Assembly (NCBI GenBank): GCA_903910705.1
Contig: CAIWAN010000038.1
Location: 1-38,608 of the forward strand
Source: an uncultured Candidatus Marinamargulisbacteria bacterium
GTDB lineage: Bacteria > Margulisbacteria > Riflemargulisbacteria > GWF2-35-9
Reading direction: 5' to 3'
Length of the DNA stretch: 38,608 bases
The notes beneath the pieces are model-generated. The model had not been told where the DNA came from, searched no databases, and saw nothing but the letters and a program-made list of their open reading frames with translations. Shown piece by piece: positions 1 through 38,608 of the stretch. Positions within the stretch are counted from its first letter, which is position 1. Each line of letters starts with the position of its first letter. A program made the translations under genes and the position numbers.

Positions 1-1
1 A

Positions 2-457
2 CTCGTCACAACGGTTGATCGAGCACTCGATTATTGCCGCTCCTATTCCCTATGGCCGGTCACGTTTGGCTTAGCGTGTTGTGCGATCGAGATGATGGCC
101 ACGGGCGGTGCTCGTTATGACATTTCTCGCTTCGGCTATGAAGTCTTTCGTCCGTCCCCTCGTCAAGCGGATCTAATGATCATCGCCGGAACGGTTACCC
201 ATAAGATGGCTCCCCTCGTTAAACGATTATACGATCAGATGCCCTCGCCTAAATACGTGATCGCGATGGGTAGCTGCGCTATGACCGGTGGTCCTTTTGT
301 CGATTCCTATAGTGTTCTGGGTGGTGTCGACAAAATTATTCCCGTTGATGTCTATATTCCAGGATGTCCACCTCGTCCGGAAGCCTTGATCGAAGGATTG
401 CTGAAAATAAAAAACATGCTTCAACTCTCAACAAAGGATCGAGCAAACCTTAAATGA
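2..457 (+). CDS. nuoB: NADH-quinone oxidoreductase subunit B (5' truncated by window edge)
   Basis: NuoB carries the N2 [4Fe-4S] cluster of complex I, the last iron-sulfur centre before quinone, in the peripheral arm at the membrane interface. The reading frame is open from base 2, so the start lies outside the window and 151 residues are visible. The vicinal cysteines of the [10 protein letters not shown] motif, the MGSC cysteine and the PGCPPRPE cysteine are all present, giving the four expected N2 ligands. An internal Met at base 92 lies after the CC motif and cannot be the true start. The stop overlaps the nuoC start as ATGA, which fits translational coupling in the nuo operon. Confidence 0.97.
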
Positions 458-906
458 ACATCGCAGCATTATTCAACGAGCTACAACCCATCTATAAAGA
501 CAAGCTTCTTTTGTCCACGGACACAACAGCACTGATCATTACTCAGGATCAACTCATTTCCCTTCTTTCGACCTTAAGAACACGCCATGGATTTAACCTA
601 TTGGCCTTGCTAACCGCTGTCGATTATCCCGACCATTACCAGATGGTCTATCATTTAATGTCCACAAAGTCCGCGGACATGGTAACGGTTCAAGTCAATG
701 TATCCAAGTCTTCATCGAGAGTCCCTTCTATTGTATCCATATGGTCAGCCGCTAATGTCCAAGAGAGAGAAGTCTACGATATGTTTGGCATCACCTTTGA
801 CGGACATCCTTACCTAAAGCGCATTCTTAATCCTGACGATTTTACAGAATTTCCCTTACGCAAATCCTTTGTCCTTCAGTCCGTTAACCGGCAGAGTCTC
901 TCATGA
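454..906 (+). CDS. nuoC: NADH-quinone oxidoreductase subunit C (30 kDa subunit)
   Basis: This is a peripheral-arm subunit of complex I that packs against NuoD. The 150-residue length is normal for a stand-alone NuoC not fused to NuoD. The family signature is clear: [10 protein letters not shown] at about residues 104-113, then GHPYLKRIL and FPLRKSF. The usual GHPLRKDFP segment is slightly diverged here, with Phe before PLRK and Ser in place of Asp. The start overlaps the nuoB stop by 4 nt and the stop overlaps the nuoD start by 4 nt, so synthesis of the three subunits is probably coupled. Confidence 0.95.
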
Positions 907-2012
907 CAACAGATCGACTCATTACCCAAGAATTCTCGCTCAATCTGGGCCCTCAACACCCAAGCACCCATGGTGTATACCGTGTCATCTTGACCCTTGA
1001 TGGCGAGAAAATTGTCCACGCTGAAAATGTAATCGGATACCTCCATCGGGGCATCGAGAAACTAGCCGAAACCCTAACTTATCCTCAGTTCGCTCCCTAT
1101 ACAGATCGGCTCGACTACCTTGCAGGCGTTCTAAACAATATCGCCTATACCCAAACGATCGAAAAGCACATGCAGATTGTTGTCCCCGAACGGGCGCAAT
1201 ACCTTCGTGTCCTATTTGGTGAGCTCTCACGTATTGCCAGCCATCTTGTTTGCGTGTCCAGTATGGCACTAGACTTAAACTCATTTACCGGATGGATGTA
1301 CGCCTTCGCGGACAGAGAAAAAATACTCGATCTTTTCGAGATGACATTTGGCGGACGTTTAACCACCAATTACGCTCGGATCGGCGGGGTTTCCAAAGAC
1401 ATCCCCGACACCTTTATGTCCGCGATCCGGTCGTTCCTCGACAGTTTTTACGGCCGACTTAAAGACTTCAATGACCTCGTTTCCTTTAATCAGATTTTTA
1501 TCGACCGCACAAAAGGTGTCGGCATCATTTCTGCCGATCAAGCAATCGATTACGGACTTACGGGGGCTAATCTCCGTGCCAGTGGTGTCCACTTTGATCT
1601 TCGCAAAAAGTCACCTTATGGACTTTATGATCGTTTCGACTTTGATATTCCGGTCCTCCAAACAGGTGACTGCTATGATCGCTACTATATCCGTATCCTT
1701 GAGATCATTCAGAGCCTTCGCATCATTGAACAAGTTCTTCAATCGATCCCTGAAGGAACCCTTATGGGTGATGTCCCTCGCGTCATCAAACCCTTGGCCG
1801 GTGAGACCTTTCATCAGATTGAAGGAGCCAAAGGGCTTCTGGGGTTCCATCTGGTCAGTGATGGCAGCAAATCCCCCTATCGGCTTCATATTCACGCCCC
1901 GTCCTTTGTTAACATTGGCATTATTCCCGAGATCGCAAAGGGCATGCTGATCCAAGATTTTATTGCCTTGCTGGCATCACTTGATTTTGTCCTTGGAGAA
2001 GTGGACCGCTAA
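903..2012 (+). CDS. nuoD: NADH-quinone oxidoreductase subunit D (49 kDa subunit)
   Basis: NuoD forms the quinone-binding cavity with NuoB and NuoH and is homologous to the large subunit of [NiFe] hydrogenases. The N-terminal [12 protein letters not shown] motif (about residues 17-28) and the C-terminal DFVLGEVDR ending are both intact. At 369 residues it is a short stand-alone NuoD. The hydrogenase-type CxxC metal ligands are not seen, which marks it as a complex I subunit and not a hydrogenase subunit. The ATG overlaps nuoC by 4 nt. nuoH follows one base after the stop. The nuoE, nuoF and nuoG genes that often lie between nuoD and nuoH are absent. Confidence 0.96.
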
Positions 2013-2013
2013 A

Positions 2014-3039
2014 ATGACTCAATTTCTCTTCAACTTCCTTGCATTGCTTCACATCACCGGAATAATCGCGGACGTCATCGTGATCCTTTGCTATTTTGTC
2101 TTTATTCTTTTGTTTATCATCATCAACGTCATGTTCATTGTTTGGTTGGAGCGAAGAATGAGTGCCTTTTTTCAGGAACGTTTAGGTCCCAATCGAGTCG
2201 GTCCGTTTGGACTTCTTCAAAGTGTCGTTGACGCGGTCAAGCTTCTGGGCAAAGAGGTTATACGTCCCACTGCAACCGACAAATGGGTCTTTCTTTTGGC
2301 CCCTGCGATATGCTTTGTCCCTGCCCTATTACTTTACCCCATCCTTCCTTTTGGAAAAGGCTTGGTGCTGGTCAACCTAAATATCGGCTTGCTATATTTT
2401 GTGGCCATTTCATCAACCACAACGATCTCCATCATTATGGCCGGTTGGGGCTCAAACAATAAATATTCTCTTCTCGGTGGCATGCGAACCGTAGCTCAGA
2501 TGATCAGCTATGAGATCCCGCTTATCTTCTCAATGATCGGTATTATCATGCTCGTCGGGTCACTGAACCTTGTCGATATCGTGAATGCTCAGGCAAGACT
2601 CTGGTTTATTCATGTTCAACCCCTCGCCTTTATGATCTTCCTCATTGCAAGTATCGCCGAACTTAACCGAGCTCCCTTTGATCTACCGGAGGCTGAACAA
2701 GAACTGGTCGCCGGCTATCACACCGAATACTCGGGCATGCAATTTGCGTTCTTCTATTTAGCCGAATATGCCAATTTATTTAGTCTCTCGATCTTGGGCG
2801 TCACGCTCTTTTTAGGCGGTTACCAAGGCCCGTTTTTCCCCTCATGGATATGGTTTATCGGCAAAGTCTATGCGATGATCATGGTCTATATGTGGATACG
2901 ATGGACATTGCCCCGTATTCGGATGGACAAAATGATGAAACTCAACTGGAAATTTCTGATCCCGTTATCACTTTTCAACATTCTAGCGACCGGTTTTATG
3001 ATCAAAGCGTGGCCCACGATACAACAATGGATGAGGTAG
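2014..3039 (+). CDS. nuoH: NADH-quinone oxidoreductase subunit H
   Basis: NuoH is the membrane subunit linking the quinone site to the proton-pumping arm. The ATG at 2014 is preferred over an in-frame upstream ATG at 1963 because it directly follows the nuoD stop and gives a normal 341-residue protein. The family motifs are visible: [21 protein letters not shown] in the first loop, and [19 protein letters not shown] with [14 protein letters not shown] in the conserved acidic loop. About eight hydrophobic membrane segments can be traced. It lies between nuoD and nuoI, its usual place when the NADH module is missing. Confidence 0.96.
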
Positions 3040-3044
3040 ACTAA

Positions 3045-3425
3045 ATGTGGCTCATTAAAGGACTCTTTATCACCGCTAAACGCTTTTTCAGTCGAAAAAT
3101 TACACAGCGCTACCCCGAGGTCTACCCTGATCTACCCAAAGCGACCCGTGGCGACTTTCAGTTCTCTATAGATAAATGCACCGCCTGCACCCTTTGCGCC
3201 TTAGCCTGTCCCAACAAAGTCATCCAGATCACCACAGACAAAACGGCTGAGGGAAAACGCCGGATCGATCAATATCGAATGAGTGTAGGCTATTGTCTCT
3301 ATTGTGGCTTATGCGTTGAGGCGTGCCCGACATCAGCGATCGAGATGAAGCCATCCTTCACCCCCGCTTATTATAAGAAAAACACCTCGCTTCTTTGTTG
3401 GACATACAAGGAGCCCACAGTATGA
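3045..3425 (+). CDS. nuoI: NADH-quinone oxidoreductase subunit I, 2[4Fe-4S] protein
   Basis: NuoI carries clusters N6a and N6b and passes electrons towards NuoB. Two CxxCxxCxxxCP motifs are complete: Cys45, 48, 51 and 55, and Cys84, 87, 90 and 94. The 126-residue length is compact, with a short amphipathic N-terminus and little C-terminal extension. If this complex truly lacks NuoEFG, NuoI would be the outermost iron-sulfur subunit and the probable docking point for a soluble ferredoxin. That last point is inference from operon content. The stop overlaps the nuoJ start as ATGA. Confidence 0.95.
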   Translation: MWLIKGLFITAKRFFSRKITQRYPEVYPDLPKATRGDFQFSIDKCTACTLCALACPNKVIQITTDKTAEGKRRIDQYRMSVGYCLYCGLCVEACPTSAIEMKPSFTPAYYKKNTSLLCWTYKEPTV

Positions 3426-3907
3426 TCATCTTATTTTATCTCTTTTCGGCTATCCTGCTAGCATTTGCACTGGGCACGGTCATCTCTACCAATCTGATCC
3501 ATAGCGCACTACTCATGATGGGGTCCTTTTTCGCTGTGGCAGGGTTGTATCTCCTTCTTCAAGCCGATTATCTGGCCATGGTTCAAATCCTCGTCTATGT
3601 TGGCGCCATCGCTATTCTACTGGTCTTTGGTGTTATGCTTACCCGAAAAGGTTCCATCGAAGAAAGCAATCTACCCAATCGTTATAAAACGATCGGACTG
3701 GTAACAGCGCTTGGACTATTCGGGCTTCTCGCCCGGTCGATCACTTACACCCGTTTTCCTTCGCCTCCGCTTGAAAGTCCACCACAAAATATCATCGCCA
3801 TCGCTCAAGCCTTTCTTTTACAATATATTGTTGCGTTCGAAGCCCTTGGCATTTTGCTCCTGATCGCCATTCTGGGTGCGATCCTCATCGGAAAGGAACC
3901 CAAATGA
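3422..3907 (+). CDS. nuoJ: NADH-quinone oxidoreductase subunit J
   Basis: This is an integral membrane subunit of the complex I arm. The ATG at 3422 overlaps the nuoI stop (ATGA) and gives 161 residues beginning MIILFYLF. An upstream in-frame ATG at 3395 lies inside nuoI and would add a polar tail, so it is not preferred. The conserved third helix region AMVQILVYVGAIAILLVFGVML is the clearest NuoJ signature. Five membrane segments are visible. The stop overlaps nuoK by 4 nt. Confidence 0.93.
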   Translation: MIILFYLFSAILLAFALGTVISTNLIHSALLMMGSFFAVAGLYLLLQADYLAMVQILVYVGAIAILLVFGVMLTRKGSIEESNLPNRYKTIGLVTALGLFGLLARSITYTRFPSPPLESPPQNIIAIAQAFLLQYIVAFEALGILLLIAILGAILIGKEPK

Positions 3908-4212
3908 TCGGACTCTCGCATTATCTTTTGGTTGCGGCCGCGCTATTTTGTATTGGTGTATACAGTGTGATCACAAAAAAGAATGCCATCGCAGTATTAA
4001 TGGGCATCGAGTTTATGTTAAATGCCATCAATATCAACTTAGTTGCCTTTAATCACTTCATGGCGCCGAGTCAGGTCATCGGTCAAGTCTTTGCGATCTT
4101 TATCATTGGTGTAGCCGCCGCAGAGGTCTCACTGGGCCTTGCGATCATCTTGTCACTGTATCGGCAACGCCATTTAGTGGCGATTGATGAAATGGACATC
4201 TTAAAATGGTAA
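3904..4212 (+). CDS. nuoK: NADH-quinone oxidoreductase subunit K
   Basis: NuoK is a small MrpC-like membrane subunit that forms part of the fourth proton pathway. The 102 residues contain three hydrophobic helices. The two membrane glutamates known to matter in the family are present: Glu36 in VLMGIEFMLN and a second Glu at residue 74 in GVAAAEVSLG. The start overlaps the nuoJ stop by 4 nt, and the end overlaps the first possible nuoL start. Confidence 0.95.
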   Translation: MIGLSHYLLVAAALFCIGVYSVITKKNAIAVLMGIEFMLNAININLVAFNHFMAPSQVIGQVFAIFIIGVAAAEVSLGLAIILSLYRQRHLVAIDEMDILKW

Positions 4213-6074
4213 TGGATCAATTCACATGGCTTATTCCCACGCTACCCTTGATCGCCTTCTTGATCATTGTTGGCATAACCTATCGGTTCAAGCTACTAAG
4301 CGCCATTGTCGCGACAAGCTTCTCTTTAGGCTCTCTTTTTCTGGCTATCTCGATCTTGATCCAAAAGATCCAATCCCCCAAAACAACGGAAACCTTTATC
4401 AACTGGCTAACGCTTACCGCCAATCAGCAAACCGTTCTAACCCTACAGATGGGCTATTTAATGGATCCCCTCGCGGCAGTTATGTGTTTAATCGTCACCC
4501 TTATCGCCACCTTGGTTCTGCTCTACTCCATCGGCTATATGAAAGGGGATGATGGATTCTCTCGCTATTTCGCTTATATCTCTTTATTCACCTTCTCGAT
4601 GCTTGGCCTCGTCATCTCCAATAATTACTTTCAAACGTTTGTGTTCTGGGAACTCGTTGGATTATGCTCCTACCTACTCATCGGGTTTTGGTTTTTCAAA
4701 CCCGCGGCTGCAGATGCGAGCAAAAAAGCCTTTATCACCAATCGATGGGCTGACTTTGGATTCTTGGTCGGGATCATTGGGCTATTCACCCATTTTGGCA
4801 CCTTCAATTTTGCCGAACTCTCGACGGTCATCAGTCTGCATCAAAACACCCTTGTATTATTGATCTTAGGCCTTCTTGTTTTTCTGGGTCCGATGGGCAA
4901 GTCAGCCATGTTTCCTTTTCATGTTTGGCTTCCGGACGCGATGGAAGGCCCAACCCCCATTAGTGCGCTCATTCATGCAGCCACCATGGTCGCAGCCGGT
5001 ATCTATCTCGTGGCAAGGGGATACATTCTTTTTGCCAGTGTAGACTCGGTTATGATCGTCATTGCCTATATCGGCGGATTTACCGCCTTATTTGCCGCGA
5101 CGATCGCGCTTGTTCAACGAGACATCAAACGCATTTTGGCCTTCTCTACGCTTAGTCAATTAGGCTATATGATGATGGCACTCGGCGTTGGCAGTATGAC
5201 GTCAGGTATGTTTCATCTCACAACACACGCCTTCTTTAAAGCGCTTCTCTTTCTTGGAGCGGGCAGCATCATCCATGCCGTTCACGATCAAGACATCTTT
5301 AATATGGGCGGGTTAGTCAAAAAGATGCCGATCACCGTGTGGACATTCGTCATAGGCTCGTTGGCTCTTTCAGGCATTTTCCCCCTCGCGGGTTTTTGGA
5401 GCAAAGATGAAATCTTGACGGTTACCCTTCAACATCATTTTATGGGGTTATTTATTTTAGGCACCCTCGTTGCTTTCTTAACGGCCTTTTATATGTTCCG
5501 TCTCATCTTTATCGCACTCTTTGGAGACAATCGATCTGGCCATCATGCACATGAATCCTCTTGGACAATGACGCTTCCTTTATTGATATTGGCGATTCTT
5601 TCGATCATTGCAGGCCTCGTCAACACACCTTGGTTCTATCAATGGACTGGCATGAGTTTTAGCACCTTTCTTTTCTTTAAAGAGCCAGAGGTTCCCGTCA
5701 TCCATTGGTCTATTGCCGTTTTATCGAGTCTCGCCGCAATGAGTGGGATCTTGTTCGCATGGATCATTTATTCCAAACAGCAGATTTCTGCCGACAAATT
5801 AGCTCAACGATTCAAAGGAGCACACACCCTACTGCTGAAGAAATATTATATTGATGAGATATATGGATGGCTCTTTAATAAAGGCTTGCTGGGTCTAGGT
5901 AAAGTGTTTAACTTTATCGATCATATCCTTATCGATGGATTATTTGACGGTACGGCCACACTAATTCGTTCATCAGGGGTTCAATTACGCTTATTTCAAA
6001 CCGGACGATTACAGCAATATGCTTTAGTTCTATTTATTGCCATCGCAGCCATGACCATCTGGGGGGTTCGTTAA
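4206..6074 (+). CDS. nuoL: NADH-quinone oxidoreductase subunit L
   Basis: NuoL is the distal antiporter-like proton-pumping subunit, with a long lateral helix. Its 622 residues are typical. The key charged residues are visible: Glu in FVFWELVGLCSYLLIGFW, Lys in MGKSAMFPFHVWLPDAMEGPTP, Lys in HAFFKALLFLGAG, and Lys-Asp in GFWSKDEIL. The C-terminal third contains the long amphipathic and final transmembrane region. Two ATGs compete. The one at 4206 overlaps nuoK by 7 nt and the one at 4212 overlaps by a single base, so the protein may be two residues shorter. Confidence 0.97.
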   Translation: MVMDQFTWLIPTLPLIAFLIIVGITYRFKLLSAIVATSFSLGSLFLAISILIQKIQSPKTTETFINWLTLTANQQTVLTLQMGYLMDPLAAVMCLIVTLIATLVLLYSIGYMKGDDGFSRYFAYISLFTFSMLGLVISNNYFQTFVFWELVGLCSYLLIGFWFFKPAAADASKKAFITNRWADFGFLVGIIGLFTHFGTFNFAELSTVISLHQNTLVLLILGLLVFLGPMGKSAMFPFHVWLPDAMEGPTPISALIHAATMVAAGIYLVARGYILFASVDSVMIVIAYIGGFTALFAATIALVQRDIKRILAFSTLSQLGYMMMALGVGSMTSGMFHLTTHAFFKALLFLGAGSIIHAVHDQDIFNMGGLVKKMPITVWTFVIGSLALSGIFPLAGFWSKDEILTVTLQHHFMGLFILGTLVAFLTAFYMFRLIFIALFGDNRSGHHAHESSWTMTLPLLILAILSIIAGLVNTPWFYQWTGMSFSTFLFFKEPEVPVIHWSIAVLSSLAAMSGILFAWIIYSKQQISADKLAQRFKGAHTLLLKKYYIDEIYGWLFNKGLLGLGKVFNFIDHILIDGLFDGTATLIRSSGVQLRLFQTGRLQQYALVLFIAIAAMTIWGVR

Positions 6075-7535
6075 ATGCACCTATATTCACTCATTCTTAT
6101 CCCCTTAATAGGAGCCCTTACCCTTATCCTCATCCCTTCAAAGCATCAATCACTCATAAAGTGGACATCAGCTATAGTTGGGCTATTGGGATTGGCCCTT
6201 TCGATTCACCTCTACTTCGTCTTTGATAAGAGTGTTTCGGGCATGCAATTTGTCGAGAGCATCCCATGGATACCGTCTTTTTGGATTAATTTTCGTTTAG
6301 GCGTAGATGGACTCAGTTTGAGCATGGTTCTACTGACGTCGATTATTTGGTTCACAGGGATCCTCGTCAGTTGGAATTTTCAAGAACGCGTTAAAGAATT
6401 CTTTATCTATATGTTTATTCTGGTCGCGGGTGTATTTGGCGTTTTTCTTTCTCTCGACTTTTTGGTTATGTTCATTTTCCTTGAAATTGCGGTCATCCCC
6501 AAATTTGTTTTGATCCATGTCTGGGGTAGCGGGAAAAAAGAATACAGTGCGATCAAATATACCCTCTACCTGCTCACAGGCAGCGCTTTTGCCTTAATTG
6601 CAATGATGATGATCTATCTTCAAACCACCACCCTAGATCTTACCCATTTAGCAACCTTGACCTATTCGGCTCCTTTTCAAAAGGTCATCTTTCTTCTATT
6701 GCTTATCGGTTTTGGTGTCATCATTCCTCTGTGGCCGCTTCATCGATGGACACCCGATGGACATTCAAGTGCACCAACCGCCATAAGCATGCTCCTTGCA
6801 GGCGTCATTATGAAGCTGGGTGGGTACGCATTGATCCGGATCGGGATCGGTTTGTTCCCGCTCGGAGCCGCCTTCTGGGCCCCGTTGATCGCCACCATCG
6901 CCGTGGTCAATTGTATCTATATCGCGTTCGTGGCCATGGTACAGAAAGACCTTAAGTATGTTGTGGCCAATTCCTCGATCAGTCACATGGGCTATGTCCT
7001 GATGGGGCTAGCGGCCATGAATACGGTTTCATTAACGGGGGCAGCGGCTCAAATGTTCGCTCATGGGATCATGGCCGCCCTATTTTTTGCTTTAGTAGGG
7101 CTCATTTATCAACGGACACATACCCGAATGATCGCCGATCTCGGTGGACTTGCCCATCAAATGCCACGGGCAGCAACCCTATTCCTTATGACCGGACTTG
7201 CCTCTCTTGGACTACCAGGCTTTTATAACTTTGTGTCCGAATTTCTGATCTTTGTAGGTGCATTCAGGACGTTCCCTGTTCTTGCTACAATCGCCATCCT
7301 TGCGGTGGTGATCACGGCCATTTATGTCCTCCGCGTCACTCAACAGATATTCTTTGGTCCCCGAAACCCTCGTTGGGATGGCCTTAAAGACATAAGTGGT
7401 TTAGAAATGATCCCTCTCGTTATTCTTGTCGTCGTTATGCTTGGATTTGGACTCATCCCTGCCCCGATGACCAACCTTATCAATCAAGGGATCGATCCGA
7501 TTGTCCAACATGAAGTGATGAAAGGACAACTATGA
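6075..7535 (+). CDS. nuoM: NADH-quinone oxidoreductase subunit M
   Basis: NuoM is the middle antiporter-like subunit. The 486 residues and about 14 membrane segments are normal, and the ATG follows the nuoL stop directly. Glu137 in IFLEIAVIP matches the essential TM5 glutamate, Lys in AGVIMKLGGY matches the TM8 lysine, and NFVSEFLIF is present near TM12. The TM7 lysine expected in the segment F-A-V-K-x-P before PLHxWxPD is replaced: here it reads FGVIIPLWPLHRWTPD, with Ile216 in place of Lys. A Lys appears instead in the TM5 segment VIPKF, where Met is usual. The proton path of this subunit may therefore be altered. Confidence 0.96.
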   Translation: MHLYSLILIPLIGALTLILIPSKHQSLIKWTSAIVGLLGLALSIHLYFVFDKSVSGMQFVESIPWIPSFWINFRLGVDGLSLSMVLLTSIIWFTGILVSWNFQERVKEFFIYMFILVAGVFGVFLSLDFLVMFIFLEIAVIPKFVLIHVWGSGKKEYSAIKYTLYLLTGSAFALIAMMMIYLQTTTLDLTHLATLTYSAPFQKVIFLLLLIGFGVIIPLWPLHRWTPDGHSSAPTAISMLLAGVIMKLGGYALIRIGIGLFPLGAAFWAPLIATIAVVNCIYIAFVAMVQKDLKYVVANSSISHMGYVLMGLAAMNTVSLTGAAAQMFAHGIMAALFFALVGLIYQRTHTRMIADLGGLAHQMPRAATLFLMTGLASLGLPGFYNFVSEFLIFVGAFRTFPVLATIAILAVVITAIYVLRVTQQIFFGPRNPRWDGLKDISGLEMIPLVILVVVMLGFGLIPAPMTNLINQGIDPIVQHEVMKGQL

Positions 7536-8959
7536 ACATCTCGGCAGTATCTTTAGAACTCGCGTCGCTTAGCCTTGGTTTATTGACCATCATTTTGGGG
7601 CTCATCTTCCCCTCTTTTCGATCAAAAAACACAGGGGGTTATCTTGCCATTATGGGGCTAATTTCGATGCTGATTGGCAGCCTATATTTACCCGCATCCA
7701 ATACACAAACGTTTATCAACACGTTCTATGTCCAAGATAGTCTTGCGCTTTTCTTTAAACAATTGTTTATCGTAGTGGCCATTTTTGTAAACGCGATGTC
7801 CTTGCGCTATTTAAAACCGTACACCAAAAATAGAGGAGATTATTTCGCCCTGACCTTCTTTGCACTTACAGGGATGATGATCATGGCTTCTGCTGCTGAA
7901 TTTATCACCCTATACATCGGACTTGAGCTGATGACCTTCACGTTTGTGCTTCTAACCACCTATAAAAAACAAGACTTAAAGTCAGGAGAAGCGGGGCTTA
8001 AGTATCTATTACTCAGCGCGATATCGTCAGGTGTTTTATTATACGGACTTAGCTTGATCTATGGCCTCACGGGAAAGCTCGATTTTTCAGCTATCTCAAC
8101 TGTATTTTCAATTGGCTCTGTTTCACCCTTACTGGTCTGGGCCATTATTATGGTTCTATCAGGCCTCGGATTTAAGATCGCATTGGTTCCATTCCACATG
8201 TGGACACCAGACGTCTACGAAGGCGCCCCGACGCCCATAACGGCTTTCTTGGCCGTTGGTTCAAAAGCAGCTGGGTTCGTTGCGTTTATTCGCGTATTCT
8301 TCCATGTCTTCGCGCCGTTTACCTCAATTTTCATGCCCTTGCTCATTACCTTGACGGTATTGACCCTGCTGATCGGCAACTTGATCGCACTGGCCCAAAC
8401 TCATTTGAAGCGTTTCTTGGCCTATTCAAGTATTGCTCATGTGGGTTATATCCTACTCGGTGTCATCGCCTACTCCAAACTTGGACTGAGCGCCATCTTG
8501 TTTTACTTGATGCTTTATCTCTTTGCTAATATCGGGGCTTTTGCAGGGGTCACGGCGCTAGTCATCAACACCGGACATGATCGTATCTCCGATCTGGCTG
8601 GTCTATGGAAATGCTCACCCTTTTTAAGTGTTATTTTTCTGATCAGTTTATTGTCGCTAGCTGGCATTCCTCCCACGGCAGGGTTTATCGGAAAGTTCTA
8701 CTTATTTACCGAAGCGATTCATCAAGGATATCTCTGGTTGGCAGCGTTAGCGCTTGGCTTAAGCCTTGTTGCGGTCTATTACTACCTGATGGTAATCCGA
8801 ACCCTGCTAAGCGGAACAAGCGAAGAAACCCAGCCTTTCATCATTCCCTTTTCCTTAAGGCTTGTCATGATCGTATCGGCTGCAATGACCATTGGTATCG
8901 GAATTTGGCCCGGTCCATTTACTGACTTGGCCCTGAATATTGCCCAAAGCTTTTATTGA
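7532..8959 (+). CDS. nuoN: NADH-quinone oxidoreductase subunit N
   Basis: NuoN is the proximal antiporter-like subunit and the last gene of the operon. The 475 residues hold about 14 membrane segments. The TM5 glutamate (ITLYIGLELMTF), the TM7 lysine (LGFKIALVPFHMWTPDVYEGAPTP), the TM8 lysine (VGSKAAGF) and the lysine of GFIGKFYLF are all in place, unlike in NuoM. The start overlaps nuoM by 4 nt. The stop lies only 3 nt from the stop of the convergent methyltransferase gene. No obvious terminator hairpin separates them, so transcripts may run into each other. Confidence 0.96.
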   Translation: MNISAVSLELASLSLGLLTIILGLIFPSFRSKNTGGYLAIMGLISMLIGSLYLPASNTQTFINTFYVQDSLALFFKQLFIVVAIFVNAMSLRYLKPYTKNRGDYFALTFFALTGMMIMASAAEFITLYIGLELMTFTFVLLTTYKKQDLKSGEAGLKYLLLSAISSGVLLYGLSLIYGLTGKLDFSAISTVFSIGSVSPLLVWAIIMVLSGLGFKIALVPFHMWTPDVYEGAPTPITAFLAVGSKAAGFVAFIRVFFHVFAPFTSIFMPLLITLTVLTLLIGNLIALAQTHLKRFLAYSSIAHVGYILLGVIAYSKLGLSAILFYLMLYLFANIGAFAGVTALVINTGHDRISDLAGLWKCSPFLSVIFLISLLSLAGIPPTAGFIGKFYLFTEAIHQGYLWLAALALGLSLVAVYYYLMVIRTLLSGTSEETQPFIIPFSLRLVMIVSAAMTIGIGIWPGPFTDLALNIAQSFY

Positions 8960-8962
8960 AGG

Positions 8963-9655
8963 TTAAGAAGCTAACACAATCTCTTTAGAGGGTTTCTTAA
9001 ATAAATAAGGAGGCAGAAATTCTTTGGAAATAGTTTCAGACTGAGAATGATTCGAATATGTTGCCCAATCTGGCACATATTCCTCGGCCTGATTACCCCA
9101 AGTAACCCAATTTTCTCTCTGGCCTCTAGCAAAAAGTTCAATATAGGGCCCCCAACTGCAGGATTCTATAATATTATACTGTTCATCAGGCTTTCGACTA
9201 TGCTCACGTTTCATAGAAGATATGATATTTTCTTGACTCCGACCAGGTTGTAGCGTCCGAACATTTTTCCCACGCACTCCAAAAAGCAAGATTTCAGTGA
9301 CATTTCTAAAATAAAAACCAACACCTCTTCGGTCAGGGCCACCATCTTTTCTAACCTTATACCAAACAAGATTGGATTTATATGAGAATCCCCAACTTTT
9401 CATAACCTCTAAGCCTTCAGCTAAAAGAGCATTTGGTACCCATAAATAAAGATGAGCTGTATCATGAGCAATGTTAGAAACGGCTAGGTCTTTAATTTCA
9501 TCCAACTTCATTGTAGGGTATCGGCTTAATCGCTTATGTTCAGGGGCCATTTTGCCCGTCCTATTTTGAAATTGCCAAGGCGGATCCGCTAAAATAGTTG
9601 AGAACTTATTTTCACCAACAAAATTTAATAAATCAATTGATGCATCAGACATCAT
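8963..9655 (-). CDS. MT-A70 family DNA adenine-N6 methyltransferase
   Basis: This is a probable modification enzyme that methylates adenine in the site cut by the adjacent endonuclease. The catalytic DPPW motif occurs at ILADPPWQF near the N-terminus, followed by RLSRYPTMKLDEIKDL and HLYLWVPNALL, all typical of MT-A70 (IME4-like) methyltransferases. The stretch RKPDEQYNIIESCSWGPYIELFARG is the usual C-terminal SAM-site region. The ATG at 9655 is chosen because it forms an ATGA overlap with the endonuclease stop and follows a purine-rich AGAGAGGGA. A TTG at 9670 and an ATG at 9652 are alternatives. No target-recognition domain is evident. The gene is AT-richer than the nuo and fix genes around it, suggesting transfer. 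Confidence 0.9.
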   Translation of the reverse strand: MMSDASIDLLNFVGENKFSTILADPPWQFQNRTGKMAPEHKRLSRYPTMKLDEIKDLAVSNIAHDTAHLYLWVPNALLAEGLEVMKSWGFSYKSNLVWYKVRKDGGPDRRGVGFYFRNVTEILLFGVRGKNVRTLQPGRSQENIISSMKREHSRKPDEQYNIIESCSWGPYIELFARGQRENWVTWGNQAEEYVPDWATYSNHSQSETISKEFLPPYLFKKPSKEIVLAS

Positions 9656-10446
9656 TCCCTCTCTTTCCAATCTGAGACTACTTCAGGTCGAATTCCAAAA
9701 ACAAGAACAGGGCAACCACCATGCCTTCCTGCATTTAATCGATACAACAATTTTCCCATCCAAGTTGTACTCGCTCCATATTTTTGTTTACAAAATTTGG
9801 GGGTCCCATTTTTATCCAAATCAGGCGTACCATCTTTCTTTAGCAACACCAAGGAATCAAAAAGAGGATTCAGTTTTTCACTTCTAGTAATTAATACAGC
9901 TACACTAATAACGCCACATTCATGAAACATTCGAAAAGCATATAAGTCACGATCAAAGGTTTGATCTTTGCTATTCCACTCAAGATCTAGAGCCACGCGA
10001 CCTTTTACATAATCAATTTTATGTCCATCTATGTAATTCTCAAGAATAATAGGAATCTTTTCATATAAATTAAATTTTTCAGGCTGGTCAGCATCCTTGA
10101 TTTCATTAACTTGTTCAGTTATTCGAACAACTAAATCACCTTGAATTCTGGTTTCGAACCAATGTTTTGGTCGTAATTGTTTAGAAAACAACTTTGGAAC
10201 AACAGACTCATTTCCACCGGGCATCGCAATATCGTTTTTTGTTATTCTAAACTTTAACAAAGCATCCTCTATCTCTTTTAAATCATCAGGAAAAGATGTT
10301 TTTAGAATAGCTGCGGCATGCCTGTAACTGTAAACGTCATACAATTTGAAAATATCTGGGGATATTTGAGATTTAATCTCTTCATCCAAATCAGAACCAT
10401 GTCCCGGAACAATAGAGATATCTTCATTGCTATCATTAGTCTGCAT
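9652..10446 (-). CDS. BglII/BstYI-like type II restriction endonuclease
   Basis: This is a predicted type II restriction enzyme of the BglII/BstYI family, whose known members cut AGATCT or RGATCY. The central segment RVALDLEWNSKDQTFDRDLYAF, with a preceding KID aspartate, looks like the PD-(D/E)XK core; BglII-type enzymes use ExQ in place of ExK, and here it reads ExN. The C-terminal STTWMGKLLYRLNAGRHGGCPVLVFGI is also characteristic. The exact target cannot be read from sequence. It precedes and overlaps the methyltransferase, so both are probably on one message. Two starts are possible: ATG at 10455, and ATG at 10446. A TATAAT box covers the first, which favours 10446 and a leaderless message. 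Confidence 0.85.
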   Translation of the reverse strand: MQTNDSNEDISIVPGHGSDLDEEIKSQISPDIFKLYDVYSYRHAAAILKTSFPDDLKEIEDALLKFRITKNDIAMPGGNESVVPKLFSKQLRPKHWFETRIQGDLVVRITEQVNEIKDADQPEKFNLYEKIPIILENYIDGHKIDYVKGRVALDLEWNSKDQTFDRDLYAFRMFHECGVISVAVLITRSEKLNPLFDSLVLLKKDGTPDLDKNGTPKFCKQKYGASTTWMGKLLYRLNAGRHGGCPVLVFGIRPEVVSDWKERE

Positions 10447-10453
10447 AGTTATC

Positions 10454-10459
10454 ATTATA
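10454..10459 (-). promoter_or_regulatory. -10 box upstream of the restriction endonuclease
   Basis: A perfect TATAAT on the minus strand ends 7 nt before the ATG at 10446. A weak TTACTA lies 16 nt upstream. No Shine-Dalgarno sequence precedes either start, so transcription may begin at or beside the start codon. Confidence 0.45.
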
Positions 10460-10509
10460 CTGAATTATTGATAATTAGTAAGGAACAAATTTTTAAATAA
10501 TGATGAAAT

Positions 10510-10806
10510 CTACGCTAATCGGAACTGGACGCCAAAGCCGCCTCTTGGGAATGTCCATTGAATGTTGTTGAAACTACAGGCAATACGGCACGCACCACAT
10601 TCTAGGCAGCCTTCATAACCAACGGTGGTATGATCGTCCTTCCATTCATAGACACGAGCAGGGCAAAACGTCATGCAAGGCTTTGCTGTACAACCCCGAC
10701 AAACCTCTTGGTCGATAATCACTAAGTGCGGAATCTCATCAACAATATAGCGATTTAAGAAAAGTTTATCTTCGATATTAACGGTAGGAATATTTTCGAT
10801 GATCAT
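10510..10806 (-). CDS. fixX: FixX-like ferredoxin
   Basis: This small iron-sulfur protein is the ferredoxin partner of FixC and passes electrons from ETF towards quinone. The 98 residues contain CRGCTAKPCMTFCP and CLECGACRIACSF, the irregular cysteine spacing seen in FixX and in the iron-sulfur domain of ETF:quinone oxidoreductase. The ATG at 10806 overlaps the fixC stop by one base (TAATG). An ATG further upstream lies inside fixC and adds unrelated residues. It is the last gene of the fix operon, and the restriction gene starts about 60 nt downstream. Confidence 0.92.
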   Translation of the reverse strand: MIIENIPTVNIEDKLFLNRYIVDEIPHLVIIDQEVCRGCTAKPCMTFCPARVYEWKDDHTTVGYEGCLECGACRIACSFNNIQWTFPRGGFGVQFRLA

Positions 10807-12101
10807 TATTTCATGGCCTTTCCAAGGGTAAATAGATCCCAAAGTACTTTCAAGAAAGATCGTCCTTTAAAGTACGACTTCACGATCAACCATTGTTTAT
10901 CACGTTTTGATTTTCCATCAACGGTTAAAATCTCCTTCATTGCACTGTTTACAGCAGGAAGGTGATGATTAAAATACGCGGGGTTACGTTCCATAATATG
11001 AACGGCATCTTTATATTTTGCTAGATCTTGATAAACAAAACTTTCTTTGAGGGATCGAGGATAAATAGACAATGTCTTTTCATCAAACTCGCCTAAACGA
11101 CGGGCTTGAAGAATAGCCTCGGCCGCTAATCGACCGGAGGTCATCGCCAGATTCGAGCCTTCTCGATGGATACTATTGACGAGTTGGGCGGCATCACCAA
11201 TAACGAGCACTCCATCCCCCGTCAATCGAGGAATGCTATGGTAGCCACCTTCAGGAATAAGGTGGGCATAATACTCTGCCGACTCGCCCCCTTCAATAAA
11301 GGGTTTTACCAGTGGGTTTTGCTTTAACATTTCCAGTAATTCGTAAGGCTTAATATTTGATTTGCTCAACTGGGACAACAGCGTTCCGCAACCAATAGAA
11401 ACATGTTCTTTGTTGGTATAAATGAACGCGGTCCCCATCATGTTCTGGGTAGACTCTCCATAGATCTCTATCGTCGCACCGGTCTCGGGTCCCACATTAA
11501 ATCGTTCTTCAATGACTTTCGCAGGGAGTTTGATCTCTTCCATAACAGCCAGTGCCACTTGGTCTGACGTCCACTCTTTATGAAAGCCTAAGTTTTTGGC
11601 CAATAACGAATTAACACCATCCGCTAAAACAACGACATCCGCATAAACATCACCATCGGGACGATTCGTACGAACCCCTACGACTTTATTCCCTTTAATA
11701 ATACACTCCGTAACGAGGGTTTCATTTAAGATCAACACGCCTGCTTCTGTACATTTCTTAGCAAACCATTGATCAAACTTCGAACGAAAAACGGTAAAAT
11801 TGTTATACGGAGGCGAATCCCAACTCATATCCTTGTAAGCCGATTGGGTCACCGAGTCTTTGCCCATTAACCAAAATCGTTGTTCGATGATCCGTCGCTC
11901 TAAGGGGGCTTCTTTCCAAAAATCGGGGATCATTTCTTCCATCATCTGACGGTAAAGCACGCCGCCCATGACATTCTTTGTCCCTGAATTAAGACCTCTC
12001 TCAAGAACCATCACCTCAACACCTGCCTTGGCAAGCGTATAAGCGGCTGAGAGGCCGGCAACCCCGCCCCCAACGATTATAACTTCTTGTCTTATACTCA
12101 T
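10806..12101 (-). CDS. fixC: FixC-like electron-transfer flavoprotein:quinone oxidoreductase
   Basis: This flavoprotein accepts electrons from FixAB and, with FixX, delivers them to the quinone pool at the membrane. The N-terminal dinucleotide-binding motif VIIVGGGVAGLSAAYTLAKAG with the acidic LERG follows directly after the start. The segment GDGVLVIGDAAQLVN near two-thirds of the length is the second FAD contact. At 431 residues it has the normal FixC length and lacks the C-terminal ferredoxin domain of eukaryotic ETF-QO; fixX supplies it. The ATG at 12101 has a strong AGGAGG and overlaps the fixB stop by one base. Nine residues upstream (from 12128) are probably not translated. Confidence 0.93.
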   Translation of the reverse strand: MSIRQEVIIVGGGVAGLSAAYTLAKAGVEVMVLERGLNSGTKNVMGGVLYRQMMEEMIPDFWKEAPLERRIIEQRFWLMGKDSVTQSAYKDMSWDSPPYNNFTVFRSKFDQWFAKKCTEAGVLILNETLVTECIIKGNKVVGVRTNRPDGDVYADVVVLADGVNSLLAKNLGFHKEWTSDQVALAVMEEIKLPAKVIEERFNVGPETGATIEIYGESTQNMMGTAFIYTNKEHVSIGCGTLLSQLSKSNIKPYELLEMLKQNPLVKPFIEGGESAEYYAHLIPEGGYHSIPRLTGDGVLVIGDAAQLVNSIHREGSNLAMTSGRLAAEAILQARRLGEFDEKTLSIYPRSLKESFVYQDLAKYKDAVHIMERNPAYFNHHLPAVNSAMKEILTVDGKSKRDKQWLIVKSYFKGRSFLKVLWDLFTLGKAMK

Positions 12102-13399
12102 TAAAAAGCCTCCTGAACAATGGAACAAACAGCCCCAGAGTCGTTTGTCTGACGAGACGCTAAGGCTGCTCGAAAGGCATCTATTAGTTTAGGGATAACC
12201 GCATAGGCATCCCCTACCATAGAATAGTTCGCCATCTTCATCATTTCACAATCAGGATTTGTATTGATCGCAACGATCGTTTCGGAATGCATCATCCCTA
12301 CAATATGCTGGATAGCCCCTGAAATACCCACGGCAAAATATATCGTAGGGCCCACCGTTTGTCCGGTCTGTCCGACTTGTCGTTTGGCTTCTATACAGCC
12401 CGACTCGACCGCACCTCGACTCCCACCCACAACCCCACCCACAACATCAGCAAGATCTTGTAATAATTGAAACCCTGCGGCATCCTTGATCCCGCGTCCA
12501 CCCGAAACAATGATCTTTGCTTCGGCTAAATTGATTTGATCAAGTTGATCATGAACCACTCTTAATATTTGTTTGGGAATGGAGGACTCGGGAATATCGA
12601 TGAATTCACGGATCAGCATTCCATTTCTGCCAACCATGGGATCTAGCGCTTTCATCACCTTGGGCCGAACCGAAGCCATTTGGGGTCGATGTCGCTCGCA
12701 AAGGATAGTCGCCATAATATTGCCACCAAAGGCGGGGCGACTGGCTAAAAGGATCTTTTTATCTAAATCAATGTCAAGCTGAGTACAATCCGCGGTTAAA
12801 CCTGTGCCAAGATCAGTTGCGACCGCACCAGCTAAGTCACGCCCCATGGTCGTTGCGCCCATCAGAAGGATCTCGGGGAAATATTTTCGAACTAAATAAC
12901 AAACCGCCTGAAAATAGGCTTCCGTTCGATACTGATTAAATACACCATGATCGATCAAATACACCTTATCTGCACCTTGCTCAAATAGAGGCTGCGCAAG
13001 GAATTCAACTTGATCTCCAAGCAATACAACACCGACCTGAGTATTTAATTTTTTCGCCAATCGGGTTGCTTCGCCGATCAGCTCTAAGGTAACTGGGGCA
13101 ATAACGGTCTGGGTCTGTTCAACAAAAACCCACACTTTATCACCACTTTGCTCCGTCTCAACAACGACAACGGGCTCCGATATTTCCAGTACTTGTTCTG
13201 ACGGTTGCTCCAGTTGAACAGCATTCGGCGGGAGAGACATAGCCGCTACAGGACAAACGGAGACACACTTTCCACAGTCTGTACATTTTGATGGATCAAC
13301 CACCGCATTCCCTTCAGGCCCTAAGGATAAGGCACCCTCGGGACAAGTTTGAACACAAGCTCCGCAACCGATACAAGAACGATTAATCATCACCGTCAT
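12101..13399 (-). CDS. fixB: Electron-transfer flavoprotein alpha subunit with N-terminal 2[4Fe-4S] domain
   Basis: This is the alpha subunit of ETF, which binds FAD with FixA. Residues about 1-55 form a bacterial ferredoxin domain with CIGCGACVQTCP and CTDCGKCVSVCP. A linker rich in Glu and Val follows, then the ETF alpha body. The C-terminal FAD domain carries SGGRGIKDAAGFQLL, GGSRGAVESG and the VGQTGQTVGP loop. ETF alpha subunits with an added N-terminal ferredoxin domain are known in anaerobes, such as CarE of caffeyl-CoA reductase. Plain FixB proteins usually lack it. The start overlaps the fixA stop as ATGA. The extra clusters could relay electrons to or from soluble ferredoxin. Confidence 0.94.
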   Translation of the reverse strand: MTVMINRSCIGCGACVQTCPEGALSLGPEGNAVVDPSKCTDCGKCVSVCPVAAMSLPPNAVQLEQPSEQVLEISEPVVVVETEQSGDKVWVFVEQTQTVIAPVTLELIGEATRLAKKLNTQVGVVLLGDQVEFLAQPLFEQGADKVYLIDHGVFNQYRTEAYFQAVCYLVRKYFPEILLMGATTMGRDLAGAVATDLGTGLTADCTQLDIDLDKKILLASRPAFGGNIMATILCERHRPQMASVRPKVMKALDPMVGRNGMLIREFIDIPESSIPKQILRVVHDQLDQINLAEAKIIVSGGRGIKDAAGFQLLQDLADVVGGVVGGSRGAVESGCIEAKRQVGQTGQTVGPTIYFAVGISGAIQHIVGMMHSETIVAINTNPDCEMMKMANYSMVGDAYAVIPKLIDAFRAALASRQTNDSGAVCSIVQEAF

Positions 13400-14193
13400 G
13401 ATATTTTCTCCAATAGAACATTCACTAATTGATTTGCCATATCATCGATAGACCCTGTCAATCGCTCTCCTCCAGTGCGTTCAGGGGGGGAGAAGATCTT
13501 ACGAACCGTTGTGGGAGAGCCATTTAGCCCCATATTATTTACCTCTGCATGAATATCATTGACACCCCAAACAAGGGGTTGATATTGGGCAGCACGCATC
13601 ATTTCGGGAAGGGATGAATATTGAAGTTCATTGATCTCTTTTTCTACCGTCACAACACAAGGAAGTTTGGCTTGGATGACTTCATAACCTTGATCGACCC
13701 GACGATGGACGATGATCGACCGTTCAACAAAATCAACACTCTCAACCTTCTGAATATAGGTTAATTGACCGATATTCAACCGACGAGCGATCCCTGGCCC
13801 GACCTGTGCGGTATCACCATCGATGGCTTGTTTTCCACAAAGGATCAAATCAATGGGCTCGCGAGCACGAAGCTCTGAAAGACCCTGAGACAGAATATAG
13901 CTTGTAGCCCAAGTATCTGAGCCCGCGAAAGCACGATCAGAAAGAAGAATCCCTGCATCGGCTCCTAACTCAAGGCTTTTTCTAATGATATCTTTTGCCT
14001 GAGGTGGCCCCATCGTCAGAACCGTCACCCTTCCTCCGTAAAGCCGTTTAATATTAACCGCCTCTTGTACCGCATGGGCATCATATGGATTTAGAATAGC
14101 GGGAGCGCTCGATCGGTCTAACGTATTGGTTTTGGGATCAATTTTTACCTGTGCAGCATCTGGAACTTGCTTAATACAAACAACAATATGCAC
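13396..14193 (-). CDS. fixA: Electron-transfer flavoprotein beta subunit
   Basis: This is the ETF beta subunit, which pairs with FixB. The 265 residues start with HIVVCIKQVPDAAQVKIDP and contain NPYDAHAVQEAV and LCGKQAIDGDTAQVGPGIA, the standard ETF beta signatures; the last lines the nucleotide/flavin pocket. In bifurcating ETFs this subunit binds the second FAD, which performs bifurcation. Whether this one bifurcates cannot be decided by eye. The start is GTG, preceded by AAGGGGGG. It is first in fixA-B-C-X and has its own promoter in the 49-nt gap after hypE. Confidence 0.94.
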   Translation of the reverse strand: MHIVVCIKQVPDAAQVKIDPKTNTLDRSSAPAILNPYDAHAVQEAVNIKRLYGGRVTVLTMGPPQAKDIIRKSLELGADAGILLSDRAFAGSDTWATSYILSQGLSELRAREPIDLILCGKQAIDGDTAQVGPGIARRLNIGQLTYIQKVESVDFVERSIIVHRRVDQGYEVIQAKLPCVVTVEKEINELQYSSLPEMMRAAQYQPLVWGVNDIHAEVNNMGLNGSPTTVRKIFSPPERTGGERLTGSIDDMANQLVNVLLEKIS

Positions 14194-14231
14194 GATTCCC
14201 CCCTTGCGTACTACTTACACCAGTCGAGCAT

Positions 14232-14260
14232 ATTATACCTAATTAACAGATGCGAGGCAA
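14232..14260 (-). promoter_or_regulatory. Predicted sigma70-type promoter of the fix operon
   Basis: On the minus strand TTGCCT (14260-14255) is separated by exactly 17 nt from a perfect TATAAT (14237-14232). Transcription would begin near 14225, giving a leader of about 30 nt that contains the AAGGGGGG ribosome site before the GTG of fixA. The -35 box lies inside the 3' end of hypE, so fix genes could be expressed independently of the hyp genes. Confidence 0.7.
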
Positions 14261-15271
14261 TTGCGCACCGGATAACATAGAAAGAAATCGTGATCCACCG
14301 AACGCTGTCCTTAATATGACACGTCGTGGGTTTGTCTTTTGGATTTTACCAATAATAGAGGCCCCCTCACCTTCTGGAAAAGAATGAAGGATTGAAAGAA
14401 TATTTTGAGCTACTTTTTCCGCAGCGATGATAACAATTCGTCCTTCATTAGCCACATAGAGAGGATCGATACCTAAGATCTCGCAAAGCCCTCTAACCGT
14501 TTCACGAACAGGCAACGAATCTTCTATCAATTCGATACCCAAGGAACGATTCTCTACCCATTCACAACATACAGTGGCCACACCACCGCGAGTAGCGTCT
14601 CTCATGAAACGGACATTCCCGGCATGCTCATTTAGGACAGCCGAAATCATTGTGGACAATGGCGCACAGTCGGAGGACAGCTGGTGCTCAAGATCCAAAT
14701 CATGTCGAGCGGCCATGATCGTCATACCATGGTCACCCATTGGCCCTGACAATATAACAACATCCCCTTCAATAACTTGATCACCCTGAGAAACATGTCC
14801 GCTATCTTCTCGTTCGAGTCCAATGCCTGTTGTATTAATAAAACATCGATCGACTTTTCCTCGATCAACGACTTTGGTGTCACCCGCAATAATCGGGACG
14901 CCGATTCTCTTGGACAGTTCGGCCATTGTATCTACGATCAATTCTAAATCAGCAAGGGGGAATCCTTCTTCGAGAATAAATCCACACGTTAAGGCCTTTG
15001 GAATAGCACCCGATACAGCCAGATCGTTAATGGTACCACAAATCGCTAAAGTTCCGATATTACCCCCAGTAAAGAAAAGCGGATCGACGACAAAGGAATC
15101 GGTCGTAATACGGAGCTTTTGTCCATTAAGATTAAGGGGACTTGCATCTGTGGACATTGCTAAATCAGGGGCAAAACTAAAACGTTGACGAAACAACCCC
15201 TCAACCAATTCATGAGAAAAAGTCCCACCACTCCCATGATCAAGTTTAATAAATGGATAATTATGCGACAT
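14243..15271 (-). CDS. hypE: Hydrogenase maturation protein HypE
   Basis: HypE dehydrates the carbamoyl group placed on its C-terminal cysteine to a thiocyanate, which becomes the CN ligand of the [NiFe] site. The start at 15271 (MSHNYPFIKLDHGSGG) matches the family and overlaps hypD by 11 nt; a longer form from 15352 would read into hypD. The 342 residues end in PRIC, so the essential terminal Cys is present. The ATP-binding AIR-synthase-like motifs include GGNIGTLAICGTINDLAVSGA and the DATRGG segment. It is the last gene of the hyp run. Confidence 0.96.
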   Translation of the reverse strand: MSHNYPFIKLDHGSGGTFSHELVEGLFRQRFSFAPDLAMSTDASPLNLNGQKLRITTDSFVVDPLFFTGGNIGTLAICGTINDLAVSGAIPKALTCGFILEEGFPLADLELIVDTMAELSKRIGVPIIAGDTKVVDRGKVDRCFINTTGIGLEREDSGHVSQGDQVIEGDVVILSGPMGDHGMTIMAARHDLDLEHQLSSDCAPLSTMISAVLNEHAGNVRFMRDATRGGVATVCCEWVENRSLGIELIEDSLPVRETVRGLCEILGIDPLYVANEGRIVIIAAEKVAQNILSILHSFPEGEGASIIGKIQKTNPRRVILRTAFGGSRFLSMLSGAQLPRIC

Positions 15272-16340
15272 ATAAATAATAGGCTGCACAAGCACCTTCG
15301 TTTGAAACCATACAAGCACCAACCGGATTTTCTTTGGTACAAATTTTGCCAAATAACGGACAATCAGGGGGACGTTTAAGCCCTTTCAATATATCTCCAC
15401 ATATACAACCACGGGGAATATTTAAGGGCTCAATGTCCGAGGCAATATTCAAGGCAGCATCATGTTGAATATATGACGAATTGAGCGAAAGTCCACTTTT
15501 GGGAATAACACCTAGGCCTCGCCAATAAGCATCCGTTGGTTGAAAGACCGTGGACATAATGCGTTGAGCCATTATATTTCCTTCTGTGCGAACAAAGCGA
15601 CGATATTGATTTTCCACTCTAGGGTGTTTAGACTCCAATTGATAGACGGACATCAAGATGGACTGCAAAAGATCAATAGGCTCAAAACCGGACACAACAG
15701 CGGACACCCCATACTTTTCGGGGAATTCATCATAGATCCCTGTACCGGTAATTGTGGACACATGTCCAGGGCAGATATAACCGTTTACACCAATATCTTC
15801 ATTAATAATGGCCCTCATTGCTGGGGGCATGACCTTGTGTGCGCTAAGAATAAAGTAATTCAATACGCCTTCATTATCTGCTTGAATGATGGACGCGGCA
15901 ACCGTTGGAGCGGTTGTTTCGAAGCCGACCCCTAAAAACACAACCTTCTTTAGAGGGTTCTCTTTTGCGACTTCAACCGCATCGACAGGAGAAACAAGAA
16001 CGCGGACATCAGCACCTTTGGCACGTTCTTTTTCAAGGGTAGAAGAAGACCCAGGGACACGAACCAGATCACCGAATGTCCCCACAATGATATCAGGTTG
16101 GCGAGAAAGAGCGATAGCGTGATCTATAAATCGTTGATCAGTCACACAAACGGGACATCCAGGTCCCGAAAGAAGCTCGATGGTTTTCGGTAATAACTGG
16201 GGTATCCCAAATCGATGAATGGCCATTGTATGTCCACCACATACTTCCATCAAACGAAGGGGGGTTATTGATGCTTTTTCGAGTTCGACTACAAGAGCCT
16301 TAACGATCGTTTTGTTGCGGAATTCATCAATCCATTTCAT
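15261..16340 (-). CDS. hypD: Hydrogenase maturation protein HypD
   Basis: HypD is the iron-sulfur scaffold on which, with HypC, Fe(CN)2CO is assembled. Conserved motifs appear in order: MEVCGGHTMAIHRFG, LLSGPGCPVCVT, GVGFETTAPTVA, and PGHVSTITG. The C-terminal four-Cys region is also present: CICGDILKG, PPDCPLFGKIC and a further Cys in VGACMVS. The length of 359 residues is normal. The start overlaps hypC by 14 nt and the end overlaps hypE by 11 nt, indicating tight coupling within one message. Confidence 0.97.
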   Translation of the reverse strand: MKWIDEFRNKTIVKALVVELEKASITPLRLMEVCGGHTMAIHRFGIPQLLPKTIELLSGPGCPVCVTDQRFIDHAIALSRQPDIIVGTFGDLVRVPGSSSTLEKERAKGADVRVLVSPVDAVEVAKENPLKKVVFLGVGFETTAPTVAASIIQADNEGVLNYFILSAHKVMPPAMRAIINEDIGVNGYICPGHVSTITGTGIYDEFPEKYGVSAVVSGFEPIDLLQSILMSVYQLESKHPRVENQYRRFVRTEGNIMAQRIMSTVFQPTDAYWRGLGVIPKSGLSLNSSYIQHDAALNIASDIEPLNIPRGCICGDILKGLKRPPDCPLFGKICTKENPVGACMVSNEGACAAYYLYVA

Positions 16341-16551
16341 GGTTCATCATCTCTTGAAAAAGGGAAAGCGTTTCGAGTGCATCCTTTTCGCTTAATCGCT
16401 CGATCGCAAATCCAGAATGAAACAAAACATACTCGCCGACTTTTGTTTCGGGCAGTAGATCAAGACGAACCTTCATTGTTGAGCCGCCAAGTTCGCCTAT
16501 GGCCTGACTCCCCTCGATAGACTCGATCCTAACCGGAATACTTAAACACAT
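16327..16551 (-). CDS. hypC: Hydrogenase maturation chaperone HypC/HybG
   Basis: HypC is a small chaperone that binds the Fe(CN)2CO group with HypD and hands it to the hydrogenase large subunit. The diagnostic N-terminus MCLSIP carries the functional Cys2. The segment VGEYVLFHSGFAIERLSEKDA matches the family core. The 74-residue length is typical. It overlaps hypF at its start by 10 nt and hypD at its end by 14 nt. Confidence 0.95.
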   Translation of the reverse strand: MCLSIPVRIESIEGSQAIGELGGSTMKVRLDLLPETKVGEYVLFHSGFAIERLSEKDALETLSLFQEMMNHEMD

Positions 16552-18821
16552 ATGGACTCCTTATCCTTCATTCGGGCTGCAGCGATAGCTAACTGCCCTA
16601 ATGATACGCCACCATCATTGATGGGGAACCGTTCTGAACATAATACCTCAAACCCCGATGACTTCAAATATTCGATCGATCGGGTTAACAGATATCGATT
16701 CTGGAACACGCCACCACTCAATACAATTTGATTTATACCGCTTCTTTCTCGAGAAACGACAGCCCAATCATGAATAATGGTGATGATTGTATCATGAAAT
16801 CGTCGACTCATAAGCCCCCGAGAAATCCCTGCCTCGATATCGATTAGCATCTCAGCGATTAGGGGGTAAAAAGAAGGAATCGCCCCCTTCCCAAAGGGAT
16901 AAGGAGCTAAAGGGCCATCGATCGAGTCAATGGCCTGCTCCATGATCATGGGAGCTTGCCCTTCATATTCTTGGACCGAACAATAACCGAGTAAAGCAGA
17001 AATGGCATCAAACCAACGCCCAGCACTACAACATTTCACATAGGGCACAGAGGAACGCCGTGCATTGATCACGGCGACCAACTTTTCAGGTGAGACATCA
17101 GAAAAAAGACGAATAACGTCAACGTCAGAAACCCCATGTTCGATCAATACATCTAAGGCAAGTCGCCAAGGCTCGTTCACCGCCCTATCTCCGCCTATAA
17201 GGGTTAGATAGGGTAAATGACCGATGCGATCATAGGTCAAAAGATCACTCTCGAACCATTCCCCACCCCACAGGGTTCCATCGTCGCCATACCCAACACC
17301 ATCTAAAGCGATACCAATCACTTTTTGACGGACATCATACTCGGCCATTACAGCAGCGATATGGGCGTGATGGTGTTGAACGCCAATACATGGCAGACCA
17401 CTCTTAAGCGCCCATCTTGTCGATTCATAGTCAGGATGAAGATCATGAACCATCAAGCGAGGCGAAAATCTAAAAAGCTGACAAAGGCGATCAAACACTT
17501 CTTCAAAAAAGGCCAATGCCGATGGCGATCTCAAATCACCGATATGAGGACTCATTAAGGCCAACTTCTCTCGCCCCAAACAAAACGTGCTTTTAAGTTC
17601 AGCTCCAACAGCCATAATACCCTCCACCACATCATTCATATATTGAGGGTCAGGAACATACCCTCTTGCGCGTCGTATCATATGGAGAGTTCGGTCAATA
17701 ATCATCACCACGGAATCATCACATCGGTTATGAATAGCCCGATCGGAAACAATCACACCATCCAGTCGCTCACCCCATTGTGCTAAGGCCAAAGCATCGT
17801 CAATAATGAGGGGCTCTTGAGCAATATTGGCACTCGTCATGATCAGCGGAGGGATATCCGAATCTTGCATAAGCAGAACTTGAAGCGGCGTATAAGGAAG
17901 CATAGCTCCGATCTGACTTAAGCCTGGATTAACATTCGGAGCCAAAGATCGATAAGGTGGATTTACCAACAAAACGATAGGCGCCTCTGGACTCATCAGA
18001 ACATCCAATTCGCCTGAAGCAAGAGATACATAAGACACAAGTTGATCACGATCTCGAAACATCACCGCAAACGGCTTTTGATCACGATGCTTCTCCATTC
18101 TTAATCGCTCAACAGCCCCTTCATTAAGCGCAGAACAAACCAAGTGAAACCCACCCAATCCTTTTACGGCAAGCACCCCACCCTTCTTTAAAACATCAAC
18201 CGCTACCGAGACACAAGACATCCCCGAGAAATCACCAGCTAATGACTTGAAAATATAATGGGGGCCACATTCATGACACGCATTGGGCTCAGCATGAAAT
18301 CGGCGATCGGAAAGCCGAATATATTCTTTTTGACATTGCGAACACTGAACGAACTTAGACATAGTCGTATGGACACGATCATAGGGTAATTGTTGAATGA
18401 TCGAATAGCGCGGACCACAAAGGGTGCAATTAATAAAAGGATGCCCCGTTCGACGGCTCTCGCCTAAAAGCTCATTTTTACAATCATCACAAAGTCTCAA
18501 GTCAGGCGGAACAAGCGTAATCTGATCCCCACGATCCTGACTAAATCGGATCTGAAACCCAGTTGGTCGATCGGTACTATCAACCTCAACGGGAATAATG
18601 GAGAAGATTCTAGAACTGGAAGGGGCTTCAGAAGACAACCTAGCCAAAAAATGGTCTATTTTCGACTTTTCACCCTCAACTTGACCTACAACCCCATCCA
18701 CTTGATTCCGAACCCATCCAGAGAGCCCCATATCATGACAAAGTTTTGAAATATAGGGACGGAACCCAACTCCTTGAACTCGACCCTGAATGTGAAAAGC
18801 GAAAAGTGTCTTATCCTGCAA
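16542..18821 (-). CDS. hypF: Carbamoyltransferase HypF
   Basis: HypF makes carbamoyl-adenylate from carbamoyl phosphate and transfers it to HypE, the first step of CN ligand synthesis. Domains in order are: an acylphosphatase domain (HIQGRVQGVGFRPY, residues 9-22); two zinc-binding CxxC pairs around CDDC, CTLCGPRY, CSQC and CHECGPHY; a YrdC/Sua5-like domain; and a C-terminal Kae1-like domain with HHHAHIAAVMAEY. The 759-residue length is normal. The probable start is a TTG at 18821, four bases after the DAHP synthase stop, with no good ribosome site. Coupling to the upstream gene would explain this. Confidence 0.96.
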   Translation of the reverse strand: MQDKTLFAFHIQGRVQGVGFRPYISKLCHDMGLSGWVRNQVDGVVGQVEGEKSKIDHFLARLSSEAPSSSRIFSIIPVEVDSTDRPTGFQIRFSQDRGDQITLVPPDLRLCDDCKNELLGESRRTGHPFINCTLCGPRYSIIQQLPYDRVHTTMSKFVQCSQCQKEYIRLSDRRFHAEPNACHECGPHYIFKSLAGDFSGMSCVSVAVDVLKKGGVLAVKGLGGFHLVCSALNEGAVERLRMEKHRDQKPFAVMFRDRDQLVSYVSLASGELDVLMSPEAPIVLLVNPPYRSLAPNVNPGLSQIGAMLPYTPLQVLLMQDSDIPPLIMTSANIAQEPLIIDDALALAQWGERLDGVIVSDRAIHNRCDDSVVMIIDRTLHMIRRARGYVPDPQYMNDVVEGIMAVGAELKSTFCLGREKLALMSPHIGDLRSPSALAFFEEVFDRLCQLFRFSPRLMVHDLHPDYESTRWALKSGLPCIGVQHHHAHIAAVMAEYDVRQKVIGIALDGVGYGDDGTLWGGEWFESDLLTYDRIGHLPYLTLIGGDRAVNEPWRLALDVLIEHGVSDVDVIRLFSDVSPEKLVAVINARRSSVPYVKCCSAGRWFDAISALLGYCSVQEYEGQAPMIMEQAIDSIDGPLAPYPFGKGAIPSFYPLIAEMLIDIEAGISRGLMSRRFHDTIITIIHDWAVVSRERSGINQIVLSGGVFQNRYLLTRSIEYLKSSGFEVLCSERFPINDGGVSLGQLAIAAARMKDKESICV

Positions 18822-18825
18822 AGGA

Positions 18826-19854
18826 CTAGACGACGTCGGCGATCTTAAGAATCAACGCCTCAGAATCATCCCAACCTAAACAGGGATCGGTAATGGACTG
18901 ACCATAGACATTGGCCGAAGCAGATTGGGCGCCTTCAACGATAAAACTTTCGATCATAAACCCTTTTACAAGTTGACTTAAGGCTTTCGATTGTTGACGA
19001 CTTTGTAAAACCTCCAGCGCAATTCGGCTTTGCTCTTTGTATTGCTTCCCCGAATTGGCATGATTAGTATCGACAATGATCGCTGGGTTAACTAATCCCC
19101 GCTTAATATACATCTCAGCCAGAATGATCAAATCCTCATAGTGATAGTTAGGCAAAGACTGACCATGCTTATTCACGGCTCCCCGAAGAATAGCATGAGT
19201 CAACGGATTTCCCGTAGTCGCAACTTGCCAACCATTATATGAAAAAACATGTGGCAACTGTGCCGCTTTAACCGAGTTAAGCATGACCTCATAATCACCA
19301 CTGGTTGGATTTTTCATGCCAACAGGAATATCGAGTCCGCTCACCGTCAGGCGATGCTTTTGATTTTCGACGGAACGAGCCCCAATCGCAACATAACTCA
19401 GAACATCTGCCAAATAAGGATAATTCTCAGGATACAACATTTCATCAGCTGCCGCTAAACCCGTTTCGCTTAACGAACGAATATGCATACGGCGGATGGC
19501 TTTGAGACCTTCAACCATATTAGGCTCTTCTCGGTGTCGAGGTTGATGAGCCATCCCCTTATACCCTTCACCCGTCGTACGGGGCTTATTGGTATAGATG
19601 CGCGGGATGAGAAGGAGTTTATCCCTTACTCGATCTTGAACAACAGCCAAACGATTCACATAATCCACGACTGCATCTTCGTCATGTGCAGAACAGGGCC
19701 CGATGATAAGAATAAACTTATCCGACTTCCCTGTAAAAACATCAGCGATCCTTTGATCCAAAGATTCTTTGACTTCAATCAACTGAGCTGATACAGGGAT
19801 TTCCTCAAGTATTTCGTCAACACTTGGGATCGGATGAACGTACACAAAACTCAT
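18826..19854 (-). CDS. aroG: Class I 3-deoxy-7-phosphoheptulonate (DAHP) synthase
   Basis: This enzyme condenses phosphoenolpyruvate with erythrose 4-phosphate, the entry step of aromatic amino acid synthesis. The 342 residues match the class I (AroG/F/H) type: LIIGPCSAHDEDA, PRIYTNKPRTTGEGYKG, AADEMLYPENYPYLADVLSYVAIGARSVENQ, PVGMKNPTSGD, DTNHANSGKQY and SITDPCLGWDD. Active-site residues within these blocks look intact. The start has AAGGAG inside the end of the upstream ferredoxin gene. It lies between a ferredoxin and hypF with gaps of 10 and 4 nt, an unexpected companion for hydrogenase maturation genes. No other aro genes are nearby. Confidence 0.93.
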   Translation of the reverse strand: MSFVYVHPIPSVDEILEEIPVSAQLIEVKESLDQRIADVFTGKSDKFILIIGPCSAHDEDAVVDYVNRLAVVQDRVRDKLLLIPRIYTNKPRTTGEGYKGMAHQPRHREEPNMVEGLKAIRRMHIRSLSETGLAAADEMLYPENYPYLADVLSYVAIGARSVENQKHRLTVSGLDIPVGMKNPTSGDYEVMLNSVKAAQLPHVFSYNGWQVATTGNPLTHAILRGAVNKHGQSLPNYHYEDLIILAEMYIKRGLVNPAIIVDTNHANSGKQYKEQSRIALEVLQSRQQSKALSQLVKGFMIESFIVEGAQSASANVYGQSITDPCLGWDDSEALILKIADVV

Positions 19855-19864
19855 TTATAGCTCC

Positions 19865-20035
19865 TTACCCAAGAACAATCGCCTCAACAGGACAGGTATC
19901 CGCACAAATCCCACATTCAGTACAGGTCGAAGCATCTATAACGCGAGCATCTGCTGCCTCGGAAATGGCCTCAACAGGACACTCTGACTCACAAGCACCA
20001 CAATTAATACAATCCTCTGTCACTTTATATGCCAT
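19865..20035 (-). CDS. Small 2[4Fe-4S] ferredoxin
   Basis: This 56-residue clostridial-type ferredoxin was read directly from the minus strand. Its two motifs are CINCGACESECPVEAI and CTECGICADTCPVEAI, with the internal pseudo-symmetry of this family. A perfect AGGAGG lies 5 nt before the ATG, and a good promoter precedes it. As a soluble low-potential carrier it could serve the complex I, the FixB ferredoxin domain or a hydrogenase. The DAHP synthase gene follows after 10 nt. Confidence 0.93.
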   Translation of the reverse strand: MAYKVTEDCINCGACESECPVEAISEAADARVIDASTCTECGICADTCPVEAIVLG

Positions 20036-20064
20036 AACATCCTCCTAATATATTGAATGATGAA

Positions 20065-20093
20065 ACTATACCCAATAGAGCGACATTAATCAA
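20065..20093 (-). promoter_or_regulatory. Predicted sigma70-type promoter of the ferredoxin-aroG-hyp run
   Basis: TTGATT (20093-20088) and TATAGT (20070-20065) are 17 nt apart on the minus strand. The start of transcription would fall near 20058, giving a leader of about 23 nt that includes AGGAGG. This is the only clear promoter seen before hypF, so the maturation genes may depend on it. Confidence 0.6.
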
Positions 20094-20112
20094 TGGCAAA
20101 TTGCCCAATGGA

Positions 20113-20739
20113 TTATGGATTATTTGTGATGGAAATTAAACTATCATAGTCTTCGGGAATAAGAAGGAATTTTCCTTCGACCGAAATCTCATCGGCAATA
20201 ATTTGGGTTTGTATCAATAACACTCGGCCTTCTTTTCGCTTCATTTTTCCTAACAAGTATTTAAGAATTGAGGTAGAACGGTAATTGATCACAACAGGGA
20301 CGCTAGGCATCACCCGAACACCTATATAATTAGCCATAGCGGTAATAAAACTCGTTCCAAAAACATTTCCGATCTCACTAAAAACGGACTCCGTCATTCC
20401 ATTAACGCTTCCGATAGGAACCTGAAGCCCTTCCATTAAAATAGCCGCTAGTTCAAAAGCCGACTCCAAATTAAAGGTCAAAAGAAGATGTCCATCATAG
20501 GAGATCATATTTCCCTGTGGAAGATTCTCTCCGTGATAGCCCACATAAATCCCTGAAACAACCTTTTGACTCCCCCCGAAAATATAGGGGATACGTTTCA
20601 CATCAAAAGTAGTCACCTCTGGCTCCATTACTTGAATATCTTTTTCAAGCATCAAAGAAAGATGTTGGGCAGCATTCTGCAAACATTTGAAAATTTCTGG
20701 CTTAATTCGCCTGATATCGTTCTCAGTAAGGCTGTTCAT
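20113..20739 (-). CDS. CheC/CheX-type phosphatase-like protein with one active site
   Basis: CheC, CheX and FliY dephosphorylate CheY-P in chemotaxis. The consensus [D/S]xxxExxN followed by 22 residues and Pro is met exactly once: Ser118, Glu122, Asn125 and Pro148, within SVFSEIGNVFGTSF. CheC normally has two such sites; here one is seen in 208 residues, as in CheX. The N-terminal 50 residues are polar, then a GIYVGYHG/GHLLLTF region precedes the site. No CheY, CheA or receptor gene is nearby, so the partner response regulator is unknown. Its promoter gives an almost leaderless message. A CheX-like regulator outside chemotaxis is equally possible. Confidence 0.72.
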   Translation of the reverse strand: MNSLTENDIRRIKPEIFKCLQNAAQHLSLMLEKDIQVMEPEVTTFDVKRIPYIFGGSQKVVSGIYVGYHGENLPQGNMISYDGHLLLTFNLESAFELAAILMEGLQVPIGSVNGMTESVFSEIGNVFGTSFITAMANYIGVRVMPSVPVVINYRSTSILKYLLGKMKRKEGRVLLIQTQIIADEISVEGKFLLIPEDYDSLISITNNP

Positions 20740-20749
20740 CCTTTTGATG

Positions 20750-20778
20750 ATTATATATGCCCTGCTTGGGAATCACAA
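20750..20778 (-). promoter_or_regulatory. Predicted promoter of the CheC-like gene
   Basis: TTGTGA (20778-20773), 17 nt, then a perfect TATAAT (20755-20750) on the minus strand. The expected transcription start, about 20743, is only a few bases before the ATG at 20739. There is no room for a ribosome site, so a near-leaderless mRNA is likely. The promoter overlaps the 3' end of the glycosyltransferase gene. Confidence 0.6.
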
Positions 20779-21684
20779 TGAATCATTCATTTTTTTATAC
20801 CCGAGCTGATAAAAATATTCATGCATCAACCATTTCTCAAATCTTGAAAGATTTAGCTTTTCTTGCTGATTGGGAGACTGCGTGACCTTATACCATTTAG
20901 GGATCATCGGAACCACTCGGAAAAGAAAGGAATTGAAAATATTTAACCCCAGAAAACTCTTCAATAAGGGGTGTTTAGCTAAAACCCCCGCAACAGATTG
21001 GCCCATTTTATAACGACGCTGCCACTCTTGCGTCTCACTCCAAACATGAAAATGATCATTAACAGCAAACTCGGCATAATGAAGCGTCATCTTTTGTTTA
21101 TTTATTAGGCGAAAACCTAAATCAATATCCTCCCACCCATACCCAGTAAACGTCTCATCAAGCCCCCCTGCATCTAAATATACACGTTTAGGAAAGGATA
21201 AATTGCCGGTCAGACAGTAATAAAATCCTAGTTTTTGACCATCTCGAACTGAATGCGTAATATACGGGCGACGACGAAATGTTTCAGCGGGCAAGGATTC
21301 TTCCGAAAGAACCCACGTTTTACCTTGAACCAAAATAGGAACTGAAAACCGTTGATGCATCTCGACATGGGCAGCGATAAATCCGGGCGCTGCTATCATA
21401 TCTGCATCCGTCATGATCACGAGTTCGCCCTTGGCCTCGGCAACACCCCGATTCCGAGCGGCAGACTTACCTCGATTCTCAACCGAAAAATAACGCAGCA
21501 AATACGGAGCGCTATACTGCTTTACGAATTCCGAGGTTCCATCGTTACTCTGACTATCGACAACGATAACTTCAAATCGATCACTCGGATACGTTTGAAC
21601 ACAAAAAGAATCTAATACAAGATTCAGTTTATCTTTTAGTTGAAACGTCCCCAAGACAACGGAGACATCAGGATTCATAGACAT
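20773..21684 (-). CDS. Family 2 glycosyltransferase
   Basis: This is a GT-A fold transferase that moves a sugar from a nucleotide donor to an unknown acceptor. The N-terminus VSVVLGTFQLKDKLNLVLDS, the donor-site VIVVDSQSNDGT, the metal-binding DAD in MTDADMIAAPGF and the GLDETFTGYGWEDIDLGFRL segment (a galactosyltransferase-type C-terminal block) are all clear. No membrane helix is evident, so it is probably cytosolic or peripheral. The ATG at 21684 follows the deacetylase stop with no gap; a second Met two codons on is possible. With the adjacent deacetylase it suggests cell-surface polysaccharide work. Confidence 0.88.
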   Translation of the reverse strand: MSMNPDVSVVLGTFQLKDKLNLVLDSFCVQTYPSDRFEVIVVDSQSNDGTSEFVKQYSAPYLLRYFSVENRGKSAARNRGVAEAKGELVIMTDADMIAAPGFIAAHVEMHQRFSVPILVQGKTWVLSEESLPAETFRRRPYITHSVRDGQKLGFYYCLTGNLSFPKRVYLDAGGLDETFTGYGWEDIDLGFRLINKQKMTLHYAEFAVNDHFHVWSETQEWQRRYKMGQSVAGVLAKHPLLKSFLGLNIFNSFLFRVVPMIPKWYKVTQSPNQQEKLNLSRFEKWLMHEYFYQLGYKKMNDSL

Positions 21685-22401
21685 CTACTTATTATATCCC
21701 TTCATAACCATTCGGGCGAGATCTCGAGTTGTCGTCGTAGGGTGAATTCGAATAACAGGGACTCGGAAAGGATCGCGCCCCTTAAACACCCCCCGATCGG
21801 TCGTTCTGGCCGACGTATAACCCGATCGAATCGCAGCCGATATAACCCCTTGATCGTAAGCACCAGAGGGGTAAGCAAGGCTATTGACCGGTTGATAAAT
21901 TAAGCGCTGAAGTTGTTTTTTACTCGTAGCAAGTTCAACAAGAAGTCGAGCCCTAGATAATCGTCGCAAGTCAGGATGGGTGACGGTGTGACTGCCGATC
22001 TCCATGCCCATTCGACTCATCTCAATAATCTGGGAACGAGTCAAGTGTTCTGGCGTTCCAATGGAAGCCGAATTAATATAGAACACCCCGACCATCCCAC
22101 GTTGGTGAAGCAACGAAGCCGCCTCGTAATGACTTTTTCGACCATCATCGAACGTTAGCATAATAGACTTTTTCGAAAGGGGGATTCTGAGCAGTTGCCC
22201 CGAGGTAATGGTGATATATTCTTGTTTTTCTATCCAATCAAGATGTTGATTGAATTGATCAGGAGAACACGAAAGATCTCGACGCAAGGCCGTATCACTG
22301 ATATTGGGCGTACGGATCTCATGATACATCAATACGGGAACGCCCGAGGCGAACGTACAAACGACGAACGCCCCAAGGATCACCCCGCGTAAAACAAGCA
22401 T
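21685..22401 (-). CDS. Polysaccharide deacetylase (NodB homology domain), exported
   Basis: This carbohydrate esterase family 4 enzyme would remove N-acetyl groups from a surface polysaccharide or peptidoglycan. The first 20 residues form a hydrophobic signal or anchor (LRGVILGAFVVCTFASGVPV). The catalytic motifs are SIMLTFDDGRKSH (the metal and base Asp pair) and EIGSHTVTHPDLRRL (HxxxH metal ligands), followed by LAYPSGAYD. The 238-residue length is a single NodB domain. The ATG overlaps the P-type ATPase stop by one base (TAATG) and the gene runs straight into the glycosyltransferase. Confidence 0.9.
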   Translation of the reverse strand: MLVLRGVILGAFVVCTFASGVPVLMYHEIRTPNISDTALRRDLSCSPDQFNQHLDWIEKQEYITITSGQLLRIPLSKKSIMLTFDDGRKSHYEAASLLHQRGMVGVFYINSASIGTPEHLTRSQIIEMSRMGMEIGSHTVTHPDLRRLSRARLLVELATSKKQLQRLIYQPVNSLAYPSGAYDQGVISAAIRSGYTSARTTDRGVFKGRDPFRVPVIRIHPTTTTRDLARMVMKGYNK

Positions 22402-24923
22402 TATTTTAAAAATCGTTTAACAACTTCAAACCAAGAAACACTCAGCAACCCAACACCCAAAGCTAAAACGATATCATCCGCATGCAAGTTCTGCATGTGA
22501 AATAAGCCCTGGAAAGCAGGGATATAAACGATCAAACTCAGAAAGCTTAAGGCCCCCACGACGACATAAATAATGGTCGGATTTTTTGACCAACTTGAAA
22601 ACATCGATTCACGACGAGAACGATTCGTCAAAATAAGCCCCAAATTTGAGACGATCAATGCAGCAAATGTTAAGGCTCGGACATCTTGCTCCGGTTGTCC
22701 AGACACAATAGCCCAACGATAGAGACCTAATATTAAGACCAATACCACCAACCCCTGCAACAAACTGATCCCTAGCATTCCCCATGAGATCATGGGTGTC
22801 TTGGGGTCTCGAGGCGGAATATCCATGATATCTTCTGGCTCAGGCTCTGACTCAAAAACGATCGAACATGCAGGATCAATAATCAATTCAAGGAAGACAA
22901 TATGGGCAGGATACAGGATCAGCGGCCACCCCATGATCACAGGGATCAGCGATAATCCCGCGATCGGCACATGAACACTGATGATATAAACCATCGCTTT
23001 ACGGATATTGCCATAAATTCGACGTCCCAATCGAATCGCGGACACGATCGAGGGGAAGTCGTCATTTACAAGAACAAGATCCGCAGCCTCTCGCGCTACA
23101 TCGGCGCCACGCTCACCCATCGCTATACCAATATGAGCCGAGCGGAGCGCGGGGGCATCATTAACCCCATCACCCGTCATCGCCACAACGGCTCCACTAT
23201 TTTTCAAAGCGTTTACCAGTCGAAGCTTTTGCTCCGGCATGATCCGCGCATAGACATACGTCGTCTTCACACGCTCACTGAGTTCAGTATCCGTTAGATT
23301 AAGTAGCTCCGTTCCCGTGATGATCTTGTCGTTAGGAATACCGATATCAGAAGCGATCACTTGTGCGGTTTCGGGATAGTCTCCCGTGATCATCATGACC
23401 TGTATCCCTGCCTTATGACACAGCGAAATGGCCTCTTTTACCCCCGCTCGAACGGGATCGACCCAACCAATCAAACCGACCCATTCAAAATCAAAGGCGT
23501 GTTGCTCACTGGGCAACGTTTTCTGTTGGAACCGAGCGCGGCAAACACCCAATATTCTTAAACCTTTTTTGGCCAAGTCTTTGACTTCAGCAAGAATAGA
23601 CGCCGACCGTTCTGCCGAAAGATGACACAAGTCAATAATGGCCTCTGGGGCACCTTTAGCAGAAACAACATAGCCTTTTGTGTCTTTATTTTTATATACG
23701 TGAGAAATGGCGAGGAGTTCTCGTGAGATAGGATACTCTTCAAGAATATCCCAGTCCTCATGGAGATGCTCGGTACGTTGAAGATTTTTATATCCAAGCT
23801 CCCAAAGTGCTTTTTCCATCGGATCAAAGGGGTCGATCTTACTCGCAAGAATGCCATACTCGATAAGGGAATGGAATTCTTCAGGCAGGTCATCACCCCG
23901 ATCAACGATAAACACAGAACCATTCACAGAAAGAGCATGGACACGCATACGATTTTCGGTGATCGTGCCTGTTTTATCAGAAGCGATAACCGTAGCCGCA
24001 CCCAATGTTTCAAGAGCTGAAAGACGACGGGTCAGCACTTGATGACGAGAGACACGCCACGCGCCAATAGCCATAAACAAGGTTAGTACGACAGGGAACT
24101 CTTCGGGCAACATCGCCATGGCCAGCGTTAGACCAGCCAACACACCATGCAGCCAATCCCCTTTTGTGAGCCCATAAACGATGACAACAGCCACCGAAAG
24201 GATGAGTGCGAAAAGAAATATCCATCGAACCAAGTTTTGGATCTCGCGCTGCAAACGCGTTTGCTCAGGCGCAATACCAGACAGACTTTTACCAATGAGT
24301 CCAATTTGTGTCCGCGTTCCGGTCTGCAACACCTTTGCCACCGCCTCACCCTGAACCACCATGGACCCAGAATAGACATACGGCTGATCATGTCCACCCG
24401 GAGAAAGAGAGCCGGGATTATCCTGAACCTGTTTGCGAACAGGGACCGATTCACCGGTCAACAGCGATTCATCGATCGTCATATTGCGCGCCCAAACGAG
24501 TATGGCATCAGCAGGAACACGATCCCCTTCACGAAGAACGATCAAGTCATCAACAACCACCTCACGACCGGCTACGCGGACCTTGGCGCCATTTCGAATA
24601 ACGAGCGCACGGGGACTGGCCAAGTCACGAAGGGCATCGAGCGCCCCTTCTGTCTTATGTTCTTGATAGATCGTAATTCCCATGATCACGAAGACAAACA
24701 CAAGCAATAAACTGGCTTCGGCAATATCCCCTAAAAATAGATACAGTAATCCACAAACAAGCAAAAGCATAAACATGGGTTCTTGAACCACTTCAAAGAG
24801 AATATGCCAAATTTGACGTTTCTTTCCGGTGGGGAGTTCGTTAAGCCCATCCCTGTTTTGTCGCAAGACGACATCGGCTTCGGTTAACCCTTGCAATGTT
24901 CTGACTTCATGTTCTGCTATCAT
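22401..24923 (-). CDS. P-type cation-transporting ATPase (P2-like)
   Basis: This membrane ATPase moves a cation using an aspartyl-phosphate intermediate. Motifs occur in order: DESLLTGESVPVRK (dephosphorylation loop), PEEFPV in M4, ASDKTGTITENRM (the phosphorylated Asp), TGDYPETA, and TGDGVNDAPALRSAHIGIAMG (hinge). The 840 residues and about ten membrane segments match the calcium/P2 type. However, M6 reads FLELIIDPACS where calcium pumps have NxxTDGxPA, and M5 lacks the expected Glu. Only the M4 Glu and one M6 Asp are kept, so the ion is uncertain. Its end overlaps the deacetylase and its start overlaps the Asp-box gene by 4 nt. Confidence 0.9.
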   Translation of the reverse strand: MIAEHEVRTLQGLTEADVVLRQNRDGLNELPTGKKRQIWHILFEVVQEPMFMLLLVCGLLYLFLGDIAEASLLLVFVFVIMGITIYQEHKTEGALDALRDLASPRALVIRNGAKVRVAGREVVVDDLIVLREGDRVPADAILVWARNMTIDESLLTGESVPVRKQVQDNPGSLSPGGHDQPYVYSGSMVVQGEAVAKVLQTGTRTQIGLIGKSLSGIAPEQTRLQREIQNLVRWIFLFALILSVAVVIVYGLTKGDWLHGVLAGLTLAMAMLPEEFPVVLTLFMAIGAWRVSRHQVLTRRLSALETLGAATVIASDKTGTITENRMRVHALSVNGSVFIVDRGDDLPEEFHSLIEYGILASKIDPFDPMEKALWELGYKNLQRTEHLHEDWDILEEYPISRELLAISHVYKNKDTKGYVVSAKGAPEAIIDLCHLSAERSASILAEVKDLAKKGLRILGVCRARFQQKTLPSEQHAFDFEWVGLIGWVDPVRAGVKEAISLCHKAGIQVMMITGDYPETAQVIASDIGIPNDKIITGTELLNLTDTELSERVKTTYVYARIMPEQKLRLVNALKNSGAVVAMTGDGVNDAPALRSAHIGIAMGERGADVAREAADLVLVNDDFPSIVSAIRLGRRIYGNIRKAMVYIISVHVPIAGLSLIPVIMGWPLILYPAHIVFLELIIDPACSIVFESEPEPEDIMDIPPRDPKTPMISWGMLGISLLQGLVVLVLILGLYRWAIVSGQPEQDVRALTFAALIVSNLGLILTNRSRRESMFSSWSKNPTIIYVVVGALSFLSLIVYIPAFQGLFHMQNLHADDIVLALGVGLLSVSWFEVVKRFLK

Positions 24924-25546
24924 ATAGGCTCCTTCGTTTCGATAATTCTAGACCACGTGATCCCTTTGTCTACTGAATAACAGAGATACGGCATATCATT
25001 ATCACTTCTCGCACGTAATCGAATCCGCCCATCTTTTAGCTCGGTGAGCGTTGGGGATCGGAGCCCAAGCTCCGACAATAGAGGCCCCATGATCATTTGA
25101 GGCGAGAGATCCCAACTTTCACCCTCATCATCTGAATAATAAATAAGAATAAGGCCACAAGGGTTTAATCGTCCAGACGAACCATCAAAAAGCATACAGG
25201 GTAAGAGTAATCGCCCCTCTTGTAGTTGAACCAACCGATCTTTGTCGACAAGTCGATAACCATCATCAAGCATGATCGGAACAACGGCCCCATCAAGATG
25301 CCCCTCCTCATCCAGATATTGACCAAAATATCTACAATCGGTCAAACTCCGTTTAACCCCATAAATCATATATATTCGGTTGGATTGAAGGCGAGATAGT
25401 CCTGACAGCACAATTTCGCAATCAGAGAATTCAGGGACAAGTTCAATACCCTCCCCCTCATCAATAGACGAAAGAATACGATTAGATTCGCCGTAGACCT
25501 TTAGATGACGCCTATCGAATAACTCCACGGTTGACCCTTCGCGCAT
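24920..25546 (-). CDS. Short Asp-box (BNR, sialidase-like) protein
   Basis: Two Asp-box repeats of the SxDxGxxW type are visible, YYSDDEGESWDLS near residue 137 and YSVDKGITWSR near residue 191, each in a beta-strand context. A segment GRLLLPC and RSPTLTELKDGRIRLRARS resemble sialidase-fold proteins that use RxPxxxxLxDGR. The protein has 208 residues and no signal peptide, so a six-bladed sialidase fold cannot be complete. It is either a truncated member or a smaller relative. Catalytic sialidase residues cannot be assigned. It overlaps the ATPase gene by 4 nt and has no ribosome site. Confidence 0.6.
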   Translation of the reverse strand: MREGSTVELFDRRHLKVYGESNRILSSIDEGEGIELVPEFSDCEIVLSGLSRLQSNRIYMIYGVKRSLTDCRYFGQYLDEEGHLDGAVVPIMLDDGYRLVDKDRLVQLQEGRLLLPCMLFDGSSGRLNPCGLILIYYSDDEGESWDLSPQMIMGPLLSELGLRSPTLTELKDGRIRLRARSDNDMPYLCYSVDKGITWSRIIETKEPI

Positions 25547-25553
25547 GGCGGGT

Positions 25554-25562
25554 ATTGTAGCA
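25554..25562 (-). promoter_or_regulatory. Extended -10 box before the Asp-box gene
   Basis: TGCTACAAT on the minus strand ends 7 nt before the ATG at 25546. No -35 match is seen, as is usual for extended -10 promoters. The expected transcript would start at the ATG itself, consistent with the missing Shine-Dalgarno sequence. Confidence 0.4.
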
Positions 25563-25582
25563 TGAGGGGAATACTCGTGGCT

Positions 25583-26833
25583 TTATTCGATCAACGTGTA
25601 GGCGCGTTCGTTGTGGTGAGAGATATCAAGGCCCATCGCTTCTTCTTTGCCAGAAACTCGAACACCCAGTACCTTATCGAGCACAAGGAAAATGACCAAG
25701 GTGACGATTAGCGAGTAAAGGAGTGTGACAGCAACCGCAAACAGTTGGATTTCTAATTGTTTCACATTCCCAAACAGGGCTCCTTTTACCAACGGATTAA
25801 CCATTGGCGAAGCGAAAACCCCCACCATAATCGACCCCCAAATCCCGCCTACCCCATGGACCCCGAACGCATCCAGTGCATCGTCATAACCGAGGAGAGG
25901 CTTTATCACCACGACAAAGAAATAAGCGATCAGGCTAACCCCGATCCCTATCACGATCGCTCCACTAGCCGTCACATATCCTGACGCGGGCGTAACCGCT
26001 GCAAGCCCAGCCACCGCACCCGTTGCAACCCCCAAGACCGTAGGACGCTTCAACACGATCCAATCAAGAATCAACCATGTCACGGCAGCGGCACATCCCG
26101 CTAAATGAGTAGTCATCAACGCATTGGCTGCTAGCCCATTGGCCGCTAAAGCACTTCCTGCGTTAAACCCAAACCAACCAAACCACAAGAGGCCTGTACC
26201 TAAAGCCGTAAACGCAAGATTATGAGGATGCGTCGCTTTTAAATTGGTTCGACGACCGACCACAAGGGCCGCCACAAGAGCTGCTATACCCGCATTAACA
26301 TGGACAACGATGCCCCCTGCAAAGTCGACTGCGCCCATCTTAAACAGCCATCCATCACTCGCCCAAAGCCAATGAGCGATCGGGGCATAGACAAATAGCG
26401 ACCAGAGCACGGTAAACCATAAAAAAGCAGAGAATTTCATGCGCTCGGCAAACGCGCCGACGATCAAAGCCGGTGTGATGACGGCAAACATCATTTGGAA
26501 CATCATAAACAACACATGGGGAATACGCGCTGTTGTCGCGTCAAAGGGGTACGGACTGGGATCAAGCCCGACCCCATTAAGGAACGCCCAATCGAACCCG
26601 CCAATAAACCCCTTCAAAACACCATGTCCTGGAGCGAATGTCAGACTATAGCCAACCGCAGCCCAAAGGAGGCTAACAACCACTAACGACACAAAACATT
26701 GCATCAATATACTGAGGAGATTCTTTCGTTTAACGAGGCCCCCATAAAAAAAGGCAAGACCCGGAATGGTCATCAACAAGACAAGCGCGGTCGCGACGAT
26801 CACCCAAGCGGTATTTCCAGAATCAATCATCAT
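25583..26833 (-). CDS. amtB: Ammonium transporter
   Basis: This is an Amt/Rh family channel for ammonium uptake with about eleven membrane helices in 416 residues. The two pore histidines lie in VVHVNAGIAALVAALVVG and FGVHGVGGIWGSIMVGVF. The signature MMFAVITPALIVGAFAERMKFSAF is intact. The extreme N-terminus MIDSGNTAWVIVATALVLLMTIPGLAFFYGG starts directly in the first membrane helix, with no cleavable signal. The ATG follows the PII gene stop without a gap, the usual glnK-amtB arrangement in which the PII protein blocks the channel under nitrogen excess. Confidence 0.96.
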   Translation of the reverse strand: MMIDSGNTAWVIVATALVLLMTIPGLAFFYGGLVKRKNLLSILMQCFVSLVVVSLLWAAVGYSLTFAPGHGVLKGFIGGFDWAFLNGVGLDPSPYPFDATTARIPHVLFMMFQMMFAVITPALIVGAFAERMKFSAFLWFTVLWSLFVYAPIAHWLWASDGWLFKMGAVDFAGGIVVHVNAGIAALVAALVVGRRTNLKATHPHNLAFTALGTGLLWFGWFGFNAGSALAANGLAANALMTTHLAGCAAAVTWLILDWIVLKRPTVLGVATGAVAGLAAVTPASGYVTASGAIVIGIGVSLIAYFFVVVIKPLLGYDDALDAFGVHGVGGIWGSIMVGVFASPMVNPLVKGALFGNVKQLEIQLFAVAVTLLYSLIVTLVIFLVLDKVLGVRVSGKEEAMGLDISHHNERAYTLIE

Positions 26834-27175
26834 TTAGCCGATGGCGATAGCGCCGCTTTCTTCGGTACGGATACGGATACAATCCGTTAATTCGTAGACG
26901 AATATTTTCCCATCACCCAACTCGCCGGTTTTAGCCCCTTTGATGATGGCTTTCAGCGTCGGTTCAAGGAAATTATCATTGATGGCGATCTCAAGACGGA
27001 TCTTTCTAAGTAAATTGCCCGATTCTTTGACGCCTCTGTAAATCTCGGTAACACCCTTTTGACGCCCATGGCCAAGAACCTCACTCACGGTGATAAGGTT
27101 TACATCTGCCTCATAGAGGGCTTCTTTTACTTCTTCAAGCCGATGTGGCTGAATAATAGCGACGATCATTTTCAT
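26834..27175 (-). CDS. glnK: Nitrogen regulatory PII protein
   Basis: This is a trimeric signal protein that senses 2-oxoglutarate and ATP/ADP and controls AmtB. The 113 residues show the T-loop [14 protein letters not shown], keeping the Tyr that is uridylylated in proteobacterial PII, and the B-loop [11 protein letters not shown] that binds the nucleotide. The C-terminus [10 protein letters not shown] is standard. A clear AGAGGA precedes the ATG. The gene lies immediately before amtB, so GlnK is the better name than GlnB. The promoter upstream looks like sigma70, not sigma54. Confidence 0.95.
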
Positions 27176-27247
27176 AAACCTATCCTCTTTTCATGAAAAT
27201 TCATTAAGCGTTAAATAGTATTCAAACAATTACTGCGAACCGAGCCT

Positions 27248-27275
27248 ATTTTACTCTACATTCCTGCAAAGTCAA
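27248..27275 (-). promoter_or_regulatory. Predicted promoter of glnK-amtB
   Basis: TTGACT (27275-27270), 16 nt, TAAAAT (27253-27248) on the minus strand. Transcription near 27241 would give a leader of about 65 nt. No sigma54 element with GG and GC ten bases apart was found. The rest of the 27176-27394 gap holds only AT-rich sequence and the hairpin at 27358. Confidence 0.5.
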
Positions 27276-27357
27276 ATTATTTTCAGGATCACTCAACGCA
27301 TAGAGATACAGAGACTGCAAATTTAACTTAACGATTAGAATAGGATTCTGAATAACT

Positions 27358-27376
27358 CCCTCTTGATTAAAGAGGG
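27358..27376 (-). terminator. Hairpin downstream of the NYN-domain gene
   Basis: CCCTCTT and AAGAGGG form a 7-bp stem around a 5-nt loop, 19 nt after the stop of the NYN gene. On the minus strand it is followed by AGTTATTC, not a strong T run, so termination may be weak. A second small inverted repeat, CTGGTTT/AAACCAG, covers the NYN stop itself (about 27390-27404). Confidence 0.4.
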
Positions 27377-27394
27377 CTGGGGAGATTTCTGGTT

Positions 27395-28033
27395 TTAAAC
27401 CAGTGGATCGAGCTTAACGAGCAAATCCGCATGTTCTTTAAGAAGAACAGAGCAGTCGCCACTGAGAATATTTAAATAGACGCGAACTCCTTCTCGTCGA
27501 GCAAACTTCATGGCGGGAACGAAATCGGTATCCCCTGTTACCAGAAGTATCTCATCAACAAGGTGCTTACTGGATAGCCACGCGATATCAAGCCCAACCT
27601 TAACATCCATTGTCTTTTGCTTAAAATCTTCTTTAATATCCGCCTCGGTAATGCGATAGCCTTCTTTCAATACTCGAGAAAGACGAGCTTCATTGATCTT
27701 CCAACCATTCAGCTGCAAGGTTCCCTGACGAAAGGCAATATTCTCTTTAACTTTTAACTTATCAAAGAAGTCCATATTATTTTTATATTGTTCCGTTTTT
27801 GAATAATCAACAGTAACGCCCGTAAACGGATGTCGACATTCGCCATCATAGGGAAGACAGTCATAATAAAATATTCGAAACAGTTCAGATTTAGCGAGCT
27901 TTTTAGACTTCATCAACCGATCGCAATGATCGATAACATCATCAGGCTGAGGGGACTTGCGATGATGGAGGTGGAAGTTCTTTTTGAAGTATCCCCCATC
28001 GATTAAAATGGCAACGCTATGATCCATGTCCAT
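27395..28033 (-). CDS. NYN domain (LabA/DUF88-like) protein, putative RNase
   Basis: NYN proteins have a PIN-like nuclease fold and are thought to cut RNA. The N-terminal acidic motif VAILIDGGYFKKNF, the central LDIAWLS and the LLVTGDTDFVPAMKFARREGVRVYL block supply the conserved Asp residues of the metal site. The protein has 212 residues. Two Met starts exist, at 28033 and 28027. An extended -10 box abuts the first, so 28027 with a leaderless message is possible. It lies 14 nt after the TetR gene and may also be read from the emr operon. Confidence 0.85.
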   Translation of the reverse strand: MDMDHSVAILIDGGYFKKNFHLHHRKSPQPDDVIDHCDRLMKSKKLAKSELFRIFYYDCLPYDGECRHPFTGVTVDYSKTEQYKNNMDFFDKLKVKENIAFRQGTLQLNGWKINEARLSRVLKEGYRITEADIKEDFKQKTMDVKVGLDIAWLSSKHLVDEILLVTGDTDFVPAMKFARREGVRVYLNILSGDCSVLLKEHADLLVKLDPLV

Positions 28034-28042
28034 AGTATAGCA
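28034..28042 (-). promoter_or_regulatory. Extended -10 box before the NYN gene
   Basis: TGCTATACT on the minus strand lies directly before the first ATG (28033) and 6 nt before the second ATG (28027). A transcript from it would begin at or near the second ATG. Confidence 0.35.
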
Positions 28043-28047
28043 CTAAA

Positions 28048-28599
28048 TTAAGGCTGCAATAATGCCCTTAATATGTTTTCGAATGTGTCGAACTTCATTA
28101 GCTTCATTTTGGCCATGCTACTAAAATTGCTGAGAACAAACGTGGCTAAGTCTCTTGATAAGAGCGTTGCCTTGATCTCGGCAGTATCCTGAGCTTGTTG
28201 GATCAACACTTCAAGCCGATGCAACAAGGCTTCGACAACGGGGGCTCGACTCATCGTTTTCGGTAATGGCTGAGAAGCATAGACTTGCTTCATCATCTCC
28301 TTGTACTGAGCGAAGAATGTCTCCACCGATGAATAAATAATCTCCAACTTTTGATAGACGGAGCGTTCATCTCTTTTAGTCAAATCGTCAAATTGAATAA
28401 ATTGCTGTTCCCAATAGTCTCGAATAAGCGCCTCGAGTAAGGTTTCCTTTGTTGGGTAGTAATTATAGATCGTCCCTAATGCAACGTCGCACGATCTGGC
28501 CAGATCACGCATGGTCAGCTCTTCTAAACTTTTTTGTCCAATAATGAACTGGGCTTGTCTTAATATCTCGACATCAAGATTCTCAATAATTTTGGGCAT
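28048..28599 (-). CDS. TetR family transcriptional regulator
   Basis: The N-terminal helix-turn-helix is clear: SLEELTMRDLARSCDVALGTIYNYYPTKETLLEALI, at residues 23-59, the classical TetR signature. The C-terminal ligand domain is variable and helical, ending near residue 183. It starts 3 nt after the emrB stop, so it is the third gene of the emrA-emrB-tetR run and most likely represses that operon. Candidate operators are the palindromes at 31043 and 31130. Confidence 0.92.
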   Translation of the reverse strand: MPKIIENLDVEILRQAQFIIGQKSLEELTMRDLARSCDVALGTIYNYYPTKETLLEALIRDYWEQQFIQFDDLTKRDERSVYQKLEIIYSSVETFFAQYKEMMKQVYASQPLPKTMSRAPVVEALLHRLEVLIQQAQDTAEIKATLLSRDLATFVLSNFSSMAKMKLMKFDTFENILRALLQP

Positions 28600-28602
28600 G
28601 AC

Positions 28603-30180
28603 CTACTCCGAAAGGGGCGCCGTACGTGCCCCCCCAGAATGACTGGGAGTAAATGGACGCGATGGCATCAACCAGATCGGCAAAAACGATAAGACCATCA
28701 TCCAAAACCCGACCCAAAAAGCATCTTGGAACGCCTGTGTGGCCGCGATATGATAAAGATGAACCGACATCATCGATCGGGCCCCAACCATGGAGGAAGC
28801 GTAAGAAAACCCCTCGTTATGATAAAACTGGACCAACCCTTGGATAGAGTTCTGCATTGTTGAGGTTACAGAGACTGTCGCCGTCTTTAAAGAAGCCAGA
28901 TGGAAAGCGGTACGATTATGCAAAACGGTCGATAGCACGGCAATACCAATGGCCCCCGCGATCTGCCCCATAATATTCAATAATGCCGAAGCCGTCCCTG
29001 ATTTTTTAGTTGGAACCGCATTCATGGCCGTTACCATAACGGGTGACATCAATAGACTCATCCCAAACCCCCGAACAAGAGTGGGAACAATAATGTCCCA
29101 GTCCGTCATTTGAGGTTGAATCCGCGTATACATCCACATAAATAGTGCGATAAAGGCCATCCCCAAAATAGACAAAAATCGCGGACTCATTTTGTCGCTG
29201 AGTCGTCCCGTTAAGGGCAACATCACCGCCATGATCAAAGCGCCAGGGATCAAGATCAGCCCACTTTCGATCTCATCCAATCCTTTAATTTGTTGAAGAA
29301 AGACGGGGATCAAAAAAATCCCCCCAAACAACGCCACTGAGCGCACAGCCGTGATCAACATGCAGACATTAAAAACAGGAAACTTAAAGATGGTGTAGTC
29401 GATCACCGGATGCTCGACTAAACTCTCGGTTAAAGCGAATAGAATAAAACTTACACCTGAAATGATCGCACACCAAACGATATAAGCAGAGGTCCACCCT
29501 TTGGACTGCCCCTTAGAAATACCGAGCAGCATAAAAACAAGGAATAGAGTCAAGAAAAGGAACCCCCCATAATCGAAGGGGACTTTCTTTAAGGCATGGG
29601 CTTCATCTTTTCGAAGAAAAGCGCTCGCTAAAAAATACCCGATAATGCCGATGGGCAGGTTAATCGTAAAAATGGATCGCCAACCAAAAAACTTTGTCAA
29701 GAATCCACCGAGGGTTGGCCCGAATATGGGTCCAATAATAATACCTAGCCCAAAGAGCCCCATGGCCTTTCCTCGCTCTCGAGGCTCAAAAACATCCATC
29801 ACCATAGCCATCGCTGTCGGACTAATGGCACCCCCACCAATGGCTTGGATAATACGAGCAAAGATAAGTGACTCTAAGTTCCATGCCATTGCACATAACA
29901 GCGAACCCACGGTAAACAACGACAAGCTAAAGAGATAAAGTGTTTTGTACCCGATCCGATCCCGAAACCATGTTGTTAATGGCATTAAGACAGCGAAACT
30001 AAGCATATAGGCAGTAACAACCCACTGGACATCATCCACGGAGACGCCAAAATCAGCCATCATGGCCGGAATAGAAATATTGACAATGCTTGCATCTAGA
30101 ACGGACATCAAAATGCCGATCATGACGATCATCATGACGACCCATTTATATGGCAGATTCTTGATTGTGTTACGAACCAT
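28603..30180 (-). CDS. emrB: DHA2 family multidrug efflux MFS transporter (EmrB/QacA type)
   Basis: This is a proton-coupled drug exporter of the 14-helix major facilitator type. The first helix carries LDASIVNISIPAMMADFGVSVDDVQWVVTAYML, including the D-x-x-I/V-V-N-I motif and the WVVTAYML block of EmrB proteins. RDRIGYKTLY is the loop 2-3 motif, and IGPIFGPTLGGFL the helix 5 motif C of antiporters. The 525-residue length is normal. The gene follows emrA by 6 nt. The C-terminus is polar and cytosolic. Confidence 0.94.
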   Translation of the reverse strand: MVRNTIKNLPYKWVVMMIVMIGILMSVLDASIVNISIPAMMADFGVSVDDVQWVVTAYMLSFAVLMPLTTWFRDRIGYKTLYLFSLSLFTVGSLLCAMAWNLESLIFARIIQAIGGGAISPTAMAMVMDVFEPRERGKAMGLFGLGIIIGPIFGPTLGGFLTKFFGWRSIFTINLPIGIIGYFLASAFLRKDEAHALKKVPFDYGGFLFLTLFLVFMLLGISKGQSKGWTSAYIVWCAIISGVSFILFALTESLVEHPVIDYTIFKFPVFNVCMLITAVRSVALFGGIFLIPVFLQQIKGLDEIESGLILIPGALIMAVMLPLTGRLSDKMSPRFLSILGMAFIALFMWMYTRIQPQMTDWDIIVPTLVRGFGMSLLMSPVMVTAMNAVPTKKSGTASALLNIMGQIAGAIGIAVLSTVLHNRTAFHLASLKTATVSVTSTMQNSIQGLVQFYHNEGFSYASSMVGARSMMSVHLYHIAATQAFQDAFWVGFWMMVLSFLPIWLMPSRPFTPSHSGGARTAPLSE

Positions 30181-30186
30181 ATTGTT

Positions 30187-31023
30187 TTAGAAGATCCGTA
30201 TCTTGACGCTTACGGATTGTCCGCTCCAAAAATCAACGTTTGAGTGGGGTTCAAGCGCTATTTTTATGGGGATCCGTTGCACGACTTTCGTAAAATTTCC
30301 CCCAGAATTCTCCATAGGAATGAGCGCGAATTGAGAGGCTGTCGCTCGACGAATATTTTGAACTTTCCCCTGGAGATGACCACCTGAATCCAGCTTAATG
30401 TCCACGTTTTGGCCAACTTTAAGACGTTTAACACTTGTCTCTTCGATGTTGGCCTCGACCCACGCATGGTCGATATCAGAAACGATAAAGGCAATTTGAC
30501 TGGGATCAAGAAGATTACCGAGTTCAGCATTCTTTTGAACGACCACGCCCCGTATCGGACTGCGTAAATAGGTATTATCATAGGCGATCTCGGCTAAACG
30601 CATATCCCCTTCAGCCATGAGGTAATTGGTTTCAATACTTTCGAGATCCTTCTCTGAGACTAAGGTCTCTAAACGATTAAGTTGCCTTGTTCTATTCACA
30701 TCGTGAGTCAACATATTGGATCGGGCTTGAGCCTTCATGAGTTGTGCCATTGCGCTTCGATGGTCTAATTCAAGCAAAAGCGTGCCTTTGTTTACAACAT
30801 CGCCTTCTTTTACAAAGATCTTCTCAATTCGGCCACTAGTCGAGTTAGGTGCCACACGAATGAGACGGGTGACCACACGAGCATCAACCGTTGAAACATA
30901 GGGCCTGAAATGATACCACCAGACCAAAGTCCCAAGTATCGCACTAAACACCAAGGCTGACAGAACCACTCGTGTCCGTTTTTTCTGCCAAATCGATTCG
31001 GTTTCATTTTTCTTTGCTTCCAT
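30187..31023 (-). CDS. emrA: HlyD/EmrA family periplasmic adaptor
   Basis: This membrane fusion protein links EmrB to an outer-membrane channel. One transmembrane helix (residues about 16-36, VVLSALVFSAILGTLVWWYHF) anchors the N-terminus. The lipoyl halves are around VDARVVTRLIRVAPNSTSGRIEKIFVKEGD and RSPIRGVVVQKNAELGNLLDPSQ. At 278 residues it is short for EmrA, mainly because the coiled-coil hairpin between the lipoyl halves is brief. No TolC-like gene is nearby. AAGGAGG precedes the ATG. The adaptor suggests a two-membrane cell envelope, though HlyD proteins also occur in single-membrane bacteria. Confidence 0.9.
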   Translation of the reverse strand: MEAKKNETESIWQKKRTRVVLSALVFSAILGTLVWWYHFRPYVSTVDARVVTRLIRVAPNSTSGRIEKIFVKEGDVVNKGTLLLELDHRSAMAQLMKAQARSNMLTHDVNRTRQLNRLETLVSEKDLESIETNYLMAEGDMRLAEIAYDNTYLRSPIRGVVVQKNAELGNLLDPSQIAFIVSDIDHAWVEANIEETSVKRLKVGQNVDIKLDSGGHLQGKVQNIRRATASQFALIPMENSGGNFTKVVQRIPIKIALEPHSNVDFWSGQSVSVKIRIF

Positions 31024-31042
31024 GATTGGACAGCCTCCTTTA

Positions 31043-31055
31043 TGAACATCGTTCA
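31043..31055. promoter_or_regulatory. Palindromic candidate operator of emrA
   Basis: TGAAC-ATC-GTTCA is a perfect 13-bp inverted repeat between the putative promoter and the ribosome site of emrA. It would sit at about +8 to +20. The form is typical of TetR-type operators, and the TetR gene of this operon is the obvious candidate ligand. Confidence 0.4.
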
Positions 31056-31068
31056 GATAACGACCATA

Positions 31069-31097
31069 TTTTTATCAGAACGCACGGGGTTTGTCTA
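31069..31097 (-). promoter_or_regulatory. Predicted promoter of emrA-emrB-tetR
   Basis: TAGACA (31097-31092), 17 nt, TAAAAA (31074-31069) on the minus strand. The -35 matches 5 of 6 consensus bases and the -10 matches 4. It is placed immediately upstream of the TGAAC palindrome. Confidence 0.35.
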
Positions 31098-31129
31098 TCG
31101 AAAGTTTGGTTGAGCCTAGTGGACGACGG

Positions 31130-31161
31130 TTGAATCAATCTCTATGAAGATATTGATTCAA
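31130..31161. promoter_or_regulatory. 32-bp palindrome between the WYL gene and emrA
   Basis: Arms TTGAATCAAT and ATTGATTCAA (10 bp, perfect) flank 12 nt in which TCT and AGA can also pair. It lies 28 nt after the WYL gene stop and upstream of the emrA promoter. No T run follows, so a regulator site is as likely as a terminator hairpin. Confidence 0.45.
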
Positions 31162-31188
31162 AATGCACATCTCAAATGATCCTCTGGC

Positions 31189-32178
31189 CTACGTAACTTT
31201 ATTGTACAGAGCGTGGGCTCTTCCTAACTCTTCCTTGATCTCGTCTCTCAATTCCTTCGGCTCAAGCACCTCAACATTGCTGCCAAAGCTCATAATCCAA
31301 CCACTAATTTCGGACAGACCATCGATGTCGAGATCCATGATGATCGAACCATCGTCAAGTTCCTGCGTGGCTTGCGTTTTATGCCATTGTCGAGCAACGA
31401 TCCAAGGGGCAATGTCACTTGAGAATTTGAGTTTAACGTGAGCAGGTTCTCCCGGAATAATCCTCCACGCGTTACCAAAAAACTGCTCGGGCGTAAAACC
31501 CTTTTGGCGAACAAACGTCTTCTTCGTCGTTTCTAGTTTCTGGACATTGGCTAAGGAGAATATTTTTATCTCTTTTCGTAAATGGCAGAATCCAAGAACA
31601 TACCAACCCCCAAAAGTAAACCGCAAATGATAGGGGTCAAGCTCCCGACAGGTTGTCTTCTGGCTGTACGTCGTGTAGTACGTCATCGAAACCGTCTTGT
31701 TCTCTTGCAGGGCATTCACCATTTTGGAGTATATCGCCTCATCAAGAAGTGGCAGCTTTTTTTGTCCCATATCCATGGACATGAGGGGACTGATCAATGT
31801 GTCATCTACATCAATCCTGTCTGAGGACAACAATGCAAGTTTTTTAAATAGATTACTCATGGTTTCTTGGAGTTTGGGGCTGAGCTGGGGCATGATTTGA
31901 CGCATCAGCAGAAGGCTGACCCATTCCCCCTCGCTAATCTGCAATGGAGGCAAATTGGTTTTGTTTTCGGCAGTGTAATAATATCCATTTCTTCTTGTAT
32001 CAAATTCGATCTCGAAACCCATCTGATAACGCATAGCTTCGATATCACGAAGGATGGTGCGCGAGTTTAACTCAAAGCGTTTGGCTAAGGTTTGGCTGTT
32101 CGGATACGTCTTGTTGCGAATGAGTTGGTCGATCTCATAGATGCGGACAAGTGAATGACGGTCGATGGATTTAGGCAT
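31189..32178 (-). CDS. WYL-domain transcriptional regulator
   Basis: The N-terminal winged helix (residues about 8-50, YPNSQTLAKRFELNSRTILRDIEAM) is the DeoR/HTH_11 type. A WYL domain follows, with ELDPYHLRFTFGGWYVLGFCHLRKEIKIFSL, then a WCX C-terminal extension with VEVLEPKELRDEIKEEL. WYL domains bind ligands, possibly nucleic acids, and such regulators are often found next to phage-defence genes. The 329-residue length is normal. It starts 3 nt after a PD-(D/E)XK gene. The ribosome site is weak, suggesting coupling. Confidence 0.92.
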   Translation of the reverse strand: MPKSIDRHSLVRIYEIDQLIRNKTYPNSQTLAKRFELNSRTILRDIEAMRYQMGFEIEFDTRRNGYYYTAENKTNLPPLQISEGEWVSLLLMRQIMPQLSPKLQETMSNLFKKLALLSSDRIDVDDTLISPLMSMDMGQKKLPLLDEAIYSKMVNALQENKTVSMTYYTTYSQKTTCRELDPYHLRFTFGGWYVLGFCHLRKEIKIFSLANVQKLETTKKTFVRQKGFTPEQFFGNAWRIIPGEPAHVKLKFSSDIAPWIVARQWHKTQATQELDDGSIIMDLDIDGLSEISGWIMSFGSNVEVLEPKELRDEIKEELGRAHALYNKVT

Positions 32179-32181
32179 GGT

Positions 32182-32841
32182 TCACTTGCTTTCAATAAGC
32201 CAACCATTATCATCAGACACGTAGTTATGATATTCCCTGTATATTTGGGAGGATAGAAATGTATGTACTTTCTTATCTTTCTCGTACGTCGTGCCCATAA
32301 GCATATCAAGAATATCTTCCCAGAAAATAAACATGGTATCGAGAGCATCTTTAGGAAGATTTCTGAGTCTACTATTTGGATTACCAAGTGCATTATTGAA
32401 ACTTTCTTTTCTGATGAGGAGATAGAAAGACACCTTGAGCCCTAATTTTTTGAGTTCTATGTGGCGATTTATGTTCTTTTTAATATCGTCATCGTAATTC
32501 CAGTCAGAGTGGAGTTTAGCTTCGATGGCTACTAAGTTCTTTCTACTAGGACTTTGAATTAAGATGTCTGCGAACTCTCCATGGTCTGTTGTTATTTGTC
32601 CGAATCTAATCGAATGGTTATCAAAACTAATGTGAATATCATTTGGGTCAAGGTCAACGGAAACAACCGGAAGTTTTTTGTTGAGGGGCGAGGTTGGGTT
32701 CGATAATATCGAAATCAATCCTTTAATTCTTTCATCGTATCCCTCTATAAATTCATTGCATAAATATCCACCAAAGATTTTATAGTATAAATTCCGTTCC
32801 TTGTTTGATTCGAAAATAGTCGGCGATTTAGTAAATATCAT
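32182..32841 (-). CDS. PD-(D/E)XK nuclease-like protein
   Basis: The family is not recognised beyond the fold. A probable nuclease core is seen at residues about 88-112: GEFADILIQSPSRKNLVAIEAKLHSDW, with an Asp followed at the usual distance by ExK (EAK). A downstream Lys-rich helix and SFYLLIRKE strand fit the fold. The 219 residues contain no DNA-binding domain. GGAGGAATAA precedes the ATG. It sits between surE and the WYL regulator with gaps of 17 and 3 nt. Base composition is AT-rich compared with surE. Confidence 0.55.
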   Translation of the reverse strand: MIFTKSPTIFESNKERNLYYKIFGGYLCNEFIEGYDERIKGLISILSNPTSPLNKKLPVVSVDLDPNDIHISFDNHSIRFGQITTDHGEFADILIQSPSRKNLVAIEAKLHSDWNYDDDIKKNINRHIELKKLGLKVSFYLLIRKESFNNALGNPNSRLRNLPKDALDTMFIFWEDILDMLMGTTYEKDKKVHTFLSSQIYREYHNYVSDDNGWLIESK

Positions 32842-32858
32842 TTATTCCTCCATTTGTA

Positions 32859-33629
32859 TTACTCATTGTTCTTTTGAAGACTCTGTCTCAACTCCTCATG
32901 TCCCTGATGGGCATCAAAACTCAGCTTTATTGGGGTAATCGATACAAACCCTCGCGATACGGCGCCAACATCCGTATCTTCTGGATGATCAACCTTAAAG
33001 GTACCCTCGACTTCGCAAAGCTGATGCGATGAGTCAGATACTTCCCGATACTGGCCGTTCGGAGAATGGATCAATCGTTTGGTAATCCGGCTTATATCCG
33101 AGATTTCACCGACTGAGGTCGTTGGAATATTAATGTTAAGAACAAACTGATTATCAAGATCCCAATGACCTAGAATCCAATCCAAAGCAGCAACACTTCG
33201 TTCATAATGGATTTCTTTAGGCGAATAATCATCAATTGATAAGGCAATAGACGGAATGCCATGGGCCTGAGCTTCGAGCGCAGCCGATACTGTACCTGAA
33301 TATTGGATATTAAACCCTGTGTTGGCTCCCGCATTGATGCCAGACACAACTAAGTTAGGGTAACTCGGGAGCAACTCATACAAAGCTAGTTTTACACAAT
33401 CTACTGGCGTTCCATGTACCGCCCATCGCTTAAAGTCTTTGGTGTGTCCATCAATATTAACAGTAACTTTCACCGGCTCGGCTATCGTGATCGAAAACGC
33501 CTTTCCGCTTTGGTTCTCGGCAGGAGCCACAACGCTAACTTGCCAACCTTTCTCTAAAAAATACTCACTTAGGACATGAATCCCTTGCGAGTGAATGCCA
33601 TCATCATTAACGATCAAAACATGTTTCAA
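32859..33629 (-). CDS. surE: 5'-nucleotidase SurE
   Basis: SurE is a metal-dependent nucleoside monophosphate phosphatase with some exopolyphosphatase activity, linked to stress survival. The N-terminus HVLIVNDDGIHSQGIHVL carries the Asp-Asp metal ligands. NQSGKAFSITI, GTPVDCVKLAL and VVSGINAGANTGFNIQYSGTVSAALEA are the standard active-site blocks. The 256-residue length is typical. The start is TTG, one base after the HD gene stop, preceded by GGAGCGATAGG. It lies among accessory genes, which is unusual for this housekeeping enzyme. Confidence 0.94.
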   Translation of the reverse strand: MKHVLIVNDDGIHSQGIHVLSEYFLEKGWQVSVVAPAENQSGKAFSITIAEPVKVTVNIDGHTKDFKRWAVHGTPVDCVKLALYELLPSYPNLVVSGINAGANTGFNIQYSGTVSAALEAQAHGIPSIALSIDDYSPKEIHYERSVAALDWILGHWDLDNQFVLNINIPTTSVGEISDISRITKRLIHSPNGQYREVSDSSHQLCEVEGTFKVDHPEDTDVGAVSRGFVSITPIKLSFDAHQGHEELRQSLQKNNE

Positions 33630-33630
33630 C

Positions 33631-34215
33631 CTATCGCTCCTTTATCGGCAAATCTTCTTCAATTACGGCGGCTGTCCAACGATCAGCAAAATGGGTTAAC
33701 AATAGAAGCGGCTGTTCATGATGGTAATACTCAAGGTTAACCACGCCCCCCGTTGTCGGATATAGCCCGTCATGAGCCGCAATGGCTTGTACCTCTTCAG
33801 GGAACAGTGTCACAAATTTTGAGATAAGATGAATACTTTGCGTGGCGATATTGATGCTGACGTCTTCAGGATTCACTTTATACGTCATATTGCGATTCTT
33901 GATCTCCCACTCATTTTCATTCTTGAGGTAATGCGGGATACCCGGAAATCCGACCTTCCCGAGATCATGGAAGAGCCCAACGATGACACAGCTCTCATCA
34001 CTAATCTGGGGTGCAAGCGTTTCTTTTAACTTCAGAAGCGTGTTGGCAACGCCAACGGAATGTTGTAACAACCCGCCCTCAACATTAAGATGAAATCTCG
34101 TGCTAGCAGGGGATGTAAGCCAAGTCGTTTCGGCTTCGAGGAAGGCAACAAGAGCTGCAACTTCGGATTTACGATTGATGATCTTTTCTAGGAGTTGGGG
34201 GTAGCTATTTTGCAC
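33631..34215 (-). CDS. HD-domain hydrolase
   Basis: HD-domain proteins are metal-dependent phosphohydrolases. The motif order is GGLLQHSVGVANTLLKL (His), VGLFHDLGKVGFPG (His-Asp), IAAHDGLYP and LLLLTHFADRW (final Asp). All metal ligands therefore look present. The 194-residue protein is close to a single HD domain with a short helical N-terminus. The substrate is unknown; nucleotides or an oligonucleotide are possible. The start is GTG at 34215, overlapping the previous gene by 11 nt, with a GGAG 11 nt upstream. SurE follows with one base between. Confidence 0.8.
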   Translation of the reverse strand: MQNSYPQLLEKIINRKSEVAALVAFLEAETTWLTSPASTRFHLNVEGGLLQHSVGVANTLLKLKETLAPQISDESCVIVGLFHDLGKVGFPGIPHYLKNENEWEIKNRNMTYKVNPEDVSINIATQSIHLISKFVTLFPEEVQAIAAHDGLYPTTGGVVNLEYYHHEQPLLLLTHFADRWTAAVIEEDLPIKER

Positions 34216-34936
34216 TAGAGATAGTCTCCGACTTAATGATTTCAGAAAGATCCTTAATACGTTTCTCGGTCATCATATATCTAGAAAAAAATGGCGTTAA
34301 GATGACACTTTTTCCCTGAACATGATACAACTCTATACTTCCATCATTATTTTTTATAATTGGTTCATACAAATTCAGCAAAACTTTAAAATCCTTCCAT
34401 CCTTGATAACCAAAACAAATTGTTGTTGAAGGTTGTGTTTCTTCCCAAAATCTGTGCAAAATTGGGAATCTATCTTTGCGAACAATATTTTGATAATCAT
34501 CTAATGACATATCCTTATGCAACTCAAAAAGCTGAGTATAAGCATCAGGCAACATACCCTTAAACTTCTTTTTTCCAAGGGGAAATAAGTTTGCCTGAAA
34601 AATCCTACTCTGGTTCAGGAACAAACGGCTATTTGAATAGGCGACGTAATCATCTCTTTTACCATTATAAGTTGCATCAAATCCCGAATTTAAAATAACA
34701 GCACTCATGATATCTACTACTTTTGTGAACTTATTACCTGCTCGTTTCCGATTACCCTCGATTTCACCTTTTTCAACTTCCATAAAAGGATTTATATACC
34801 GATTTAGAAGTTCAATATTTGTCTCAGACCACTCGTCAGCCTCCTCTAATCCGATGAACCAAATGCCATCTTTTTGAGGGTCGCCCCATCCATTACATTT
34901 CATTAGTGTCTGGAATCGTTCATTTCCTATTCTCAT
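34205..34936 (-). CDS. Unknown protein, possible uracil-DNA glycosylase-like fold
   Basis: Not recognised with certainty. The order of strands recalls the uracil-DNA glycosylase fold: GIWFIGLEEADEWS (like motif A), FQANLFPLGKKKF, STTICFGYQGWKDF, then VILTPFFSRYMMTEKRIKDL where motif B would be. The canonical catalytic residues and HPSxxxR are not present, so glycosylase activity is not claimed. There are 243 residues and many Lys and Asn codons, AT-rich in use. GGAGG precedes the ATG. A fragment related to the peptide at 38299 lies just upstream. Confidence 0.35.
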   Translation of the reverse strand: MRIGNERFQTLMKCNGWGDPQKDGIWFIGLEEADEWSETNIELLNRYINPFMEVEKGEIEGNRKRAGNKFTKVVDIMSAVILNSGFDATYNGKRDDYVAYSNSRLFLNQSRIFQANLFPLGKKKFKGMLPDAYTQLFELHKDMSLDDYQNIVRKDRFPILHRFWEETQPSTTICFGYQGWKDFKVLLNLYEPIIKNNDGSIELYHVQGKSVILTPFFSRYMMTEKRIKDLSEIIKSETISSAK

Positions 34937-34946
34937 AATTTCCTCC

Positions 34947-35027
34947 TTAATTCTCTACCCATGATACACCATTATAGTCGATGGGTACGCCATAAATTGT
35001 CGTTGCTGAAATACTAGATTTGGTTAT
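34947..35027 (-). pseudogene. Fragment resembling the tail of the 63-residue peptide gene
   Basis: In this frame 26 sense codons end in TAA just before the ribosome site of the next gene. They contain SATTIYGVPIDYN, which matches STTVYVVPADYN at the end of the peptide at 38299-38490. There is no ATG, GTG or TTG: the frame is closed upstream by TAA at 35030-35028. The stop of the 204-residue gene lies inside it in another frame. It may be a remnant left by recombination, or a tail reached by frameshift from the upstream gene. Confidence 0.45.
34970..35005. repeat. 36-bp dispersed repeat, copy 1
   Basis: This matches 38310-38345 at 32 of 36 bases, in the same orientation. Both copies lie shortly upstream of a gene start on the minus strand (34936 here) and encode the TTxYxVPxDYN stretch. 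The four differences all fall in first or second codon positions, none in third positions. Confidence 0.7.
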
Positions 35028-35628
35028 TTAAGAATTCCGCTAGTTTCTGTGGTAATTCCTTGGGTTCATGTAAGTCAATTTGAAACATGGGGGTTGGTTC
35101 TCGAAAAGAAAGATCGTTGCTATATAACATCACCATATCGATCTCATGATGGTCTGCACTATCCGTAAAGATACGCTTCAATTCAGATTCTTCGGCAATT
35201 GTCATTTCGTTCTCAACAACGATACGTCCGCTTTGTTCATCGTATGAATAGTTGGGATGTTTAGCAATAAAGGCTGCGATATCCTTGTGGGGTGTTAATA
35301 GCGCGGTAGTCTCCCTTAAGCCACGAATATGATCCTGATAGAACTGCCAATCTGCCGACCCAATATACCTACTATCCAAGATTTCAGCTGCACAAGGGAT
35401 CGCAACCATATCTACGGAATTACGCACCGCTTGGTAGAGATAAAAATTGTTTAGACGACACCAGCCTAAAAGTGTTCCTAAAATTTCGGGATCATCACTA
35501 GCGACAAGTAGAACGTTCCCTCCGCCTGTCAGCAGTTCAACCTCCGGCTCATAGTAATAGGGCAAATCGTAGGTTTTAATCACTTCGCCATCGGCGTAGA
35601 CTCGGGTTGATTGGTCGGAGTGCGTCAT
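35014..35628 (-). CDS. Hypothetical protein (204 residues)
   Basis: Not recognised. The N-terminal third has a glycine-rich strand-turn ELLTGGGNVLLVASDDPEIL, which could belong to a Rossmann-like or other alpha/beta fold. AADWQFYQDHI-like aromatic segments and a charged C-terminal half follow. No membrane helix, signal or catalytic motif is evident. It starts 4 nt after the PDDEXK gene with no clear ribosome site, so it is probably translated by coupling. G+C is higher than in that neighbour. A sensor or partner of the nuclease gene is possible but not shown. Confidence 0.7.
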   Translation of the reverse strand: MTHSDQSTRVYADGEVIKTYDLPYYYEPEVELLTGGGNVLLVASDDPEILGTLLGWCRLNNFYLYQAVRNSVDMVAIPCAAEILDSRYIGSADWQFYQDHIRGLRETTALLTPHKDIAAFIAKHPNYSYDEQSGRIVVENEMTIAEESELKRIFTDSADHHEIDMVMLYSNDLSFREPTPMFQIDLHEPKELPQKLAEFLNNQI

Positions 35629-35632
35629 TATT

Positions 35633-36874
35633 TTAGGATGTGCTGTTTGAAGATTGGAAAGAACGTAGTATAAGTTCTTTAAGTGTTTCAGTTACTCCGG
35701 ATAGTTCATTGTATAGACTAATTATTATTTTTGCTGATTCTTCCCCGTTATCCCAGTTTTCAATTAAAACATTCCGTTTCACTTCCTTAAGATGCCAACG
35801 ACAGGGTTTTTCTTTCTCTAAGGTATATTCCTTAGAGATTTTATTATTCAAAACCTCTTCAATAAACTGTTTATGATTTTTGTCGGTCTGATTAAGCCCC
35901 TCCATCTCGAGGCAAAGCTTAATTATATATTCTTTTGAGTCCGGCTTTTCTCGCCCCACCCAACAAAAGAAAGCGAATGGATATTCGTGGTGGGTTTCCC
36001 CCCAAAATGGTCTCATTATAGGGTTCATTTGAAAATCAGGAATACTAAACCGAAACACATCTTTTTTTTTCTCAATTATCTTTATATTATCAATTTTTCT
36101 CAGTTCTTCTATAGGAAAAGTGAAATCAATTTTATATCCAATACTATAAATTCGGTCTATTGCATCTCTATGCTCAGCAAAGATCCCTCTACAAAGATCA
36201 TCTATTTCTTTATCCATATTCAACAACTCCTTCAATATTTTATTGTAATCATTAATAAACTGGTAGCTCGGTTTATCAGATTTATTTTTATTTTTTTTAA
36301 TCTCATCATCTAATATTTCGACAATATCCAAATAACTAGCCACAAAGTAGGAGTTGTGGCTTGGTGGCTCGGAAAAAAGAGTTAGATATATTGGGAGGAC
36401 TATGTGCTTCCTGTACGATTCCTTCACTTTCTTGTAATAAGTTTCCAGTTGATTGGTTCTTTCATCAGAATAGATCTTGTTTTCAATCAATAATACAAAT
36501 GTACCCTTCGTAGAAGTTGCCAAAATATCAATTTGATATTTCTCTCTTTCAATTATTAGATCCGAATAATCGAGATCCGAATAATCGTCGAGTGAACCAA
36601 TATTCTTAATAATGCGGGCACCACCTTCTAGAGCATCAACTTTGGGCTTATTTTCCTTGTTATTTATTGTCTTATATAGGAAACTTTTCAAAAAAGAATT
36701 TCCTAGCTCATGATTCCCTTTTGGATTTAGTAACCAAGCCAGCATATTTGAGTGACGGATTTCAAAAGACTCAATTCTAAGAATTCTAAATGGATTAAAT
36801 TCATTTAACTTTTTTGTTAGATTCTTTAAACCATCGTCCATTCTAAAAGCTTCGAGTTTATTCTCGATATTCAT
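35633..36874 (-). CDS. PD-(D/E)XK nuclease superfamily protein (PDDEXK_4-like)
   Basis: The N-terminal ESFEIRHSNMLAWLLNPKGNHELG is typical of the PDDEXK_4 family, in which a nuclease core follows. Here the core is EKYQIDILATSTKGTFVLLIENKIYSDERTNQLETYYKKV at about residues 113-151, with Asp and ENK. Proteins of this type are seen in restriction and defence loci, but most have no tested function. At 413 residues it has a long C-terminal region of unknown role. AGGAGG precedes the ATG by 10 nt. The gene is very AT-rich, unlike the core genes. A 15-bp tandem duplication lies just before the nuclease core. Confidence 0.75.
   Translation of the reverse strand: MNIENKLEAFRMDDGLKNLTKKLNEFNPFRILRIESFEIRHSNMLAWLLNPKGNHELGNSFLKSFLYKTINNKENKPKVDALEGGARIIKNIGSLDDYSDLDYSDLIIEREKYQIDILATSTKGTFVLLIENKIYSDERTNQLETYYKKVKESYRKHIVLPIYLTLFSEPPSHNSYFVASYLDIVEILDDEIKKNKNKSDKPSYQFINDYNKILKELLNMDKEIDDLCRGIFAEHRDAIDRIYSIGYKIDFTFPIEELRKIDNIKIIEKKKDVFRFSIPDFQMNPIMRPFWGETHHEYPFAFFCWVGREKPDSKEYIIKLCLEMEGLNQTDKNHKQFIEEVLNNKISKEYTLEKEKPCRWHLKEVKRNVLIENWDNGEESAKIIISLYNELSGVTETLKELILRSFQSSNSTS
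36559..36588. repeat. 15-bp direct tandem repeat, two copies
   Basis: GATCCGAATAATCGA is repeated once, in phase with the reading frame, and adds a second YSDLD unit to the nuclease-like protein. The last base differs between copies. Confidence 0.8.
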
Positions 36875-36966
36875 ATTCAGGATTCCTCCTTACGATATAT
36901 TCTGGTTGGCCTTTTCCTGATATTGCCACATATTTACTTTCAGACTACTTCTCACCTTACTGCTTT

Positions 36967-37275
36967 TCAATCCTCCCGTACAAAATATGCATCTCCGATT
37001 CGACGCGGATAGTCATTAACGGTGTAAGTGGCTCCATTATAGCTTTTGGACTCATAAATCTCTCCTTTTTTGAAGAATGCGTGCTTTCCTCCTGTGTATT
37101 TTAGTTTTCTTGCACATGTTCTATCCTGAAATAATTTCCGAATATTGGGATGTAATATTTTAAAAATTTCCTCAATAGTTATAAACTTAATTGGAATGGC
37201 CTTTTGATTAAAGAAGCCTAGAAGCTTATGACATAGAGCTTCGTTCTCAAATGATGCAATATGATTTCTTTTCAT
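36967..37275 (-). CDS. Small hypothetical protein (101 residues)
   Basis: Not recognised. The start at 37275 is chosen because AAGGAGGGAG lies just before it; a longer frame from 37341 would overlap the 52-residue ORF upstream. The protein is basic, with helices around FENEALCHKLLGFFNQKAIPIKFITIEEIFKIL and a C-terminal beta-rich part, KGEIYESKSYNGATYTVNDYPRRIGDAYFV. It might be a small DNA-binding or partner protein of the operon. It follows the 52-residue ORF after 16 nt. Confidence 0.6.
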   Translation of the reverse strand: MKRNHIASFENEALCHKLLGFFNQKAIPIKFITIEEIFKILHPNIRKLFQDRTCARKLKYTGGKHAFFKKGEIYESKSYNGATYTVNDYPRRIGDAYFVRED

Positions 37276-37291
37276 ATATAATCTCCCTCCT

Positions 37292-37450
37292 TCAATTTGG
37301 ATTATGCGAGTCATTCTTTTCAAGGATTCCCGAAATAACACCGAAAAAGAAATCTTTGGGGCTCTTGATCCGAGGGTGATCGACCTTCGCTGCCCATTGT
37401 AAGATCTGAAAGTTTCTAGCTACCAAGTTGATCGTTTTCATGTTTTTCAT
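37292..37450 (-). CDS. Small hypothetical ORF (52 residues), coupled to the FtsZ-like gene
   Basis: The ATG overlaps the stop of the FtsZ-like gene as ATGA, and AAGGAAG lies just upstream within that gene. The reading frame gives MKNMKTINLVARNFQILQWA at the N-terminus, then a basic, aromatic segment (KSPKDFFFGVISGILEKN). No family is recognised. The four-base overlap, the ribosome site and the absence of another frame in this stretch argue that it is real. It may be a membrane-associating or DNA-binding accessory peptide. Confidence 0.5.
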   Translation of the reverse strand: MKNMKTINLVARNFQILQWAAKVDHPRIKSPKDFFFGVISGILEKNDSHNPN

Positions 37451-38289
37451 TTTTCTTCCTTTCTTGAATATGCGAAGCCTAAGATCAGCCCTATATTGTC
37501 AGCGAGAGCATTATCTAAAATCGTTCCCGTTGTAAAAACCGTGTCCTCGTCGGGATATGACCGCGTGAGGATGTATTCAACTTGGCTCACCGTTAAGTCT
37601 TCACTCCCTGCGACAAAAACAATATATCGTGAAGGCGGGCTCGATTGACGAGTCAATGTCTGCACAAAATCCTTGGTAATTATTGGCGCTTGTTCTTGAT
37701 ACGTTTCCGTTTTCATCGAATAACTTTGAATCACAACATACGCGATATCTGCGTACAACTCTGGGGTTTTCATCGTCGTTTTATACCAATCATGTCCAAA
37801 GAGGATGGCCGCAGTCGGATAGCATTCGACTGACTTTTGAACGCCCCAATCAACGATCAATCTCATCGTAAAATCAAAAGGCATGAGGAATAAGGCAAAT
37901 AACGACTCTCGTAGGGTTAGCGCTATATCTCTGACTCGATTAAACTCGTCAACGTCAGAAGCGCTACTGGCCATGGAAAGCAACGTGCCGATAGATGCGT
38001 ATAGAATGACGCGGATATTTTTGGCCTTGAGCTTTTTTAGAAAGACGGTAAGGTTGTCATAGGACATTCCATCCCTCATATCAACAAACAAAAGAATGGT
38101 GCGATCTTTGTGGGTCACGATGTCTACGTCAGGAACAAAGGCTAAATCAAACGTGTCTTCATCACGCTCAATCATACAGGTTCGACAATTAAAAAGTGTG
38201 TCTGTAAAGAGTTTTGCTCCCAGATGGTCCGAAAAACTGTTTTTGCCTACCGTGATAATTTGAAGATTCTGAGATGGATAGTCTGTCAT
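37447..38289 (-). CDS. Divergent FtsZ/tubulin-like protein lacking the GTP-binding loop
   Basis: The 280-residue protein has no plain family match by eye. Its C-terminal part (about residues 221-273), SRYIVFVAGSEDLTVSQVEYI through DEDTVFTTGTILDNAL and ADNIGLILGFAYS, follows the pattern of the FtsZ C-terminal domain: GVLxNITGGxDLxLxEV, then DxxxIFGxVIxxxLxDExxVTVIATGF. The N-terminal LQIITVG strand and RTILLFVDMRDGMSYDNL resemble the first and fourth nucleotide-domain strands. However, the GGGTGTG phosphate loop is replaced by DMRDGMSYDN, so GTP binding is unlikely. AGGAGG precedes the ATG. A peptide gene ends 9 nt upstream. Function unknown; a non-polymerising relative is possible. Confidence 0.5.
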   Translation of the reverse strand: MTDYPSQNLQIITVGKNSFSDHLGAKLFTDTLFNCRTCMIERDEDTFDLAFVPDVDIVTHKDRTILLFVDMRDGMSYDNLTVFLKKLKAKNIRVILYASIGTLLSMASSASDVDEFNRVRDIALTLRESLFALFLMPFDFTMRLIVDWGVQKSVECYPTAAILFGHDWYKTTMKTPELYADIAYVVIQSYSMKTETYQEQAPIITKDFVQTLTRQSSPPSRYIVFVAGSEDLTVSQVEYILTRSYPDEDTVFTTGTILDNALADNIGLILGFAYSRKEEK

Positions 38290-38298
38290 GGTTGCCTC

Positions 38299-38490
38299 CT
38301 ATTTACTCTCATTATAGTCGGCGGGTACGACATAAACTGTCGTTGATATGTTCGAATTTTGAAAGATTTTTGACTTATGCGGAGAATAGAGATAATAATC
38401 TCCGCATCCTGTTGTAGATCCACCGATTATTTCAGCCAAACTTTCCTTCGCGATGCTTAGAAAAATTTGGCTGGACGTCTTGTCATTCAT
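38299..38490 (-). CDS. 63-residue peptide with a double-glycine-like leader
   Basis: The N-terminal 24 residues end in SLAEIIGG, which resembles the double-glycine leaders of bacteriocin and RiPP precursors. The remaining 39 residues start STTGCGDYYLYS and contain one Cys and several Tyr, ending TTVYVVPADYN. No peptidase, ABC exporter or modifying enzyme is visible here, so a secreted-peptide role is only a hypothesis. The single ATG has no ribosome site. The gene ends 9 nt before the FtsZ-like start. The tail matches a fragment at 34947-35027. Confidence 0.5.
   Translation of the reverse strand: MNDKTSSQIFLSIAKESLAEIIGGSTTGCGDYYLYSPHKSKIFQNSNISTTVYVVPADYNESK
38310..38345. repeat. 36-bp dispersed repeat, copy 2
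   Basis: This copy is in the 3' end of the peptide gene, just before the FtsZ-like start. It matches 34970-35005 with four mismatches, same orientation. Confidence 0.7.
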
Positions 38491-38608
38491 GCGAACACAG
38501 GATTTTTAAGTAGGGCAGCTTTCTCCAGAACGTAGGATTTGGTTTAGGATTCAATTGCTACTCAAGAATCATCATTCGATACGTGTTCGCTTTGCGGTTG
38601 GAAAAGTC

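Follow-up and report, generated by a model that had tools for sequence, protein, structure and literature searches.

PhuZ and TubZ, the tubulins of phages and plasmids, are active filament-forming GTPases, and in FtsZ it is the face formed by the T7 loop and the C-terminal domain that makes contact with the next subunit. Divergent branches of the FtsZ/tubulin superfamily are also on record: retention of the GGGTG(S/T)G loop is the feature by which FtsZl1 and FtsZl2 were recognised, their C-terminal regions being different, FtsZl1 is set among VWA, GTPase and OmpA genes, and archaeal FtsZ paralogues without functional motifs are known (Makarova and Koonin 2010; PMC2875224). FtsZ is blocked by several phages; the T7 protein Gp0.4 contacts the synergy loop and strands of the C-terminal domain, and the Gp0.4-FtsZ complex activates CapRel immunity (PMC13423816, 2026). 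The WYL protein BrxR, which regulates defence islands, recognises inverted repeats that have a 5-bp spacer and adjoin a -10 box (PMC9122601). No FtsZ-derived component of a defence system was found in the literature searched.

The locus described here lies in a stretch of 38,608 nucleotides, called the window, which is contig C38 of a draft assembly of 119 contigs and 2.2 Mb. We use the name FL1 for the 280-aa product of the gene at 37447-38289 on the minus strand. The gene sits at the contig end, which is reached 118 nt past a 63-aa ORF. Comparisons were made across 74 species of the phylum, including a sister genome (G002), a member of another genus (G001) and a distant relative (G045). The features of the locus are as follows.

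31189-32178, minus strand: WYL-domain transcription regulator with WYL and WCX domains
32182-32841, minus strand: 219-aa protein matching no family and missing from the G002 island
32859-33629, minus strand: SurE-like protein (by sequence), with a homologue in the G002 island
33631-34215, minus strand: HD-domain protein, 55% identical to a homologue in the G056 island
34205-34936, minus strand: 243-aa protein, no family
34987-35003, no strand: second copy of the operator, with one mismatch, before the 243-aa gene
35014-35628, minus strand: 204-aa protein of no known family; the islands of G001 and G002 each encode a homologue
35633-36874, minus strand: 413-aa PDDEXK_4 nuclease of the PADLOC candidate defence family PDC-S26
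36967-37275, minus strand: 102-aa protein starting at an internal ATG with a strong Shine-Dalgarno sequence, no family
37292-37450, minus strand: 52-aa ORF homologous to a segment within the C-terminal extension of a fused 446-aa relative (from the ORF list and homology)
37447-38289 (stop included), minus strand: FL1, 280-aa protein of predicted FtsZ fold without a GTPase site (from the ORF, alignment, fold search and profile comparison)
38295-38300, minus strand: strong Shine-Dalgarno sequence AGGAGG of FL1 (from the sequence)
38299-38490, minus strand: 63-aa ORF, proposed as a leader peptide and judged a non-gene (from repeat matches and promoter content)
38311-38316, minus strand: TATAAT -10 box, separated from the operator by 10 nt
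38327-38343, no strand: palindromic operator ACGACA-N5-TGTCGT before FL1
38378-38406, no strand: hairpin TGCGGAGA...TCTCCGCA, repeated on G002:C15
38422-38473, minus strand: 52-nt repeat identical to the final 6 nt of the G002 tRNA-Gln(CUG) gene and 46 nt of its flank, a possible attachment-site scar

The ORFs of 63, 280 and 52 aa, all on the minus strand, lie where the initial annotation had placed them, and it was correct in giving 9 nt between the stop of the first and the start of the second. It had also read the 280-aa product as a divergent FtsZ relative without the nucleotide loop, a reading that the fold search and the sequence statistics support. The AlphaFold2 model of FL1, built on a three-row alignment, is of moderate quality (pLDDT 69, pTM 0.76). 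When the model was compared with the PDB by Foldseek, all 50 of the 50 matches listed were FtsZ (best E 4.8e-11, TM up to 0.61), and in a viral structure library most of the matches that carry a name and have E<=0.001 were tubulin, FtsZ or PhuZ; the predicted FtsZ/tubulin fold runs over the whole length of the protein. No family in Pfam, NCBIfam, PADLOC or PHROGs matched FL1 above cut-off. We take FL1 for a pseudo-GTPase within the FtsZ/tubulin superfamily that, by prediction, retains the FtsZ fold.

The family as sampled has three members from two draft genomes, FL1 itself and two homologues in G001 (49% and 43-44% identical to it) that sit within one island; among the 74 species only the window genome and G001 encode relatives, and none was found in plasmid or phage records, in viral contigs or in genome contigs other than those of G001. 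Aligned with FtsZ by profile-profile comparison, the three-row profile matches over residues 219-268 only, within the FtsZ C-terminal domain, with a score of 31.8. None of 300 column shuffles reached this value (mean 14.7, maximum 24.1) and the reversed profile scored 14.6, so that the C-terminal resemblance noticed in the initial annotation is borne out; it is kept in both G001 homologues. When the same profile was run against its own genome, the sole other match was the true FtsZ, at the same positions, with an E value of 0.05 that is weak alone. Across the phylum it matched its own FtsZ, the sister FtsZ and a protein containing only the C-terminal part of FtsZ at the 219-268 positions (E 0.01-0.05, among other weak hits). 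Global alignment of FL1 with hhalign gave nothing meaningful, and Pfam FtsZ_C found no match above cut-off in FL1 or its homologues. Among the three proteins conservation is highest in the core of the N-terminal domain, not in the FtsZ-like C-terminal domain. A membrane association had also been suggested, and we saw no sign of one for FL1.

The loops that make FtsZ a GTPase have decayed. In the alignment the T1 loop GGGGNN reads KNSFSD, the T4 loop GGGTGTG is missing and the T7 loop PGLINLDFAD is reduced to PEL----YAD, which leaves no NxDxxD motif. All three family members share these losses, with small variations in the two homologues, and the absence of the phosphate loop reported for FL1 therefore extends to its relatives. 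Secondary structure from the AlphaFold2 model, together with a MAFFT alignment, places the T7 loop near residues 177-181; a conserved catalytic aspartate had been considered when the loop was first aligned by hand to residues 200-213, and was dropped because of this placement. A canonical FtsZ is encoded elsewhere in the window genome (C90) and in most relatives. With its nucleotide-binding loops and its T7 synergy loop both degraded, FL1 should neither bind nor hydrolyse GTP in the manner of FtsZ, and GTP-dependent polymerisation is not expected of it. These losses therefore make FL1 a member of the superfamily that lacks what defines both FtsZ proper and FtsZl1/FtsZl2.

Upstream of FL1, the 63-aa ORF had been taken for a small leader-type peptide with a GG site, and FL1 for a peptide-binding relative acting with it. 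The ORF does carry a leader-like GG motif and does end 9 nt before FL1, but we judge it not to be a gene. Residues 6-24 are a translation of the 52-nt repeat, which is identical to the last 6 nt and the 46-nt flank of the G002 tRNA-Gln(CUG) gene, and the second glycine of the GG site falls outside this repeat. Its best matches in G002 sit directly after two tRNA-Gln genes; they are 3' flanks of these genes, and no conservation as a protein among real peptide genes was seen. The remainder is the hairpin and promoter DNA, the last third of the ORF being a 39-nt promoter 95% identical to one in G002. No Shine-Dalgarno sequence precedes its ATG, and no similar ORF stands ahead of the G001 homologues. 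The repeat, the hairpin, the promoter and the missing Shine-Dalgarno sequence contradict a GG-leader peptide gene, and because the ORF is a tRNA-flank repeat joined to FL1's own promoter, a partnership between FL1 and an upstream peptide finds no support; we give it next to no chance. The 52-nt repeat begins within the 3' end of the tRNA and its arms are inverted (AGCCAAA...TTTGGCT), so that it may instead mark the edge of the island as the scar of an attachment site. Elsewhere, tandem 5' halves of tRNA-Gln with short palindromic inserts between them occur at L099 (G000:C94, 1-540, minus strand) and at the end of L100 (G002:C233). They are followed by a small GIY-YIG-like ORF, ARAGORN calls no tRNA there, and the array looks like a mobile element targeting tRNA-Gln.

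The downstream neighbour fared better. The start of the 52-aa ORF overlaps the FL1 stop as ATGA, as had been noted, and is preceded by the Shine-Dalgarno-like AAGGAAG; these signals point to co-translation of the two. Residues 297-353 of a 446-aa G001 homologue of FL1 are similar to the 52-aa ORF, with E values of 5.9e-6 when the genome was searched and 1.7e-8 when the sequences were compared locally, and because of this homology to the extension of a fused relative we regard the coupled ORF as a real gene. One genus thus has the two parts joined in a single protein and the other has them apart, and the 52-aa protein would be a detached C-terminal extension of FL1. Of the two neighbours whose conservation had been in question, then, the 52-aa unit is kept, fused in the G001 homologue, and the 63-aa ORF is not. 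A structure model of the 446-aa protein (pLDDT 41) was unusable. We also observed a run of A residues at the FL1 stop (window 37440-37455), where a -1 shift could carry translation from FL1 into the 52-aa ORF and give a joined product like the fused homologue.

The informative context of FL1 is the WYL-regulated, nuclease-containing island downstream, which the initial annotation missed. On one strand FL1 is followed in turn by the genes for the 52-aa and 102-aa proteins, the PDC-S26 nuclease, the 204-aa and 243-aa proteins, the HD, SurE-like and 219-aa proteins and the WYL regulator. The run combines a WYL gene, an inverted-repeat operator near the promoter, a defence-type nuclease and variable cargo; the PDC families are computational candidates for defence rather than proven defence genes. 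The G002 island, 80-91% identical in DNA over the shared parts, consists of the 204-aa gene, promoter, Nmad3, HD, SurE-like and WYL genes and is without FL1. FL1 is therefore variable cargo, being absent from an otherwise matching island. The G001 run comprises the fused FL gene, a zinc-ribbon protein, two small ORFs, an Mrr_cat nuclease (PDC-S02), the 204-aa homologue, a uracil-DNA glycosylase (UDG) and the second FL gene; no WYL gene lies on the G001 contig examined. The 243-aa protein of the window was considered as a uracil-DNA glycosylase, for which Pfam gives no support, UDG matches being confined to G001. The 204-aa protein (35014-35628) stays with the island in three genomes.

The palindrome before FL1 recurs in front of four more genes. 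A copy with one mismatch precedes the 243-aa gene of the window, another the Nmad3 gene of G002 and a third, 38 nt upstream, the fused FL gene of G001; a copy with two mismatches lies 23 nt before the WYL gene of G045. In these five genes the operator (0-2 mismatches) stands at constant spacing from a -10 box. For each, dinucleotide shuffling of the 100-nt upstream stretch gave as good a match in 0-1 of 1000 cases, and eleven other upstream stretches tested had 3-6 mismatches, so the operator is conserved across the FL1, G001 FL, 243-aa, Nmad3 and G045 WYL genes. From its position ahead of the WYL gene in G045 we infer that the WYL protein of the window binds the palindrome.

FtsZ derivatives turned up in other genomes of the phylum as well. 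A search of the 74 genomes with FtsZ_C found three proteins of ∼145 aa in distant Margulisbacteria that have the T7 loop and the C-terminal domain only, encoded at the following positions.

L052, 4824-5270: FtsZ-C-only protein
L051, 8728-9171: FtsZ-C-only protein
L050, 3218-3643: FtsZ-C-only protein

In G056 the gene is flanked by a WYL gene, by nuclease-like genes and by an HD gene whose homologue is found in the window; in G045 it comes after WYL and AbiU-like genes. The same partner of ∼100 aa comes after the FtsZ-C-only gene in both genomes (two of the three loci), and the third locus, in G050, is not clearly defensive and fits poorly. This handful of cases hints at a tie between FtsZ derivatives and defence loci. 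No FtsZ-C-only relatives were found in viral contigs, and the top "phage" record for these proteins was set aside as a full-length FtsZ among cell-wall genes that looks like bacterial DNA. A second, divergent FtsZ with an altered N-terminal domain region is encoded in G002 (L049:6702-7757, G002:C151), adjoining a CARF-HTH protein and a very large PDC-S37-like helicase (PADLOC candidate families).

We consider FL1 to be a pseudo-GTPase mimic of FtsZ in a defence operon, acting either as a decoy or as a poison, with a probability of about 0.5. It would be the first gene of an operon that stands behind a palindromic promoter/operator common to other island genes and is probably controlled through that operator by the WYL regulator. 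FL1 would then act by protein-protein contact alone, imitating an FtsZ subunit mainly through the face of its C-terminal domain, and would serve the island's response to phages. As mechanism we tentatively put first a function as decoy for, or sensor of, the FtsZ-blocking proteins of phages; by analogy with Gp0.4, FtsZ and CapRel, FL1 in a defence operon could be such a decoy or guard. A little less probable is that FL1 is an effector of growth arrest which, once the operon is derepressed, caps host FtsZ, co-assembles with it or occupies its partners. That FL1 heads a repressor-type operon and retains FtsZ-like sequence in its C-terminal domain speaks for such a division poison, as do the FtsZ-C-only proteins of its relatives, which keep the T7 loop and C-terminal domain that meet the next subunit and could cap host filaments and halt division. 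In FL1, however, the T7 loop is shortened and the top face is without nucleotide, which makes tight stacking on FtsZ doubtful, and no antitoxin-like partner was identified. The T7 loop is also a main contact of Gp0.4 on FtsZ, so its loss weakens decoy and capping alike.

Because the cut T7 loop both disfavours simple capping and removes part of the Gp0.4 footprint, we keep a further reading beside these two, ranked, by a narrow margin, after decoy and poison in that order: an assembly scaffold for the 52-aa, 102-aa and PDC-S26 proteins of the island, in which the fold is reused for purposes unrelated to FtsZ biology. Its fusion and fission with the 52-aa unit fits this, and so does conservation that peaks in the N-terminal core. 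We think it unlikely, as the nuclease is of family PDC-S26 in the window and PDC-S02 in G001, so that no constant client is known, and the presence in similar loci of FtsZ proteins reduced to the C-terminal domain points to the FtsZ face as the part that counts. Very unlikely is an ordinary chromosomal paralogue that regulates division as a housekeeping protein and came to lie in the island by accident. The archaeal paralogues without functional motifs provide a precedent (PMC2875224), but FL1 is absent from the matching island of the sister genome and from most of the phylum, shares its operator with other island genes and is present in two copies within one G001 island. The broader proposal, that broken FtsZ, as the whole fold without GTPase or as the C-terminal domain by itself, was recruited repeatedly in the phylum to serve WYL-regulated defence operons as a decoy or guard sensing phage division inhibitors, is doubtful. 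If FL1 does serve defence, bacteria would have recycled a broken cell-division protein to that end; a non-catalytic FtsZ relative heading a WYL-type defence operon, along with distant versions reduced to the C-terminal domain, would open the notion of a decoy or guard to direct tests in bacteria. The superfamily would then also be shown to include pseudo-GTPases with selected functions other than filament formation.

Set beside the known systems, FL1 resembles FtsZ in its predicted fold over the whole length and in the sequence pattern of its C-terminal domain, but differs in lacking the T1 and T4 loops, in its shortened T7 loop, in falling below detection by Pfam FtsZ_C and in its island location beside a canonical FtsZ in the same genome. 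Like FtsZl1 and FtsZl2 (PMC2875224) it is a divergent branch of the superfamily in an unusual gene context; unlike them it has no GGGTG(S/T)G loop and is set among WYL and nuclease genes. With PhuZ and TubZ it shares the superfamily fold, as weaker structural matches, although no relative of FL1 was found in phage or plasmid records. The island agrees with those of the BrxR type (PMC9122601) in its WYL regulator, its nuclease cargo and an inverted repeat with a 5-bp spacer beside the -10 box, whereas the arms are 10-11 bp there and 6 bp in the window operator, the WYL gene comes last in the window operon and no named complete defence system was recognised. The CapRel system (PMC13423816) likewise links FtsZ, a phage inhibitor of FtsZ and immunity, but there it is the host's real FtsZ that takes part, whereas here that role would fall to a dedicated non-catalytic relative encoded in the island.
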